Positions 1 through 64,000 of a stretch of DNA of 64,000 bases are shown here, one piece after another. A program made the translations under genes and the position numbers. The DNA is from Leptotrichia sp. OH3620_COT-345 (GTDB lineage: Bacteria; Fusobacteriota; Fusobacteriia; Fusobacteriales; Leptotrichiaceae): positions 62,001 through 126,000 of the forward strand of contig NZ_RQYW01000004.1 in the NCBI RefSeq assembly GCF_003932895.1, given 5' to 3'. The notes beneath the pieces were generated by a model, which saw nothing but the letters and a program-made list of their open reading frames with translations, was not told the DNA's origin and ran no database searches. Each line of letters starts with the position of its first letter. The stretch's first letter is position 1.

Positions 1-26
1 CCGGTATTTTAAATTTAAAAATTTTT

Positions 27-2228
27 CTATTCACTTTTTAAAATTTTTTCTGCAAGTATTAATGCTATTTTCTTTTCTCCCACAGGAAAATCAATAATTA
101 GGCTTTTGGAGTCAATACTTTTTATTTTCCCTTTTCCGAATTTAATATGTATTACTTTGTCCCCCACTTTGTATTTCAAGTCATGTCTGTGTTTCAACTC
201 AGGAGTTCTTACGGATTTTATTGAAAAAGGATTGAAATTTTCTATTTTTGTTTTCTTCTTACCGTCTACAACTGTCATTTTTTCCATTTTCTTAGTAAAT
301 TTTGCAAATTTTTCAGAAAGGTATTCCAAATTATCCTGTTTCATTTCATAAATAAACCTCGACGGTTTTATCATAAAGTTCATCTGTCCCCATACCATTC
401 TTTCGGATACATGAGAAATGAAAAGTTCTTTTTTCGCTCTCGTTACCGCCACATAACAAAGCCTTCTTTCTTCTTCAATATCCTCTTCAGGTGTTTCAAA
501 ATTACATGACGGAAAAAGTCCGTCTTCCATTCCTGCAATAAATACATAATCAAATTCAAGACCTTTTGAACTGTGTACAGTCATAAGTTTTACAAAATTT
601 TCCTCATTTTCCATTTCATCAGTAGATGTACTGAGAGATACCATATCCAGATATTCATTTAACGAAAGTCCTTCATTCCGCTTTTGAGCTTCAGTTATAC
701 TATTTAAAAGCTCTTCGATATTTTTTACCCTGTCTTCTTTGTTATCTTCTATCGAGTCAATGTACTTAGTTTTTGACAAAACTTCATCAAATACTTCTTT
801 TACAGATAATTCATCCAGACTTTCATAAATTCCCTGCATCATATTATAGAAATTTGTAAGAGTTTCTTTCACGCCTGCTCTTATTCCCGCTATTTCATCT
901 GTAAACTTAAGGGCATCCAACATTGAAAGTCCCTTTTCTTCTGCAAGAGACCCTATCTTTTCCAAAGTTTTATCCCCTATGGAACGTTTAGGAATATTTA
1001 TAATTCTTAAGAAATTATGGTTATCATTCTTATTGTTCAAAAGACTTAAATATGCTAAAATATCTTTAATTTCTTTTCTCTGGAAAAATTGCATTCCGCC
1101 ATAAATTTTATATGGAATATTTGCTCCGAGAAGTTTTTCTTCAAGAACTCTTGACTGGGCATTGGTTCTGTATAAAATTGTCATATCTTTATAAAAACAC
1201 CCTCCTGAAGATTTTGACTTTATGTTTTCGACTATATAGTCAGCTTCATTGTAGACATTTTCCGCATTGAATATTTTGATTTTTTCTCCCTGTTCACCGT
1301 CAGTCCAAAGTTTTTTCCCTTTGGAACTTTTATTATTTTTTATAATTTCATTGGCCACATCAAGTATTCTTTTTGTAGATCTGTAATTTCTTTCAAGTTT
1401 TACTACAAAAGCATCGGAATAATCTCTTTCAAAATTCAATATATTATTTATATTTGCTCCTCTGAAAGCATATATACTCTGATCTTCATCTCCTACTACA
1501 CAAATATTCTTATATTTTGAAGCAATCATATTTATTATTTGATACTGAATATCATTAGTATCCTGATATTCATCTACAACTATGTACCTGTATCTGTCCT
1601 GGACTTTTTCAAGAACGTAAGGATCTTCCAACAGTTTTCTGGCATTCAAAAGTAAATCCGAAAAATCCATTGCATTATTTGCCTTTAAAATTTGGTTATA
1701 CTTTACATATATGTCATAAAATATTTTATTGGCAGGTAATTTTATGTCTATTTCATCTTCCAGTTCCGCTGTTCCTATCCCCTGTTCTTTCAGTTTACTT
1801 ATTCTGTTGGCAATTCTACCTGATGCAAAGTCGTCATCTTTTATATCCATTTCTCTTTTTATTTTAGTAATTATCGTTTTCTGATCATCTATATCATATA
1901 TATTGAAATTTCTTCCATAACCTATTCTTTCAGAATAAGTTTTCAGCAGTCTTACTGAAAATGAATGAAATGTCGATACTACAAGGTTATACGAATCGGC
2001 ACCTATTAATGCTTCAGCTCTTTCCTTCATTTCTTTTGCCGCTTTATTCGTAAATGTCAACGCCAGTATATTTAGTGGCGAAACATCTTTTTCTCTTATC
2101 ATATGAGCTATTCTGTATGTAACTGTACGTGTTTTCCCGCTTCCTGCACCGGCAAGTATTAAAATAGGACCGTCTATTTTTTCCGCCGCTTTTCTCTGTT
2201 CACTGTTCAATTCATCTAAAATACTCAT
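27..2228 (-). CDS. pcrA: ATP-dependent DNA helicase, PcrA/UvrD family
   Basis: Superfamily 1 3'-5' DNA helicase acting in repair and in clearing proteins from DNA. Visible motifs: Walker A AGAGSGKT near residue 30, DEYQDTN (motif II), QSIYAFRGA (motif III), RNYRSTKRI (motif IV), VKLMTVHSSKGLEF (motif V) and VAVTRAKKEL (motif VI). The C-terminal KYKVGDKVIHIKFGKGKI segment is the Tudor-like domain typical of PcrA. Its 733 residues match the usual 720-740. The start was placed at the ATG at 2228 because it follows GAAAGGTAG at good spacing; an in-frame ATG seven codons upstream (2249) lacks a ribosome site. It is a single gene with an extended -10 upstream. Identity is secure; PcrA rather than UvrD or Rep is inferred from the C-terminal domain. 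Confidence 0.95.
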   Translation of the reverse strand: MSILDELNSEQRKAAEKIDGPILILAGAGSGKTRTVTYRIAHMIREKDVSPLNILALTFTNKAAKEMKERAEALIGADSYNLVVSTFHSFSVRLLKTYSERIGYGRNFNIYDIDDQKTIITKIKREMDIKDDDFASGRIANRISKLKEQGIGTAELEDEIDIKLPANKIFYDIYVKYNQILKANNAMDFSDLLLNARKLLEDPYVLEKVQDRYRYIVVDEYQDTNDIQYQIINMIASKYKNICVVGDEDQSIYAFRGANINNILNFERDYSDAFVVKLERNYRSTKRILDVANEIIKNNKSSKGKKLWTDGEQGEKIKIFNAENVYNEADYIVENIKSKSSGGCFYKDMTILYRTNAQSRVLEEKLLGANIPYKIYGGMQFFQRKEIKDILAYLSLLNNKNDNHNFLRIINIPKRSIGDKTLEKIGSLAEEKGLSMLDALKFTDEIAGIRAGVKETLTNFYNMMQGIYESLDELSVKEVFDEVLSKTKYIDSIEDNKEDRVKNIEELLNSITEAQKRNEGLSLNEYLDMVSLSTSTDEMENEENFVKLMTVHSSKGLEFDYVFIAGMEDGLFPSCNFETPEEDIEEERRLCYVAVTRAKKELFISHVSERMVWGQMNFMIKPSRFIYEMKQDNLEYLSEKFAKFTKKMEKMTVVDGKKKTKIENFNPFSIKSVRTPELKHRHDLKYKVGDKVIHIKFGKGKIKSIDSKSLIIDFPVGEKKIALILAEKILKSE

Positions 2229-2346
2229 TTTTCTACCTTTCTTTTTCATCTGCTAAATTAATATTATTTATATGTTCCTAATTTTCAATAATAAAATTTA
2301 AAATATATTTATACTTGTATTATGCTTTTATACTTATATCATTGTC

Positions 2347-2352
2347 ATTATA
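2347..2352 (-). promoter_or_regulatory. Extended -10 element for the helicase gene
   Basis: On the minus strand TGATATAAT lies about 120 bases before the helicase start. No good -35 is visible at 17 bases, as expected for a TGn extended -10 promoter. Position is by eye only. Confidence 0.4.
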
Positions 2353-2397
2353 TCACAATCGACAAATAAAAAAAAGGGCAGAGACTAAATATCGAAT

Positions 2398-2430
2398 TTA
2401 TAAAAAATCTCCCTAAAAATTAGAGAGATT
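2398..2430 (-). terminator. Intrinsic terminator after the DUF2752-like gene
   Basis: Arms AATCTCCCTAA and TTAGAGAGATT (one mismatch) form a stem. On the minus strand it is followed by TTTTTTAT, which fits termination of the TM2/DUF2752-like pair. Confidence 0.6.
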
Positions 2431-2493
2431 TTCTGAAAAATTATATATTTCCTAATAGTATATCCATTAAGTCCTTATAACTCTTAAATAAAC

Positions 2494-2787
2494 TTAATTT
2501 TTCGGATTAAATAAAGGAAATACAAGCAAATGCGATATTCCTATAATAAACACAGAATAAATTAAAGGATTGTATTCATAAGCTTTCTTTAAATTTAAAC
2601 TTATAAGTTGAATACTTGCCCTTGTTAATCCTATACTCCAATAATTAATTCCGAAAGGTTTTAAAATTAAACTCAGTGGTGTCGGCAACTTAAAATAATA
2701 AAAAATATAAATTACAATCGGGAGACTTATATACAAAAATATATTTCCTTTATGATAATTGTACAGTAATAATAGATATTTTTTCAT
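2494..2787 (-). CDS. DUF2752-like small membrane protein lacking the usual cysteines
   Basis: A 97-residue hydrophobic protein with about two membrane segments (residues 15-35 and 75-92). The middle portion, FGINYWSIGLTRASIQL followed by KKAYEYNPL, has the spacing and residues of the DUF2752 signature (CPGCGMTRA ... A..YNPL), but the paired cysteines are replaced. It starts 10 bases after the stop of the TM2 gene with no clear Shine-Dalgarno site, so it is probably translationally coupled. TM2 and DUF2752 genes are often neighbours, which supports the assignment. Function is unknown; the family assignment is by pattern and is moderately secure. Confidence 0.6.
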   Translation of the reverse strand: MKKYLLLLYNYHKGNIFLYISLPIVIYIFYYFKLPTPLSLILKPFGINYWSIGLTRASIQLISLNLKKAYEYNPLIYSVFIIGISHLLVFPLFNPKN

Positions 2788-2797
2788 ATATTATATG

Positions 2798-3271
2798 TTA
2801 CATTAAAGCATTCATTATTAATTTAAAATTGTATTCTTTTGTTTTCTTTGAAATCATAAACCAGTCTATTACTGTCCACACACCGCAGGCACCACATGTC
2901 AGAAATTTAAGAATTCCTAATCCTGTTTCTCCCAACATGAACCTGTCAATACCCCATTGCCCTAAAAATATTGAAATCAAAATCATTGTAGAAGCATTTT
3001 TCAATGAAATAAACTGTAAACGATCAGCATTTTCTTTCGGTAATTTTCTTATTCTTTCTTTTAGCATATAAATTTTATCTGACGGCAAATTATTTGAATG
3101 AGCCATCAAAAAATTATTCACAAATTCTTCACTTACTGTTACATTTCTTCCGGTATGAAAATTTCCCTGCATTTGAAAATCATCATAAACACTTTCGTTT
3201 GTCGTTCCTTCTTTCTTCATATAAGCATCTTCTCTCATCTGTGAATCATAATTGTTATCTTCATTTACCAT
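2798..3271 (-). CDS. TM2 domain-containing protein
   Basis: A 157-residue protein with a polar N-terminal half and a C-terminal TM2 domain: two membrane helices around residues 90-140 separated by the conserved GQWGIDRFMLGETGLGILKF turn. TM2 proteins are small membrane proteins of unknown biochemical role. An in-frame ATG exists at 3286, but it lies inside the AGGAGG ribosome site itself, so the ATG at 3271 is taken as the true start. It is the first gene of a two-gene operon with the DUF2752-like gene. There are no signs of truncation. Confidence 0.85.
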   Translation of the reverse strand: MVNEDNNYDSQMREDAYMKKEGTTNESVYDDFQMQGNFHTGRNVTVSEEFVNNFLMAHSNNLPSDKIYMLKERIRKLPKENADRLQFISLKNASTMILISIFLGQWGIDRFMLGETGLGILKFLTCGACGVWTVIDWFMISKKTKEYNFKLIMNALM

Positions 3272-3439
3272 TGCTTTCCTCCTCATTATTTTTTTATTAA
3301 TTATATAAAAATATCTATGTATATGTCAACATTTATCTAACATATAAAATTTTTATAAATGATAATTTTAATAATAATATAATAATTAACAGCAAAAATT
3401 CATTAAAAAATCATTTTTTCTTTATTTTCCGAATATCAA

Positions 3440-4669
3440 TTAATAAAGAGGCTCTATATGAATTAAAACTCTTTTTATATTTTTATATTTATGTTTTATA
3501 AATTTGGAAATTTTGTTTGATATTTCATGGGCTTCATGAACCGACATCGACTTATTTACTCTTATATCAACAAAAATATAAACATTTTTCCCTGAAGTAG
3601 TCATTCTAAAATCGTGGGCATTTTCTATTTCTTCAAATTTAAATACATCTTTTTTTATATTTTCAAGTAATTCTTCATCCTGAGAATCAAGAAGTATTAA
3701 AGCATTCTCCTTTATAAGTTTATACCCTTCTCCGATAATATAAATTGATATAATTATCCCTATTACCGTATCAAAGACAGGATTTATAACCGCAAGAAAA
3801 ATTCCTGCAAGTACTGCCGATGATACCGCTATATCAGCCTTATAGTCTTTCAAAAGAGAATTTATAAGCTGTCCTCTGTAGGTTTTTGTTTTATATTTCA
3901 TAAATATCAATTGGAAAATTTTTATTATTATTGCCGTTATAGTTACTAAAATAGGAATCGGTCCTATAAGAATATGATTTTCATTTGAAAATGTGTTTCC
4001 AATATTTCCCTTTATTAAATCAAAAGCTGTAAGAATAATAAAGGTTCCGATTATAACACTGAAAACCGATTCTATTTTACCATGCCCGAAAGGATGATCC
4101 TTATCTTCAGGATTTGAACCGAATTTTAATCCTATTATTACAAGTATGTTTGTAATCAGATCTGAAAGAGAATTTATACCATCTGCAAGTAAAGAAGTGC
4201 TTTTAAACATTATCCCTGAAATAATTTTCAGTAATGCAAGTACTATATTTATTAAAATAGCAAATTTAGATACAAAAAATAAATTCTTTTCCTGTTTCTT
4301 ATTTTCCGTTAAATTTTCTAAAATGTAATTATTTTCAGTTTTTATAAACCTCTGTTTTTCAAGAAAATTATTCATTTTTTTATGGTTTTTTACTATGAGA
4401 GAATCAAAATTGTTATTTATAAGCCAGTTTATAATATATTTCAGTAATATTGTTCCGTACCCGTTATTTCTCAACCTATTTATTATGAATATTCTTTTCA
4501 ATTCAGTATTTTCCTTTAATTCAATAACTGCATATCCGTAAATTTTTTCTTCGGAATATAAAATAAACAGCTTTTCCTTATCATTATCAAATCTAAATTC
4601 AGAATCCATACTTTTTATTTCCGCAATTTTATTTTTTTGTTTGTTATTATCCCATAAAATAATATTCAT
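3440..4669 (-). CDS. Fusion of GNAT acetyltransferase and cation diffusion facilitator (CDF) transporter
   Basis: 409 residues in two parts. Residues 1 to about 115 resemble a small GNAT acetyltransferase, with the acetyl-CoA loop region RNNGYGTILLKYIINWL. Residues about 130-409 are a CDF metal exporter: LLADGINSLSDLITN carries the metal-site aspartates of helix 2, HPFGHGKIE precedes helix 3, and a C-terminal cytoplasmic domain contains HDFRMT and VHEAHEIS. CDF proteins exchange divalent metals (Zn, Fe, Mn) for protons in the inner membrane. The start at 4669 follows GGGAGAACGACT; an upstream ATG at 4711 has no ribosome site. The metal is not predictable from the sequence. No stop codon or frame change separates the two parts, so this is a real fusion. 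Confidence 0.85.
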   Translation of the reverse strand: MNIILWDNNKQKNKIAEIKSMDSEFRFDNDKEKLFILYSEEKIYGYAVIELKENTELKRIFIINRLRNNGYGTILLKYIINWLINNNFDSLIVKNHKKMNNFLEKQRFIKTENNYILENLTENKKQEKNLFFVSKFAILINIVLALLKIISGIMFKSTSLLADGINSLSDLITNILVIIGLKFGSNPEDKDHPFGHGKIESVFSVIIGTFIILTAFDLIKGNIGNTFSNENHILIGPIPILVTITAIIIKIFQLIFMKYKTKTYRGQLINSLLKDYKADIAVSSAVLAGIFLAVINPVFDTVIGIIISIYIIGEGYKLIKENALILLDSQDEELLENIKKDVFKFEEIENAHDFRMTTSGKNVYIFVDIRVNKSMSVHEAHEISNKISKFIKHKYKNIKRVLIHIEPLY

Positions 4670-4696
4670 AGTCGTTCTCCCTGAATTAATTATATG

Positions 4697-4734
4697 ATAA
4701 AAAAATAGCAATGAAGTATTCTTTTCTTGCTATT
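4697..4734 (-). terminator. Intrinsic terminator of the SRP RNA gene
   Basis: Arms AATAGCAA and TTGCTATT (8 bp) with a 15-base loop, followed on the minus strand by a run of seven T. It lies just beyond the 3' end of the SRP RNA and upstream of the CDF gene start. Confidence 0.7.
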
Positions 4735-4759
4735 ACCTTTAATTTATATTTTATTATTT

Positions 4760-5026
4760 GTCATACGCCGAACCTTTGAAAAAATCTCACCGCCGGTTTC
4801 TCAGATTAAAAACTCAAAAACAGCGACCCTGTAAACCTAAAGAAATCGATTTAGTGCTGCTTCGTTCCCAACCTGACACGGTTCACCGACTCTCTACAAT
4901 ACAGGACTGTCTTCTCAACATTTTTAGTCTGAGGCTTTGGCACTGAAACTATCCTCAGGCTCGACATCACCTCTACTAAAGCGGGTTGTAGATATAGGGC
5001 ACCGCTAACTCCCCGGCTAGTATGAC
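4760..5026 (-). ncRNA. ffs: Signal recognition particle RNA, large (6S-like) bacterial type
   Basis: Read on the minus strand, the 5' part contains GCCGGGGAGTTAGCGGTGCC, matching the Alu-domain start of Bacillus-type scRNA. The 3' part contains the domain IV hairpin: GTCAGG on one side, AAGCAGC on the other, and a GGAA tetraloop closed by UUG/CGA, where other species have UCC/GGA. The two ends (GTCATAC and GTATGAC) pair. The length of about 267 nt matches the large SRP RNA with an Alu domain. It guides co-translational targeting with Ffh. Ends are estimated from the terminal helix. Confidence 0.95.
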
Positions 5027-5030
5027 AATA

Positions 5031-5062
5031 ATTATACTATCACTTTTTTATTTTATTGTCAA
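5031..5062 (-). promoter_or_regulatory. Promoter of the SRP RNA gene
   Basis: TTGACA (5057-5062) and TATAAT (5031-5036) are both perfect consensus boxes on the minus strand, but the spacer is 20 bases rather than 17. Transcription would start close to the 5' G of the RNA at about 5026. Confidence 0.6.
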
Positions 5063-5466
5063 TTACCTTTTTAAACTTAACAGGACAAAAATGAAAATCC
5101 TTTAACAATCATTAAAATATTTCCATCTTTTTGTATCAATTTATTTTTTCTATTCGATAATAAAATCATATTTGCATTTATCAGAATAATCTGACATAAC
5201 ACAAGTATTCTATAAAGAAAGAGTACTTAAAGATTAATAAATTAAAAATGAGATAAAAGAGACTGGTTAATTCCTTTCTTTTCATTATAATTGTACTTAA
5301 CGAGTTCCCAATATCCGTATTCAATCTTATAAGGATGTAGCAGTTATACAAGATATTATTATTTTATTGTTCCTTATATATTTTAAATACAGACTGACCG
5401 GGTAAAACCTTAATTTCACCTTTGTTTCTCAACCTTTAGAGGTATCAATATTTTATAGGTCTTTTT
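5063..5466. other. Intergenic region without a recognised gene
   Basis: About 400 AT-rich bases between the SRP promoter and the 3' end of the GH13 gene. No convincing open frame with a ribosome site, no RNA motif and no clear terminator hairpin was seen. A few GC-richer patches near 5300 and 5395 may be remnants of the intergenic repeat family, but the match is too weak to claim. Confidence 0.4.
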
Positions 5467-7179
5467 TTATTCTGTTACAGCCAGTATTGTTTGAAAAGGA
5501 TTTAAAATTATTCCATTTTCTTTAACTTCAGGATTTTCTATATTTGTAAGTAATATTTCTTTTATCTTGAAGTTTACAGAAAATTTTATATCCTGCTTTT
5601 TATTTGAAAAATTATTTACACAGATTATTTTATGTTCATTATCCGTTCTTAAATAAGCTATAACTTCATCATTTTCAATACTAACAGGTATAAATTCCCC
5701 AAAAATAAGACAATTCGAATATTTACTGTTTTGTCGAAGCCTTATCATTTTTTTATAATAAGATAAAACTGAACTTTTATTCTTTATTTGTGCTGCAACA
5801 TTTATATTTTTATAACTGTCATTCATTTTTATCCATGTTTTTACAGGTATTTCTGAAAATCCTCCATTTTCATTGGCATTCCAGTGAAAAGGAGTTCTTG
5901 AATTATCTCTGCTTCGTCTATTTACATGGTAAAGTGCTTCTTCAGGAGAATATCCTTCTTTTATAGCACGATAATATTGATCTTTACTTGCTATATCATC
6001 AAACTCTTCTACTGATTTTCTTTCAAAGTTGCTTATCCCCAATTCTTGTCCCTGATATATGAAAGGTGTCCCCTTTAGAAAGAAAAACAGACTTCCAAGT
6101 AATTTTGCAGTAAGTTCACCGGCATTTTCCCCGAAATATTTATCAATACTCCTCGGTTGATCATGGTTTTCAAGAAATGGAGCACCCCATCCGTATTTCT
6201 GAATTATTTTCTGACTTTGAAATATTTTTTCTTTTAATTCTTTTACGGTAAAATTTCTTCTTCTGAAATAAGTTCCCTCTTCCATGTCCAAATCAGCATA
6301 GTTGAAATCAAATATCATTGAAAAAAAACCGTTTTCCCCTATAAATTTTTCATATCTGTCATACTCCAAGTCAGGAGTTTCAGCAACTGTCACACAATTA
6401 TATTTTTTAAACGTTTCATTGCTTAGCTCCTCAAGAAATTCTTCTATTCCGGTTTGATTTAAAGTATATTTTATATTGAACCCGAGCCCGTCAACCCCGT
6501 CAACAGGCAAATCTAAATATCTCTGATCTTTTTTAATGGAATTAATAGCATCTATCCTAAAGCCTGCAATACCTTTTTCCAACCAATAATTTACCATTTT
6601 GTAAAGCTCCTTCCTCACCTCAGGATTTTCCCAATTCAAGTCAGGCTGTTTTTTTGTAAATAAATGTAAATAATACATTTCATTTCCGTCTTTATCCCTT
6701 TCCCCCTCGATTTTTTCCCAGACCGAACCTCCAAAATGTGAACGCCAGTTTGTAGGAGGAAGTCCGTTTTTTCCTCTTTTAAAAATATAATAATCTCTAT
6801 ATTTACTCTCAGGATTTTTTAATGCTTCCTGAAACCATTCATGTTCGTCAGAAGTATGATTTATTACTAAATCGAGAATGATTTTTATATTTCTTTTTTT
6901 TGCTTCTTTTATGAGATTGTCCAAATCTTTCAATGTACCGAATTCAGGAGCAATATCGTAATAATCTGAAATATCGTAACCGTTATCGTCCATAGGAGAT
7001 TTAAATATCGGACATATCCATATAAGAGTTATACCTAAGTCACTTAAATAATCCAATTTTTCAGTGATTCCGTTCAAATCTCCTATACCATCGTTATTAC
7101 TGTCATAAAAACTTTTCGGATATATTTGATAAGCCACTTCTTTTTTCCACCATTCTATATGCTCTTTTTTATTATTCAC
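5467..7179 (-). CDS. GH13 alpha-glucosidase (oligo-1,6-glucosidase type)
   Basis: 570-residue cytoplasmic enzyme, close to the usual 550-570 of GH13 subfamily 31 hydrolases. Catalytic residues are visible: nucleophile Asp210 in FRIDAIN, acid/base Glu267 in VAETPDL, and Asp340 in ENHDQPRS. DLVINHTS (conserved region I) and QPDLNWENP are also present. It hydrolyses alpha-glucosidic bonds in short oligosaccharides. No signal peptide is present. The start is GTG at 7179 with AAGGAGG 11 bases upstream. Together with malH and the PTS gene it forms an alpha-glucoside locus. A trehalose-6-phosphate hydrolase activity cannot be excluded from sequence alone. Confidence 0.9.
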   Translation of the reverse strand: MNNKKEHIEWWKKEVAYQIYPKSFYDSNNDGIGDLNGITEKLDYLSDLGITLIWICPIFKSPMDDNGYDISDYYDIAPEFGTLKDLDNLIKEAKKRNIKIILDLVINHTSDEHEWFQEALKNPESKYRDYYIFKRGKNGLPPTNWRSHFGGSVWEKIEGERDKDGNEMYYLHLFTKKQPDLNWENPEVRKELYKMVNYWLEKGIAGFRIDAINSIKKDQRYLDLPVDGVDGLGFNIKYTLNQTGIEEFLEELSNETFKKYNCVTVAETPDLEYDRYEKFIGENGFFSMIFDFNYADLDMEEGTYFRRRNFTVKELKEKIFQSQKIIQKYGWGAPFLENHDQPRSIDKYFGENAGELTAKLLGSLFFFLKGTPFIYQGQELGISNFERKSVEEFDDIASKDQYYRAIKEGYSPEEALYHVNRRSRDNSRTPFHWNANENGGFSEIPVKTWIKMNDSYKNINVAAQIKNKSSVLSYYKKMIRLRQNSKYSNCLIFGEFIPVSIENDEVIAYLRTDNEHKIICVNNFSNKKQDIKFSVNFKIKEILLTNIENPEVKENGIILNPFQTILAVTE

Positions 7180-7211
7180 TTTTATTTTTTCCTCCTTATT
7201 TATAAATGAAC

Positions 7212-7315
7212 TGTTTCTTTGCCGTGAAGACCCATCGTCGCTTTCACATTCTCACTATCGGCTACAAAATTTTTTCATGAAATTTTGAATGTCGAAGTTC
7301 TACTTATTATTTAAC
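7212..7315 (-). repeat. Dispersed intergenic repeat, copy A1 (short form)
   Basis: Read on the minus strand it begins with AACTTCGACATTCAAAATT, continues through AAAATTTTGTAGCCG and ends with a GATGGGTCTTCACGG block. These blocks appear in the same order in the copy at 59.4 kb, which has an extra central hairpin of about 90 bases. In this copy the distal GAGGGC stem has decayed. Confidence 0.65.
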
Positions 7316-7369
7316 TTATATATTTCTATGGCCATTACAATTTAACTTCACTTTTATTTAAAAGCATTT

Positions 7370-7500
7370 TTACAATTTTAAGCCCTCTTCAATATTCAAA
7401 TTTTACTGCGTAAAAAATATGTAAAGTAAGCATTGCAAAAACATTCTTTTTGTTTTTTTTACAGCGAACTGGCATTTTTGAACTTCAGTAAAATTTGAGT
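7370..7500 (-). repeat. Dispersed intergenic repeat, probable decayed copy A2
   Basis: On the minus strand the order CCAGTTCGCTGT, then TTTACATATTTTTTACGC, AAAATTTGAATATTG and AAGAGGGC parallels the 59.4 kb copy. Many substitutions; assignment by eye only. It sits directly beside copy A1 in the same orientation. Confidence 0.35.
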
Positions 7501-7516
7501 TGAATTGTTTTTTGAC

Positions 7517-7541
7517 CCAACCTTTTTTATAAAAAAGTTGG
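7517..7541. repeat. Perfect-arm hairpin in the malH-glucosidase gap
   Basis: CCAAC and GTTGG enclose TTTTTTATAAAAAA, giving a long AT stem capped by five GC-containing pairs with one bulged base. On the plus strand it is followed by ATATATTTTTTT. It may act as a terminator or belong to the neighbouring repeat. Confidence 0.4.
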
Positions 7542-7559
7542 ATATATTTTTTTCAAAAA

Positions 7560-7604
7560 AAGCTTAAAAAGTCTGAAATAATAAGATTTTATATTTCAGA
7601 CTTT
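7560..7604 (-). terminator. Intrinsic terminator of malH
   Basis: Thirteen-base arms AAAGTCTGAAATA and TATTTCAGACTTT around an 11-base loop. On the minus strand the stem is followed by TTAAGCTTTTTTT. It lies about 40 bases after the malH stop. Confidence 0.75.
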
Positions 7605-7641
7605 CACATTCCGTTTTATCAATTTTTTATTTTTAATTTTA

Positions 7642-8976
<1,335 letters not shown>

Positions 8977-9036
8977 CTAAATAATTTATTTTATTTTTTG
9001 TTTTATTATAAATGAGCCTTTTTTGATTTCAAATTT

Positions 9037-9065
9037 ATTATATTCCTTATTTTTAATTTTGTCAA
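9037..9065 (-). promoter_or_regulatory. Consensus promoter of malH
   Basis: TTGACA (9060-9065), a 17-base spacer and TATAAT (9037-9042) on the minus strand, about 70 bases before malH. Both boxes are perfect. Confidence 0.85.
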
Positions 9066-9068
9066 GAC

Positions 9069-9080
9069 ATTTACGTAAAT
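9069..9080. promoter_or_regulatory. Palindrome ATTTACGTAAAT beside the malH -35 box
   Basis: A perfect 12-base palindrome just upstream of the malH -35 element, in the gap between malH and the divergent GntR-family gene. This is a natural place for a regulator site. Binding is inferred only from symmetry and position; the same sequence was not seen at the PTS gene. Confidence 0.4.
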
Positions 9081-9213
9081 CTTTTTATAAATTTGAAAAC
9101 ATTTTCATAAAAGATTATAAATTATAAGAAAAAAATACAAAACTTATACCTTTATTTAACATATATTCTTTATTTATATAATAATCAGATAAAAAACATA
9201 TAGATAACCTATA

Positions 9214-9242
9214 TTGTTATTTCTTCTATTTTAATATATAAT
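9214..9242 (+). promoter_or_regulatory. Promoter of the GntR-family gene
   Basis: TTGTTA (9214-9219), a 17-base spacer and TATAAT (9237-9242), 36 bases before the ATG. Confidence 0.65.
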
Positions 9243-9277
9243 AGTTTAAATAATACGAAAGGAATTAATATACATAT

Positions 9278-9985
9278 ATGAGTAAATATAAGGAAGTATA
9301 CAATGATATTAAAAATAAAATAAAAACCGGCACTATAAATCCCGGTGGTTTCCTAAAAAGCGAATCCGAATTAGCTCAGGAATACTCCTACTCCAAAGAC
9401 ACTATAAGAAAAGCTCTTTCTTTACTTGAAGTAGAAGGATTTATTCAGAAAATAAAAGGTAAAAATTCTCTCGTACTTGAAAAAACATATTTAAAAAATA
9501 TATCACTTTCTTCTATACAAACTTTTCAGGAATTAAATAAAATCAAAAACCTGAATGTAAAAACAGAAGTAATCAGCTTATATATTGTTCAGGGAATCAA
9601 AGAATTAATGAAAACTTTTCAAGTATCTGAAAAAGCCGATTTTTATAAGGTAACCCGTACTTATTGTTTGGACGGAGAAGTTTTAAGTTACGATATTTCC
9701 TATTTTGACAGAAAAATCGTTCCTTTCCTGAATAAAAAAATTGCTCAGAAATCCATATATGAGTATATTGAAAAAGAATTAAAACTTAAAATATCTCATT
9801 CCCGTAGAGAAATCAAGTTCAGACATGCTACTCCTGAGGAAAAGAAATATATAGATTTAAAAGATTTCAATATGGTTGTCATCATTGAAACTCACGCTTA
9901 TCTTTCAAACGGTTCTCTCTTTCAGTATGAAATTACCGCTCACCGTCCTGATAAGTTCACTTTTTCAGCTATAGCTAAAAGATGA
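9278..9985 (+). CDS. GntR-family transcriptional regulator with UTRA domain
   Basis: 235 residues. The N-terminal winged helix covers residues 1-65 (SESELAQEYSYSKDTIRKALSLLEVEGFI is split across the typical GntR recognition helix). From about residue 80 a UTRA ligand domain of the HutC/TreR type follows, ending in FQYEITAHRPDKFTF. Such regulators usually sense a sugar phosphate and repress the adjacent uptake genes. It is divergent from malH and convergent with the alpha-glucoside PTS gene, so control of this locus is likely. The ligand could be a disaccharide 6-phosphate or glucose-6-phosphate. ATG preceded by AAAGGA. Confidence 0.88.
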   Translation: MSKYKEVYNDIKNKIKTGTINPGGFLKSESELAQEYSYSKDTIRKALSLLEVEGFIQKIKGKNSLVLEKTYLKNISLSSIQTFQELNKIKNLNVKTEVISLYIVQGIKELMKTFQVSEKADFYKVTRTYCLDGEVLSYDISYFDRKIVPFLNKKIAQKSIYEYIEKELKLKISHSRREIKFRHATPEEKKYIDLKDFNMVVIIETHAYLSNGSLFQYEITAHRPDKFTFSAIAKR

Positions 9986-10150
9986 TTTTTTAAAAATTTT
10001 ATTAATTTTTATATCAATTGTACTATTTTTTCTGAAGTCTCTATAATTTATAAAGCAAGTGCAAAAAACCTATTTACTGTAATTTAAACTAAATTAAATA
10101 TAGAGTATGTAATCATAACCATATTTGGAAATTATCTAAATTATGAAAAA

Positions 10151-10185
10151 GAGTGTGAGGGCATTAATGCCCTCTTTTATTTTAC
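10151..10185 (+). terminator. Terminator between GntR gene and PTS gene
   Basis: Perfect stem GAGGGCATTAATGCCCTC followed by TTTTATTTTA on the plus strand. The flanking GAGTGTGAGGGC is identical to part of the dispersed repeat at 59.5 kb. It may also serve the convergent PTS gene. Confidence 0.75.
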
Positions 10186-10244
10186 TCTATGCTTATTAAT
10201 GCCTATTATCCTTAATGATCTTTACCTCAATATTTTTAAATAAA

Positions 10245-11813
10245 TTATTTTTTTATAAGTTCTTCCACTCTGTCTCTTACCTGTGGAACAGACAGACCTA
10301 TTATTACTTGTATAGCTTTTCCTTTTTTTACTACTCCGTGTGCTCCGGCCTGTTTAAATACAGAATCCGGGTGAAGTAACTTTTCATCTTTCACACTTAC
10401 TCTCAATCTTGTAGCACAGTTATTCAGATCTTCTATATTCTCTTTTCCGCCGAGAGCTTCAAGTATTATAATTGCCTGATCCATATACATATCATTATCA
10501 GAACTTTCTCCACTTTTTTTCGCTTTATAATCAGCTTTAGTGTACAGTTTAGTTTCAGCTTCCTCCTCTTCCCTTCCCGGTGTAGCCAGATTCATTTTTT
10601 CAATGAGAAATTTGAATACAAAGAAATATATAGCTGTAAATACAAAACCTATTGCGATCTGTGTAAACATCATACCGCTATGATTTTTAAACATCGGTAT
10701 CCAGTTTTGGAAAAGAAAATCCAGTAATCCTCCCCCGAAATTTCCGACAACTCCGAAAGCATACATAACTGCAGCCATTGTTGCCGCCAATATTGAATGA
10801 ACTGCAAACAATACAGGCGCTATAAACAAAAATGTAAATTCAAGAGGTTCAGTTATACCTGAAACTACCGCTGTGAGTACTGCCGGTATAAGAAGCCCTG
10901 CAACTATTTTTTTCTTGCTCGGTTTGGCAGTTACATACAATGCCAATGCTATCCCTGTACAACCGAATATTTTGGAATTTCCGTGAAGAGCAAATCCTCC
11001 CTGTGGAAATAATACCTTTAAAGATTCCATGCTTGAAGAAAATTCTTGTATATGTTGTGTCCAATAAGCAGTTATCCCATTTTCAACAACTGCCGGTCCA
11101 AATATGAACGGCCCGTAAATAAAATGATGAAGTCCTGTAGGTATAAGTATTCTTTCAAGAAATGTATAAATCCATACTCCTACAACTCCTGAAGCTACAA
11201 GCAATCCTTGTAATGCAGCTATACCTAACTGTATTTTAGGCCATACTATAACAGTTATCAAGGCACAAGGTATCATTACTATAAATCCTACAATATATAC
11301 AAATACCGAACCTTGAAATATTCCCAGAAAATCAGGTAGTTTTGTGTCAAAGAATCTGTCATGAAGATAAACAACTATTCCTGCAATTACAATTGCTCCA
11401 ATCAAACTTGTATCAAGAGTTTTTATACCTGCAATCGTTGTAAGTCCGCTTGTTCCTCCAACTTCCTGACTAAAATCCACTCCGAATCCCCATAAAGTCA
11501 GAAAACCGTTTACAAAATAATTAAATGTACAATAAAGAGCGAATGTTTCCAGACATGCTCTTGCATTTGCTTTTTTTGCCAAACTTACAGGTAAGCCTAT
11601 TGCAAATAATAAAGGCATCTGTCTGAATACTGTCCAACCCCCTTCTTCTATGAGCTGCCAGAATTTAAACCATTGGGTGTCCGGATTTGCAATGCTCCCC
11701 ATTACTCCCGGATTTTTAAATACTGAAGTCAGCCCCACTACTAATCCCGCGAATGCAAAAAATAGTACAGGAGTAAACATTGCTCCTCCAAAACGCTGAA
11801 TTTTTTTCAACAT
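10245..11813 (-). CDS. malB: PTS alpha-glucoside-specific EIICB
   Basis: 522-residue permease: EIIC of the glucose/maltose superfamily (about residues 1-410, roughly ten membrane segments, with the HGNSK and TGITEPLEFTF motifs) followed by an EIIB domain whose phosphorylated cysteine lies in NNCATRLRVSV. There is no EIIA domain, so a shared EIIA (Crr type) must be supplied elsewhere. It imports and phosphorylates maltose-like alpha-glucosides, giving the substrates for MalH. It has its own promoter and a leader like that of malH (TTTAGGAGGTAGTTT). The symbol follows the F. mortiferum EII; aglA or malX would be equivalent names. Confidence 0.92.
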   Translation of the reverse strand: MLKKIQRFGGAMFTPVLFFAFAGLVVGLTSVFKNPGVMGSIANPDTQWFKFWQLIEEGGWTVFRQMPLLFAIGLPVSLAKKANARACLETFALYCTFNYFVNGFLTLWGFGVDFSQEVGGTSGLTTIAGIKTLDTSLIGAIVIAGIVVYLHDRFFDTKLPDFLGIFQGSVFVYIVGFIVMIPCALITVIVWPKIQLGIAALQGLLVASGVVGVWIYTFLERILIPTGLHHFIYGPFIFGPAVVENGITAYWTQHIQEFSSSMESLKVLFPQGGFALHGNSKIFGCTGIALALYVTAKPSKKKIVAGLLIPAVLTAVVSGITEPLEFTFLFIAPVLFAVHSILAATMAAVMYAFGVVGNFGGGLLDFLFQNWIPMFKNHSGMMFTQIAIGFVFTAIYFFVFKFLIEKMNLATPGREEEEAETKLYTKADYKAKKSGESSDNDMYMDQAIIILEALGGKENIEDLNNCATRLRVSVKDEKLLHPDSVFKQAGAHGVVKKGKAIQVIIGLSVPQVRDRVEELIKK

Positions 11814-11874
11814 AAAAAACTACCTCCTAAATAAAATTTTTTTTGTTCTGAATTTTATTGTATCTTATAAGTTT

Positions 11875-11903
11875 GGTATATCCCATATTTTATTTTTTGT
11901 CAA
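11875..11903 (-). promoter_or_regulatory. Promoter of the alpha-glucoside PTS gene
   Basis: TTGACA (11898-11903), 17-base spacer and TATACC (11875-11880) on the minus strand, about 60 bases before the ATG. Confidence 0.65.
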
Positions 11904-11997
11904 AAACATTTTTTTTAATAATTGTTTTTATTTTATTTATTCTAATCCTTTTTAATAACTTGATTTTTTTCTTTATTTACAATATAATAACAAAAAG

Positions 11998-12023
11998 ACG
12001 AAAAAAAATATATATTTTTTCGT
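11998..12023. repeat. Hairpin ACGAAAAAA / TTTTTTCGT upstream of the Rep-like gene
   Basis: Nine-base arms around a short AT loop. A related block (CGAAAATAGAAAAAAA followed by TTTTTTCG) recurs at about 12070-12096, directly before the ribosome site. The repeated CGAAAA...TTTTCG pattern could be a terminator-like leader or an operator for the operon; no T-run test is decisive in such AT-rich DNA. Confidence 0.35.
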
Positions 12024-12116
12024 ATGAATTAATTTTATTAATTTATATTAAAAATTTATATAAATATATAACGAAAATAGAAAAAAATTTTTTCGCTTTT
12101 TAGGAGGTTAAATAAA

Positions 12117-13346
12117 TTGAAAGATATATATTTCTCTCAAAGTATTATAAACACTGTAAAAAATGATATAAATATTGATTTTTCAAAAAAAATAACAAAA
12201 AGAGAAAGATTATTTCTAAAACTGCTTTTTTTTAAAATTATTTCCAATCCGAAATCTTTAAATAAATTAGAAATAGAGCTGAATGAAATGGTATCGACTT
12301 TAGGACTTTCTTCTATAGAAGAGTTCCAAAGTTTCTTGAAAAAACTGACAGAAAAACATATTCTTTTTGATATATCCACTAAATCGGGAAAATATTCAGG
12401 AATTTTTGCTTTAATTTCTTCTTTTATTTTAAGTATGAATTTCTGTCAGATTTTCTTTACTGAAGAATTCAAATATTGTTTTTCCAATAAAAAAAATATA
12501 TTTTCCCTATTAGAAATTGAAAAATTCATATTTATGGAAGACGCATTTTCTTTCAATCTTTACAGCAATATAATAAAAATGTCCGACAATAAGAAGGAAT
12601 TTACACTACCCTTAAGTTCTTTAAAAGTATATCTGAACTCTACAGATAAATATAAACGATTTTTTGACTTTGAAAAACATATTTTGAAAAAAGCTGTTTT
12701 TGATATTAATACTTTTACAGATTTTCATATTAAATATAGAAAGATAAAATCAGGAATAAAAGCAAGTAATAAAATTGTATCTATTAACTTTACAATAAGG
12801 AAATCCAAACAGATTCCTATTCTGTATGATGATACAATTTACAAAATGCTCGAACTTGTAAAGGACAGAGTGGAAAATCCTGAAGAAATTTATAATCTTT
12901 TCCTGCTTTACTCTTTGAAAAGAGGACATAAATATGTATATGATAACATAGATTACCTAAAAAACAATTCTTCTGAAAACTTTGAAAAAAAACTGAAAAG
13001 AGCTCTACTCCTTGATCTTGCTGCAAACAAGCTTAAACTTTATGTAAATATAAATGAAACTGTAAAATCTCCTGCAATGTTACACAACATACTTATGCAA
13101 AATATAAACTTTATTAAAACATATTATCCTAAAATAGACATACTCCAATATACTACAGGCTCACTGAACTTGAAAAATATACGCTTTTTCAAAGATCAGG
13201 ATGTTTTTGAATTTTCCAATGATGAGCTGGAATTATATATTAAATATCATTCAAATAAAAAATCCGTTATCAAAATTTATCTTCCTGATAACATTATTAA
13301 AAAAATTAAGAAAGCGAGGCAAAATAATGAGAATACTCATAGTTGA
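12117..13346 (+). CDS. Plasmid-initiator-like (RepB/Rep_3 fold) protein in a two-component operon
   Basis: 409 residues. The layout resembles the two winged-helix domains of Rep_3-type plasmid initiators. Domain 1 (about 20-150) includes ITKRERLFLKLL and, near its end, FSFNLYSNIIKM, where initiators have an S-x-R/N-L-Y-E-L helix. Domain 2 (about 160-235) includes DFEKHILKKAVFDINTFTD, the I-K-Y-x-K-I-K strand and VSINFTIRK, matching the second winged helix. The remaining 170 residues are not recognised. No plasmid genes or iterons are nearby. It starts at TTG with AGGAGG upstream and overlaps the response regulator start by 20 bases, implying translational coupling. A DNA-binding regulatory role is an inference. 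Confidence 0.6.
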   Translation: MKDIYFSQSIINTVKNDINIDFSKKITKRERLFLKLLFFKIISNPKSLNKLEIELNEMVSTLGLSSIEEFQSFLKKLTEKHILFDISTKSGKYSGIFALISSFILSMNFCQIFFTEEFKYCFSNKKNIFSLLEIEKFIFMEDAFSFNLYSNIIKMSDNKKEFTLPLSSLKVYLNSTDKYKRFFDFEKHILKKAVFDINTFTDFHIKYRKIKSGIKASNKIVSINFTIRKSKQIPILYDDTIYKMLELVKDRVENPEEIYNLFLLYSLKRGHKYVYDNIDYLKNNSSENFEKKLKRALLLDLAANKLKLYVNINETVKSPAMLHNILMQNINFIKTYYPKIDILQYTTGSLNLKNIRFFKDQDVFEFSNDELELYIKYHSNKKSVIKIYLPDNIIKKIKKARQNNENTHS

Positions 13347-14004
13347 AGATGAAAAGAACTTAAATGATATTATTGTAAAAAAATTGAAAACGGAACATTA
13401 CGGAGTAGATAGCTGTTTTGACGGTAAAAGTGCTCTCGAATATATTTTATCCGTTGAATATGATGCAATTATTCTGGATATTATGCTCCCTAAAATGAAC
13501 GGCTTTGAAGTCCTGAAGAAAGTCCGTTCTGAAAATATTAAAACTCCTGTACTTCTTTTAACTGCACGTGATAGTATTGAAGATAGGGTAAAAGGGCTTG
13601 ATCACGGAGCTGACGATTATCTTGTAAAACCCTTTTCCTTTGATGAATTGTTGGCACGTATACGTGTCATGTTAAGGCGTACTTCCGACAATGCCAATAA
13701 TATCTTTACTTTGGCGGATCTAACTATAAATCTGGATTCAAGAAGTGTTATAAGAAATAATACTTCAATTAAACTTTCTGCTCGTGAATTTACAATTCTT
13801 GAATATATGATAAGAAATAAGGAAAAAGTACTGTCAAGAGAGAAAATTGAACAGCATGTATGGAACTATGACTATGAAGGAGGAACAAACGTAATAGATG
13901 TATATATAAGATACCTGAGAAAAAAAATAGATGATGGTTTTACTCCAAAACTCATACACACAGTCAGAGGAATCGGGTATATATTAAAGGAGGGAAATGA
14001 ATAA
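13327..14004 (+). CDS. OmpR-family response regulator
   Basis: 225 residues: receiver domain (phospho-acceptor Asp51 in [12 protein letters not shown], acidic pair Glu8/Asp9, conserved Lys in YLVKPF) and a C-terminal winged-helix DNA-binding domain ending in TVRGIGYIL. The ATG at 13327 starts the canonical MRILIVEDE; it lies within the last codons of the Rep-like gene. It overlaps the kinase start by 8 bases. It probably activates or represses its own operon and the PepSY genes downstream. The signal is unknown. Confidence 0.95.
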
Positions 14005-15364
14005 ACTGTCTATTAAATTGAAAATAACTTTCTGGTATATGAGCCTGATGACAGGTCTTGTAATAATATTTCTCGGAATTATTTTCTATATAAGTGAAAA
14101 TATTATACGAAATTCCGTATATAATACTCTAAAACAGACTGTCAATAATGCCGCTCAGGAAATTGATTTTTATGGAGATGGTCTTGAAATAGATGCAGAC
14201 CTTCAAATATTTAATAACAATATTTATATATCAATTTACGATGACTCGGGTTTTATTTATGGAAACTATCCTTTGAATTTTAAAGATGAAAAAATATTTT
14301 CCCATAATGTTATAAAGTCTATAAAATATAAAAATGAAAAATGGTATATTTATGAACTTAAAAAAAATTATGAAAGTTACGGAAATATATGGATAAGAGG
14401 AGTGACTCCCGCTTCCGAATCCGAAGGAGTACTTGAAATTATAATTTTTATTTCCCTTGTAATTTTACCCTTTTTCCTTATATTTGCAGCAATAAACGGC
14501 TATATAATAACTAAAAATGCTTTCAAACCTATTGAAAAAATAAGAAATGCGGCAGAAAAAATAAATGAAGGAAATGATTTATCCCAAAGAATAAATATCG
14601 GACAGGGAAATGACGAAATTTATTCTTTAGCAAATACTTTTGACACAATGTTTGACCGTCTGCAAAATTCTTTTGAAAATGAAGTTCAGTTTACTTCAGA
14701 CGTTTCTCACGAATTAAGAACTCCTATATCAGTTATTATTTCTCAATCTGAATACGGAGTTGAATATTCGGATTCTCTGAATGAAACTAAAAAAATTTTA
14801 AATATAATCTTGAAAGAAGCCCAAAAAATGTCTAATCTTATTTCCAGACTTTTAACTTTGGCAAGGATAGATAGAGGACATCAAAAACTTAATCCGGAAA
14901 ATATAAATGTAAGTGAACTTGCTGAAATTGTGATTGATTCTCAAAAAAATGAAGCAAAAAAGAAAAATATTACAATTACCGGAAAAATAATTCCCGACTT
15001 ATATATGACAGTCGATGAAATGATGATTATGAGAGTATTTATAAACCTTCTCTCAAATGCTGTTTCTTACGGAAAAGAAAATGGAAATATTATTGTAGAA
15101 CTGTTTCAGAATAATGGCAGCCTCATAGGAAAAATAACTGATGACGGAATAGGTATTTCTCATGAAAATATAGATAAAATATGGATGAGATTTTTTCAGG
15201 TTGATACCTCCCGTACAGGGGATAATATAGGATTGGGATTATCAATGGTAAAACGGATTATAGAAGCACATAAAGGAAAAATTTCGGTACAAAGTGAACT
15301 TGGAAAAGGAAGTGTATTTACATTTGAAATACCTTTAAATATTGAAATTAAATCGAAAAATTAA
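13997..15364 (+). CDS. Membrane histidine kinase
   Basis: 455 residues. First membrane helix at about 10-33, an extracytoplasmic sensor domain of about 110 residues, second helix at about 145-170, HAMP linker ([14 protein letters not shown]), dimerisation/phospho-acceptor helix with His238 in VSHELRTP, and a HATPase domain with N box ([12 protein letters not shown]), DDGIG and [10 protein letters not shown]. The partner is the overlapping response regulator. Kinases of this layout next to PepSY genes often respond to envelope stress or metals; here that is inference only. Confidence 0.95.
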
Positions 15365-15391
15365 AGTTCTCATTTTTCTTTAATGTTTTAA

Positions 15392-15400
15392 TGATATAAT
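15392..15400 (+). promoter_or_regulatory. Extended -10 for the PepSY gene cluster
   Basis: TGATATAAT, about 60 bases before the first PepSY gene, with no clear -35. It suggests that the PepSY genes can be transcribed separately from the kinase. Confidence 0.45.
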
Positions 15401-15458
15401 ATTTTTACAAAAAAATGTTTCATAAAATATAAAACAAATTTGGAGGATTAAAAACAAA

Positions 15459-15782
15459 ATGAGAAAAAAAATATTAAAAATAACATTATTAGGAATGATG
15501 CTACTCTCTCTTTTAACATTCGGAAATAAAAATACAAAGTCAATGTATTCAAATTTTTCCACTAAAACTCAGAGTAACTACATAGGAGAAAGTAAAGCAA
15601 AATCAATAGCACTTGCAAGAGTTCCGGGAGCTAAAAATCGTCATATCGTAAAACTGCATCTTGACCGTGAAGATGGAAGAGTCGTTTATGAAGGAAAAAT
15701 AATTTATAACGGGGTTGAATATGAATTTGATATTGATGCGGTTACAGGAAAAGTTATAAGTTGGGATGTAGACAGAGATTAA
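15459..15782 (+). CDS. Secreted single-domain PepSY protein
   Basis: 107 residues: N-terminal signal/membrane helix (about 5-22) and one PepSY domain (about 40-107) with YIGESKAKSIALARVPGA and YEFDIDAVTGKVISWDVDRD is split across the typical end of the domain. The RBS is GGAGG before the ATG at 15459. PepSY domains are often secreted and are thought to inhibit proteases or bind small ligands. It is very similar to the second domain of the third PepSY gene, indicating a recent duplication. Confidence 0.88.
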   Translation: MRKKILKITLLGMMLLSLLTFGNKNTKSMYSNFSTKTQSNYIGESKAKSIALARVPGAKNRHIVKLHLDREDGRVVYEGKIIYNGVEYEFDIDAVTGKVISWDVDRD

Positions 15783-15812
15783 TTAAATTACAGAAGAAAA
15801 GGAAATAAACCT

Positions 15813-16427
15813 ATGAAAAACAAAGTTTTAATGATGATACTTCTTGGTATTGTCATATCGGGAACTGCCGTTTTTGCAGCAGGAACAAAAAAAAGTACTA
15901 CCAAAACAAGGAAAACCACTGTGAAAAAAAGACGTGAACCTCAAAACACAAAAATAAAATATAAAAAAGCAACTAATACAGCTCCTCAAATTACTTTTGT
16001 AAAAGCTGAAGAAATAGTTCTCACTCATGCAGGATTGGATAAAGAAACTGCAAATGTCACAAAAATTTTAATGGAACAACGTGATAAAGTACTTGTTTAT
16101 AAAATAGTCTTCCATTCAGACAGTAATGATTATAACTATCTTATAAGTTCAAATGGAGGAAAGATACTGAATTATTCTCAAATGAGCAGAGATTACCTTA
16201 TATCAAACAAGGACTTTATAGGAAACGAAAAAGTTTCAGAAATTATTTTAGGGAAAATAGAAGGAGCTAAAAGTTCCGATATATACGAAATAAGAATAGA
16301 AAATGAAAATGATTTACCTATATATAAAGGACGTGCAATTTATAACGGAAAAGATTACAGATTCACTATTGATGCTTTAAAAGGAAATATTTTAAAATCA
16401 GAAGAAGCTGTATTCAGTTCTTTTTAA
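15813..16427 (+). CDS. Secreted two-domain PepSY protein
   Basis: 204 residues with a signal peptide (about 1-21, ending in VFAAG), a basic linker rich in Lys/Thr/Arg (about 25-55), and two divergent PepSY-like repeats (about 60-125 and 135-204; second ends YRFTIDALKGNIL). It is the most diverged of the three PepSY proteins. It lies 30 bases after the first and 16 before the third, in one operon. The basic linker could bind polyanions such as cell-wall polymers; this is speculative. Confidence 0.8.
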   Translation: MKNKVLMMILLGIVISGTAVFAAGTKKSTTKTRKTTVKKRREPQNTKIKYKKATNTAPQITFVKAEEIVLTHAGLDKETANVTKILMEQRDKVLVYKIVFHSDSNDYNYLISSNGGKILNYSQMSRDYLISNKDFIGNEKVSEIILGKIEGAKSSDIYEIRIENENDLPIYKGRAIYNGKDYRFTIDALKGNILKSEEAVFSSF

Positions 16428-16443
16428 AAAGGGAGGAAATGAA

Positions 16444-17040
16444 ATGAAAAAAAATTTTTTAAGTACAGGATTGCTCGCAATACTTATATTGGGGGTAATT
16501 ATATACACGAACATTTATGCAGACAGCTACAAAGAAAATAAAGTAAGATTTTCTAATGCAGATATAAAGATTTCTGTAGAAAAAGCAAAAAAAATTGCTC
16601 TTTCCCATTCAAAAGTAGCCGAAAAAGATGCAAGAATTTCAAAAATAAAGTTAGATAGAGAAAACAAAAAACTTGTTTATGAAATTCAATTTTACACTGA
16701 CAAAAAAAAATATGATTATGATGTTGATGCGAATACAGGTGAAATATTAAGTTATAGTCATAAAAACTTAAGAAATACTGATAAACTGTATTCTTCAAAA
16801 AAAATGAGCAGTCATTTGGAAATGAGTGAAAAAAACTATATTGGAGAAGAAAAAGCTAAAGAAATCGCTTTATCAAAAATTCCGGGAGCAAAAAAAAGCC
16901 ATATAGTAAAACTACATCTTGATCGTGAAAAAGGTAAAATTGTCTATGAGGGAAAAATAATTTATAATTATACTGAATATGAGTTTGATATTGATGCCGT
17001 TACAGGTGAAATATTAACTTGGGAAGTAGATAGAGATTAA
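16444..17040 (+). CDS. Secreted two-domain PepSY protein
   Basis: 198 residues: signal peptide (about 1-27, cleaved near ADS) and two PepSY domains (about 35-100 and 128-198). The second domain matches almost residue for residue the single-domain protein 660 bases upstream (both contain HIVKLHLDRE and YEFDIDAVTG). RBS GGGAGG before ATG 16444. The tandem of three PepSY genes behind a two-component pair suggests that they are targets or modulators of that system. Confidence 0.86.
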   Translation: MKKNFLSTGLLAILILGVIIYTNIYADSYKENKVRFSNADIKISVEKAKKIALSHSKVAEKDARISKIKLDRENKKLVYEIQFYTDKKKYDYDVDANTGEILSYSHKNLRNTDKLYSSKKMSSHLEMSEKNYIGEEKAKEIALSKIPGAKKSHIVKLHLDREKGKIVYEGKIIYNYTEYEFDIDAVTGEILTWEVDRD

Positions 17041-17078
17041 TTTTATTTATTTTTAAATTTTTTAAATATTTATTAAAC

Positions 17079-17230
17079 AAAAAATCGATATTATAACTGT
17101 ATTTTTATAATCATTTTTACCATCTTTGAAATAGATTAAATATATAAATTCCCTAATCTTCTATTATATTTATGACACTTCAAAATGGTAAATTCTGATA
17201 AATAATAATATTGCTTAGTATCGATTTTTT
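17079..17230. repeat. Nested inverted repeat (MITE-like) after the PepSY operon
   Basis: Outer arms AAAAAATCGATA (17079-17090) and TATCGATTTTTT (17219-17230) are perfect. An inner pair, TTTACCAT (about 17117-17124) and ATGGTAAA (about 17186-17193), is nested within. The 152-base unit could fold back on itself. It codes for nothing. Its termini differ from those of the elements at 18.4 and 49.9 kb. The whole gap 17041-17474 is otherwise AT-rich without a recognised feature. Confidence 0.5.
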
Positions 17231-17474
17231 ATTTTTGTATTGAAAAAGTTACTTAATATATTGTAAAATGAAAATATAAAGTTTAATATTTTTTATTTGT
17301 GACTTCTATTAAATAACTGAAAACTTTATCATATTTTATTTTCATATTTTTTATATTGGTTATAAAAATATATTTATTTATAAAATTGAGTTTATTTCTA
17401 TAATTTACGTCTTTGAAGTATACTTCATAAATTGAAATAAATTATATTAATAATTTTATGAAAGGAAAATTACA

Positions 17475-18380
17475 ATGACAAATAAAAATTATCATCTGTT
17501 TATTATTATTTTATCTTTTATTTTTACTCTCTCTTTTTCTTATGGACTCACAAAAACAAAGAAAACGGTTCCTCTATCTTCTTATATTTACGGAATTACC
17601 GTAGATGACAGTTGGAACGGAAAAACCAAAATGCAACACATAATTACTGCAATTAAGGCTATGGATGTGAAACCCACTGTACGTATTGTTATGTCAAAAG
17701 AAATATCTCCTGAAAAATATAAGAAATTGTTTGAAGAAATTCATAAAGTGGCTTATATTATGGCTACTCCTGTAGATTCGTATGATATGAAAAAATATGA
17801 CATTCTTAGTTATTTAAAAAGATTTAAAGACTCCTATGAAGCTTTATCCGAGTATACAGATCTATGGGAAATAGGAAATGAAATAAATGGAGAAGGTTGG
17901 CTCGGAAAAAATCCCGAACTAATATCGAAGAAAGCTTACGCCGCATTCAGATATATTTCAAATAATAAAGCAAAAACTGTTCTTACCGCCTATTATTCAG
18001 CTCCCGGCGAGCAGCAAATTTCTATGGATAAGTGGCTCATAAAGTATATACCTGATGATATGAAAAAAAATCTGGATTATGTCCTTGTAAGTTACTATGA
18101 AGATGACAATAACGGATATCAACCTGACTGGAAAAAAATTTTTAGAAATCTTGAAACTATTTTTCCAAATTCCAAACTTGGAATAGGTGAATGCGGCAAT
18201 ACCCATAAAAAAGCCACAGTCGAAAGTAAAATAAAAATGGTTCGTCATTACTACACTATGCCTAAATATGTTAAAAATTATATTGGAGGATATTTCTGGT
18301 GGTACTGGGTTCAGGACAGTGTTCCTCATCAAAAAAATAAAGTGTGGGAAGAAATAAATAAAAGCATGAAATCTTCATAA
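17475..18380 (+). CDS. Putative secreted TIM-barrel glycoside hydrolase
   Basis: 301 residues with a signal peptide (about 1-24). The segment YTDLWEIGNEINGEGWLG has the Asn-Glu pair used as acid/base in clan GH-A barrels. LGIGECG near residue 238 would carry the nucleophile Glu at the end of the seventh strand, and the FWWYWVQD segment looks like the eighth-strand tryptophan. A cell-wall or host-glycan target is plausible, but the family was not identified. It stands alone, with RBS AAAGGA and a repeat element starting 24 bases after the stop. Confidence 0.55.
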   Translation: MTNKNYHLFIIILSFIFTLSFSYGLTKTKKTVPLSSYIYGITVDDSWNGKTKMQHIITAIKAMDVKPTVRIVMSKEISPEKYKKLFEEIHKVAYIMATPVDSYDMKKYDILSYLKRFKDSYEALSEYTDLWEIGNEINGEGWLGKNPELISKKAYAAFRYISNNKAKTVLTAYYSAPGEQQISMDKWLIKYIPDDMKKNLDYVLVSYYEDDNNGYQPDWKKIFRNLETIFPNSKLGIGECGNTHKKATVESKIKMVRHYYTMPKYVKNYIGGYFWWYWVQDSVPHQKNKVWEEINKSMKSS

Positions 18381-18403
18381 TTTTTGAAAACTCCAATTTC
18401 AAA

Positions 18404-18595
18404 GAGCTTGTTTCATAATTGAAAAATTTACTTGTTTTGAGTATAAAACCTATCTCATAAGATATAAAATTATATTAAATCATAAAATTTATATATATTT
18501 AATTTCATAAATTTTAGTAAAAATAATAATTTTTAATTTTTTAAAATATATATTATTTATAAATAAAGAATTATTCTTAAATTATGAAACAGCTC
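18404..18595. mobile_element. MITE-like palindromic element, copy M1
   Basis: Termini GAGCTTGTTTCATAATT (18404-18420) and AATTATGAAACAGCTC (18580-18595) are inverted repeats. Within it, from about 18448 on, CTATCTCATAAGATATAAAA and the following ~145 bases align with the element at 49.9 kb, which begins CTGTCTCATAAGGTGTAAAA. No open reading frame is present, and a transposase source is not in the window. GAGCTGTTTCATAA-type ends are common in insertion sequences, so this is probably a non-autonomous derivative. Confidence 0.6.
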
Positions 18596-19133
18596 ATATT
18601 TTATATTCAAAAAATTCTCATATAAATATTTTATCTCTTATCTGTCGGCTTCATTTAATTTTTTATATATTTTTATTATCTTAGTAATTCATTGATATTA
18701 TTTATCAATTTATTTTTTTATAATTTCTTTTCTGGATTTAATTCATGAGTCCAAAATATTTTTCTTATATTTTTGGAAAAATACCAAACTATTTTTTCAC
18801 TGATTTTATAAAAATATATAAAATTAGCGATTTAATGTACTTTTTCATTTTATAAGACAGAAATTATAATTATTAAAATAATGAAAAATAAGAAAATATC
18901 TTATGTCTGAAAAAATAGTAGTCTTTATAATTTAAATATTTCGGTTAAAATAAATTAATTATAGATTATTATTCTACTGAATAAATTTACAATATATTCA
19001 ATATAATGAAGAAAAAAATTCAATGAATTTAAAAATCCGTTCTTTTAAACCCAAAGAATTTTCATATCTTTTTATTATATTAATATTTTCTCAAAATTAA
19101 AACATGCTTTTAATTCCTTAATTTTTATATATT
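18596..19133. other. AT-rich intergenic region
   Basis: About 540 bases between the MITE-like element and the purine permease gene. It is very AT-rich with no supported open frame, RNA motif or clear terminator. It may contain older decayed repeat copies, but none could be aligned with confidence. Confidence 0.4.
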
Positions 19134-20513
19134 TTACATAAATATAAGTTTGATTAAAAATAATACTCCTAATATTACCATAATCATTGATACACTTCTC
19201 TTTTCATCTTTTTTTGCAAATATATTATAGAAAAGATTTATTAATACATAAGACAATATTCCTAAAGTAAGTCCGTCACCTATGCTGTAAGTTAAAGCCA
19301 TTGTAGTTATAGTTATAAATGCAGGAAGACCTTCAGTTACATCATGCAAATCTATCTCCTTTAACGAACTTAACATAAGATATCCTACATATATAAGAGC
19401 AGGTGCTGTTGCACAGGCCGGTATTGAAATAAATATAGGTGAAAAAAACATTGCAACAAGAAACAGAACTCCCGTTGTAACAGCCGTCCAGCCTGTTCTT
19501 CCTCCTGCCATTACTCCCATTGAGCTTTCTACATAAGTTGTAACTGTCGAAACTCCCAATAATGCTCCTACTGTTGTCCCTAAAGAATCAGCAAGAAGAG
19601 CTCTCCCCACATTAGGCACTTTTCCATCTTCATCAAGCATATTGGCCTTTGAACATACTCCTATAAGTGTTCCCAGCGTATCAAAAAAATCTACAAATAA
19701 AAATGTGCATACTATTACAAAAAAGTTTCCAATATTTTTAAGATCGAAAAATATTGAAAAATCTATTTTTCCGGCAATAGGTGCTATAGATTCAAACTTA
19801 AATATTCCTTTCGGAAGATAAATCTGTAAGTCAGCTGCCGCTTGTGGATTAATAAACGCATATATCCATGCAATAAGGGAGCTCACTGCTATCCCGTATA
19901 ATATAGAACCTCTTATTCTTTTTTTATCCAGTATTGCTATTATGAATAATCCTATTGCCGCAATTCCTACTGCCGGAGTCATTTGACCCATGCTTATTTT
20001 TGTAGCTTCATTTGCTACTATCAAACCGCAACCTGAAAATCCTATAAAAGCAATAAATACTCCTATTCCTCCGGTAACAGCATGTTTTATATTTATAGGA
20101 ATAGAATTTACTACAGCTTCACGTATTTTAAATAGAGTAAGGAATATAAAGATCACTCCTTCTATTAGGACAGCTGTCAATGCCGTCTCCCAACTTATTT
20201 TTCCTTTCAATACTACAGTAAAGGCAAAAAAAGCATTAAGTCCCATTCCTGAAGCTAGTGCAAAAGGTAAATCCGCTATAAACCCCATTAAAAAACATCC
20301 TATTGCCGCTGCAAGGCAAGTCGCCGTAACAAGTGCTCCCGCATCCATCCCTGTTTTAGAAAGAATATTCGGATTAACAGCTATGATATAAGCCATTGTA
20401 AGAAATGTAGTCAATCCGGCAAGAATTTCCTTTTTCATGTCTACATTTTTTTCCGCCAATAAAGGAAACACTCTATATATTCCCTTTAAATTCCGTTCCC
20501 TTGGATTAATCAT
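19134..20513 (-). CDS. NCS2-family purine permease (AzgA/PbuG type)
   Basis: 459 residues with about 12-14 membrane segments. Family signatures: LTTFLTMAYIIAVNP near the N-terminus, ASGMGLNAFFAFTVV, VDFFDTLGTLIGV and VTTYVESSMGVMAGGRTG. This branch carries adenine, guanine or hypoxanthine with protons. The ATG at 20513 is preferred over the adjacent ATG at 20516 because of spacing to GGGAGG. It is transcribed alone from a good promoter. No purine riboswitch was recognised in the leader of about 30 bases. Confidence 0.92.
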   Translation of the reverse strand: MINPRERNLKGIYRVFPLLAEKNVDMKKEILAGLTTFLTMAYIIAVNPNILSKTGMDAGALVTATCLAAAIGCFLMGFIADLPFALASGMGLNAFFAFTVVLKGKISWETALTAVLIEGVIFIFLTLFKIREAVVNSIPINIKHAVTGGIGVFIAFIGFSGCGLIVANEATKISMGQMTPAVGIAAIGLFIIAILDKKRIRGSILYGIAVSSLIAWIYAFINPQAAADLQIYLPKGIFKFESIAPIAGKIDFSIFFDLKNIGNFFVIVCTFLFVDFFDTLGTLIGVCSKANMLDEDGKVPNVGRALLADSLGTTVGALLGVSTVTTYVESSMGVMAGGRTGWTAVTTGVLFLVAMFFSPIFISIPACATAPALIYVGYLMLSSLKEIDLHDVTEGLPAFITITTMALTYSIGDGLTLGILSYVLINLFYNIFAKKDEKRSVSMIMVILGVLFLIKLIFM

Positions 20514-20546
20514 CATTACCTCCCGATTTTTTGTATTTTATTGTCT

Positions 20547-20575
20547 ATTATAAACTAAACCTCTATTTTTATCAA
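20547..20575 (-). promoter_or_regulatory. Promoter of the purine permease gene
   Basis: TTGATA (20570-20575), 17-base spacer and TATAAT (20547-20552) on the minus strand, about 35 bases before the start codon. Confidence 0.8.
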
Positions 20576-20728
20576 CTTTTCTTTTAATTTTTTCCATATA
20601 TTTTTTTAAAGAATAATATATTGATTTTTCCTTATATCTATTATTATATTTTAAGAATTCAAAACTTTTCCAGCTAGTAAAAGGAGTATAAAGACATCAA
20701 TGAACTTTCATAAAAAAATGAAAAAAAT

Positions 20729-20790
20729 AAAAACTTCGACATTTTCATTTATTGAATACATTAATTTTTTCAAAATTTGTCGAAGTTTTA
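20729..20790 (-). terminator. Hairpin/terminator after the CorC-MgtC-TPR operon
   Basis: Arms AAAACTTCGACA and TGTCGAAGTTTT separated by about 34 bases; on the minus strand the stem is followed by TATTTTTTTC. The arm sequence AACTTCGACATT equals the outer border of the intergenic repeat at 7.3 kb, so the terminator may derive from that repeat. Confidence 0.55.
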
Positions 20791-20793
20791 TCG

Positions 20794-21591
20794 TTATTTA
20801 ATAAATTTTTTCAATTCTCTTTCAGATTTTTCCCTTATATAAAGTTTATTTCCTTTTTGAGCCACTTCCCTGTAAAGGTTTTCAGCCTCTTGAATTTTTC
20901 CTGCTTTTTCCTTGATAGAAGCAAGATCATATTTTAGAGAAAGTTCAAGACGTTTTGATACTTTCATTCTAAGGGTTCTTTCAAGTATCTCTATTATTTC
21001 CTCATATTTTTCTTCTTTAAACAAAAGTAATTCAAGATACTTAATTAAATTCTCCATTTCTATACGTTTGTTTTTATATTTGAATTCATTTTCATATATT
21101 TCCCTGCATTTACTGTAAATTTCAGCGGTTTCATCCTTCCTGTTCAGATTGTATAGAGCCAACATAAGATTATAATAATATATGACTTTATCCGCTTCGG
21201 CTATTGCAGTAACTCCTGATATTTCAACATCTGTTAAATAATCATAAGCCTTTGCAATTTCTCCTCTTGCAAAATATCCCAGAAAAAAATTCATTTTCAT
21301 ATAATGTCTGTATTTTTTATTTTTTACGCTGTTATACTCATTTTCGGTCAGTTTAATAAATTTTTCCGGTTCCAGTTCCTCTTCAAGAATATTCGTGTAC
21401 TTTTTGTAAAAATATCTAAATATTCTTGTTTTTATTTTTAAAAACAGAATATCCCCGAGTACAAAAGAACCCGCAATTACGAGATATGTTCTCAACGGAT
21501 TTTCCGTTTGAAAGGAAAACAGCATAATAAGTAAAATAGCAGGTATTAAAAAGCAGAAATATAGGATTAAAGTTTTTCTATAAATACTCAT
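20794..21591 (-). CDS. Membrane-anchored TPR-like protein
   Basis: 265 residues. Two N-terminal membrane helices (about 8-26 and 34-52) are followed by a helical cytoplasmic domain that looks like degenerate tetratricopeptide repeats, e.g. KYDLASIKEKAGKIQEAENLYREVAQ (about residues 222-247). Such domains mediate protein contacts. It is third in an operon after the CorC-type and MgtC genes, 14 bases after the latter. No specific function is recognised. Confidence 0.65.
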   Translation of the reverse strand: MSIYRKTLILYFCFLIPAILLIMLFSFQTENPLRTYLVIAGSFVLGDILFLKIKTRIFRYFYKKYTNILEEELEPEKFIKLTENEYNSVKNKKYRHYMKMNFFLGYFARGEIAKAYDYLTDVEISGVTAIAEADKVIYYYNLMLALYNLNRKDETAEIYSKCREIYENEFKYKNKRIEMENLIKYLELLLFKEEKYEEIIEILERTLRMKVSKRLELSLKYDLASIKEKAGKIQEAENLYREVAQKGNKLYIREKSERELKKFIK

Positions 21592-21605
21592 ATTTTCCTT
21601 CCTTT

Positions 21606-22100
21606 TTATCCGTTAGTTTTTTCAATAACCTCATCAATTACTTCATCAATGTCTGAAAATATTCCATGTTTTTTCAGCATATACATAGCAAGCAGCATAA
21701 ATATTGTTGTAGGTATTACTATATCAAAATATCCGAATCCCGCTCCCATTCCAAGACCTGCCGTAATCCATATAGTTGCTGCTGTCGTTATCCCTGATAT
21801 TGTATTTTTTGAATGAAGTATAACTCCTCCTCCTAAAAAACCTATTCCTGAAACTATTTGTGCAGGTATTCTCGCAGTATCAACTTTAAGAACTCCTGCT
21901 ATTTCAGGATTCTTCATTGCCAGATTAAGTACATTTTCATCTATTTTACTTTGTATCATAACAATTAATGCCGCACCTAAACAAACTACAAGATGAGTCG
22001 TTATACCGGCAGGTTTTCCACTTTTTTTTCTTTCATTTCCTATAAGTGCTCCTATCAGCCCTGCTGCTAAAATTCTTATAATTATGTCTTCTATTTTCAT
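21606..22100 (-). CDS. MgtC/SapB family membrane protein
   Basis: 164 residues with about five membrane segments. The family motif is clear: AAGLIGALIGNERKKSGKPAGITTH near the start and GIGFLGGGVIL in the middle. It has only the membrane domain, without the C-terminal ACT-like domain of full MgtC, as in many short SapB proteins. Roles proposed for the family include magnesium homeostasis and membrane potential control. It overlaps the upstream CorC-type gene by 4 bases, suggesting a joint role in divalent-cation balance. Confidence 0.9.
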   Translation of the reverse strand: MKIEDIIIRILAAGLIGALIGNERKKSGKPAGITTHLVVCLGAALIVMIQSKIDENVLNLAMKNPEIAGVLKVDTARIPAQIVSGIGFLGGGVILHSKNTISGITTAATIWITAGLGMGAGFGYFDIVIPTTIFMLLAMYMLKKHGIFSDIDEVIDEVIEKTNG

Positions 22101-23419
22101 TTTTTATCCTTATTGAATGTTACCAATACCCTTTCTATTTTTTTATCCTTAACCTTTTGAGGTTTGAATACAATTTCATTTATTATTACAGGCTCTATCT
22201 TTTCATTATCTTCAGGAATATATCCTATATGCTCTATAAGCAGACCGCTTAATGTATCATAATGCTTTGACTCCAGTTCTATATGGAAATAATCATTTAT
22301 ATCATTAAGGGAACGTTCCCCACTTATAAGATATTTATAAGGTGACAGACGTTTTATTGAGGAATCTTCATCATCAAATTCATCGGATATATTTCCCATT
22401 ACTTCTTCTATAAGATCTTCCAAAGTCACTATTCCTGAAAAACCTCCATATTCGTCAATGAGTATGGCAATATGTTTTTTTTCTATTTGAAGTTCATTGA
22501 ACAGTTCGTTTACGTTTTTAGTTTCAGGGACAAAATATGCTTCCTGAATAATATCTTCCAACCTTATATTATCAAAGCCTTTTTTATATGCCTCCATCAT
22601 CAAATCTTTCGTAAAAAGTATTCCTACTATGTTGTCAGCTTCATTTTCATATACAGGAATTCTTGAATATTTACCGAACTCTTTCTTTTCAAACAGCTCT
22701 TTTATTGACATATCCTTATCGGCAAGAAAAACCTTTGTTCTCGGTATCATTATTTCCCTTGCTATTTTTTCATCAAATTCTATAATATTGTCTATCATTT
22801 CTTTTTCTACATCATTTATAATTCCGTGTTCTCTTCCTACCTGAACCAGTGACCTTATTTCCTCTTTGGATACCTGCTCTTCCAAATTATCTTCTTTCAT
22901 TTTCAGTATAGTCAGTACAGAATTTGTTGATAATGTAAGAATTTTTACAAAGGGAGAAAATATTCTGGAAATCAAAACTATTGTTCCGATTGATGCAAGT
23001 GCCATTTTCTCAGAAGACCTGAGAGCTATCCTTTTAGGAATAAGTTCTCCGAAAACAAGAGTAATATAAGACAGCACTAATGTTATCAATATCATAGAAA
23101 TCTGATTTCCGTAAGGAATTCCGTTCTTTTTCAAATATATCGAAAAATACTGTGCTAATCCGGTTGCTGCCGATGCCGAAGCGAAAAATCCTGCAAGTGT
23201 TATTCCTACTTGTATTGTTGATAAAAATTTACTCGGTTCTTTTAAAAGATTTTCTAATAGCAGAGCTTTCCTATCTCCATCTTCCACTAACATTTTCAGC
23301 CTGTTTTTATTAATTGAAACTATTGCCATTTCGGCACCGGAAAAAAACGCATTTATCCCTGTCAAAATTGCAATTATTAGAAATTGTAAAAATATACTGC
23401 CTCCGGTCGTTGTATCCAC
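22097..23419 (-). CDS. CNNM/CorC (HlyC) family transporter-associated protein
   Basis: 440 residues: DUF21/CNNM membrane domain (about 1-190, GINAFFSGAEMAIVS and FGELIPKRIAL), a CBS pair (about 205-330, IPRTKVFLADK and IDEYGGFSGIVTLEDLIEE) and a C-terminal CorC_HlyC domain. Proteins of this family take part in magnesium or cobalt export. The start is GTG at 23419 with AGGAGG 11 bases upstream. It is the first gene of an operon with MgtC and the TPR protein. Substrate is not predictable. Confidence 0.92.
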   Translation of the reverse strand: MDTTTGGSIFLQFLIIAILTGINAFFSGAEMAIVSINKNRLKMLVEDGDRKALLLENLLKEPSKFLSTIQVGITLAGFFASASAATGLAQYFSIYLKKNGIPYGNQISMILITLVLSYITLVFGELIPKRIALRSSEKMALASIGTIVLISRIFSPFVKILTLSTNSVLTILKMKEDNLEEQVSKEEIRSLVQVGREHGIINDVEKEMIDNIIEFDEKIAREIMIPRTKVFLADKDMSIKELFEKKEFGKYSRIPVYENEADNIVGILFTKDLMMEAYKKGFDNIRLEDIIQEAYFVPETKNVNELFNELQIEKKHIAILIDEYGGFSGIVTLEDLIEEVMGNISDEFDDEDSSIKRLSPYKYLISGERSLNDINDYFHIELESKHYDTLSGLLIEHIGYIPEDNEKIEPVIINEIVFKPQKVKDKKIERVLVTFNKDKK

Positions 23420-23562
23420 GATAGATTTTTCCTCCTATTTCCTTAAAAAATATTTTAAAATTTATTATCTCTAAAATATTTTTTTATTTTCTTTCATACT
23501 TAAATTATACTATATTTATTTCAAATATCAATACTAATTTTCTTAAAATTTCCTTTTAATTT

Positions 23563-24513
23563 TTAATTCATTCCTAAATATGCCGCTCCTATTATCCCTG
23601 CATCATTTCCCAGCTGTGCAGGCAATATTTTAAGTCCCTCAATAGTAGAACTCAAGGCATATTTTTTAAGCTTTTCATTTACTTTGTCAAATAGTATTTT
23701 TCCTGCAAGGGAAACTCCACCTCCTATGACTATTATTTCAGGATCAAGTATATTCAGCAAATTTCCAAGTCCTAAAGCAATATATTCAGCTTCATAATCT
23801 ACAAGATTTAATGAAAATTCATCTCCTTCTTTTGCAGCATCAAATATGTCCTTTGCTTCAAGGCTTCTTCCCATTGAAGTAACTTTTTCATAAAGTTTGT
23901 TATTTTTATGAACAGTCAGTCTGCTTTCAGCTTCCCTTATGAGACCTGTAGCTGAAGCATAAGCTTCCCAGCAGCCGTTTTGACCACAACCGCAAAGTTT
24001 ACCTTCTTTTTCAACTTTAGTATGACCTACTTCTCCCCCTGCTCCATTTTTACCACTTACAAGTTTTGAATCAGTAATAATTCCTCCTCCAATTCCTGTA
24101 CCTATAGCAAGACCGAGTACATTTTTATAACCTTGTGCCGCACCTTTCCACATTTCTCCTAAAGTTATGACATTTACATCATTATCTACTTTTACTTTTT
24201 TGTTCAGATGTTTTTCAAATTCTGCTGCAAGATCTACCTCTCTTGGCCACGGAAAATTTGCCCAAAATTTTACTACTCTTTCTTTCACTACAGGACCCGG
24301 TACTCCCAATCCTACTCCTTTAACATCATCAAAGTTGATATTGCTTCCCTTAATTTGTTCAATTAATATTTTGGACAATCTTTCAACAGTTTTTTCAAAT
24401 CCCTCCATAGATTCAGTTTTTACTATTGTTGTAAAAATTATGTTTCCACCTTCATCAACAAGACCTATTTTTGTATTTGTCCCCCCCAAATCCATACCTA
24501 CATAGTAATTCAT
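23563..24513 (-). CDS. ROK-family sugar kinase (glucokinase-like)
   Basis: 316 residues. ATP-binding DLGGTNTKIG at the N-terminus, the sugar-binding GTGIGGGI, and the ROK zinc motif GHTKVEKEGKLCGCGQNGCW. Catalytic Asp is in VDNDVNV. Such enzymes phosphorylate glucose or related hexoses; length and zinc site fit bacterial glucokinase of the ROK type. AAGGAGG precedes the ATG. It lies 182 bases downstream of the LacI-family gene and may be read from its own promoter. It could supply glucose-6-phosphate from glucose released by the GH13 and GH4 enzymes. Confidence 0.9.
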   Translation of the reverse strand: MNYYVGMDLGGTNTKIGLVDEGGNIIFTTIVKTESMEGFEKTVERLSKILIEQIKGSNINFDDVKGVGLGVPGPVVKERVVKFWANFPWPREVDLAAEFEKHLNKKVKVDNDVNVITLGEMWKGAAQGYKNVLGLAIGTGIGGGIITDSKLVSGKNGAGGEVGHTKVEKEGKLCGCGQNGCWEAYASATGLIREAESRLTVHKNNKLYEKVTSMGRSLEAKDIFDAAKEGDEFSLNLVDYEAEYIALGLGNLLNILDPEIIVIGGGVSLAGKILFDKVNEKLKKYALSSTIEGLKILPAQLGNDAGIIGAAYLGMN

Positions 24514-24695
24514 AAAAATATGACCTCCTTGAAATTTCCTGTCTATTATTATATTTTGTTTCTTACTACTTAGTTTACCTTATTTATGGAAAATTTTCAA
24601 TCACTATAAAATTTTTTAACTGTCAAAAAATATAATTTCATAATAGAATTACCGGTTTTTAGAGAAAAATATCTAATAATTTTTTATATTTATTT

Positions 24696-25694
24696 TTATT
24701 TTAACTTTTCTTCATCAATTAAATCATACTTCAAATATATTTTTTTTTCAAATTTTTTTCCTTCCATTTTTTTCAGAAGAGCTTCAGCGCTTTTTTCTCC
24801 CATTTTTTCAAAAGGCTGCTTTATATGTACTATTTTACTTAAAGCCATATCAAGGAGCTGTGTTCCGTCAAAGCTTGCAACAAGTATTTCTCTATTCAAT
24901 TTTTTTATTATTTTTTCTGCAAATACGGCATAAAAATCACTGTTCAGAATAATAGCATCAATTTCCATATTATTTTCAAGTTCTTTTTTAAATTGCTCTA
25001 AAAAAATACTTGTTTTTTTAGAATCCATTTTTTTATAAAATTTTTTTACATTTTTTATGTTTTTTTCTTTCAAATATTTAATGTATCCCGCCAAACGTCT
25101 TTTAGATGTTCCTGTAGGATCTTTCCAAGTATAATATACAGGCTTTTCTACTTTTTTTATTTCATACAGATACCTAATTAGTCTGTACATTGCCTCTGAC
25201 TGATCTATCCCTACAGTTTCCAGAGTGTCATCATCATAATATTCGGAGCATGTCATTACATTGTATTTTCTGTTCAACTCAACATAATCCTGCTGATTAA
25301 TTGACGATGTAATAAATATTATTCCGTCAATTTTTTTTGTTTCCAGAAAATATATGTATTCCTTTATATCATCTGCTCCACTGTATCTTCTGTCGAATTT
25401 ATTATGAGGAATATGTATCATCCCGCTGTATCCGTTCCGTTTCAGATAATCCAGTACTCCCTTTATGATCTGACTGTAAATTATATTCGTAATATCCGGA
25501 ACACATATCAAAATTACTTTGCTTCTGTTTTCACGCAATATTTTTGCATTTATATTCGGAAAATAATTCATTTTTTTTATTACAGCTCTTACTTTTTTTT
25601 CAGTTTCAAAAGATACTTTTTCACTTTTATTTAAAACTCTTGATACCGTTGCTACTGAAACTCCCGCTTTACACGCAACTTCTTTTATATTCAT
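24696..25694 (-). CDS. LacI-family transcriptional regulator
   Basis: 332 residues: N-terminal LacI helix-turn-helix (IKEVACKAGVSVATVSRVLN) and a periplasmic-binding-like effector domain. It is the last gene of the operon binding protein - ATPase - permease - phosphodiesterase - regulator, 40 bases after the phosphodiesterase. The symmetric site at 31099-31116 in front of the binding-protein gene has the form expected of a LacI-family operator, so autoregulation of this operon is likely. The effector is unknown; a sugar or polyol phosphate would suit the neighbours. Confidence 0.9.
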   Translation of the reverse strand: MNIKEVACKAGVSVATVSRVLNKSEKVSFETEKKVRAVIKKMNYFPNINAKILRENRSKVILICVPDITNIIYSQIIKGVLDYLKRNGYSGMIHIPHNKFDRRYSGADDIKEYIYFLETKKIDGIIFITSSINQQDYVELNRKYNVMTCSEYYDDDTLETVGIDQSEAMYRLIRYLYEIKKVEKPVYYTWKDPTGTSKRRLAGYIKYLKEKNIKNVKKFYKKMDSKKTSIFLEQFKKELENNMEIDAIILNSDFYAVFAEKIIKKLNREILVASFDGTQLLDMALSKIVHIKQPFEKMGEKSAEALLKKMEGKKFEKKIYLKYDLIDEEKLK

Positions 25695-25734
25695 AATTCA
25701 CCTTATTCCAAGTCCTGTTATTTTTGTATTGAAA

Positions 25735-26607
25735 TTATTTTTTTAATTTCTTTATATATTCTGAAAGTAATGACGGCCAGTCTGTCTGGATAATATTTAT
25801 GCCTTTATTTATAAGAACTCCCCAACTTTTTTCAAATCCTTCAAGTATAGCTTTATTGTCGTCATATCCTGCATATAGATTAGTCACATCATTTAATTTT
25901 ATAGAATTTACCCATATAAAATATCCCTCACTTTGAAGCTTTTTTATGTATTCATCTTTAAAAAATACAGATTTTTCATTTTCGGCTATAAGTTCAAATC
26001 CTACAGCATTTACTTGCTTATAATACAACGTCAGTTCTACATCTTTTTCCGTCTTAACTATAGGCATATACATATATTTTACTTTATGTTTTCTAAAAAT
26101 CTCAAAATATTCCTTTTTAGGAGCACTTTTTATTATCAACTGTTTTTTTATATCGTATTTATCAAAAAATATAAGTAAATCTTCAAAATACTCCCATGCT
26201 CTGTCAATATTTATTAACACATCTTTTCCTTCAAAATATTTTAAAACTGTATCCAGTCTTTCGATTTTATATCCTGTATTTTCTCCTATACTGTTATTAA
26301 AACTCTTTTTTTCTATTTCTTTTGAAGACATTTCCTTTATATTTTTTCTCTTATTGAGAAGCCTTTTTTCATTTCCGTCATGAAATGCATAATAAATCCC
26401 GTCAATTGACTTTATAACATCTATTTCTATTATATCGCCTCCTGACAGTAGCGATGCCTTGTATGCAGGCAGAGTATTTTCAATTATGTTTCCTCCTGAT
26501 GTTCCTCTATGTACTGCTATAAGGATTTTTTTTTCATTTATTTTTTTGTTTAATAGTTCATTTATTGTTGAATATTCTTTTTTGCCAAACATTTTTTCTT
26601 TTTCCAA
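25735..26607 (-). CDS. Glycerophosphodiester phosphodiesterase family protein
   Basis: 290 residues, cytoplasmic (no signal peptide). GDPD signatures: AVHRGTSGGNIIENTLPAY (catalytic His, Glu-Asn-Thr), IEIDVIKSIDG and AFHDG (second catalytic His). These enzymes split glycerophosphodiesters into glycerol-3-phosphate and an alcohol. The start is TTG at 26607 with AAAGGTG seven bases upstream; an ATG five codons in has no good ribosome site. It lies 38 bases after the ABC permease, which suggests that the transporter brings in its substrate. Confidence 0.88.
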   Translation of the reverse strand: MEKEKMFGKKEYSTINELLNKKINEKKILIAVHRGTSGGNIIENTLPAYKASLLSGGDIIEIDVIKSIDGIYYAFHDGNEKRLLNKRKNIKEMSSKEIEKKSFNNSIGENTGYKIERLDTVLKYFEGKDVLINIDRAWEYFEDLLIFFDKYDIKKQLIIKSAPKKEYFEIFRKHKVKYMYMPIVKTEKDVELTLYYKQVNAVGFELIAENEKSVFFKDEYIKKLQSEGYFIWVNSIKLNDVTNLYAGYDDNKAILEGFEKSWGVLINKGINIIQTDWPSLLSEYIKKLKK

Positions 26608-26645
26608 TTTTTTTCACCTTTCTTAAATAACTATATACATAATTT

Positions 26646-28343
26646 TTATTTTTCTCTTTCATTTCTTCCGTAGATGAAATATAAAGTCGTTGAAGCTATT
26701 ATCATCAGTACTACCGAATAAACAAGGGCAATAGCCTGAGTGTCCTTTAGTGTCTGTGTAGCATCGGTACTGCTTCTTATAACAATTCCAAGCGTTCTTA
26801 ACAAAGGATGATACAGAAATACCGTTAAATCATAATCTGCAAGAAGACTGTTGAAATTTAATGCAAGAATTGCCATAGTTGACGGAAGGATGATAGGGAA
26901 AATAACTTTTCTGAAAGTATAAAAAGTATCCGCTCCCAAACTTGTAGCTGCTTCTTCCAATTCATTATCAATACTGAAAAATGTAGCTTTCAACATTCTA
27001 AGTGAAAACGGTATTTTTACTATTACATAAGCAATAAGTAAAATCCACACCGTTCCTGTAAGTATATTTCCAAAAACGAGAGGATTTTTCCTATCAAAAG
27101 CTGTAATAAGTCCTATTGCAATTAATGTTGCAGGTAAAATCCAAGGAATAAGCATTACATATTCAAGTATTAGCGACCATTTATTTTTATACTTGTGAAG
27201 TATTCTTGATACTGCCAATGTTAAAATGACAACTATTACTGAAGCTCCTGCCGAATAGATAATACTTGTAACAAAAGGTTTCAGTACTGTTATATTTGAA
27301 AACACATCGATATAATTCTGTAAAGTAAATCCTGTTATAACTCCTGTAGATATACTCTTGGAATTTGTGAATGAAAATAATATGACAAAAATTACAGGAA
27401 TTATATATATAAGAAAAAGTATATATGCCACTATATGTACTAAAATATTAATAACCGGATTATTTATTTTCTGTTTCACAATTACTGATTTTGTTTTGGA
27501 AACAGACATAAAATTCCCTTTCTTTTCGAAATAAATCATAAAGGACAATAAAATCAAAGTGGCTATTCCAAGTACCAATGCCAGAACTGCAGCCAAATCC
27601 CTTGAAGTTACGGTTTGAGAAAAAGTCAATATCATAGGACCTATAGTCTGAAAGTTTTTCCCTCCAACAATCAAAGGTGCTGATGTTGCTCCAAGCCCTG
27701 TAATATAAAGTAAAACTGTAATAGCATATATTGTCGGTTTCAGTACAGGAAGAACTACTTTACGTAATATATAAAACTGAGATGCTCCCATATTTTTTGC
27801 CGCTTCAATTGTAGAGTAATCTATTTTTTTTATAGCATTTGAAAGAAATATCACATGATTTGAAGTAACGGCAAAAGTCATAATAAATGCCACGGCTCCG
27901 TAGCCTTCAAACCAGTTCGGATTCATTCCCGGAAATATTTTAACTAATGTCCCTGTTATTATACCGTTTGCTCCATATACAAATTTATATCCTGAAGCCA
28001 GTACCACTCCTCCATATATAAGTGTAGTCATGTATCCTAATTTTAAAATTTTTGCACCTTTCACATCGAAATAATCTATGACAAGAACTAAAAATATTCC
28101 TATAAAATTAACCGTGAACAGCAATGTCGTTGCTAATATAAAACTGTTCTTCAAACTTTTCACAGCTCGTGGAGATGAAAAAAGTTTCTGGACAGAATCA
28201 GTTTTAAAAGTTCCATTTTGAAAAAATATAACTTTTAATATGTTCAGATTGGGATAAATTAAAAATGTAATTGCAAACCATATAATTAAAACATACATTA
28301 TATATGAAAAAAGTTTTGGAGACAATATTTTTTTATTTTTCAT
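26646..28343 (-). CDS. ABC transporter permease, fused two-domain FbpB/AfuB type
   Basis: 565 residues with about 12 membrane segments and two permease domains in one chain. Each has an EAA loop: EAAKNMGASQFYILRKVVLP (about 190) and EAATSLGADTFYTFRKVIFP (about 475). This double-domain form is typical of Fe3+/AfuABC-like importers and of ThiP. The ATG at 28343 follows GAGGGGGAC and lies one base beyond the ATPase stop; an ATG 30 bases upstream is inside the ATPase gene. The substrate is inferred from neighbours as a phosphate ester rather than iron, since AfuABC homologues can carry sugar phosphates. Confidence 0.9.
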   Translation of the reverse strand: MKNKKILSPKLFSYIMYVLIIWFAITFLIYPNLNILKVIFFQNGTFKTDSVQKLFSSPRAVKSLKNSFILATTLLFTVNFIGIFLVLVIDYFDVKGAKILKLGYMTTLIYGGVVLASGYKFVYGANGIITGTLVKIFPGMNPNWFEGYGAVAFIMTFAVTSNHVIFLSNAIKKIDYSTIEAAKNMGASQFYILRKVVLPVLKPTIYAITVLLYITGLGATSAPLIVGGKNFQTIGPMILTFSQTVTSRDLAAVLALVLGIATLILLSFMIYFEKKGNFMSVSKTKSVIVKQKINNPVINILVHIVAYILFLIYIIPVIFVILFSFTNSKSISTGVITGFTLQNYIDVFSNITVLKPFVTSIIYSAGASVIVVILTLAVSRILHKYKNKWSLILEYVMLIPWILPATLIAIGLITAFDRKNPLVFGNILTGTVWILLIAYVIVKIPFSLRMLKATFFSIDNELEEAATSLGADTFYTFRKVIFPIILPSTMAILALNFNSLLADYDLTVFLYHPLLRTLGIVIRSSTDATQTLKDTQAIALVYSVVLMIIASTTLYFIYGRNEREK

Positions 28344-28344
28344 T

Positions 28345-29367
28345 TTAGTCCCCCTCATACTGTAAAATGTCATTTTTATTTATATATAAATCAACTACAC
28401 TTCCTATTTCATAATCCCGTTTTCCGTCATCTTTTTCAAGAGTTTTAATTTTATGTCCCTCAGTTTCAAACATATATTTTGTGAACATTCCGTAAAATTC
28501 CTTATCAATTACTTTTCCTTTTATTTTTATATAATTCTCAGAATTATCACTAACAATAGTATTTATTCTTTCAATTCTTATATACCCGTCTTTATCCGTG
28601 TTATAAGAAGTTCCTGAAATTTCATTAAATTTTTTGAGCAGTTTCCTGTCAATTTTATTTATATCCCCTATAAAATTACATACAAATTCAGTTTTTGATC
28701 TATTATATATTTCAAAAGGCGTTCCTATTTGTTCAACTATTCCTCTATTAAATACCGCTATCCTGTCAGATAAAGTAAGTGCCTCTTCCTGATCATGAGT
28801 TACATAAATTGTAGTTATTCCGAATTTTTTCTGAAGTTCTTTCAATTCATTTCTAAGCTGAATACGAAGCTTGGCATCCAAATTGGAAAGGGGTTCATCC
28901 AATACCAGTATTTTTGGCTTTAATATAAGAGCTCTTGCAATGGCAACTCTCTGCTGCTGCCCTCCCGACAGTTCTGATACTTTTTTCCTCAGCTGTACTT
29001 CGTTTAAATCTACTTTTTCAGCTATATCCTTTACTTTTTTATCAATATCTTCCTTTTTTTCTTTTCTCACTCTAAGACCAAATGCAATATTTTCATATAC
29101 TGTCATTGTAGGAAATAAAGCATAGCTTTGAAAAACCATTCCAATTTCTCTTTCTTCAACAGATACATCCGTTATATCTTCACCTTCTATAAAAATTTTT
29201 CCTTTTGTCGGAATTATAAATCCGACCAGACTTCTCAATGTAGTTGTTTTTCCACATCCGGACGGACCGAGTAAAGTAAAAAATTCTCCCTCGTTTATTG
29301 TCATTGTCAAGTCAGGTATGGCAACAAAATCTCCAAATTTTATTTCTATATTTTTAAAATCAATCAT
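28345..29367 (-). CDS. ABC transporter ATP-binding protein (FbpC/AfuC-like)
   Basis: 340 residues: Walker A GPSGCGKTTT, Q loop MVFQSYALFP, signature LSGGQQQRVAIARAL, Walker B ILVLDEPLSNLD and switch His in VTHDQEEAL; the C-terminal 110 residues are a TOBE-like regulatory domain. It energises the permease encoded one base downstream. The ATG at 29367 follows AAGGAG; an ATG 33 bases upstream lacks a ribosome site. A hairpin 60 bases upstream may set expression relative to the binding protein. Confidence 0.93.
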   Translation of the reverse strand: MIDFKNIEIKFGDFVAIPDLTMTINEGEFFTLLGPSGCGKTTTLRSLVGFIIPTKGKIFIEGEDITDVSVEEREIGMVFQSYALFPTMTVYENIAFGLRVRKEKKEDIDKKVKDIAEKVDLNEVQLRKKVSELSGGQQQRVAIARALILKPKILVLDEPLSNLDAKLRIQLRNELKELQKKFGITTIYVTHDQEEALTLSDRIAVFNRGIVEQIGTPFEIYNRSKTEFVCNFIGDINKIDRKLLKKFNEISGTSYNTDKDGYIRIERINTIVSDNSENYIKIKGKVIDKEFYGMFTKYMFETEGHKIKTLEKDDGKRDYEIGSVVDLYINKNDILQYEGD

Positions 29368-29426
29368 TATGTATTTCTCCTTAATTAAAAGTTTTTTCAT
29401 TTTCTTATTAAATATATATAAACATT

Positions 29427-29446
29427 CAGGGAGAGTAATCTCCCTG
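29427..29446. terminator. Hairpin upstream of the ABC ATPase gene
   Basis: Perfect arms CAGGGAGA and TCTCCCTG around a GTAA loop, 60 bases before the ATPase start. No T-run follows on the minus strand, so it may be an RNA-stabilising or processing hairpin of the operon leader; on the plus strand the T-run is delayed. Confidence 0.45.
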
Positions 29447-29516
29447 CCTCCCTTTTATTTTTAATTTTTTCTCCTAATTTTTCAAAACTTTTTCCAATTT
29501 ACTTCCTGCACTTTTT

Positions 29517-29549
29517 AAAAAAACTTGACAAGAATACTCAAGTTTTTTT
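29517..29549 (-). terminator. Strong bidirectional terminator-like hairpin
   Basis: Twelve-base perfect arms AAAAAAACTTGA and TCAAGTTTTTTT with a 9-base loop. It lies between the binding-protein gene and the ATPase gene, about 400 bases after the former. A second small inverted repeat TTGACAAAAACTGTCAA follows at about 29559-29576. The hairpin would separate binding-protein and ATPase transcripts unless there is read-through. Confidence 0.65.
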
Positions 29550-29775
29550 GTAAAAAGTTTGACAAAAACTGTCAACTCAAATTATTTTTTTATCAAAAAA
29601 TTACAAACTTACTCTACCCAAACAATAATTTTTCTCTACATTAATTCACATATTTTTTATTGAAATAATTTGAATGCCAGAATTTTAAATTAATATTTTA
29701 CTTTTATATTTCTATTATAATCACAGTTTAATTATACTCTTCATTTAAAATTATTTTATATAATTCCCAATTTTT

Positions 29776-29938
29776 CAATATTTAAAATTTTCCGAAAAAG
29801 TATGAAATTATATCAATCGGGAAAATAGCTATCTGAGTACATTGAATTTACTTTTTTCCAGTCATAATGAATGTTTTTAAGGAGTAAAAATTTCGCAATC
29901 TGTAACAGAAGTATGAGGGCAGTAATAGCCCTCACAAA
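29776..29938 (+). repeat. Dispersed intergenic repeat, copy B
   Basis: Blocks in the same order as the 59.4 kb copy: TTTCCGAAAAAGTATGAA, TCGGGAAAATAGCTATCTGA, AAAAATTTCGCAATCTGTAA and TATGAGGGCAGTAATAGCCC. The central hairpin has decayed, but the terminal GAGGGC stem is intact. It ends 3 bases from the 3' end of the binding-protein gene, as copy C does relative to its neighbour. Confidence 0.65.
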
Positions 29939-29941
29939 AAA

Positions 29942-30993
29942 CTATTGCAATATTTGAAGTTCAATTTTTTCAATCCATTTATTTATATTTTCCGATACAA
30001 ATTCCCAATCTATCTCCTGCTTTTTAATAAATGACTTTTCAAATTCTATTATTTTAGGATCTGCCATAGCAAGTGCTTTTGTATTTGCAGGCATGCTTGT
30101 AAACTGTTTGGACCATTCAGCCTGTATTTCAGGTGAACCGAACCATTCTACAAAAGCTTTTGCTTTTTCAAGTTTCTTAGTTCCTTTTACAATACCGAAA
30201 CCTTCTATCACAAAAGGTACTCCCACTTCAGGTCTTACTATTCCTACTTTAACATTATACTGTTCCTCTCTTCCGGCTATACCGCTTGACCATATCTGTC
30301 CCATTCCGATTTTTTTATCAGCTATTTTTGAAAACAGATCTTCTCCTTTTACAGAAGGCACTCCATTTTTAAAATATTCTCCTATTGTTTTCCATCCTTC
30401 TTCAGAAATTCCGAAATCTCCGTTCTCATCTCTATATCTTGTAAGTATTCCGGAAATTACAACTCTTGTTGTACCTCTCCCCAGTCCTGATGGAACTTCA
30501 TATTTTCCTTTAAAATTCGCCGGAAGATCTAGCCAGTCTTTTGGAGCATTATTTTCATCATATTGATTTAATCCATAAACCATAACTATTGCTTGTTTTA
30601 CTATGGCATGATAATATCGTTCAATCCTTCAGTCACTTCCGCAGCCCATTTCGGAACGTATTGTTCAAGCAGATTTTCTTTTTTCAGATTTGAAAAATCC
30701 ATCTGATTCGGACCAAATACTATATCCGCAATAGGATTATTTTTTTCCGCTATAAGTCTGTTTGTTATTTCTCCTCCCCCTGCATCCACAAATTCAAGTT
30801 CAAATCCGGCTTCTTTCGCTTTTTCTTTCAGCCATTCTCCTCTTCCGTCAGTTAATGAATTTGAGTAAACAACTAAAGTTTCATTGCCGCCTTTTTTATT
30901 TTCCTCTCCTGTTTTTCCATCCTCTTTTCCTCCACAACTTACTAAAAATACTAGACTTAATAAACTTAAAATTAACATCCATTTTTGTTTCAT
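29942..30993 (-). pseudogene. Frameshifted ABC substrate-binding lipoprotein (AfuA/FbpA-like)
   Basis: Two open frames together encode one protein. The first part (30993 to about 30601) has a lipoprotein signal with lipobox LVSC and the TLVVYSNSLTDGRGEWLKE start of AfuA-like proteins, then stops after GLNDIIMP. The second (about 30601 to 29942) continues in another frame with IVKQAIVMVYGLNQYDE, which is what homologues have at that point, through to the C-terminus. The 1052-base length is one short of a multiple of three, so a single base is missing near 30602. No homopolymer or slippery site is there. It could be a real inactivation or a sequencing error. Start ATG 30993 after AAGGAG; the GTG at 30996 is possible. 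Confidence 0.85.
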
Positions 30994-31098
30994 CACACAC
31001 TCTCCTTATAATAAATTTTATTTTAATGAATTATATAACAATTTCATGTATACTTAAAATTTATTTATATTTCATTTTAAATATGCATATTCAATATT

Positions 31099-31116
31099 AA
31101 TGTAATCCATTACATT
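31099..31116. promoter_or_regulatory. Probable LacI-type operator of the ABC/GDPD operon
   Basis: AATGTAATCCATTACATT: perfect 8-base arms with a two-base centre, the usual shape of a LacI-family site. It lies just downstream of the -10 box of the binding-protein promoter, where a repressor would block transcription. The cognate regulator is probably the LacI-family protein at the end of the same operon. Confidence 0.6.
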
Positions 31117-31130
31117 ATGATTTCAATTTA

Positions 31131-31158
31131 AGTATACCTCAATTTTTCTTTTTGTCAA
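31131..31158 (-). promoter_or_regulatory. Promoter of the ABC binding-protein gene
   Basis: TTGACA (31153-31158), 16-base spacer and TATACT (31131-31136) on the minus strand. The gap 31159-31498 beyond it is AT-rich with nothing else recognised. Confidence 0.7.
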
Positions 31159-31495
31159 TACTTTTAGTTTGACACTTTTTTAAATTTCTTCCTACATTCA
31201 AATTTTACAGAAATAAATCAATGAATATGTATTAGTTCATGAGCATATTCTATAAATTTTCCCTTTCTTCAGGTACCGACCTTTTATTTACTGAATCCCA
31301 TACTAACAATACTACTATTTTTACTTTTGCCCCTTTTGCTCCTGATGTTTTTGAACCTATTACCCAATTTATTTAAATTCAAATTATAAACTTATATTTT
31401 TATTTTGAACACTCCATTCACCAAAAAATACAAATTTGCTTTAATTGAACAATGATCTTTTACATTCATTCCTGAATTTTTTTAAATATAATAAA

Positions 31496-31520
31496 AAGAG
31501 GGCAGTATACCCTCATAAAA
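31496..31520 (-). terminator. Intrinsic terminator of the potABC operon
   Basis: On the minus strand GAGGGTATACTGCCCTC is followed by TTTTTATTATA, directly after the potC stop. The stem shares the GAGGGC theme seen in other terminators of the window. Confidence 0.8.
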
Positions 31521-31524
31521 AAAG

Positions 31525-32316
31525 TTAACTTAACATATACTTTTGTAATTTTCTGCTTGATAATGAAAGAACTATTGTTCCTATAATAAGTATCGTTGAC
31601 AAAGCATTTATTACGGGAGATACTCCAAACTTAATCATAGAATATATCTGTACAGGAAGTGTATTTGAATTAGTTCCCGTAACAAAGCTCGTAATTACAA
31701 AGTCATCAAGAGAAAGAGTCATAGCCATTAAAAAAGCTGAAACAATCCCCGGCATCATCGATGGTAGCACTACTTTTATCAATGTTTGTATTTCATTCGC
31801 TCCTAAATCTCTTGATGCTTCAACTATGGAATAATCAAATTCGTCAAGTCTTGCCATTATTATAAATAACGAAAATGGAATATTAAATGTAGTATGAGCA
31901 ATAAAAATGGTCATCATCCCCAATTCTACCCCTTTATATAGCCCTACTTGCATATTAAAGAAAATAAGTAGTGAAACTCCTATTATAAGGTCAGGCAGTA
32001 TCAGCGGAATATAATTTAAAAATTTTACATAATTTTTTAGCTTGGAATTATACCATTTTATTGCTATTGCACCGAAAGTTGCTACTAATACGGAAAATAG
32101 AGAAGAAGTTACACCTATTATAAGACTTCTTCCAAAAGCCTGCCATAAATCAGGAGATTTCTGAAAAAGTTCTGCATACCATTTTAAAGAAAATCCACTC
32201 CATGCAAAACTCTTAGAGCTGTTAAATGACAGTGTTACAAGCATAACTATCGGTAAATAAAAAAATATCATTACAAGTACAAAGAAAAATAGGGAAATTC
32301 TTCTTTTTTCATTCAT
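31525..32316 (-). CDS. potC: Spermidine/putrescine ABC transporter permease PotC
   Basis: 263 residues with about six membrane segments and an EAA loop EASRDLGANEIQTLIKVVLP. It forms the channel with PotB. The ATG at 32316 shares its A with the TAA stop of potB (one-base overlap) and has GGAGG ten bases upstream; a longer in-frame start lies inside potB and has no ribosome site. Last gene of potABC. No potD binding-protein gene follows; a terminator comes directly after. Confidence 0.92.
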   Translation of the reverse strand: MNEKRRISLFFFVLVMIFFYLPIVMLVTLSFNSSKSFAWSGFSLKWYAELFQKSPDLWQAFGRSLIIGVTSSLFSVLVATFGAIAIKWYNSKLKNYVKFLNYIPLILPDLIIGVSLLIFFNMQVGLYKGVELGMMTIFIAHTTFNIPFSLFIIMARLDEFDYSIVEASRDLGANEIQTLIKVVLPSMMPGIVSAFLMAMTLSLDDFVITSFVTGTNSNTLPVQIYSMIKFGVSPVINALSTILIIGTIVLSLSSRKLQKYMLS

Positions 32317-33188
32317 TATTTCTCTTCCTCCTTTTCCATTTTCATTGACAGCCACACCCCAAAAGTCGTTATGACTATGAATATTATTGAAATTGCAGAA
32401 GCTACAGGCCAATCCCTTAATTGAAACATTCTGCTTGCTATTATGTTTCCGAGCATTATACCATCAGTCCCTCCTACAAGGTCAGGTACAGCATATGATC
32501 CTATTGCAGGAACAAATGTAAATACTATTGCCGTCACAATTCCCGATTTTATTCCCGGTATAAAAACTCTAAGTAATGCCTGAAATTTATTCGCCCCCAA
32601 ATCACTCGCTGCATCAAGTAATGAAAAATCAAATTTCTCTATAGCTGAATATAAAGGTAGTATGGCATAAGGAAGGAATACATATACACTTATTATTATT
32701 ACGGCATATTTATTATATAACAAAGACAACGGAGTTTTAAGCCCGAATATTTTCATTAAAAGCTGATTTATTATCCCGTTGTTTCCAAGTATGGCAATAA
32801 AAGAAAATATCCTTACAAGAAAATTTGTCCAAAAAGGTATTACTATAAGCAAAAGCCAAAAATTTTTAAATTTTGATCTGGATATATAATATGCTGTCGG
32901 TACAGCCAAGAGTAATGTAATAGCCGTTATCCATATTGATATATTTAATGTTTTTATTACTACTTTTATTACATCACTTGAAGTAAACAATGTCTTGTAT
33001 GCTGTCGCTGTATGTTTTAGAGGCATGGCAATTCCGCCATAAGCACCTTTTTTCAGGAAACTGAAATATATTATAATCAATGTAGGGAATCCGAAAAATA
33101 AAGTCATCCAGAAAGTAAGAGGCAAATAATACATCCATTTAAAAAAGTCTTTTTTTTCATTGATTTTAAGATCCATTTTTTTTGTCAA
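32316..33188 (-). CDS. potB: Spermidine/putrescine ABC transporter permease PotB
   Basis: 290 residues with six membrane segments and the EAA-type loop DAASDLGANKFQALLRVFIPG. The start is TTG at 33188, eight bases after GGAGG, directly after the potA stop; the ATG four codons in is too far from the ribosome site. Works with PotC and PotA. Polyamines are the usual substrate of this family. Confidence 0.92.
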   Translation of the reverse strand: MTKKMDLKINEKKDFFKWMYYLPLTFWMTLFFGFPTLIIIYFSFLKKGAYGGIAMPLKHTATAYKTLFTSSDVIKVVIKTLNISIWITAITLLLAVPTAYYISRSKFKNFWLLLIVIPFWTNFLVRIFSFIAILGNNGIINQLLMKIFGLKTPLSLLYNKYAVIIISVYVFLPYAILPLYSAIEKFDFSLLDAASDLGANKFQALLRVFIPGIKSGIVTAIVFTFVPAIGSYAVPDLVGGTDGIMLGNIIASRMFQLRDWPVASAISIIFIVITTFGVWLSMKMEKEEEK

Positions 33189-34292
33189 TTAGTTCACCTC
33201 CACTAAATAAGCATCTTCATAATGCCAGTAAAAATAAACTTTTTCTTTCCATTCAAACAGTTCCTCTTCAGTCAAAAATTTTCTATGCTGATCATAAGCA
33301 TTGATTATTCTGTTTGCGCCGTCGACTTTTATAAACAGTTTACTCTGAAATCCCGTATATATAACTTCATCTACAGTTCCTTTAATCACTTTATAATTAT
33401 CATTGTCAGTATATCTCGGTTCAGTATCAACTTTTATTTTTTCAGGCCTTAGTGTCAATTTTACTTTATCTCCTATTTTAACAGGTTTATCAAGTTCTAT
33501 TTTAAATCTTCCTAATTCATCATTTTCAGCATATCCGTATTTATCATATACTTCAGTTACTCTTCCCTCTATAAAGTTGGTCTCTCCGATAAAGTCCGCA
33601 ACAAAACCGTCCGCCGGCATTTCATATATTTCATTAGGTGTCCCTATTTGCAGAACTTCCCCTTTATTCATAACAGCTATTCTATCCGATACACTTAGTG
33701 CCTCTTCCTGATCATGAGTTACAAATACAAATGTTATACCTACTTCATCATGAATGGTGTCAAGTTCTATAAGTAATTTCTGTCTTAATTTTGCATCAAG
33801 TGCTGAAAGTGGTTCGTCAAGCAGTAATACATCCGGTTTGCTGATTAATGCCCTTGCTATAGATACTCTCTGTTTCTGACCCCCTGAAAGATTTGAAGGC
33901 ATTTTATTTTTATGTTCCTGTAACCCGACCAATTCCAAATATTTCAACACTTCCCTTTCAATTTCTTTTTTAGATGCTTTCTTTATTTTCAAAGGAAATG
34001 CAACATTTTCAAATACAGTCATATTCGGAAACAGTGCATAGTTTTGAAAAACCGTGTTTACGTTTCTCTGATTAGGGTTCAGATGATCTATAACTTCTCC
34101 ATTTATAGAAATAGAGCCTTTATCAGGTCTTATAAATCCTGCAATCATTCTCAACAATGTCGTTTTACCGCAACCTGACGGTCCTAATAATGAAAAAAAT
34201 TCTCCTTTTTTTATTTCAATATTGATATTTTTTAAGATTTCTTCTTTTCCGAATGTTTTTCCTACATTCTTAATTTCAAGATTTTTTTTCAA
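33189..34292 (-). CDS. potA: Spermidine/putrescine ABC transporter ATP-binding protein PotA
   Basis: 367 residues: Walker A GPSGCGKTTL, Q loop TVFQNYALFP, signature LSGGQKQRVSIARAL, Walker B VLLLDEPLSALD, His switch VTHDQEEAL, and a C-terminal TOBE domain (about 280-360). Start TTG at 34292, six bases after AAAGGAG. First gene of potABC. Upstream is a hairpin directly after a TATAAT box, suggesting regulation in the leader or by an operator. Confidence 0.93.
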   Translation of the reverse strand: MKKNLEIKNVGKTFGKEEILKNINIEIKKGEFFSLLGPSGCGKTTLLRMIAGFIRPDKGSISINGEVIDHLNPNQRNVNTVFQNYALFPNMTVFENVAFPLKIKKASKKEIEREVLKYLELVGLQEHKNKMPSNLSGGQKQRVSIARALISKPDVLLLDEPLSALDAKLRQKLLIELDTIHDEVGITFVFVTHDQEEALSVSDRIAVMNKGEVLQIGTPNEIYEMPADGFVADFIGETNFIEGRVTEVYDKYGYAENDELGRFKIELDKPVKIGDKVKLTLRPEKIKVDTEPRYTDNDNYKVIKGTVDEVIYTGFQSKLFIKVDGANRIINAYDQHRKFLTEEELFEWKEKVYFYWHYEDAYLVEVN

Positions 34293-34340
34293 TGTTTTCT
34301 CCTTTCAACTCCTAACTTTATTAATTTTTTTAACTTAAAA

Positions 34341-34374
34341 AGAAGTTTGTATTTTACAAACTTCTCTGATTATA
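34341..34374 (-). promoter_or_regulatory. potA -10 box and leader hairpin
   Basis: TATAAT (34369-34374, minus strand) lies four to six bases before a stem with ten-base arms AGAAGTTTGT and ACAAACTTCT (34341-34365), followed by TTTTTAAG. The hairpin is at the start of the transcript. It could be an operator or an early terminator controlling potABC. No good -35 was found. Confidence 0.5.
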
Positions 34375-34660
34375 TCATATTATTTCTGAATTTTATATAC
34401 ATTTGAAAAAATATTAAAAGTTATTTTTTTATTTTTCTTTTTCCTTTATTTTTCAGTATTTTTATCCAATTACATTTCCTTTATAATTTTATTCATTTTA
34501 AAAAATATATAAATTATTATTATCTTCATCAATTTATTATTTTTTCTATATTTTTTTATTGTAATATTTCTGAAAAATATTTTATTTTAATTTCACTTTA
34601 TTTATAAGTGAATCAGCAGATTAAATAACATCAAGAAAAAATTTCATGCTATTTCCATTA

Positions 34661-34690
34661 AAAATGACTCTATTATTTTTAAGTCATTTT
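34661..34690 (-). terminator. Terminator of the TauE-family gene
   Basis: Arms AAAATGACT and AGTCATTTT with an 11-base loop about 30 bases after the stop; T residues follow on the minus strand. The rest of 34375-34660 is AT-rich with nothing recognised. Confidence 0.6.
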
Positions 34691-34721
34691 CTGTAATTTC
34701 TATAAATAATATTTTTAAAAA

Positions 34722-35498
34722 TTATCCTGTAAATACATTATATAGTGATACAAACAATAATGCCGTTATTAAAGCTATATAAAATTTTTCTATTTTCCCG
34801 CTATCCAGTTTTTGATTAATCATTGTTCCGATAAAACCTCCCGCCACTGCGGAAATACATATAAACGGGATAAAAAAGAGATTATAGGAATGTATTTTAT
34901 TTGAAAAAATAACACTTCCCAGCTTTGATATCTGTGCAAAAAATATTGTAGCTATAGAATAAACAGTAGCTTCTTTCATAGTATAGGAAAATAGAAACAT
35001 TAACAGAGCAACATTTAAAGGTCCTCCTCCTATTCCTAAAAATACCGATACTGTTCCTAAGAAAAATCCCGCTATGAAAATAGAAAAAATATTTTTCATA
35101 CGATAAGATTTTATCTTACTTTTGTTAAAAGTATAAATTAATATACATACAAGAGTAAGTCCTAGCATTCCGGCCTGAACAGTTTTTACTGTTCCATTTT
35201 CATATAAGTTCGCAAATTTATTGAAAATACTTTCTCCTACCAACCCTCCTATTAATGAACCGAAAGAAATCCAGAAAATAACTTTTATATGAAATCCGAA
35301 ACCGTTTTTCATCTGTTTAAATATTGATACAATACTCATTGTAAATACCGCAACTGATGAATAAAAACCTATTTCACTCATAGTATGAAACCCTACCATA
35401 TCAAAAAGAGGTTTTATTACCACTCCTCCTCCAAGTCCTGAAATTGCTCCGAGTGTAGTTGCAGCAAATATAACAGCTGTATATATTAAAATTATCAT
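34722..35498 (-). CDS. TauE/SafE family membrane transporter
   Basis: 258 residues with about eight membrane segments. Duplicated family motif: GAISGLGGGVVIKPLF near residue 20 and FLGIGGGPLNVALLMFLF near residue 152. Proteins of the family export or import sulfite, sulfoacetate and other organic anions. The ATG at 35498 has only a weak ribosome site. Located after the two chromate-transporter genes but with a 73-base gap. Substrate unknown. Confidence 0.85.
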   Translation of the reverse strand: MIILIYTAVIFAATTLGAISGLGGGVVIKPLFDMVGFHTMSEIGFYSSVAVFTMSIVSIFKQMKNGFGFHIKVIFWISFGSLIGGLVGESIFNKFANLYENGTVKTVQAGMLGLTLVCILIYTFNKSKIKSYRMKNIFSIFIAGFFLGTVSVFLGIGGGPLNVALLMFLFSYTMKEATVYSIATIFFAQISKLGSVIFSNKIHSYNLFFIPFICISAVAGGFIGTMINQKLDSGKIEKFYIALITALLFVSLYNVFTG

Positions 35499-35571
35499 TT
35501 TATTTTCGTACTAAGAGTATTGTTTTCTCTACACACACAACTACTCCCATACCTTTCTCCTTCCCTTCCTG

Positions 35572-36099
35572 TCAGTAAATCAGAACTCCCATCAAAGCAA
35601 CTATAACCGTTATAATAATGGGGTTTATTTTCCATTTCAAAAATACCGTCATTGTTATTCCGAATATTATAAAACTTTTTATATCAATGAAATTTTTTCT
35701 GTCCATTAAAAGTAAAGTCGCAGATAATATAAGCCCTACGACTACCACCCGCAAGCCTTTAAAAGCTCTGCTTATATATTTATTATCCTTAAATTTCAAA
35801 AAAAACATACTGAATATTGTCATTATTATAAGGGATGGAGTTATAAGACCGATAGTTGCGACTGCAGCTCCGACCGCATTCCCCGTCACAAGATAACCTA
35901 CATATGTAGAAGCATTTATCGATATAGGACCGGGAGTCACTTGTGAAACCGCCACAATATCAGTAAACTCAGGAACTGTAATCCAACTATGTACCTCGAC
36001 TACTTCCTTCTGTATTAAAGGTAAAATAGCATATCCTCCTCCAAAACTGAAAAGGCCTATTTTAAAAAAAGTAATGAATAATACCCATAAAGTTTCCAA
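35572..36099 (-). CDS. Chromate transporter ChrA domain protein, second half
   Basis: 175 residues, about six membrane segments. Family motif FSFGGGYAILPLIQKEV near the N-terminus and VSQVTPGPISINASTYVGY. This short single-domain ChrA type occurs in pairs that act together as one transporter. The start is taken as TTG at 36099, after GGGGAG and two bases beyond the stop of the first half; an ATG at 36132 lies inside the upstream gene and lacks a site. Role in chromate efflux is by family; the native substrate may differ. Confidence 0.88.
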   Translation of the reverse strand: METLWVLFITFFKIGLFSFGGGYAILPLIQKEVVEVHSWITVPEFTDIVAVSQVTPGPISINASTYVGYLVTGNAVGAAVATIGLITPSLIIMTIFSMFFLKFKDNKYISRAFKGLRVVVVGLILSATLLLMDRKNFIDIKSFIIFGITMTVFLKWKINPIIITVIVALMGVLIY

Positions 36100-36101
36100 A
36101 T

Positions 36102-36644
36102 TTATTTCTCCCCTTTCTGAAATATCATCCATACATTACCTGCTACTGCTCCTGAAATAATTATAAGTATAGGAGGAAATTTAAAATAAGAAACTGATAT
36201 AGCAATTGCCAAAACGATAAATACAGTTATTTTGTTTATTCCTGCTTGTTTGCCTATAGTGTAAACACTTGCACCGATAAGGGCAGCTACCATAGGTCTT
36301 ATTGCTTTAAATGCCTTTATTACATAGATATTGTCCTGAAAATTACTGAACAGGGAAGCTAACAGCCATATTACCAGAAAAGCAGGTAAAACCGCTCCTA
36401 AAACCGTTACAAACATTCCTAAATATTTTTTTATTTTAAACCCTGCAAATACTGCCATATTTATTGCTAAAACTCCGGGAGCAGACTGTGCTAATGCAAG
36501 CAGACTTATAAATTCCTCTTTCTCTATCCACTTTTTCTTATCTACGATTTCATTTTGGATAAGAGGAACCATTGCATAACCTCCACCAAGAGTAAATGCA
36601 CCTATTTTAAAAAATATCCAGAACAGCTCAAAATATATTCTCAT
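36102..36644 (-). CDS. Chromate transporter ChrA domain protein, first half
   Basis: 180 residues with about six membrane segments. Family motif FTLGGGYAMVPLIQNEI and LAQSAPGVLAINMAVFAG. The ATG at 36644 follows AAGGAG at good spacing; a longer in-frame start at 36704 has none. It is paired with the second half two bases downstream. The two proteins are homologous, as expected for the short-chain ChrA pair with opposite membrane topology. Confidence 0.88.
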   Translation of the reverse strand: MRIYFELFWIFFKIGAFTLGGGYAMVPLIQNEIVDKKKWIEKEEFISLLALAQSAPGVLAINMAVFAGFKIKKYLGMFVTVLGAVLPAFLVIWLLASLFSNFQDNIYVIKAFKAIRPMVAALIGASVYTIGKQAGINKITVFIVLAIAISVSYFKFPPILIIISGAVAGNVWMIFQKGEK

Positions 36645-36796
36645 TATACTCCTTATTATTTTCTTCCAAATCACGGTTCTATAGCCAGATACCATATAAA
36701 TCAATAATTTTCATTATTATATTTTTATATTTTTTTACTATTAATTCAATTTGATATATTCATCTTGCAATCAACTTTTTTCTTATCTTACCGATA

Positions 36797-38149
36797 TTAA
36801 TTTTTATTGAAAAACTCTTTCCCGAGCTCTTTCAAATAAAACACATCATATATCCCGCACAGTTCTCTAACTGAATGCATGGCAAGCATAGGAACTCCGA
36901 GATCTATAGCATCTATGTCCAAATGAGTCGAAGAAATAGGTCCTATTGTACTCCCGCCTCTTTCGTTGGATTGATTTACAAAAGGCTGTATTTTAATGTC
37001 GGTACCTTCTATTATCTGTTTTAATACCGCTATTGAAAATCCGTCAGAAGTGTAACTTTGGTTGGCACTTATTTTTACGGATAATCCCTCATTTATTCTA
37101 CCTCTACTTGTAGGATCCGTTTTTTCCATGTGTGCAGGATGAGCTGCATGTGCTCCATCCGCCGATAACAGAAATGAACATTGGAGAGCCTGTAAAAATT
37201 CACTTCTGCCATAACCTAAAGAACACATTATCCTTTCAAGAGTATTCATAAGATAATTGGAATCGGCTCCCTGTTTTGTCATGCTTCCTATTTCCTCATT
37301 ATCAAATCCTACGAAAACATTTATCTGATCGTGGACATCTTCAGCTTCTATAAGTCCGAGTAATCCCGCATAAACCGATACAAGATTATCCAGTTTGGGT
37401 GCAGAAATAAATTCCTCATTTACTCCAAGTAAAGAGCCTTTTTCAAGAGTATATACAAATAAGTCAAAATCAAGTATATCTTCTTTTTTTATGTCTGTTT
37501 CACTTAAAATCAAATTTAATAAATAATTATCCTTTTCCAGCTCATTATTTATCAATCCGAGTATAGGTAATGTATCATTCTGTTTATCTATTTTTACTCC
37601 ATTATTTACTTCTCTGTTCTGATGTATTGCTAAATTCGGTATTATCATCAAAGGTTTGTCTATTTTTATCGTTACCGTTTTCGGCATAAATAAATCATTA
37701 CTTCTAACAATCACTCTTCCCGCTATTGACAAAGGTCTGTCAAACCAGGTACTTAATATTGCTCCGCCATAAACTTCCGTATTAAGTCTTATTATATTTT
37801 CAGTTATCATTTCAGGTCTGGGCTTAATTCTGAAACATGGCGAATCGGTATGAGAACCGAATATTTTAAAACCTTTTTTCAAATTTATATCTCCACCGAG
37901 CGTAAATGCTATTATGGTTGAATTTGATCTTTTCACATAATATTTTCCGCCTTTTTTCAATTCCCATTTACTTTTAGGATATAGTCTTTCAAAGCCGTTT
38001 TCTTCTAAGATAACCGAACAATTTTTAACTACATGATATGTACTGGGACTGTCATCAATAAATTCAATAACTTCTCTTGCAAAACTTTTGACTTCCATAT
38101 CTACAAATTTTCTCTGCATCTCTTTTATTTCTTTAGTTGTGTGTATCAT
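36797..38149 (-). CDS. M18 family metalloaminopeptidase
   Basis: 450 residues. Zinc-site segments of M18 (aspartyl aminopeptidase type): GSHTDSPCFRIKPRP (first His/Asp), FVGFDNEEIGSMTKQGA (Asp, Glu-Glu), LSADGAHAAHPAH and, near the end, GVPMLAMHSVRE (last His). It trims N-terminal residues from cytoplasmic peptides. It is followed 37 bases upstream on the same strand by the M32 carboxypeptidase gene, so both may form a peptide-degradation operon. Confidence 0.93.
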   Translation of the reverse strand: MIHTTKEIKEMQRKFVDMEVKSFAREVIEFIDDSPSTYHVVKNCSVILEENGFERLYPKSKWELKKGGKYYVKRSNSTIIAFTLGGDINLKKGFKIFGSHTDSPCFRIKPRPEMITENIIRLNTEVYGGAILSTWFDRPLSIAGRVIVRSNDLFMPKTVTIKIDKPLMIIPNLAIHQNREVNNGVKIDKQNDTLPILGLINNELEKDNYLLNLILSETDIKKEDILDFDLFVYTLEKGSLLGVNEEFISAPKLDNLVSVYAGLLGLIEAEDVHDQINVFVGFDNEEIGSMTKQGADSNYLMNTLERIMCSLGYGRSEFLQALQCSFLLSADGAHAAHPAHMEKTDPTSRGRINEGLSVKISANQSYTSDGFSIAVLKQIIEGTDIKIQPFVNQSNERGGSTIGPISSTHLDIDAIDLGVPMLAMHSVRELCGIYDVFYLKELGKEFFNKN

Positions 38150-38186
38150 TTTACATGCTCCTTCCTACAATTTCATCCCACTTTTT

Positions 38187-39710
38187 CTACTTTAACCCAT
38201 ATATTAAGGAAAATTTCTCTTTTAAATAATCTATATAATATTTAGGATTGAAAGGTTCTCCTGTCATATTTACAAGTAATTCTTCAGGTGTTCTTGTTTT
38301 TCCGTATTTATGTATTCCCTCTTTTAATTCATTATTGATTTCTGTAAAATCACCTTTTTTCATTTTTCCGTTTATATCAATCTTTTTGCTAATTGCGTTA
38401 TATATCTGGGCAGCATATGCACTTCCTAAAGCGTAAGACGGGAAATATCCGAACAGCCCATCCGACCAGTGAACATCCTGTAAAATTCCTTCTGTATAAG
38501 TTTCAGGTCTTATTCCGAGATATTCTTCATATTTATCCTGCCATTTTTTTGCAAGCTCATCTACATCCGTTTCATTATCAAGATTATCAAAAATTTCTTT
38601 TTCAAGTTCATATCTTATAAGAACATGTATAGGGTAAGTCAACTCATCAGCTTCAGTTCTTATAAATGACGCCTGCACTTCATTGGCAATTTTATAAAAA
38701 ATATTAAAATTTATCCCATTTTCTCCTAATTTGAACATTATATCCAGTTTTGGATAAATAAAGCTTAAAAATTCTTCACTCCTTCCGAACATATTTTCAT
38801 AAATTCTTGACTGAGATTCATGTATTCCCATGGAAGTTCCGGTTCCCAATATTGTATCCGATATTACATCATCTACATTTTGCTCATATAACCCGTGTCC
38901 TCCCTCATGTATAGTGGAATACAATGAACTTAAAAGATTATCTTTGTAATAATGAGTCGTCACTCTTACATCTTTATTATCAACATTAGTAGTGAAAGGA
39001 TGTTCACTTTCTTTCAATACTCCCTTATCAAAACGGAAATTTATAATATCTAAAGCATGTTTCGATAACTCTTTCTGCTTTTCAATATCGAAAATCATCT
39101 TTTTAAATTTTTCTTTTGCTTCATTTTCATTGTCAGAAATGTTCTTCTGTATTATCTTCTTTATAAGAGGGGACAGCTCATTTTTTATTTTCCCGAAAAA
39201 TTCGTCTGCTTCTTTTACTGTTATTCCGGGTTCATAATCTTCAAGGAGAGTATTATATGGATGACCTTTATATCCTCTATATTTTATAATTTTTTTGTTA
39301 AATTTTATTATTTCTCCCAAATAAGATTTAAAAATACTGTAATCATTTTTAATTTTAGCCTCTTCCCATTTTTTTGAAGAAATTATTTTTAATTCAGAAT
39401 ACTTTTTATATTCCTCTTTAGGTATTTTTTCCAGTTTTTCAAAGTATTCTTTTTTTAACTCCTCTATTATTTTTCTGTCAAGCTCTTTCAGCTTATCTGT
39501 ATTTATACTGTATACAAGATTTTTAAATTCATCATTTATTACCATTGAGTAGCTTTCTCCGATAAGATACCCCAGCGTCTTTGATATCTTGTCTACTGCT
39601 AAAAGAGGGGCTTCTGTTTCCAAGTCCCAATGCATAATCGTTATTGCATGTTTTAATGCCGCATTATTTTCCAATACTTCTTTTACTTTTTTCATTTTTT
39701 CATTTTCCAT
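38187..39710 (-). CDS. M32 family metallocarboxypeptidase (Taq type)
   Basis: 507 residues, the usual M32 length. Zinc motif HEGGH in TIHEGGHGLYEQN with the third ligand region HESQSRIYENMFGRS, then IRPETYTEGILQDVHWSDGLFGYFPSYALG, which is a family hallmark near the C-terminus (about residues 390-425). It removes C-terminal amino acids from peptides in the cytoplasm. Divergent from the uridine kinase gene; likely co-transcribed with the M18 gene. Confidence 0.93.
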   Translation of the reverse strand: MENEKMKKVKEVLENNAALKHAITIMHWDLETEAPLLAVDKISKTLGYLIGESYSMVINDEFKNLVYSINTDKLKELDRKIIEELKKEYFEKLEKIPKEEYKKYSELKIISSKKWEEAKIKNDYSIFKSYLGEIIKFNKKIIKYRGYKGHPYNTLLEDYEPGITVKEADEFFGKIKNELSPLIKKIIQKNISDNENEAKEKFKKMIFDIEKQKELSKHALDIINFRFDKGVLKESEHPFTTNVDNKDVRVTTHYYKDNLLSSLYSTIHEGGHGLYEQNVDDVISDTILGTGTSMGIHESQSRIYENMFGRSEEFLSFIYPKLDIMFKLGENGINFNIFYKIANEVQASFIRTEADELTYPIHVLIRYELEKEIFDNLDNETDVDELAKKWQDKYEEYLGIRPETYTEGILQDVHWSDGLFGYFPSYALGSAYAAQIYNAISKKIDINGKMKKGDFTEINNELKEGIHKYGKTRTPEELLVNMTGEPFNPKYYIDYLKEKFSLIYGLK

Positions 39711-39824
39711 AACTGCTTCCTTCCAAATTTTGTATTTCTATCCTTTTTATTAAAAAAATGGAATCTTCTCTTTAAAGATATACCATTTATTCATTTGATT
39801 ATGCTTAGTTTTAATAAAAATTCC

Positions 39825-39853
39825 TTGAAAAATTTTTTTATCTATTATATACT
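39825..39853 (+). promoter_or_regulatory. Promoter of the uridine kinase gene
   Basis: TTGAAA (39825-39830), 17-base spacer and TATACT (39848-39853), about 32 bases before the start codon. Confidence 0.75.
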
Positions 39854-39884
39854 TTTTATAATAATTACAGGAGGCTGATTTTTA

Positions 39885-40532
39885 ATGGAGTATAAAACCA
39901 TAATAGTAGGCATTGCCGGTGGAACCGGTTCAGGTAAAACAAGTGTTACAAAAGAAATTTTGGAAGAATTGAAAAAAACTCATATTAATTCCATATTACT
40001 GGAGCAAGATTCATACTATAGGAGAAATGATCATCTTACTTATGAAGAACGAACAAAATTAAATTATGATCATCCTGATTCCATTGATTTTGATTTACTT
40101 GAAAAACATATTCTTACGCTTAAAAAAGGAAAATCCATTGAAAAACCTATTTATGATTTTCAGATTCACAATAGAATAAATGAAACAGAACATATAGAAC
40201 CGGCAAATTTAATCATAGTGGAAGGTATTCTAATTCTTGCCATTGCTAAAATAAGAGAGCTTTTTGACGCAAAAATTTTTATTGATACTGATGATGATGA
40301 AAGACTTTTACGTAGAATGGAAAGAGATATGAAAGAACGGGCGAGAAGTTTTGAAAGCATTAAAAACCAATATATTAGTACGGTAAAACCTATGCATCTG
40401 GAATTTGTAGAACCTTCAAAAAGATATGCCGATGTTATAATTCCGAGAGGAAGAGATAATAAAGTCGGTATAAAAATGGTTTCAAGCAGACTGAAATACT
40501 TATTCAGAAACCTTGCAAATCAGTCCTCTTAA
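39885..40532 (+). CDS. udk: Uridine kinase
   Basis: 215 residues. P-loop GGTGSGKTSV at residue 11, the LEQDSYYR region, NYDHPDSIDFDLL and the IYDFQIHNR segment are hallmarks of uridine/cytidine kinase, as is VEGILIL. It phosphorylates uridine and cytidine to their monophosphates in pyrimidine salvage. RBS AGGAGG before ATG 39885. The flavoprotein gene follows 41 bases downstream and may be co-transcribed. Confidence 0.96.
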   Translation: MEYKTIIVGIAGGTGSGKTSVTKEILEELKKTHINSILLEQDSYYRRNDHLTYEERTKLNYDHPDSIDFDLLEKHILTLKKGKSIEKPIYDFQIHNRINETEHIEPANLIIVEGILILAIAKIRELFDAKIFIDTDDDERLLRRMERDMKERARSFESIKNQYISTVKPMHLEFVEPSKRYADVIIPRGRDNKVGIKMVSSRLKYLFRNLANQSS

Positions 40533-40573
40533 TTTATATTATATACAAATTTAAAATGAAAGCAGGTAATAAG

Positions 40574-41911
40574 ATGAAAATAGTCGTAATTGGCGGCGGA
40601 GCTGCGGGAATGATGTTTTCTACTCAGTATAAGAAATCAAATCCCGAACATGAAGTATTCCTTTTTGAAAAATCCCCTTATGTAGCGTGGGCAGGATGTC
40701 CCACTCCTTACTATATTGCCGATGAACTGTCTCTGGATAATGTGGTTTTAGGAACTCCTGAAGATTTTATAAAAAGAGGAGTAAATGTAAAAACAAAACA
40801 CGAAGTTACCGGAATCGACTTTAAAAATAAGACTTTAAACATATCAGGAAATGAAATAAACGGTATTTTCAGTTATGATAAGCTGGTAATAGCTGTAGGA
40901 GGAAAATCTTTCGTTCCTGACATATCAGGATATTCTCCTGAACTAAAAAATGTATTTACATTATCTCATGCTGAAAATGCCATAGAAATAAAAAAATACA
41001 TTACCGAAAATAAAGGCAGCATTAAAAATGCCCTCATAGTAGGAGCCGGCTTTATAGGTTTGGAAAGTGCCGAAGCTTTTAATAAGTTGGGATTGAATGT
41101 AACAATAGTAGAAAAATCGGGAGAAATATTTCCATCAGTTTCTGAAAATTTAAAAAAAGAATTTTATAATGAAATTAAGGAAAAAGGAATTACTTTAAAA
41201 TTAAATACCGGAGTTTCAGGAATTATTTCGGAAAATGGAAAAGCAAAATCAGTAAAAATAAGCAATGAAGAAACATTTGATTTTGACATTGCACTGTTCA
41301 GTATAGGAATTACACCCAATATCGGTTTTATTTCCGATGAACTCAAAACAGACAAGGGGAAAATCCTTGTAAATGACAAATTTGAAACAAATATTTCCGA
41401 TGTATATGCTATAGGCGATTGTATTTTTAATAAATATTATGATACGGACAGAAATTTATATGCTCCTTTCGGAGATGTAGCAAATAAACACGGAATACTC
41501 CTCGCAAAATATCTTTCAGGGGAAAATATTCATTGGAAAGGACTTTTAAGATCCTACGCCACTTCATTTTATGATATAAAATTGGCACAGACAGGATTAT
41601 CGTATAATGAAGCTTTAAATTTAGGATATAATGCTGAAAAAATAGATATGAAAGCAATGTATAAAAATTCAGGATTTGAAGACTCGGTTCCCGGTCTGAC
41701 CGAAATAGTCTATGATAAAGATAAAAAAGTGATATTAGGCGGAACAATGGTAGGAAAAGAAGCAGTTGCACAGTTCATAGATCAGATAGCTATTGTTATA
41801 ACTCTAGAAACACCTATTGAGAAATTTATAGACATTGACTTTGCATACTCTCCTACTAATGCCAGTGTATGGAATCCTTTACTTGTAACTTACAGAAAAG
41901 TCATAAAATAG
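40574..41911 (+). CDS. CoA-disulfide reductase / NADH oxidase-like flavoprotein
   Basis: 445 residues: N-terminal FAD-binding GGGAAGM, single redox Cys42 in WAGCPTPYYIAD, second nucleotide-binding site VGAGFIGLESAEAF (about 160), FAD contact IYAIGDCI-like VYAIGDC and a C-terminal dimerisation domain. Related enzymes have NCGLPYY at the cysteine; the GCPTPYY form is a variant. It reduces CoA disulfide, polysulfide or oxygen with NAD(P)H and would serve oxygen or thiol defence in an anaerobe. The ATG at 40574 follows AGG at good spacing, better than the ATG at 40556. Confidence 0.88.
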   Translation: MKIVVIGGGAAGMMFSTQYKKSNPEHEVFLFEKSPYVAWAGCPTPYYIADELSLDNVVLGTPEDFIKRGVNVKTKHEVTGIDFKNKTLNISGNEINGIFSYDKLVIAVGGKSFVPDISGYSPELKNVFTLSHAENAIEIKKYITENKGSIKNALIVGAGFIGLESAEAFNKLGLNVTIVEKSGEIFPSVSENLKKEFYNEIKEKGITLKLNTGVSGIISENGKAKSVKISNEETFDFDIALFSIGITPNIGFISDELKTDKGKILVNDKFETNISDVYAIGDCIFNKYYDTDRNLYAPFGDVANKHGILLAKYLSGENIHWKGLLRSYATSFYDIKLAQTGLSYNEALNLGYNAEKIDMKAMYKNSGFEDSVPGLTEIVYDKDKKVILGGTMVGKEAVAQFIDQIAIVITLETPIEKFIDIDFAYSPTNASVWNPLLVTYRKVIK

Positions 41912-41936
41912 TATTTATAAATTTCATATAAAACTT

Positions 41937-41968
41937 TAAAAAGCCGCATTTATAAGTGGCTTTTTTCA
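41937..41968 (+). terminator. Terminator of the udk/flavoprotein unit
   Basis: AAAAAGCCGC, loop ATTTATAA, GTGGCTTTTTT: a GC-containing stem with a T-run, 25 bases after the stop. The remaining gap to 42310 is AT-rich. TATAAT at 42264-42269, without a good -35, may be the start of the sugar operon transcript. Confidence 0.85.
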
Positions 41969-42310
41969 TGTCAGTTATATTCCAAAAAAATAAAAATCTT
42001 GAATTTTCTCTATTTTGTTTATATTATAATATCTTTAGACATATACTTCTAAAATATCAGAATACTTTATTCCATCTTTATATTATCCCGTTTATTTTTT
42101 TCTCCATTTCCAATAACCGACATACTATTTTTATATAAATTCATATAATTTCCCGTTTTATAAAATCCTGTTATTGCCCATTTAATACTTTATCATATTT
42201 TCTCAGTATACTTTAAATAAAGCAATAAAAAAATTATAAGAGTAACTGTCACATTTTTATTACTATAATTAAAATATAAAAGTAAAATATATTATATAAG
42301 GAGGTGAAAA

Positions 42311-43822
42311 ATGAAATTGAAAAAAAACGAAAAAAATATTTTAAAGTTTCTGGCAGAAAAAAATATCTTCAGAACGGCAGACGAAATATCCGAAAAACTG
42401 AAAATATCTACTGCAACAATATACAGAACTGTAAAATTACTAAATAATTCTTTTTCTTATGATAAATTAATTTTTTCTGAAAAGGGTAGAGGTTTTAAGT
42501 TAAATTATGACATTTATCTGACAATAAACAATTACGGTAAAGATAAAAATGAAAAACTGCCGATTGAACGAAGAAATGAACTGCTGTTAAAACTGTTATT
42601 CAAATCACCTATAAAAATAAAACAGGAAATTTTATTTAAAGACTGTTACTTGGGAGAAGCCAGTATAAATAAAGATATTTCAATAATGAAACAGGAATTG
42701 AAAGAACACGGCATAACTTTTTTTAAAAAGGATGGCTACATATGGATAGAAGGTAACGAAAAAGCCATAAGAAAACTGACCGGAAAAATTATAAACAATC
42801 TGAATTTCATCAATATTGACAAAGCTTACAACAGTGAGGATAAAAGAGATTTTGATATTGATTTTGTATTAAGACAGATGGAATATATAGAGCAGGAATT
42901 AAATATAAATATATCTTATCCGTATAATATTAATATTTTTTCACATATTTACATACTTATAAACAGATTTAGAAAAGGAAAAATACAGACTGACTTTGAA
43001 TTAAAAAAAATAAAAGAAGAAAATTATCCGAACAAACTGGTTTTATCTATCTCTAAAAAAGTAATTAACAGATTAAGCGGTTATCTGAATACGCAATTTC
43101 CTGAAATAGAAGTAGAATACCTGTATCAGTATTTAATCTCATCAAGTATTTATGAAGAAAATTCTGAAAATGAGGTAACAGAAACAGAAACGATAAAAAT
43201 TATCAAATTTTTCATAAAGGAAATGGGAAAAAATTCGAGATTACAGTTTAACAGTAAAGAGCTTGAGAAGGATTTGCTGAGTCATTTCAAACCTATGCTG
43301 CAAAGGTTAAAAAACGGAATAGACATAAAAAACGATCTGCTCCACGAAATAAAAACAGAATATAAAGTTATTTACAATTATACTTTGGAAGTTTCAAAAA
43401 AAATTTCCGCAGAATTTAATTTATCATTTATTTCACAAGAGGAAGCGGCTTTTATAACTTTGTATTTCGTCAAAAATTTAAAAGAAATAAATACGGAAAA
43501 AAATGTGATAATTATCTGCTCAAGCGGTATAGGAACTTCAAAACTGTTAAAAGCAAAAGTAAAAAAGACCCTTCCTGATATAAATGTAGTAGCTGTATTA
43601 TCCTACAGAAATTATCTGAAAAATAAAGAAAAATATTCTGATATAGACTTCATACTGACTACAGTAAAACTAAAACAGGAAATAAATGTGCCGTATTTAA
43701 TGGTAAGTGCTATATTTACCGAAAATGACAAAGACAGAGTAATCAAAATGATAAAGGAGATAGACTATGAAAACAGAAAACAATATAAATCTGGGAAAAG
43801 TAATAAAACTGAACTTAATTAA
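42311..43822 (+). CDS. PRD-containing transcriptional activator of the sugar operon
   Basis: 503 residues. N-terminal HTH_11 (about 5-60), a second Mga/HTH region (about 90-160), two PTS-regulation domains (about 190-385, with histidines HIYILINR and the SQEEAAFITLYF segment) and a C-terminal EIIB-like domain with VIIICSSGIGTSKLLKAK (about 395-480). The final EIIA-like domain of MtlR/LicR-type activators is missing; instead a separate IIA gene starts 56 bases before this gene ends. Activity is probably set by phosphorylation from PTS proteins. GGAGGTG precedes the ATG. Confidence 0.9.
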   Translation: MKLKKNEKNILKFLAEKNIFRTADEISEKLKISTATIYRTVKLLNNSFSYDKLIFSEKGRGFKLNYDIYLTINNYGKDKNEKLPIERRNELLLKLLFKSPIKIKQEILFKDCYLGEASINKDISIMKQELKEHGITFFKKDGYIWIEGNEKAIRKLTGKIINNLNFINIDKAYNSEDKRDFDIDFVLRQMEYIEQELNINISYPYNINIFSHIYILINRFRKGKIQTDFELKKIKEENYPNKLVLSISKKVINRLSGYLNTQFPEIEVEYLYQYLISSSIYEENSENEVTETETIKIIKFFIKEMGKNSRLQFNSKELEKDLLSHFKPMLQRLKNGIDIKNDLLHEIKTEYKVIYNYTLEVSKKISAEFNLSFISQEEAAFITLYFVKNLKEINTEKNVIIICSSGIGTSKLLKAKVKKTLPDINVVAVLSYRNYLKNKEKYSDIDFILTTVKLKQEINVPYLMVSAIFTENDKDRVIKMIKEIDYENRKQYKSGKSNKTELN

Positions 43823-44252
43823 AAGTCATACTGAAGCTGCGGATAAAAAAGATATTATCACTCAGCTGACAGATTTATTATACCGTGAAAAATGTATATC
43901 CGAAAAAGAATCTTTTATTAATGATGTATTTCTCAGAGAAGAAGAGGGGTCTACAGGACTGAGCCAAGGGATAGCCATACCTCATGGAAAATCCAAAAGT
44001 GTGAAAAAAACTTCTATTGCAATTGCAACATTAAAAAATCAAATTTTCTGGGAAGAACCCGACGAACATGTAGAAGTCGTAATTTTATTTGCTGTACAGG
44101 ATAAAGATGTGGAAACGACACACATACTGTTATTACAGCAAGTTGCAATAATGCTCGCAGATGAAGAATTTATAGACAGCATAAAAAAATCAAAAACAAA
44201 AAATGAAATATACAGTCTTTTTGTAAACAGAAAAAATTTTAAGGAGGATTAA
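43767..44252 (+). CDS. PTS EIIA, fructose/mannitol family
   Basis: 161 residues. Phosphorylated histidine in GIAIPHGKSKSV, with the family's LREEEGSTGLSQ before it. The ATG at 43767 has its own AAGGAG site even though it lies within the regulator's end (56-base overlap, different frame). It supplies phosphate to the IIB encoded 900 bases downstream, and perhaps to the PRD regulator. Confidence 0.92.
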   Translation: MKTENNINLGKVIKLNLIKSHTEAADKKDIITQLTDLLYREKCISEKESFINDVFLREEEGSTGLSQGIAIPHGKSKSVKKTSIAIATLKNQIFWEEPDEHVEVVILFAVQDKDVETTHILLLQQVAIMLADEEFIDSIKKSKTKNEIYSLFVNRKNFKED

Positions 44253-44254
44253 TT

Positions 44255-45127
44255 ATGTTAATAACAGGAAAAGAGCTACTAACCGTAGCACAAAAAAACA
44301 GATTTGCGGTACCTGCATTTAATGCCGGTTCAGGACAGCTTTTCACCGCAATACTGGAAAGCTGTGAAAAGTTAAATGCACCGTTTATGATTGAAATTCA
44401 TCCTGATGAACTATCATTTTTAAGAGACAGCTTTATAGCTCAAGTCAGGGAAGGAGCAAATAAAACCCGTATTCCTGTCTGCATACATCTGGATCACGGA
44501 GCCTCTTATGAGCAGGTGATACATGCAATACAGCTGGGATTTACATCAGTTATGATAGACGGTTCACACCTACCTTTTGAAGAAAATGTGGCAATCACAA
44601 AGAAAATAACTGAAGCGGCCCATGCAGCAGGAGTATCCGTCGAAGGAGAATTGGGAACAATCGGAGATACAGGAAACACAGTTGAAGGAGGAGTAACTGA
44701 AATCACATATACCGAACCTCTGAAAGCTGAAGAATTCGTAAGAAGAACAGGAATAGACTCACTGGCAGTTGCCATAGGAACAGCTCACGGAATATATCCT
44801 AAAAATATAAAACCTGAGTTAAGATTGGATATATTGGAAGAAATAAAAAAACTGGTAAATATACCTTTGGTTCTTCATGGAGGCTCAAGCAATCCCGATA
44901 TTGAAATTGTAAAAGCTATTGAAATAGGAATCAATAAAATAAATATATCCAGTGATATTAAAATCGTATTTGCACAGAAATTAAGGGAATTACTGAACTT
45001 AGGAAATACAGAAATAAGAGAACCGAATGTTTTATTCCCTCCTTGTATGGAGGAAACAAAAAAAGTTGCCGAACATAAAATAACTCTTTTTAAGTCAGAC
45101 AATAAAGCAAAATTATATTTTAAATAA
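44255..45127 (+). CDS. Class II ketose-bisphosphate aldolase
   Basis: 290 residues. Zinc ligands in IHLDHGASYE (His, Asp-His), GTAHG and LHGGSSNP, with GELGTIGD in the middle. This branch covers fructose- and tagatose-bisphosphate aldolases (FbaA, KbaY, GatY). Operon context suggests cleavage of a ketose phosphate or bisphosphate produced after PTS uptake. It starts two bases after the IIA stop with AAGGAGG upstream. Exact sugar is not clear from sequence. Confidence 0.92.
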   Translation: MLITGKELLTVAQKNRFAVPAFNAGSGQLFTAILESCEKLNAPFMIEIHPDELSFLRDSFIAQVREGANKTRIPVCIHLDHGASYEQVIHAIQLGFTSVMIDGSHLPFEENVAITKKITEAAHAAGVSVEGELGTIGDTGNTVEGGVTEITYTEPLKAEEFVRRTGIDSLAVAIGTAHGIYPKNIKPELRLDILEEIKKLVNIPLVLHGGSSNPDIEIVKAIEIGINKINISSDIKIVFAQKLRELLNLGNTEIREPNVLFPPCMEETKKVAEHKITLFKSDNKAKLYFK

Positions 45128-45152
45128 AAATCATATTTCATAAACTGAAGGA

Positions 45153-45479
45153 GTGAATAAAATGAATATAGTCGGTATAGCAGCATGTACAGCCGGTATA
45201 GCACATACATATATTGCTAAGGAAAAACTGATAAATGCAGCTAAGAAAAAAGGACATCATATCCGGATTGAAACTCAGGGACTGGCAGGAACACAGGGCG
45301 AATTACCCAAAAGTGAAATTGAAAAAGCTGATATAGTCATTATAGCTGCGGATATTAAAATAAACGGCAAAGAGAGATTTAAAGGTAAAAAAGTAGTTGA
45401 AGTAGCTACAGGAATAGCAGTTAAGTCTCCGGGTAAATTAATGGAAAAGTTGGAGGAACTGGTAAACGATAAACAATAA
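45153..45479 (+). CDS. PTS EIIB, fructose family
   Basis: 108 residues with the active cysteine in AACTAGIAHTYIAKEKL near residue 9, the hallmark of fructose-type IIB. It passes phosphate from the IIA to the incoming sugar. AAGGAG before the ATG. The stand-alone IIB is typical of Frw/Frv-like systems. Confidence 0.93.
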   Translation: MNKMNIVGIAACTAGIAHTYIAKEKLINAAKKKGHHIRIETQGLAGTQGELPKSEIEKADIVIIAADIKINGKERFKGKKVVEVATGIAVKSPGKLMEKLEELVNDKQ

Positions 45480-45505
45480 CATACAAAATTTATGGAGGTA
45501 ATAAA

Positions 45506-46594
45506 ATGAAAAAAATTGAAATTAAAAAGCATTTAATGACAGCAATCTCATTTTTCTTACCAATTGTTGTTGCTTCGGGATTTTTACTCGCAATCGGAAA
45601 CATGATGGGAGGAAAATCAATTAAAAGTTTTGTAGACGAATTTACATTTGCAGATACTATGACAACAATGGGAGGTTACGGATTAGGCTTGCTTCCTATG
45701 ATTGTATCAACAGCAATCGCTTACTCTATTGCAGATAAACCGGGTATTGCTCCGGGACTGATAATAGGCATGGTTGCCTCAGGAATTAATTCAGGATTTT
45801 TAGGCGGACTTATAGGTGGATATTTAGCAGGATACACAGTACTGATAATTGTTAAGTATATAAAAGTTCCCGACTGGATGCAGGGACTGATGCCGACATT
45901 GGTAATACCTTTTATCAGCTCATTTATCGCGGGATTAATAATGTACTATATAATCGGAACTCCTATTAACTGGTTTTCATCATTAATTACAGGCTATCTG
46001 TCCGGTCTTGACTCTTCCTCACTCTTTATTTACGGAGCAAGCATAGGCATTCTCGCTTCAATAGATTACGGAGGAGCAATTAATAAAGTTGTATTTGCTT
46101 TTGTATTTGCATTATTTTCAGAAGGGATATATGAACCTATAACTGTTCTTATTTTAGCTTCAATGACAACTCCTTTCGGATTGACTTTAGCATACTTTAT
46201 AGGAAAAATAATTAATAAAAATGTATTTAATAAACAGGAAATAGAAACATTGAAAACAGCTTTTCCTATGGGAGTGTGTCAAATAACAGAAGGTTGCTTT
46301 CCTATTGTCTTAAATGATTTAGTTAAAAATGTAATTGCCACAGGTATCGGGGGAGCAGTCGGAGGAGGTTTCAGTATGCTTTGGGGAGCTGACAGCCATA
46401 TTCCCGCCTCAGGTATGTTTGCACTATTTACAATGACAAAGCCATGGGCATTTATAGGGGCTTTATTCTTAGGTTCTCTTGCAAATGCAATAGCTATATT
46501 AATTTTAAAACCTAAAACAGATCCCGATTCAATCCCTGTAATTGAAGAAAAAGAGGAAAAAGATATTTCTTGGGACAGTTTAAAAATAAATTAG
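45506..46594 (+). CDS. PTS EIIC, fructose family
   Basis: 362 residues with about nine membrane segments, starting HLMTAISFFLPIVVASGFLLAIG and containing the GFLGGLIGGYLAGY and PMGVCQITEGCFPIVLND segments of fructose-type IIC. Transports a sugar with concurrent phosphorylation. Placed between IIB and the isomerase; AGGAGG precedes the ATG. Confidence 0.93.
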   Translation: MKKIEIKKHLMTAISFFLPIVVASGFLLAIGNMMGGKSIKSFVDEFTFADTMTTMGGYGLGLLPMIVSTAIAYSIADKPGIAPGLIIGMVASGINSGFLGGLIGGYLAGYTVLIIVKYIKVPDWMQGLMPTLVIPFISSFIAGLIMYYIIGTPINWFSSLITGYLSGLDSSSLFIYGASIGILASIDYGGAINKVVFAFVFALFSEGIYEPITVLILASMTTPFGLTLAYFIGKIINKNVFNKQEIETLKTAFPMGVCQITEGCFPIVLNDLVKNVIATGIGGAVGGGFSMLWGADSHIPASGMFALFTMTKPWAFIGALFLGSLANAIAILILKPKTDPDSIPVIEEKEEKDISWDSLKIN

Positions 46595-46605
46595 GAGATG
46601 TTAAA

Positions 46606-47127
46606 ATGGATAAATTAAAAAAAGAAGTACGTGAGAAATTTTTAAAATCAGGAATGACTTTCACAGAAAAAGAACTTAACTCTATAGAATACGCTGATTT
46701 CGGATTAAACAATTTCAAAGAGGAAGGATTAAGCTTAATTGTTTATGAAAATAACAGCAGATACTGTGCAAAAGAAATGGTTCTTCTGGAATATCAGACC
46801 TGTCCTGAACACTTACACCCGAATAGAGGTAAGGAAGCAGGTAAAAAGGAAACATTCAGGTGCAGAAAAGGGACCGTGTATCTATTTGTTGAAGGTAAGG
46901 AAACTGATAAAATAAATTCTGAAATTAAAATTCCTGAAGGAAAAGAAAAGTTTTATACAGTAAAACACTGTATAAAATTGTCCCCGGGGGAACAGTACAC
47001 AATAGAACCCGATACTAAACATTGGTTTCAGGCAGGGAAGGAAGGAGCTGTTATTTCTGAGTTTTCATCTAATAGTGATGATGCTTCAGACATATTTACA
47101 AATCCTGATATAATTAGAGTTAATTAA
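46606..47127 (+). CDS. D-lyxose isomerase-like cupin sugar isomerase
   Basis: 173 residues. Cupin metal ligands: PEHLHPNRGKEAGKKETFRC (two His and a Glu) and TKHWFQAG (last His), the pattern of D-lyxose/D-mannose isomerases of the E. coli O157 Z5688 and B. subtilis YdaE kind. It converts an aldose to its ketose (lyxose to xylulose, mannose to fructose). It fits with the xylulokinase at the end of the operon. ATG at 46606 follows AGGAG; it overlaps nothing. Confidence 0.82.
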   Translation: MDKLKKEVREKFLKSGMTFTEKELNSIEYADFGLNNFKEEGLSLIVYENNSRYCAKEMVLLEYQTCPEHLHPNRGKEAGKKETFRCRKGTVYLFVEGKETDKINSEIKIPEGKEKFYTVKHCIKLSPGEQYTIEPDTKHWFQAGKEGAVISEFSSNSDDASDIFTNPDIIRVN

Positions 47128-47130
47128 AAT

Positions 47131-47184
47131 AAAAGGGAATATTTCAGATAAAATGAAATTCTTATTTTAAAATATTCCCTTTTT
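47131..47184 (+). terminator. Internal terminator between isomerase and epimerase genes
   Basis: Perfect 14-base arms AAAAGGGAATATTT and AAATATTCCCTTTT around a 25-base loop, followed by TAT; it ends just before the ribosome site of the epimerase. It could reduce expression of the last two genes. The T-run is short beyond the stem, so read-through is likely. Confidence 0.6.
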
Positions 47185-47196
47185 ATAAGGAGAAAA

Positions 47197-48146
47197 ATGA
47201 AAAGCTTAAACTGGAATTTTCTGATTTAGGCTGTATAATAAAATCCTTAATAAAAAAAGAAAATAATACCAATTACGTTTTAAGATATAAAAAAGATAGC
47301 CAATATTTAAAAAATATATATTATTTCGGAGCAATAATAGGTAGAAATGCAGGAAGAACCTATCCCTGTTACTATAAAAATTTCAATAATGAAATAATCA
47401 ATCTGGATAATAATGAAAATAGTGTACATTTACATGGTGGGAAAAACGGACTGGATAAAAAAAACTGGAATGTTCAAATTATTAATAATGAAAAAGCAGT
47501 CTTAAAATTTAAAGACTGTAATTCTTTGTACGGTTCCGGAGAGCTGACTGTAATATATGAATTATATAAGTCAAACTTTAACATTAAAATATATGGAAAA
47601 TCAGAAAATCCCGATATATTTAATCTTACAAGTCATTCATATTTTAATTTGAATAAAAATAAAGACAGCATTCTGAAACATCACCTCTTTATTTCAGATT
47701 CAAGACTTCAAATAATAGACCGACAGTTTATTCCCACAGAAGAATACATTGATTTTAAAAAAGAAAGTAATTTTTCGGAATATGATTTCAGCAAACTGAA
47801 GGAAATCAGGCATTCAGTTGATAAAAATACAAGTTTATCCGAAATATGCGATTACGGAATTGATTTAGCCTACTGTTTTAAAAAACATGATTATAAAAAT
47901 AAAATAGAAATCTGGTCTGATAATTATGAGAATGGATTAAAAATCTCCAGTAATCAGGAAGCATGTGTAATATATACATTAAACAAAATTACTGATGAAG
48001 CCGTCAAATTGGAAAATGGAAAAAATATAAAAAAATATAACGGCATTACATTTGAAATGCAAAGGAAACCGAATTATGTACATTCAGAAAAAACAGATAT
48101 TTTAACTGGCAATTATTACAGTATCACAAATTATGAAATCATATAA
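47197..48146 (+). pseudogene. Aldose 1-epimerase with an early frameshift
   Basis: From about 47199 a single frame encodes a galactose-mutarotase-like protein: VHLHGGKNGLDKKNW (catalytic-site His region), FNLTSHSYFNLN, PTEEYIDF, and TFEMQRKPNYVH near the end. There is no start codon in that frame. An ATG with an ideal AAGGAG site lies at 47197, one base out of frame: ATGAAAAGC would need one more A. The 950-base length is one short of a multiple of three. Either a one-base loss in an A-run (real or a sequence error) or start at an internal TTG (47526) giving only 206 residues. It should interconvert sugar anomers for the operon. Confidence 0.82.
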
Positions 48147-48160
48147 AGGCGGTATAAAAT

Positions 48161-49636
48161 ATGAGTTATGTTATCGGTATTGATTTAGGAACAAGTTCCG
48201 TTAAAGGAATTGTTGTTGACAAAAACGGAGAAATTTTATCAGTAAAAAGTAAAAATTACAGTCTTATACAGAAAAAATCCGGCTATTCCGAACAGAATCC
48301 TACAGATTGGATAGAAAACTGTTACGAGGTACTGTCACTTCTAACAGAAGAAATTCCGGAACTGTGTGAAAAATTAGAAGCAATTTCCATATCAGGACAA
48401 ATGCACAGTTTAGTCTTATTAGACAACCAATTCAAAGTTCTCAGAAATGCGATACTTTGGAATGATACGAGAAATGCGGAAGAATGTAACTTTATTAACT
48501 CAAATCATAAGAAAAAAATATTGGAAATTACTAAAAATATAGCATTAGAAGGCTTTACACTGCCAAAAATATTATGGGTTCAAAAAAATGAGCCTGAAAT
48601 ATGGAGTAAAGTCAAATACATCATGCTACCTAAGGATTATTTAGGATATAAATTAAGCGGAAAAATATATACAGACTGTTCTGATGCTGCCGGAACACTA
48701 CTGTTCAATTTGGAAACGGGATACTGGGATGAGAAAATAACGGAAATTTTTAATATTCCTAAAAGCTGTTTACCTAAACCCTTTTATTCTACTGAAATAA
48801 TAGGAACTGTAAGAAAAGAAATAAAAGAAAAATACGGCTTCAGAAATAATATAAAATTAATTGCGGGAGGTGCGGATAATGCCTGCTCTGCAATAGCAAA
48901 CGGAATTCTGGAAGAAAATGTAGGATTAGTAAGTATAGGAACTTCAGGAGTTTTTCTTTCATATGAAAAAACCCTTCATAATAAATATAACGGTAAATTA
49001 CATTTTTTCAAGCACTGTGAAAAAAATTCCTATTATTCAATGGGAGTCACTTTATCAGCCGGATACAGTTTAAACTGGTTTAAAAAAACATTTGCGAACA
49101 AAGTAAGTTATGACGATCTGTTAAATGATATTAAAGAAATAAATCCGGGAGCTGACGGACTCTTATTTTCACCGTACATTTCAGGCGAAAGAACTCCGTA
49201 TGCAGATGGTAAAATACGCGGAAGCTTTATCGGAATGGACAGTCACCACTCTTTAAAACATTTTACAAGAAGTGTTATTGAAGGAATAACTTTTTCTTTA
49301 AAGGATTCCATGGAGTTAATGAAAAAGCTGGGAAATAAAAATTATGATTATATAGTATCTACAGGAGGAGGAAGTAAAAGCGAAGAATGGCTTCAAATCC
49401 AGTCAGATATATTTAATTGCCGTATAGTAACATTACAGACTGAACAAGGTCCCGGTTTTGGAGCTGCAATGGTAGCGGCAGTAGGGATTGGCTGGTTTAA
49501 AAATTTGAAAGAATGTTCAAAAACATTCCTTAAATACGATAAAAGTTTTTATCCTGATATTGAAAATGCAAAAAAGTATGAAGCAGTTTATGAAAAATAT
49601 AAAAATATTTACAAATATACAAAAGCATTAATGTAA
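48161..49636 (+). CDS. xylB: Xylulokinase, FGGY family
   Basis: 491 residues, the usual length. N-terminal phosphate-binding GIDLGTSSVKG, SISGQMHSLVLLD (a xylulokinase hallmark), second phosphate loop VSIGTSGVF, and STGGGSKSEEWLQIQSDIF with the FGGY signature. It makes xylulose-5-phosphate from D-xylulose, which would be the product of the lyxose isomerase two genes upstream. Last gene of the sugar operon, 14 bases after the epimerase. Confidence 0.93.
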   Translation: MSYVIGIDLGTSSVKGIVVDKNGEILSVKSKNYSLIQKKSGYSEQNPTDWIENCYEVLSLLTEEIPELCEKLEAISISGQMHSLVLLDNQFKVLRNAILWNDTRNAEECNFINSNHKKKILEITKNIALEGFTLPKILWVQKNEPEIWSKVKYIMLPKDYLGYKLSGKIYTDCSDAAGTLLFNLETGYWDEKITEIFNIPKSCLPKPFYSTEIIGTVRKEIKEKYGFRNNIKLIAGGADNACSAIANGILEENVGLVSIGTSGVFLSYEKTLHNKYNGKLHFFKHCEKNSYYSMGVTLSAGYSLNWFKKTFANKVSYDDLLNDIKEINPGADGLLFSPYISGERTPYADGKIRGSFIGMDSHHSLKHFTRSVIEGITFSLKDSMELMKKLGNKNYDYIVSTGGGSKSEEWLQIQSDIFNCRIVTLQTEQGPGFGAAMVAAVGIGWFKNLKECSKTFLKYDKSFYPDIENAKKYEAVYEKYKNIYKYTKALM

Positions 49637-49639
49637 CTT

Positions 49640-49860
49640 TTTACTGAAAAAATTTTCCTTAATTTCCAGTAATCTATTTTAAAACTTAAATCAAAATATA
49701 TAGCAGACAGCATATAATATATAAAAAATTATTCTTACAGTTAATCTTTATATTTTATAATTAGAATAAATATAAAAAATTTATATAAAAAACCAAAAAA
49801 TAATCAATCTAAGTTATAGAAATCTAACTTACATTAATTTTTACACCTTATTGTAGTTTT
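49640..49860 (-). repeat. Decayed inverted copy of the MITE-like element
   Basis: On the minus strand ATAAGGTGTAAAAATTAATG (near 49835-49855) matches the left end of the element at 49899 (CATAAGGTGTAAAAA), so it is oriented opposite to it. The rest is too diverged to place its far end. The stretch has no gene. Confidence 0.35.
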
Positions 49861-49898
49861 AAAATATTTTACCGCATTTTAAACGATATAACAAAAAA

Positions 49899-50042
49899 GA
49901 GCTGTCTCATAAGGTGTAAAAACATATCCAATCATAAGTTTTGTATATTTTTTATAAAATCGGTAAAAATAATTTTTTTAATTTTTAAAAATATACAACA
50001 TTTATAATTAAAAGGCTATTTTTGACTTACGAGACAGTCTCT
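49899..50042. mobile_element. MITE-like palindromic element, copy M2
   Basis: Termini GAGCTGTCTCATAAG and CTTACGAGACAGTCTC are inverted repeats with two differences. Inside, TGTATATTTTT and AAAAATATACA pair too, so the unit can fold end to end. It aligns over about 145 bases with the element at 18.4 kb. No coding capacity. It lies in the gap between xylB and mupG, in a cluster of related decayed pieces. Confidence 0.6.
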
Positions 50043-50049
50043 TTTAATA

Positions 50050-50145
50050 TATTATTTTATAAAAATTACTTAAAATAAATAAATTTATATATTTCAAAAA
50101 TAATTAACCTGAATAATATTTTTGATTCACAAAACTGCCTTTTTT
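50050..50145. repeat. Partial third copy of the MITE-like element
   Basis: TTTTTGATTCACAAAACTGC followed by CTTTTTTAAT resembles the right end of copy M2 (TTTTTGACTTACGAGACAGT then CTCTTTTAAT). The preceding AT-rich bases also align loosely. It looks like a right half lying directly after M2. Confidence 0.35.
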
Positions 50146-50218
50146 AATCATATATGCCAAATTACAGTTTTTCAAATTTATTTGTGTTTTATAAATAAAT
50201 TATTATACAAAACTGAAA

Positions 50219-51310
50219 TTATTTTTCAGAAAAAGCAAATTTCTGCCACGGCTTTATGTAATCCAAAATAAACTGTTCATGTTCAAATATTTTTCCGACT
50301 ACATTTGATTTTCCCGTATTTTTCATTTCTTTCAAAGCAATCATCAATTCCCCTGCATAATGTCCATATTCACTGCTTTCAATTATTATATCTCCTCTTT
50401 TTATAATTTCAGGAGCATTAAACAGTTTGAAATTATGACCTTTATATTTTACCCTGCTGTTAGTGGACCTTATAACATTTTCCGAAACATCACCTCTATT
50501 AAAGTGAAGTTCTTCCGTAACTATTTTCCTTTCAACTTCAGGAATATCCGAAATAAGTTCCACTGCAAAGCTTACCATATCTTTTCTTACATTTTTCAAT
50601 TTTTCAATTTCTCGGTCTGTAGGGTAGCAATTAGATATAATAATATCATCGATAGTTTCCAAAGCCATATAATGTCTGAACTGGGTTTCCACAGGTAAAT
50701 ATCTATGGATCTCAAGAGTTGGCAATCCCTGAGTTACAGGCCATGGACCGAAAGTGTTTTCAGCTTGTGATGTTATAAATGCAGCTGTTCTCAAACCATA
50801 TTTTGTAAATCTTTCAGTACATCTGTTAAAAAAATCTATTCCAAGTCCGGTATAAGCATGAGGATAAAAGTTATGACACCCGATCAAATTTGCTTTATTC
50901 GGTCTGTAATCCATTATAGTATCTATATAATGAGTGTCCATACTCATATTTATTTCTATTTTCAATCCCTGACCTTTAAAAGTCATCAGACTTTCCTGCA
51001 ATCCTGTAAAACCCATATCGAGCCTTATTCCATCAGCTTTTATTTCACTGAAAAAACTCAAGTCTTCATAACTTATTCCCAACTCAGAAAATACTCGAGG
51101 ATTTACATCTAAAATTATTTCAAATCCTTTTGATTTTGCATACGAATTTATTCTTTTAAAATTTTCCTTTATTTTTTCCTTTTCATCGGTTACGGATAAA
51201 AGACAGCTGAATATTCTTGAAAAACCTGCTTCTGCAGCTTTGTCAATATATCTGTATATTTTTTCTTCTGTTGTTTTTTCAGGATAAATTGAAATTCCAA
51301 GTTTTTTCAT
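50219..51310 (-). CDS. mupG: MupG-type 6-phospho-N-acetylmuramidase (DUF871, GH170)
   Basis: 363 residues: N-terminal TIM barrel (LGISIYPEKTTEEK start; IKADGIRLDMGFTG; GCHNFYPHAYTGL; AAFITSQAEN segments) and a C-terminal cyclophilin-like domain from about 245 (HFNRGDVSENVIRSTNSR, IIESSEYGHYAGELMI). This is the layout of DUF871 proteins, of which MupG of Staphylococcus aureus splits MurNAc-6-phosphate-GlcNAc. It follows the lactose-family PTS genes on the same strand, so the PTS probably supplies its phosphorylated disaccharide. RBS AAAGGA before ATG. Confidence 0.9.
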   Translation of the reverse strand: MKKLGISIYPEKTTEEKIYRYIDKAAEAGFSRIFSCLLSVTDEKEKIKENFKRINSYAKSKGFEIILDVNPRVFSELGISYEDLSFFSEIKADGIRLDMGFTGLQESLMTFKGQGLKIEINMSMDTHYIDTIMDYRPNKANLIGCHNFYPHAYTGLGIDFFNRCTERFTKYGLRTAAFITSQAENTFGPWPVTQGLPTLEIHRYLPVETQFRHYMALETIDDIIISNCYPTDREIEKLKNVRKDMVSFAVELISDIPEVERKIVTEELHFNRGDVSENVIRSTNSRVKYKGHNFKLFNAPEIIKRGDIIIESSEYGHYAGELMIALKEMKNTGKSNVVGKIFEHEQFILDYIKPWQKFAFSEK

Positions 51311-51345
51311 TTTACATTCCTTTATGTAATAAATTTACGTTAATT

Positions 51346-51365
51346 ACGGATAACGTATAATCCGT
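51346..51365. promoter_or_regulatory. Inverted repeat upstream of mupG
   Basis: ACGGAT and ATCCGT arms around eight bases, extended by TA/TA on both sides, 36 bases before mupG in the 212-base gap after the IIC gene. No T-run follows, so an operator or RNA-processing hairpin is more likely than a terminator. Confidence 0.35.
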
Positions 51366-51522
51366 TATAGCAAAATGCATCTGAAATTTCTGTTTTAAAT
51401 TTCTCGAAGTTACAGTATATAAATTGTATAAAAAATAAATATATTTTTATACAATATCAATTTATTTTAAGTATATATTAACTTTATTTATTTCCATTTT
51501 TTATAATCACTGTTTCTTATTA

Positions 51523-52860
51523 CTATTCCTGCTCTCCTGAACTTTCCTCTTCGATCATTTTTTTATCATATACTTTAAAGAACGGATAATATATTATAAT
51601 TGATGATATTATCAGAATAATACTTAATATTGATGCTCTAAAATCTCCATTGGTAGCTAAAAATGCTCCTATAGGTGCCGGCAGCGTCCAAGGCGGTGTT
51701 GATGTAACTTTGTTTACCCACCCGATTGATGTAAATAAATATGCAAGCGAAGAATTTACAATAGGCACAATTATAAAAGGCGGTATAAGTACAGGGTTCA
51801 ACACTATCGGTGATCCGAATATAATAGGTTCATTAATATTGAATATTGATGACACGATAGATGTTCTTCCAAGTGTTTTTCCATAACTGGATTTCGCCAT
51901 TGTAGTCAGAAGTATTGCAAGTCCTATTGTCGCTCCTGACCCTCCTATCCATATAAACCACTGATAAAAAGGTTCTGCAGCTATATGGGGTATCATTTTT
52001 CCGTCAGCAAGAGCTGTACTGTTTTCTTCAAGAAGTGTAAGCCATAAAGGTCTTACAAGGGAACCTACTATTGAAACTCCGTGTATTCCGAATGACCAGA
52101 AAAATGTTATAAGAAATACTATTATTATTACTGAAATCCATGAATCAGTGGCTTTTACAAGAGGCCCTATAATTATCTTCATTATTCCGTGTAAATTTAC
52201 ATTTAACCAGTAACTTACTGTAGCTACTACAAGAACTACTATAAGCGTCGGTGTCAGTGCTTCAAAAGACCTTGCAACTGAAGCGGGAACACTGTCAGGC
52301 ATCTTTATTCTAAATCCTGTAGTTGTAGTAAGTCTGTATACCTCAACTGCAAATATTGCAATAAGGATACCTACAAAAAGCCCTGCCGAACCTAAATTTG
52401 TCATAGGCATTACAAAGCCCAGACCTTCCTGAAGGATAGCAGCTCCTTCAGTTCCTTTTTCAGCTATTACCTGTACTTCTTTCCCGTCAATAACTTGTGT
52501 AATTACAGCAATTTCTTTTACAACTCCCGGAACTATTGTCAACAGAAATCCGCACGTTGCAAGTATTGCCCCTGTAATCCCGTCGAGTTTATAAGACTTC
52601 GCCAAACTGTTTCCTATTCCCATGACCGCATAAAGAGCCATTATAAACATTGTCATACGGTAAGGCAGCAGTATTTTAGCTATATTTTCCTTTGCCCATA
52701 CTGATATTCCCCAGTCTGCAGGAAATGGCGGAAATGCTACAATCAAGAATATCGACCCCACTATTATTAAAGGCAATGTAGCTATAATCCCGTCACGGAT
52801 AGCTCTCAAGTGTCTCTGCTCAGAGAGTTTTGCCATTTGCATTGATAATTTTTCCAGCAT
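51523..52860 (-). CDS. celB: PTS EIIC, lactose/cellobiose family
   Basis: 445 residues with about ten membrane segments: N-terminal HLRAIRDGIIATLPLIIVGSIFL, FWSFGIHGVSIVGSLVRPLW and the NINEPIIFGSPIVLNP loop used in sugar binding by this family. It carries a beta-linked disaccharide and works with the IIB and IIA genes upstream. AAGGAGG precedes the ATG. Linked to mupG rather than to a 6-phospho-beta-glucosidase, suggesting a muramyl disaccharide. Confidence 0.93.
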   Translation of the reverse strand: MLEKLSMQMAKLSEQRHLRAIRDGIIATLPLIIVGSIFLIVAFPPFPADWGISVWAKENIAKILLPYRMTMFIMALYAVMGIGNSLAKSYKLDGITGAILATCGFLLTIVPGVVKEIAVITQVIDGKEVQVIAEKGTEGAAILQEGLGFVMPMTNLGSAGLFVGILIAIFAVEVYRLTTTTGFRIKMPDSVPASVARSFEALTPTLIVVLVVATVSYWLNVNLHGIMKIIIGPLVKATDSWISVIIIVFLITFFWSFGIHGVSIVGSLVRPLWLTLLEENSTALADGKMIPHIAAEPFYQWFIWIGGSGATIGLAILLTTMAKSSYGKTLGRTSIVSSIFNINEPIIFGSPIVLNPVLIPPFIIVPIVNSSLAYLFTSIGWVNKVTSTPPWTLPAPIGAFLATNGDFRASILSIILIISSIIIYYPFFKVYDKKMIEEESSGEQE

Positions 52861-53021
52861 ATAACTTCCTCCTTAAATATAATTCATAAAAAAATATGTA
52901 AATTTATTATTTAATTTTTTTAACTTCTTCTATTTTTCAAAATAATCAAAATATAGTTTTTAATTTATAAGCAATATTTTAATACTGTCATTTCTATAAT
53001 TTTTTAAAGTTATAAAAATTT

Positions 53022-53330
53022 CTATTTTGCCAATAAATCCTGTATCTGCTTCAAAAGCTTCGGGCCTCCTAAAGGGCTGTATGCCTGAGGCTGTATCATT
53101 TCACACGGTACTCCCGCTTCTTTTGCCTGTTGATTCAATGTATCAAATCTATGCTTTACTTGGGGAGCTACCATTGCGGCATCATAGCCTTTTTTTATTT
53201 CTTCTTCAAACTGTTGGGTACTTACAGCATTTACTTCAACTTCCACTCCTTTTGACTGCGCTTCCTTTTTTAGTGCATTTACTGCAATTGTGCTGGACAT
53301 GCCTAAAGAGCACACAAATAATATTTTCAT
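53022..53330 (-). CDS. celA: PTS EIIB, lactose/cellobiose family
   Basis: 102 residues. Active cysteine at position 8 in ILFVCSLGMSSTIAV, forming the phosphate loop. Phosphate donor to the sugar transported by the IIC 160 bases downstream. GGAGG before the ATG. Confidence 0.93.
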   Translation of the reverse strand: MKILFVCSLGMSSTIAVNALKKEAQSKGVEVEVNAVSTQQFEEEIKKGYDAAMVAPQVKHRFDTLNQQAKEAGVPCEMIQPQAYSPLGGPKLLKQIQDLLAK

Positions 53331-53385
53331 AAATTACCTCCGATTTATTCTTTTATTTCTATTCAAATTTACTATTCGTCTACAA

Positions 53386-53766
53386 TTAAACAAATTTTCT
53401 CCAAAAAAACCATAAATATGACATTATTGCAAATATTACTCCAAATATTGCATATTGTATCCAAAAACTTTTTGAAAATCCTTTTTTGGAATCTATAAAA
53501 TGTCTTACCCATGTAAATGCAAAACTTGTAAAAAATGTATTTCCTAAAACTATACCCATCCTCATATCTTTTACTCCAACAAAAGTCAATAAAAATGGAA
53601 TCAATGTTGTTCCTATAAAAGAACTTATTATTATTCCCAATGCTGATTGCAAACTGAAAGGTTTTATTTCAGAATCGGATTTTTTTTCTTCTTCCTTTTC
53701 TTTTTTTTCTCTTTCCCTGATTTTTTCTTCATGTCTTGAATTATATTTTTTTATTTTTCTTCTCAT
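53386..53766 (-). CDS. Small membrane protein of unknown function inside the PTS operon
   Basis: 126 residues. The first 35 are very basic and acidic (KKYNSRHEEKIREREKKEKE then EEEKKSD), likely a helical cytoplasmic arm; three membrane helices follow (about 42-62, 68-85 and 100-122). GAGGGGA precedes the ATG. It lies between the IIA (11 bases) and IIB genes, so it is surely part of the operon. No family was recognised; a role as PTS accessory subunit is a guess. Confidence 0.75.
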   Translation of the reverse strand: MRRKIKKYNSRHEEKIREREKKEKEEEKKSDSEIKPFSLQSALGIIISSFIGTTLIPFLLTFVGVKDMRMGIVLGNTFFTSFAFTWVRHFIDSKKGFSKSFWIQYAIFGVIFAIMSYLWFFWRKFV

Positions 53767-53777
53767 TTATTTCCCCT

Positions 53778-54113
53778 CTATATTTTCGATTTTTCCAATC
53801 TATCTATTCTTTTATACATTTTAATCATACATTCAATTAACGATTTCGCTTCCACAGCCGTCATCAGATGATCTTGAGCATGTACAAACAGAACTGAAAC
53901 ATCTATATCATCCCCTGATGTTTCGGCTTGAATAATTTCTGTCTGAATATTATGAGCTTCAAGTAATGACTTATCAGCCTCTTTCAACAGATTTTCAGCT
54001 TCATTCCAGTTCCCTTTTTCAGCTTCTCTTAAAGCTTCATAAGCCAAACCTTTGGCTGTTCCTGCACTGTTTACAATATCAAATACAATTATTTCTAATT
54101 TTTCCTTATCCAC
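53778..54113 (-). CDS. celC: PTS EIIA, lactose/cellobiose family
   Basis: 111 residues, all helical. Phosphorylated His in LFVHAQDHLMTA, the lactose-type IIA hallmark, and NSAGTAKGLAYEALREAEKG at the N-terminus. Start GTG at 54113 after AGAGGAGG. First gene of the operon IIA - small membrane protein - IIB - IIC - mupG. Confidence 0.93.
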   Translation of the reverse strand: MDKEKLEIIVFDIVNSAGTAKGLAYEALREAEKGNWNEAENLLKEADKSLLEAHNIQTEIIQAETSGDDIDVSVLFVHAQDHLMTAVEAKSLIECMIKMYKRIDRLEKSKI

Positions 54114-54153
54114 TTGTCTTTCCTCCTCTGCTGTAATTTTTATTAAATTAATC

Positions 54154-54191
54154 TATACTATATAGTATAACCTTATCTTTGATTTTTTCAA
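54154..54191 (-). promoter_or_regulatory. Promoter of the PTS/mupG operon with palindromic operator
   Basis: TTGAAA (54186-54191), 16-base spacer and TATACT (54164-54169) on the minus strand. The -10 lies inside the perfect palindrome TATACTATATAGTATA (54154-54169), which ends near the transcription start. A regulator bound there would block polymerase. The YheO-type protein encoded upstream is a candidate. Confidence 0.6.
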
Positions 54192-54297
54192 GAGCTAACC
54201 TCTATTTTTTTTATTTATTTTATGAAAAATTTACTTTTTTAAAAAAATATAAAATTATATCGTTTATGAGAATTTCTATCTAAATATACAGTGATTC

Positions 54298-54400
54298 TCA
54301 AATATGATTAAGTACTTTTGAGATTTTAAAAATTTTGTAATCAGCACCCGGAATTTGAAGGTAATTATGAAAAACATTCTCAAAAAGTAAAAAAAACTAC
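54298..54400 (+). repeat. Dispersed intergenic repeat, diverged copy D
   Basis: CTTTTGAGATTTTAAAAATT followed by TTGTAATCAGCACCCGGAAT parallels TTTTGAGGTTAAAAAATTTT and GTAGCCGGTAGCCGGAGTGT of the 59.4 kb copy. Here ACTTTTGAGA and TCTCAAAAAGT form the stem in place of GAGGGC. The homology is by eye. Confidence 0.4.
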
Positions 54401-54439
54401 TTTCCAATACTCTATTGAAAAACAGCTTTTTTAATATTT

Positions 54440-55144
54440 TTATCTTTTAGTTTTTTTACTTTTATTTTCTTCCTGCTCCTGTCTTTTTATTATTTGAACA
54501 TAACGGTAAACACTTGCTTCAGACATTCCCAGAGCCTTCGCAATTTCCACGACTGCTCCTTTCAGCAGGAATATTCCTTTTAAATACAATACTTCTATAA
54601 TTTTTAACTTATCCTGCTGTTTTAAATATTCTATGGAAACATTTTGAGTAGACAATACATCGCTTATTGCTTCATGAGCAACTTCCTCTATGGATAATGA
54701 CAAATTCTCCGAATCCATATTTTCATTATTCGGAACTATCTCTTCCTTAATAAAATTTTCCTGTAATTTTTTCACCATGGAAAAAAGACCGTCAAAAACT
54801 GCTTCATCCGTGTTGACACATATCATTCCTATTAATTCTCCTTCTTCACGGATAAAATAAGTCGATGATTTCAATGCTTTATTAAATTTCCCTATCCCCC
54901 TATAATTCGCAATAAAGTCTCTTTCTTCTTTGTGGCTTTCCTTTAAAATCCTTAATACAAGGTCTGTTGCAGGTGCTCCGACTTCCCGATTGGAAATATG
55001 ATTATTTCTGATTGCGACTATTGAATGATCAAGGTCTTCCAAATCATGTAACACTATTTCACTATTTTTCCCCAAAATCGCTTCAAGAAAATCCACAAGT
55101 GGAATATATTTTTGTAATTTGGAATTTATATTCAATTTTCCCAT
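54440..55144 (-). CDS. YheO-type PAS/HTH transcriptional regulator
   Basis: 234 residues: N-terminal PAS-like YheO domain (about 10-120, starting YIPLVDFLEAILGKNSEIVLHDL) and C-terminal helix-turn-helix (IAKALGMSEASVYRYV, about 205-220). Family members such as DauR regulate amino-acid or sugar metabolism. It lies upstream of the lactose-type PTS operon, same strand, with its own promoter; it probably controls that operon. Confidence 0.88.
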   Translation of the reverse strand: MGKLNINSKLQKYIPLVDFLEAILGKNSEIVLHDLEDLDHSIVAIRNNHISNREVGAPATDLVLRILKESHKEERDFIANYRGIGKFNKALKSSTYFIREEGELIGMICVNTDEAVFDGLFSMVKKLQENFIKEEIVPNNENMDSENLSLSIEEVAHEAISDVLSTQNVSIEYLKQQDKLKIIEVLYLKGIFLLKGAVVEIAKALGMSEASVYRYVQIIKRQEQEENKSKKTKR

Positions 55145-55233
55145 TCTAACTTCTCCTTAATACTTTTTCCGTTTTTCAAGATAATAAATTATTTTAAAAA
55201 AAACAAAATATAATAAATTTTTTTCTTTATTAA

Positions 55234-55262
55234 TTTATACCTTAGTTACAGTATATTGTCAA
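55234..55262 (-). promoter_or_regulatory. Promoter of the YheO-type regulator
   Basis: TTGACA (55257-55262), 17-base spacer and TATAAA (55234-55239) on the minus strand, about 90 bases before the start. Confidence 0.75.
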
Positions 55263-55327
55263 CTATAACTTCCACATTATAACAATCATTTTTTAAATAG
55301 TAACATTACTTTTTTATATTTTTTAAT

Positions 55328-55783
55328 TTAAAATTTTTCCAGTAATTTAATTATTTCCAGAGATTTATCAGCATTTTCGAGTTTTTCAAGCAAATCTTCA
55401 TCATAAGATAATTTTGATATTTCCGCTAATAAATCTAGATGTTCACCTTTTGTATTTTCAGGAGCTGCAATCATAAAAAAAAGTTTTGACACTTCTCCAT
55501 CCATACAGTCAAATTCCACTCCATCTTTTACAGTTCCCATTGCAAGTGCCATTTTTTTCACTGCCGGAGATTTTGCATGAGGTATGGCTATTCCGTCCTG
55601 TAACCCTGTAGATGACAGTTTTTCCCTTTCGTTCAAATCTTTTAAAAATTCATCCATATTCTCAGAATCTACTATATCTCCATTTAAAAAGAGTTTTGCC
55701 ATTTCTTCAAGAATTCCGGATTTTGTTTTTTCAGTCAATCCGATTTTTATTCTATCTTCAGATAAATAATCCATTATTTTCAT
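55328..55783 (-). CDS. PtsN-like PTS EIIA domain protein
   Basis: 151 residues. Phosphorylated His in GIAIPHAKSPAVKKMALAM, preceded by REKLSSTGLQDG. No membrane segment and no IIB or IIC beside it. It follows miaA by 31 bases with AGGAGAG before the ATG, so it is co-transcribed with obgE and miaA. Stand-alone IIA proteins of this kind (PtsN) often regulate rather than transport; it may also serve a permease elsewhere. Confidence 0.88.
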   Translation of the reverse strand: MKIMDYLSEDRIKIGLTEKTKSGILEEMAKLFLNGDIVDSENMDEFLKDLNEREKLSSTGLQDGIAIPHAKSPAVKKMALAMGTVKDGVEFDCMDGEVSKLFFMIAAPENTKGEHLDLLAEISKLSYDEDLLEKLENADKSLEIIKLLEKF

Positions 55784-55814
55784 TTTTCTCTCCTGTTACT
55801 TTGTCGATTTAATA

Positions 55815-56732
55815 TTATTTAAAATTTTTCCATTTTTCCAAAATTTCTTTTTCTATTTCCTGTTCACTTTTTTCAGAAAGATTATACATTACATATTCTT
55901 TTTCTTTTCTGAACCATGTCAGCTGTCTTTTAGCATATCTTCTGCTTTCTTTTTTTATTTCTTCTATAGCTTCTTCAAATGAAATATTTCCATCAAAATA
56001 ATTAAAAAATTCCTTATATCCTATGGCAGTTATTTTATATTTACTGTGACCATATTCAGTGTATATTCTCCGAGCTTCATGTTCAAGTCCTTTGTTTTTC
56101 ATTTCATCCACTCTTTTATTTATTCTGTCATATATTTCTTCCCTATTCCTCGTGAGAAATATTTTAAGAAAATTGTAATTATTATTTTTTTTATTATCCG
56201 TTTTTAAATCACTGAATTTTTTCCCTGTTAATAAACATACTTCAAGAGCCCTTATAAGTCTCACTTTATTGTTAAGATCTATTTCATTAAAAGTTTTTTC
56301 ATCCAATTTTTTCAATTCATCGGTTAATTCTTTCATTGACTTTTTTTCAAGTTCTTTTCTTATTCTTCGGTCTTTTGAAGGTAAAAACGAAAATCCGTCG
56401 GTTATTGCTTTTATATAAAGTCCCGTTCCCCCGACTATAATTATATTTTCACTTTTTTCTTCCTTTTCTTTTAAAATTTTGTTGACTTTTTTTTCAAAAT
56501 CTCCCACTGAGTAATCCTCATCAGGTTCTATAACATCAAGCATATAATGCTTTATTCCTTTCATTTCCTCACAGGTAATCTTTGCAGTTCCTATATCCAT
56601 TTTTTTATATACCTGCATCGAATCCGCAGAAATAATATCCGCCTTTATTTTCTTTGCGAGACTTATAGACATATGAGTTTTTCCGACTCCTGTAGGTCCG
56701 CTTATTACAAGTCCTTTTAAAACTTTTTCCAT
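55815..56732 (-). CDS. miaA: tRNA dimethylallyltransferase
   Basis: 305 residues. P-loop ISGPTGVGKTHMSISLA, then ISADSMQVYKKMDIGTAK and LDVIEPDEDYSVGDF, and VGGTGLYIKAI: all MiaA hallmarks. It adds a dimethylallyl group to A37 of tRNAs that read codons starting with U. Second gene after obgE (36-base gap). Confidence 0.97.
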   Translation of the reverse strand: MEKVLKGLVISGPTGVGKTHMSISLAKKIKADIISADSMQVYKKMDIGTAKITCEEMKGIKHYMLDVIEPDEDYSVGDFEKKVNKILKEKEEKSENIIIVGGTGLYIKAITDGFSFLPSKDRRIRKELEKKSMKELTDELKKLDEKTFNEIDLNNKVRLIRALEVCLLTGKKFSDLKTDNKKNNNYNFLKIFLTRNREEIYDRINKRVDEMKNKGLEHEARRIYTEYGHSKYKITAIGYKEFFNYFDGNISFEEAIEEIKKESRRYAKRQLTWFRKEKEYVMYNLSEKSEQEIEKEILEKWKNFK

Positions 56733-56768
56733 TTTTTATTTTCACCCATCTTAAAGAAATTACAAAGC

Positions 56769-58052
56769 TTACACGACATACTCAAATTCATATCCTGCAA
56801 TAATAATGATATCTCCTTCTTCTACACCTGCATTTTCAAGTTCAACTTCCATTCCTAAATTTCTCATTACCTGTAAAAAGTTTATAATTCCTTCGTCTCC
56901 CGTAAAAACATATTTTCTAAGTACATCATCCACTATTCTTCCATCGACTTCAAATATATGATCTTCAAGTTTTTTTATAATCCAATCATCTTTCTTTTTC
57001 ATTTCTTTCAATAATTCTTCTACAGAATATTCTTCTTCAAGTTCTTCTCTCGGAATCTCTTTTATCATTTCCCAAGCTTTCATAATAACCTGTTTTATCC
57101 CATCATTTGCTATGACGGAAACAGGATAAACATATTTTACCCCTTGTTCTTTTATAAATTTTTCAAATTTTTCGTATTTTTCATCATCATAAAGCATATC
57201 GATTTTATTTGCTACAACAAGTTGAGGTTTTTCTCCTAATTTTCGACTGTAATTTTCAAGTTCTTTATTAATTTTCAAAAAGTCCTCTTCGGGATTTCTT
57301 CCATCTAATCCTGAAATATCTACAATATGTATAATTATTTTACATCTTTCTATATGTTTTAAAAATCTGTCTCCAAGACCTACTCCCTCATGGGCTCCTT
57401 CAATCAATCCGGGAATATCGGCTATTACAAAACTTTCCTCTTCTCCTATCCTTACTACTCCCAGTTTAGGCTTTAATGTCGTAAAATGATACCCTGCAAC
57501 TTTAGAATTTGCTGCAGATACTTTATTTATAAAACTGGATTTCCCGACACTCGGATATCCTACTAAAGCAACATCTGCAAGAAGTTTCAGCTCAAGTTTT
57601 ACTTTAAGTTCCACTCCTTCTCTTCCACTTTCAGCTATTCTCGGAGCTTTTCTTACCGAAGATTTAAAATGAATATTTCCTCTTCCTCCGTCACCACCTT
57701 TTAAAAATATTGTTTTTTCATTTGGAGTACTCAAATCTAAAAGCAGTTTCCCAGTTTCAAAATCCCTTATCATAGTTCCCACCGGTACTTTTATTATTAA
57801 ATCACTCCCCGACTTTCCTGTAGAACGTGCAGAAGATCCTTTTTCACCGTTTTCTGCCTGAAATTTTTTACTGCTTTTAAAGTCAACCAGTGTATTTATA
57901 TTAGGATCTGTAAGAAAAACAATATCTCCTCCTTTTCCTCCATCACCACCGTCAGGACCTCCAAATTGTACAAATTTCTCTCTCCTGAACGTTGCTGCAC
58001 CGTCTCCTCCATTTCCGGATATTACGGTAATTACACTTTCATCTATAAACAT
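56769..58052 (-). CDS. obgE: GTPase Obg
   Basis: 427 residues: N-terminal glycine-rich Obg domain (about 1-158, FVQFGGPDGGDGGKGGDI), GTPase domain (GYPSVGKSSFIN, FTTLKPKLG, DIPGLIEGA, NKIDM) and C-terminal OCT domain (about 345-427). Essential ribosome-associated GTPase. First gene of obgE-miaA-IIA. AGGAG precedes the ATG. Confidence 0.97.
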   Translation of the reverse strand: MFIDESVITVISGNGGDGAATFRREKFVQFGGPDGGDGGKGGDIVFLTDPNINTLVDFKSSKKFQAENGEKGSSARSTGKSGSDLIIKVPVGTMIRDFETGKLLLDLSTPNEKTIFLKGGDGGRGNIHFKSSVRKAPRIAESGREGVELKVKLELKLLADVALVGYPSVGKSSFINKVSAANSKVAGYHFTTLKPKLGVVRIGEEESFVIADIPGLIEGAHEGVGLGDRFLKHIERCKIIIHIVDISGLDGRNPEEDFLKINKELENYSRKLGEKPQLVVANKIDMLYDDEKYEKFEKFIKEQGVKYVYPVSVIANDGIKQVIMKAWEMIKEIPREELEEEYSVEELLKEMKKKDDWIIKKLEDHIFEVDGRIVDDVLRKYVFTGDEGIINFLQVMRNLGMEVELENAGVEEGDIIIIAGYEFEYVV

Positions 58053-58159
58053 TTTTTTCTCCTAAATTAATATCATATGAAATATTTTATCACGTTTATA
58101 CAAAAAATAAAAGTTTTAGATATTTTATTAAATTTGTTTTATAATTGCCTTGTAATATT

Positions 58160-58816
58160 TCAGATATACTTACTTCCTTCTTTCATACTTAATTTTGCCA
58201 TTTTATCTTTATTTTTTTCAATAAATTTCCTTACCCAATCAGGATTGGTCTTACTGTAATCCCTTAATGCCCAGCCTATTGCTTTATTAATAAAAAATTC
58301 GGTTTGACCAAAGTTATTTTCCAGTATTTTTTCAAGAAGCTCCGTATTTGTTTTCTCCTTTCTGAGAAGCTGATGATCTATCGCTATTCTTCTGAGCCAT
58401 ATATTTTTATCTGTACTCCATTTCAAAAGAATGTCGTTTACCTGAGGATATTTCAAAGCTATTCCGCCTATCACCATATCAAGATTGTCAACTGTATCCC
58501 ACCATGATTTCAACAAAATGAGTTTTTTTAATTTAGGTATATCTCCATCTGTTAAAAAATCTTTTACTGTCTGTATATAATCAAGAGCTACATACTGTAT
58601 CTCCCTATATTCATTTTCCCAGCATTTATTTATAAAAGTCCAGTCTATTTCCCCTTCCTTTTTAGCTTCCTTAAACGAATTTTTGAACAGTTTTCTGCGT
58701 TCGGGAGTTCTTATTCCTATGTATTTAAATTTATTCAACATGTATGAGGACATTCTCTCAGCTTCTTCTTCATTTTTATAACTTACTATTTCTCCAAAAA
58801 TTTTTTCAAAATCCAT
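58160..58816 (-). CDS. DNA alkylation repair protein, AlkD family
   Basis: 218 residues made of helical HEAT-like repeats. Family segments: MLNKFKYIGIRTPERRKLFK, IQYVALDYI, LKSWWDTVDNLD (catalytic-site Trp and Asp) and FFINKAIGWALRDYSKTNPDWV. AlkD-type glycosylases remove positively charged alkylated bases such as N7-methylguanine. RBS GAAGGT before the ATG. It is followed by obgE on the same strand after a 107-base gap. Confidence 0.9.
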   Translation of the reverse strand: MDFEKIFGEIVSYKNEEEAERMSSYMLNKFKYIGIRTPERRKLFKNSFKEAKKEGEIDWTFINKCWENEYREIQYVALDYIQTVKDFLTDGDIPKLKKLILLKSWWDTVDNLDMVIGGIALKYPQVNDILLKWSTDKNIWLRRIAIDHQLLRKEKTNTELLEKILENNFGQTEFFINKAIGWALRDYSKTNPDWVRKFIEKNKDKMAKLSMKEGSKYI

Positions 58817-58860
58817 TACTTTACCTTCTTGTATTTATATAATTTATATTCAATCGCAAA

Positions 58861-59220
58861 TTATCCTTTTTTATAATCCGTTATTCCGAATCTGTTCCCG
58901 AAAGGATCTTCAAATTCAACGGCATTTCCTGTTCTGATAGGAAAAGGTGGTGTCAGAAGCTTTACATTTTTGTTTTTCATTTTCTCATATTCCTCCGAAA
59001 CATTGTCTACAATAAACCATATTGTCTGCTTTGTATCAGGAAATTTGTTTTTTTCTTTGAGAATTATCGCTGCTTCTTCATTACCTATATTAAAAGCAAC
59101 CATTCCCATATCAGAAAAATCAAATTTTATTTCCAAACCCAGTATATCTTTGTAATATTTCTTAGCTTTTTCCAAATCGTCTACAACAAGAAAAAAATTA
59201 TCATATCCTTTTAATTTCAT
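58861..59220 (-). CDS. VOC-superfamily (glyoxalase-like) protein
   Basis: 119 residues with two beta-alpha-beta-beta-beta modules. DNFFLVVDDLEKAKKYYKDILG starts the first and VEFEDPFGNRFGITDY ends the second. Typical His/Glu metal ligands of glyoxalase I are not all in place, so substrate is not known; similar proteins include dioxygenases and antibiotic-binding proteins. The ATG at 59220 follows AAGGAGG; an ATG 42 bases upstream does not have a site. Confidence 0.85.
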   Translation of the reverse strand: MKLKGYDNFFLVVDDLEKAKKYYKDILGLEIKFDFSDMGMVAFNIGNEEAAIILKEKNKFPDTKQTIWFIVDNVSEEYEKMKNKNVKLLTPPFPIRTGNAVEFEDPFGNRFGITDYKKG

Positions 59221-59393
59221 GTTTATCCTCCTTTTTCGTTCCATAATCTTTATTATAATCATACTCTCATTTTTAAGTTATTTCAATATTTTCACATTAT
59301 AAAATTTAATATTAAATCGAAACTGAAGTATAAAGAAATGATTCATAGTTAAATTGTAATAATAAAAATATAAACTTGGAATGTAAACAGAAA

Positions 59394-59566
59394 CTCCGAC
59401 ATTCAAAATTCTACGAAAAAATATGAATTATGCTGCTCGGGAAAACAGCTGTCTGAGCGAAGCGAGTTTGCTGTTTTCTGAGCATAGTTCATATTTTGAG
59501 GTTAAAAAATTTTGTAGCCGGTAGCCGGAGTGTGAGGGCGGCAATGGGCCCTCACGGAAAAAAGTA
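59394..59566 (+). repeat. Dispersed intergenic repeat, best copy C, with long hairpin
   Basis: Starts ACTCCGACATTCAAAATTCT. The centre folds: ATGAATTATGCT pairs with AGCATAGTTCAT (one mismatch), and inside it GAAAACAGC pairs with GCTGTTTTC around a loop holding GAGCGAAGCGAG. Then AAAAAATTTTGTAGCCGGTA, a GGAGTGTGAGGGC block and GGGCCCTCAC close with a second stem. The higher GC of this copy stands out from the flanks. It lies after the YjjW-like gene. Copies A1, A2, B and D share parts of it. Confidence 0.7.
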
Positions 59567-59610
59567 TAGAATTTTTGTTTTGTTCTTTGTTTACAAAAAA
59601 TATCGTAAAA

Positions 59611-60348
59611 CTATACTATAACAACATTGCTAAGTCCGTTTTTCTCAGCTATTTTTTTTAGCTTTTTCATATACTCCTCACTGGGAGTATACGCTTTCAA
59701 TACTTCTTCTCTCACACCGTTCTGTCTATATTTTATAATTTTATACTTCAGACTTTTATCATATTCGGCAATTAATTTGCTTATATTATCCACTGTTTTT
59801 TCATTATCAATAATTTCAGGTACAATAACAGTTCTTACTTCATATATTTTCCCTAATTCTACAAGATATTTGAAATTTCTTATTACATTTTCATTACTTA
59901 TTCCTGTCATTAATATATGGTCTTTTTTGTCAAAAGCTTTTATATCAATCATTACCTTGTCAAGAATATCTATAAATTTCTTTTTTTCTTCCGGCCATAA
60001 AGGAATTGAACAATTACTGTCTACAAAGCAGGTAAGTCTTTTCCAGTTTTTCTTTATTTCCGTAAACAGTTCAGTAAGAAATCTCCATTGAAGTGAACAT
60101 TCTCCTCCTGAAACGGTTATCCCTGAAATAAAAGGAGCTACATTTTCTATTTCTTCCAAAATTTTTTCTATACTCATGACACTTATGTCTTCAGGAATAT
60201 TTTCGCTTTTCTCTCCAAATATTTCTATTGTTTCAGGATTATGACAATAAAGACAGTCATAATTACACCCCTGAAAAAATATTGACAGCCTGTTACCCGG
60301 GCCGTCAACATTACTAAAAGGTATTATTTTATTAACAATCCCTTTCAT
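59611..60348 (-). CDS. yjjW: Glycyl-radical enzyme activating protein, YjjW-like radical SAM
   Basis: 245 residues. Radical SAM cluster motif CNYDCLYC near residue 28 (CxxxCxxC), SAM-binding GGECSLQ near residue 82, and ITVSGG. It generates the glycyl radical on the partner enzyme. It overlaps the partner's stop by one base (TAATG), so the pair is coupled. The extra ferredoxin-like insertion found in many YjjW and PflA-like activases is absent; PflA or NrdG function is excluded mainly by the partner. Confidence 0.88.
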   Translation of the reverse strand: MKGIVNKIIPFSNVDGPGNRLSIFFQGCNYDCLYCHNPETIEIFGEKSENIPEDISVMSIEKILEEIENVAPFISGITVSGGECSLQWRFLTELFTEIKKNWKRLTCFVDSNCSIPLWPEEKKKFIDILDKVMIDIKAFDKKDHILMTGISNENVIRNFKYLVELGKIYEVRTVIVPEIIDNEKTVDNISKLIAEYDKSLKYKIIKYRQNGVREEVLKAYTPSEEYMKKLKKIAEKNGLSNVVIV

Positions 60349-61850
60349 TATTCATTTCCTCTTATTTTTCTTTCGAGTATTTTTGAGTTTTCCCTTGCTC
60401 CTAAACCGAATACGACCGTCTGCTGTATTACCTGTTCATTTCTATGAAGTTTTTCCATTTCAGATTTTTTAACAAGATACCCTGTAATTCTTATTACATC
60501 AGCATCGGTAGAATATACTGAAAAATATCTCATTCCCTCCTTAAACGCTCCTTTTATAATATCCAGAATGGATTCAGGATTTTTTGAAGCCATTTCATCA
60601 AAAGGGAAAATATCTCCTATCCCTGACTTGAAATAAGGGTGAAATTTTGCAGTCTGTTTTATATGTTTAGGTAGTGCAGGCTCATCTCCTATCGGTATTC
60701 TGCAACCCGGACTTATCCCGTAATCTGTATCTATGCCTACTTGTGCATGAAGTACATAGTGATTATCGGTAATTTCACAGTATTTAACTTTATAATTATG
60801 TACATATTCCTGAAGTTTTTCTATGATTTTTACTCCCAAATCATCTGCATAACGGCCCCAGCCAAATCTGTCTTCCTGCTTTTCCGCACCGATTATTTTA
60901 TTTACACATTCAGCCAGTCCGACTACTCCGAACATTCCGCTAAATCTGTCTCTATGTATAAGTTCTTCCTTTGCAAGAAAACTTGATTCGAAAAATCCAC
61001 TTTCTTCCACTAAAAACTTTACTCTTTCATCCATATATCTTGCCATTCTGTTTACTGCATCAGGCAATATATGACTAAGTAAATCTTCTTCATTTTTTGC
61101 TTCTTCTACCAATTTTGCAAGATTGAGTCTTACAAGAGTATAAGCCCCTCCTCCGATACTCAGTCCGTTATAACAGCTTGCTATTGCATAGTCTTTTCCG
61201 TAAAAATCTTTCTGAAACATTTTATAGTTGGAAAAACTCGGTTTTGCTACTTTCAGACTTGTTTCTATAGCCTGAACCGCAAAATCGTCAGGAGTTATAT
61301 CCTCATCATATTTCAAAGTCAGATTAGGTGTCATTGTATCCAGTTCCACAGTAGCTTTTAAAATCATTTCTCCTGCTTTTGTTTTATGAGGCCCTAAATT
61401 TGCATGACAAAAAGAATCTGTAATTGTTCTGTCTATTTGCAACAAAAAAAGTTTTATAGCTTTGTAAGCTTCTTCTTCATCTTTTATATACGGTTCAAGT
61501 AATGTGTCTATATTTCCGAGATAAACAGGATATGACGTAATAGACGGTACGTGATTATAAAGTATAAGTAAATTTGTAGTAGCTTCCCATATATCTTTTG
61601 CAGGCTTTATATCAAGAAATTTACTCCCCTGTTTCATAAATTTTTCATAGTCGGGAGTAATATATCTGGCTCTGTAAGGAGCATTCCCTTCAAATAAATC
61701 GCATATTATGCCTTTATCTCTATATTCTTGAATATCAGGAGTGATATTCAGCACATTTAAAGTCCCTTCGGCAGCTCCTGCCAATTGTCGTAACTTCTGT
61801 TCATAAGTTAATACATTATTTTTTATAATTGATAAAATTTGCTCCGACAT
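60348..61850 (-). CDS. yjjI: YjjI-family glycyl-radical enzyme
   Basis: 500 residues. The glycyl-radical loop is VIRITGYLVKKSEM near residue 457, matching the RVxGY pattern. The catalytic cysteine is probably in ASCYNGLSIGGGAYTL near residue 245. Overall it resembles YjjI (DUF3029), whose substrate is unknown. The ATG at 61850 follows AGGAGG; a longer start lacks one. With the activase it forms a two-gene anaerobic enzyme system. Confidence 0.88.
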   Translation of the reverse strand: MSEQILSIIKNNVLTYEQKLRQLAGAAEGTLNVLNITPDIQEYRDKGIICDLFEGNAPYRARYITPDYEKFMKQGSKFLDIKPAKDIWEATTNLLILYNHVPSITSYPVYLGNIDTLLEPYIKDEEEAYKAIKLFLLQIDRTITDSFCHANLGPHKTKAGEMILKATVELDTMTPNLTLKYDEDITPDDFAVQAIETSLKVAKPSFSNYKMFQKDFYGKDYAIASCYNGLSIGGGAYTLVRLNLAKLVEEAKNEEDLLSHILPDAVNRMARYMDERVKFLVEESGFFESSFLAKEELIHRDRFSGMFGVVGLAECVNKIIGAEKQEDRFGWGRYADDLGVKIIEKLQEYVHNYKVKYCEITDNHYVLHAQVGIDTDYGISPGCRIPIGDEPALPKHIKQTAKFHPYFKSGIGDIFPFDEMASKNPESILDIIKGAFKEGMRYFSVYSTDADVIRITGYLVKKSEMEKLHRNEQVIQQTVVFGLGARENSKILERKIRGNE

Positions 61851-62071
61851 TGATTTCCTCCTAATTATTTTTACTATATAACCTTTATTTTTATATCTGA
61901 ATTTTATCATCATACTTTTTTCTTTGAATATTAATATTTTACCATATTTTTTGCTTAAAATCTACAATTGCAACTCTAAATGTTACTTGCTGTTTATTTA
62001 AATATTAATTTCTTAATTTTAATCTTAAATTAAAAATATTAAATTCTATAAAAAATTAAAATCTATATATT

Positions 62072-62116
62072 AAAAATAAAACTGATAATTGTAAAAAGAA
62101 TCAAAAGCTCAGTTTT
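62072..62116 (-). terminator. Terminator of the nuclease gene
   Basis: Arms AAAACTGA (62078-62085) and TCAGTTTT (62109-62116) with a loop of 23 bases; on the minus strand ATTTTTAA follows. The 5' arm overlaps the last codons of the gene. Confidence 0.55.
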
Positions 62117-62621
62117 TCCGTTTCTTTTTTTCTCTTTTTATTTTTCTGAACTCCCAAGGAGATATATAATTTTTTTTGGCAAATATTCCGAGTTTATTTT
62201 TTTGGGCAGCTTCCTGATACTGCTTCATTCTGACATTTTTTTTATCATATTTTTCATACCACCACGCATTTCCGGTCTTTACCATTTTTTCATTTATATT
62301 CTCGTTGTTATAATAAACTGTTCCTAACACTCTTCCGTATCTGTCCTTTTTCTTTCCATAAATTTTGACATTTTTATTTCTTATAAAGTTTATTAATGTT
62401 TGTTTGCTTTCATAACCGTAATCCTGATTAATTTCAGGTGCATCTATTCCGAACAGTCTTACTTTAATCAATTCTCCTGTTTCTTTATCGTTTTCCGTTC
62501 TTTTCACTGCTACTGTATCTCCGTCACTTACATACAGTACTTTATAATTTTCTGCAAAACATGGTACATATATTATCAGAATGAATACCAATAATCCCAG
62601 TATTTTATTTATTTTTTTCAT
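62109..62621 (-). CDS. Secreted thermonuclease-like (SNase) protein
   Basis: 170 residues: signal peptide (about 1-23, ending CFAE) and an SNase domain: VSDGDTVAV (catalytic Asp), VRLFGIDAPEINQ (Arg, Asp, Glu), and KKDRYGRVLGTVYY (second Arg), AWWYEKY. Cuts DNA and RNA outside the cytoplasm, with calcium. The basic tail KRKKKRKN-like at the C-terminus may bind DNA or cell wall. No neighbour suggests a specific role. Confidence 0.92.
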   Translation of the reverse strand: MKKINKILGLLVFILIIYVPCFAENYKVLYVSDGDTVAVKRTENDKETGELIKVRLFGIDAPEINQDYGYESKQTLINFIRNKNVKIYGKKKDRYGRVLGTVYYNNENINEKMVKTGNAWWYEKYDKKNVRMKQYQEAAQKNKLGIFAKKNYISPWEFRKIKREKKKRKN

Positions 62622-62770
62622 TTTTCAAATTCCTTTCCTTGTTACAAAATTATACTACATTTTTTAAATTTAAGACATCTAATATTTGATTAATATTTTT
62701 TTATTTTTTCTCTTTTTATATCATGAATTATATGATATAATTTTCAAAATTACTATGAAAGGAATATTTT

Positions 62771-63058
62771 ATGGAATTTTTATTTTTAATTTTTATTGTT
62801 ATATTTGTCTTACTTGCATGGGGAGGGCTTTCATATCTTATGTACTACTCTGTATCCATAGGAATGAAAAAAAGAATTAATTCCCCTAAAATAACAGACG
62901 AAAAAATTTTAAAGGATTACAAAACTTTAAACAATTTTATCGGTCTATTTATTTTTTATGGCGGAATTGTAGGATTTTTCTTAGCCAAAAAAAAGTTTAT
63001 TCCTGAACTAAAAAAGATATTAGAAGAAAAAATGAGAGAAAGAAATATTTCTTTTTAA
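62771..63058 (+). CDS. Small two-helix membrane protein, unknown
   Basis: 95 residues. Membrane helix at about 2-28, polar loop (MKKRINSPKITDEKILKDYK), second helix at about 53-70, then a basic/acidic tail. AAAGGA precedes the ATG. A TGATATAAT extended -10 lies 30 bases upstream within the inverted repeat ATATCAT/ATGATAT (62718-62738). Alone, with no family recognised. Confidence 0.65.
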   Translation: MEFLFLIFIVIFVLLAWGGLSYLMYYSVSIGMKKRINSPKITDEKILKDYKTLNNFIGLFIFYGGIVGFFLAKKKFIPELKKILEEKMRERNISF

Positions 63059-63212
63059 ACATTAAAAAAGAAATTATTAAATCAAAGCTTCAAAGCAGAC
63101 TGTATAATTAATTAAGAGAATTTTACAGTTGGATAATAATTAAAACAATAAAAATCATATTTATGAATCATTTAAAACCTCATAGATATGATTTTTATAT
63201 TTTAGTTTATTT

Positions 63213-63659
63213 TTATTTATCAGTCAGTTCATGTATTTTGTTTTTGTTCTGTTTTTTTATAATCCCTTTATTTTTCCAATGCCTGTTTAAAATTATCTTC
63301 TTCAAATCATTAATATCTAAAAATGTATATTCAAGATTGTACTTTCCAAATATGTTATTTATAATTCTATATATTTCCTCATAAATATCCATTCCGAGTA
63401 TTATATGACTTTCTGTTTTAAACATTGTAAATATTGACATTATCGCTGTCGTTCCTGAAGAAAAAACATAAGCGGTTTTTCCATTTTCCAACACGTCAAC
63501 CGTTTTTTCAGCTCGGCTCTTATAGTTGAAGACATTCTTCCATATTCAAATTCCTGTTCTCTTCCAAATTTCCTTACAGAAAATGCAAAGGTCATATTAA
63601 TTGTACTTCCTCATATTTTTTCTTTTTCCTCAATTCCATGTATTGCTTTTGTTTCAAAT
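63213..63659 (-). pseudogene. Decayed Cys/Met-metabolism PLP-dependent enzyme (MetB/MetC/Mgl family)
   Basis: On the minus strand three pieces in different frames look like the start of a cystathionine gamma-synthase/lyase: FETKAIHGI (63650 on), then after an in-frame stop NMTFAFSVRKFGREQEFEYGR and STIRAELKK, then after a frameshift near 63495 VLENGKTAYVFSSGTTAIMS (the usual LE-G--A-AFSSG-AA) and DIYEEIYRII. The rest of the protein, including the PLP lysine, is missing. The expected start codon reads ATA after a GAGGA site. It follows the GNAT gene directly and may have been in operon with it. Confidence 0.8.
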
Positions 63660-63673
63660 TCTATATTTGTTCC

Positions 63674-64000
63674 TCATTTTTCTTTTAAAATTTTTTCAAA
63701 TGCTATTCTTTTTTCATTACTTCTGTTTAAATAAATTATTCCACAATAAATAAAGCCGTTTTTCATTAAAAGTCTTTTCATCGGTTCATTATTTTCATGA
63801 GTATCTATTTTTATACTGTATATTTTATTTTCAATACATATTTTTTCGGCATTCCTCAAAATTTCCGTCCCGATATTCTGCTTTTTTATTTTATCGTTTA
63901 CAGCTATTCTATGTATTACACAATATTTATCATCATATGTCAGCCATTTTCCATTTTCTATTTTGTCATAATCTTTTTCTCTCCGAAATGAAATCACTAC
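63674..64000 (-). CDS. GNAT acetyltransferase, N-terminus outside the window
   Basis: 108 residues visible, C-terminal part. YCVIHRIAVNDKIKKQNIGT contains the family's strand 4 and acetyl-CoA loop, followed by IKIDTHENNEPMKRLLMKNGFIYCG, a common GNAT ending. The open frame continues beyond position 64000, so a start at the GTG at 63997 is unlikely. It ends 15 bases before the decayed PLP enzyme. Substrate unknown. Confidence 0.85.
   Translation of the reverse strand, partial: VVISFRREKDYDKIENGKWLTYDDKYCVIHRIAVNDKIKKQNIGTEILRNAEKICIENKIYSIKIDTHENNEPMKRLLMKNGFIYCGIIYLNRSNEKRIAFEKILKEK

Follow-up and report, generated by a model that had tools for sequence, protein, structure and literature searches.

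A lactose-family PTS and a second-subfamily GH170 glycosidase in Leptotrichia: a possible salvage module for GlcNAc-terminated disaccharides

Which sugar enters the cell through a lactose-family phosphotransferase system (PTS) encoded beside a MupG-family glycosidase, and does that glycosidase act as MupG does? The locus that raises this question lies in the draft genome (99.56% complete) of Leptotrichia sp. OH3620_COT-345 (GCF_003932895.1). We analysed positions 62,001-126,000 of the forward strand of contig NZ_RQYW01000004.1, a stretch of 64,000 nt called the window here, in which the cluster occupies positions 50219-55144 of the minus strand. A preliminary description had read it as a muropeptide disaccharide uptake system, in which a different permease type feeds the enzyme known from MurP/MupG. 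The genome was searched with profiles, family by family, and gene neighbourhoods, a GH170 tree and a IIC tree were compared across hundreds of genomes, giving direct observations of genes, phylogeny, gene company and presence or absence in the genome. These point to a salvage module for GlcNAc-terminated disaccharides, whose glycosidase would release GlcNAc-6-phosphate; we put the probability of this reading as a whole at about 0.5.

The cluster and its transporter

Every cluster gene named below is an uninterrupted reading frame on the minus strand. The PTS components IIA, IIB and IIC all belong to the lactose/cellobiose family, and the preliminary description was right to place a three-gene PTS of this type next to a MupG-family gene. 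IIA (53778..54113; PF02255, E 7e-34) retains the histidine motif VHAQDHLM and IIB (53022..53330; PF02302, E 3e-15) the N-terminal cysteine motif VCSLGMSS. Between them lies a gene for a small membrane protein of 126 aa with at least two predicted membrane spans (53386..53766), which has no Pfam match and is found again within related PTS clusters. IIC (51523..52860) matches PF02378 (E 2e-52) and the family model TIGR00410 (368 bits, cut-off 236), and falls below the equivalog cut-offs of the cellobiose/diacetylchitobiose PTS models TIGR00359 (368 vs 434 bits) and NF007634 (170 vs 760). The absent curated equivalog match does not fix the substrate of this PTS. The closest solved structure is 3QNQ, the cellobiose-type IIC ChbC of B. 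cereus.

The glycosidase gene (50219..51310) encodes both MupG domains above their curated cut-offs: PF19200 (MupG_N) over its full length (E 1e-92, 310 bits, cut-off 24) and PF05913 (MupG_C; E 6e-39, 133 bits, cut-off 24.4). The protein is thus a member of the GH170/MupG family, and it is 51% identical to the solved structure 1X7F. The 212-nt gap between the IIC and GH170 genes contains a palindrome, ACGGATAACGTATAATCCGT (51346..51365), whose core is retained at two related loci (L142 and L017) with a paired change in the flank. The pattern, allowing two mismatches, occurs at chance level, and the palindrome may, on weak evidence, be an operator. Promoter and terminator scans gave results near chance.

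Next upstream of the PTS genes is a YheO-like transcriptional regulator with PAS (PF08348) and HTH_22 (PF13309) domains identified with Pfam (54440..55144). It is not of the MurR/RpiR type. Neither this identity nor the small membrane protein figured in the preliminary description. The regulator has this same position in both other genomes from the genus, and also at the metagenome-assembled locus L017. As had been described, the cluster lacks both murQ and a 6-phospho-beta-glucosidase; at a distance of 42 kb the window does hold a GH4 gene (about 8413-8952), and the rest of the genome has four GH1 genes. A GH3 gene at C4:34-35 kb, whose product looks cytosolic, was not assigned to the module.

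Two GH170 enzymes in one genome

The Leptotrichia genome encodes a separate, classical cluster consisting of murQ, murR, a glucose-family murP, an esterase, a beta-lactamase-like gene and mupG. The search for murQ and murR suggested in the preliminary description therefore recovered both, with murQ at C7:46946-47809 (375 bits, cut-off 302), unlinked to the window module. It is this second GH170 protein, not that of the window, which shares an operon with murQ and the glucose-family MurP.

The two proteins are only 28% identical, and the GH170 tree splits them into deep clades along a branch of length 0.97 (support 100). On one side is MupG proper, the 6-phospho-N-acetylmuramidase linked to murQ and murP, and on the opposite side is a second subfamily, here GH170-II, which includes the window protein. 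At window column 227 the MupG clade has Asp (19/19 rows), our criterion for membership, whereas the window protein and all 94 of the 94 GH170-II rows have Asn; one shortened row (L059), which carries Asp, was left out of the GH170-II set. The window GH170 is, on this sequence evidence, a deep paralogue and not MupG proper. Since the complete classical set sits elsewhere in the genome, we do not consider the window protein to be the MupG fed by another permease, and this part of the preliminary description is not supported.

Further profile searches of the draft genome detected nagA, and found neither AnmK nor a MurK/BadF-type kinase over the cut-offs. Two weak BadF matches were rejected as MurK, as they are ROK glucokinase-like proteins.

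Gene company of relatives and candidate substrates

Relatives in three phyla have the same module next to murQ, AnmK and kinases of the MurK type. The window GH170 belongs to a clade of 21 rows (support 99), in which murQ lies within 7 kb in 15 of the 16 rows outside its own genus; within the genus, murQ, AnmK and MurK are near the module at none of four loci. The IIC tree likewise places the window protein with murQ/AnmK-linked systems, apart from Borrelia ChbC and 3QNQ, such that the module falls in murQ/AnmK-linked groups in both trees. One locus (L018) carries murQ-GH1-IIA-hydrolase-TM-IIB-IIC-GH170-MurK-AnmK on a single strand, with a kinase nearest to 8ZO3, a MurNAc/GlcNAc kinase. In seven genomes AnmK occurs solely in or beside the module, one copy being interrupted, and in several of the Gram-positive genomes examined AnmK and MurQ are present and this PTS is the sole transporter in the same cluster. 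Both GH170 types occur in one murQ cluster in genome G082 (L121) and in C. paraputrificum (L019). The latter has two divergent lactose-family IICs, whose placement in the IIC tree was given no weight because of their long branches.

An out-of-sample test in the Lactobacillales gave a similar association. At loci with at least 55% identity, AnmK was found at 14/20, murQ at 10/20 and a MurK-type kinase at 10/20, versus 0/20 for each at 44-50% identity. Related GH170-II branches keep other company (Borrelia chbAB, DgaE), and specificity therefore shifts inside the family; this counts against the salvage reading, as does the indirect nature of gene-company evidence.

AnmK, the anhydro-MurNAc kinase, acts on reducing-end anhydro-MurNAc. 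The likely cargo is therefore GlcNAc-(anhydro)MurNAc, cleaved in a form carrying GlcNAc-6-phosphate. The gene company of relatives favours this disaccharide over MurNAc-GlcNAc, which has the opposite orientation; the link to uptake of a cell-wall disaccharide is supported by the module's company in three phyla and by murQ in this genome, with the sugar order probably reversed. A GH170 enzyme could plausibly cleave next to GlcNAc-6-phosphate, as the L. paracasei GH170 is genetically required for diacetylchitobiose use (PMC12791066). The substrate, the phosphorylated position, the linkage that is cleaved and the kinase serving Leptotrichia sp. are inferred.

We propose that the module would be a salvage unit for one substrate. 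The lactose-family PTS may import a beta-1,4-disaccharide with GlcNAc at its non-reducing end and phosphorylate that GlcNAc at C6, and intracellular GH170-II would split the product into GlcNAc-6-phosphate and the sugar from the reducing end. For the majority of close relatives, the latter is most readily interpreted as MurNAc or 1,6-anhydro-MurNAc; AnmK or a MurK-type kinase would convert it to MurNAc-6-phosphate, and MurQ would convert this in turn to GlcNAc-6-phosphate and D-lactate. GlcNAc-anhydroMurNAc was dropped as the definite cargo in Leptotrichia sp., given that AnmK and MurK are absent. In the window's genus the module has come apart from murQ, and the Leptotrichia genome, although it retains murQ and nagA, has neither kinase; these absences speak against the salvage reading. 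The likeliest substrate there is accordingly non-anhydro GlcNAc-MurNAc or a different GlcNAc-terminated disaccharide, for example diacetylchitobiose. AnmK is also absent from most Leptotrichiaceae that have murQ in the cluster, and the low-scoring BadF matches examined in this family are ROK-like. The salvage reading thus does not explain the fate of free MurNAc in these bacteria, which also counts against it; the two ROK proteins are the first candidates for a free-MurNAc kinase in Leptotrichiaceae.

A possible, if less probable, alternative is an N,N'-diacetylchitobiose system. The PTS would make GlcNAc-6P-GlcNAc, which GH170-II would split into GlcNAc and GlcNAc-6P; this reaction has been proposed for L. 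paracasei ChbE. In the window's genus the module would have switched from muropeptides to chitobiose. Growth of L. paracasei on this sugar needs chbE (a GH170) and a lactose-family PTS (PMC12791066), and the NagR regulon of B. thuringiensis includes an 'outer surface protein' gene (PMC6141813), the annotation that 1X7F also bears. The position of 3QNQ as closest solved IIC, nagA in a genome lacking AnmK and MurK, and the Borrelia GH170-II protein BBB07, which is 44% identical to the window GH170 and starts 12 bp past chbB of the chitobiose PTS, are all consistent with it. However, both trees group the window module with the murQ/AnmK-linked systems, and neither joins it to Borrelia or 3QNQ. 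The idea of a simple chitobiose system with no connection to muropeptides was demoted to a rival, as nearly all sister-clade clusters contain murQ.

The MurNAc-GlcNAc uptake of the preliminary description, with cleavage of MurNAc-6P-GlcNAc by the window GH170 as in MurP/MupG, now seems unlikely. The glycosidase family is the same, murQ is present in the genome and adjoins the module in sister genera, and those genomes of sister genus g6 that have murP and the lactose PTS carry only the GH170-II enzyme. Yet MurP and true MupG already share one operon in the Leptotrichia genome, the window GH170 lacks the Asp of the MupG clade, and AnmK beside the relatives' modules would serve no purpose if MurNAc were the non-reducing sugar. 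Least probable is a system for cellobiose or another plain beta-glucoside with GH170-II as 6-phospho-beta-glucosidase: B. coagulans CELO2, which conferred cellobiose uptake on E. coli, has a DUF871 gene in place of the phospho-beta-glucosidase (PMC6271610), and some relatives' clusters include GH1 or GH4 genes, but these would be redundant if GH170-II did such cleavage, the window IIC scores under the equivalog threshold for cellobiose, the four GH1 genes are already at hand in the genome, and the AnmK/murQ/MurK company is strong.

A putative salvage route among known systems

Extending the salvage reading beyond this genome, we consider it an even chance, from the comparative sequence analysis, that Bacillota, Actinomycetota and Fusobacteriota share a widespread peptidoglycan-salvage route. 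A lactose-family PTS would import GlcNAc-(1,6-anhydro)MurNAc, GH170-II would serve as a 6-phospho-beta-N-acetylglucosaminidase, and AnmK/MurK and MurQ would finish the pathway; the window would hold a genomically uncoupled version, and GH170-II would also be the chitobiose-6-phosphate hydrolase of Borrelia (BBB07). In the literature searched, we found neither a description of this route nor an enzyme assay of any GH170-II protein. If correct, a PTS and a GH170-II phospho-glycosidase would explain anhydro-muropeptide sugar uptake in several of the examined Gram-positive bacteria that have AnmK and MurQ, and GH170 would comprise two activities, told apart by which sugar is phosphorylated.

The MurP/MupG/MurQ system of S. 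aureus recycles MurNAc-GlcNAc, whose non-reducing MurNAc receives the phosphate (PMC6262408). The window module would share with it PTS uptake and phosphorylation of a cell-wall disaccharide followed by an intracellular GH170, with murQ in the genome. It differs in its lactose-family IIA/IIB/IIC permease (a glucose-family IIBC in S. aureus), in an enzyme from the other GH170 clade that is unlinked to murQ in this genome, and in a disaccharide orientation that is likely the mirror image. The Chb operon of L. paracasei, compared here by its description, similarly needs a lactose-family PTS and a GH170 for a GlcNAc-terminated disaccharide; unlike the window module, it includes genes for a DUF3284 protein and the repressor ChbR, and a murQ/AnmK link is not reported (PMC12791066).

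In Borrelia burgdorferi, chitobiose use persists in bb0002/bb0620 double mutants (PMC2845121). Its chbCAB and BBB07 resemble the window module in having IIA, IIB and GH170-II in a row and Asn at the diagnostic column, whereas the Borrelia IIC falls on another tree branch and its gene has a divergent placement. Encoded beside chbAB and currently annotated as binding integrin, BBB07 is a candidate for the missing step in chitobiose use. The Gram-negative AmpG/NagZ/AnmK system recycles GlcNAc-anhydroMurNAc. Our proposed route would have the same cargo, as well as the AnmK and MurQ steps in relatives, but PTS uptake with phosphorylation would replace the AmpG permease, and a phospho-glycosidase would replace NagZ.

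The PTS and GH170 cluster and its subfamily

The cluster at 50219-55144 on the minus strand encodes, in transcription order, a YheO-type PAS-HTH regulator, IIA, a 126-amino-acid membrane protein, IIB, IIC and a GH170 protein. The genes named in the preliminary description, PTS genes with a GH170 gene, were confirmed with intact frames, one gene was added, and murQ is absent from the cluster. The PTS IIC passes the curated threshold for the lactose/cellobiose family but not the thresholds for the cellobiose, lactose and diacetylchitobiose equivalogs. The small membrane protein (53386-53766) has no Pfam match. It recurs in related PTS clusters (loci L018, L020, L106, L113, L121, L126, L142, L189, L193 and L195), where a stretch FI-x-x-x-x-GF is partly conserved, and may be an accessory subunit, in a place comparable to that of the DUF3284 proteins of Bacillota. 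A palindrome (51346-51365) lies between IIC and GH170; its core, GGATTATACGTTATCC, is kept in L142 and L017, where the flanks carry a paired change, and it is not present in the short IIC-GH170 gap of L113. The neighboring genes at 43767-49636 (fructose-type PTS genes, a class II aldolase, a D-lyxose isomerase-like gene, a mutarotase fragment and xylulokinase) likely form a pentose or ketose PTS cluster.

Phylogenetic analysis of 115 GH170 proteins (114 different) split the MupG clade from a second subfamily, GH170-II, that includes the window protein, the Bacillus cereus structure 1X7F (51% identical to the window protein) and BBB07 of Borrelia. Among the 18 MupG-clade loci with enough flank, murQ occurs in 16, an adjacent same-strand glucose-family IIBC in 12 and an adjacent lactose-family IIC, by a 1.5-kb test, in none. 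A lactose-family IIC lies within 7 kb in 62 of 79 GH170-II loci, and is adjacent in 45. Window column 227 is fully diagnostic among the rows compared, being Asn in 94/94 GH170-II rows and Asp in 19/19 MupG rows, with L127 (Asn) and the truncated L059 (Asp) set aside; the swap could alter substrate choice. Some GH170-II genes (L014, L015, L016, L032, L095-L097, L216, L221, L223 and L224) are linked to a metallohydrolase and DgaE, a PLP ammonia lyase, which suggests a different substrate, such as an amino-sugar-acid glycoside; 1X7F falls in this branch. Others, mostly from Erysipelotrichaceae (L036-L051, L054, L056, L061 and L063), have no recognised complete lactose-family PTS nearby, and several have GH1 neighbors.

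Gene company of related modules

In sister genera of the Leptotrichiaceae the module sits inside a murQ/murP cluster, for example murQ-GH4-IIA-IIB-IIC-GH170-murP (L109). Both GH170 types share one cluster in L121 (murQ-RpiR-GH4-IIA-TM-IIB-IIC-GH170-II-murP-esterase-beta-lactamase-like-MupG). Bacillota and Actinomycetota loci combine the module, in other gene orders, with murQ, the anhydro-MurNAc kinase AnmK and a BadF-type kinase, as in L018 (murQ-GH1-IIA-hydrolase-TM-IIB-IIC-GH170-kinase-AnmK, on one strand throughout), whose kinase has the MurNAc/GlcNAc kinase 8ZO3 as its closest solved structure. The cluster AnmK is the sole AnmK of the genome in seven genomes with an AnmK-linked module; in Kurthia senegalensis (L024:2515-3625) the only copy is disrupted by an internal stop and lies in two frames. 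Within the 21-row GH170 clade of the window, murQ lies within 7 kb in 15 of the 16 rows outside the window's genus. A separately built IIC tree agreed with this grouping and placed Borrelia ChbC and the chitobiose transporter 3QNQ on branches other than that of the window IIC. The Clostridium paraputrificum locus L019 combines a MupG-type and a GH170-II gene in one cluster. Each of the two neighbors a lactose-family IIC of its own, murQ, AnmK and a BadF kinase lie between them and after them, and the locus lends itself to a comparison of the two activities.

The hypothesis drawn from these loci was then tested on Lactobacillales genomes spread evenly over the order, with the Carnobacterium and Enterococcus genomes met earlier excluded from both sets. 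The 20 loci at least 55% identical to the window GH170 contain a lactose-family IIC (20), RpiR (17), AnmK (14), murQ (10) and a BadF-type kinase (10), and 18 of these loci have one or more of the last three. In contrast, the 20 loci at 44-50% identity have a lactose-family IIC in six, RpiR in two, and none of the other three. For AnmK (14/20 versus 0/20) Fisher's p is 3e-6, a value that makes the case look stronger than it is, given the kinship of the genomes within each set, although the direction is clear.

Disaccharide orientation and substrate

The module had been read as probable muropeptide disaccharide uptake (MurNAc-GlcNAc) linked to MupG. Muropeptide salvage is supported by the gene company of the relatives, but the proposed orientation is not. 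The AnmK substrate, 1,6-anhydro-MurNAc, is possible only as the reducing end of a disaccharide, and a PTS phosphorylates the non-reducing sugar; thus, a MurNAc-GlcNAc cargo would leave AnmK without a task. Cleavage of GlcNAc-(anhydro)MurNAc 6-phosphate would yield GlcNAc-6P and (anhydro)MurNAc, products for which AnmK or a MurK-type kinase, together with MurQ, would be what is needed. GH4 enzymes oxidise C3, and the 3-OH of MurNAc is blocked, so that GH4 should be inactive on MurNAc, and its presence in some clusters likewise argues that the 3-OH of the non-reducing sugar is free. In C. acetobutylicum, MurK takes free MurNAc and GlcNAc as substrates (PMC5790795), and ChbE of L. paracasei provides genetic support for a GH170 protein serving a GlcNAc-6P glycoside (PMC12791066). 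Overall, the well-supported gene company points to muropeptide salvage by the GH170-II/lactose-PTS module, in the orientation opposite to that of MurP/MupG.

Within the window's genus the module stands alone with the YheO regulator (three genomes, one of which is also represented by a named MAG record). The genome (99.56% complete) encodes murQ and nagA, and we found in it neither AnmK nor a BadF kinase above cut-off. Free MurNAc would need another kinase, for which two ROK proteins are candidates only, and diacetylchitobiose, whose use nagA would also fit, stays a serious rival substrate in this organism. Cellobiose, a question raised for a DUF871 protein in B. coagulans CELO2 (PMC6271610), is unlikely given four GH1 genes elsewhere in the genome.

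Relation to described systems

A literature search with most subscription journals outside its scope found no description of GlcNAc-MurNAc or GlcNAc-anhydroMurNAc entering by a PTS, nor of AnmK linked to a lactose-family PTS, a result that does not establish novelty. The literature searched does cover the MupG pathway, the Chb operon of L. paracasei and studies of chitobiose in Borrelia. BBB07 of B. burgdorferi B31 (cp26, NC_001903; L012:4769-5866), which bears the annotation of an alpha3-beta1 integrin-binding protein, has matches to the two GH170 Pfam domains (271 and 129 bits), starts 12 bp past chbB and carries the GH170-II Asn, making it a candidate chitobiose-6-phosphate hydrolase. Its predicted N-terminus has no obvious export signal, and the set of genes raised in a rel mutant includes both bbb07 and chbCAB (PMC4331090).

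The search for murQ elsewhere in the window's genome located it on another contig, C7 (C7:46946-47809). From murQ the gene order continues with an RpiR-type regulator, the glucose-family EIIBC murP, an esterase whose sequence lies in two frames, a gene for a beta-lactamase-like protein and another GH170 gene. The frame-split esterase and the beta-lactamase-like protein (L008:8054-10667) recur in the Leptotrichiaceae murP/mupG operon. A decayed cluster at L228:8041-12943 (G000:C5, about 16-21 kb) holds a broken glucose-type PTS, part of an RpiR gene, a fragmented GH4 gene and a nagA-like gene that contains a stop. Because identity between the GH170 protein of the window and the C7 copy is only 28% and the classical set is separate, with its own MurP, the earlier proposal of a different permease type feeding the same enzyme does not hold. 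The C7 cluster corresponds to the MurQ/MurR/MurP/MupG set of S. aureus (PMC6262408), with two genes more.
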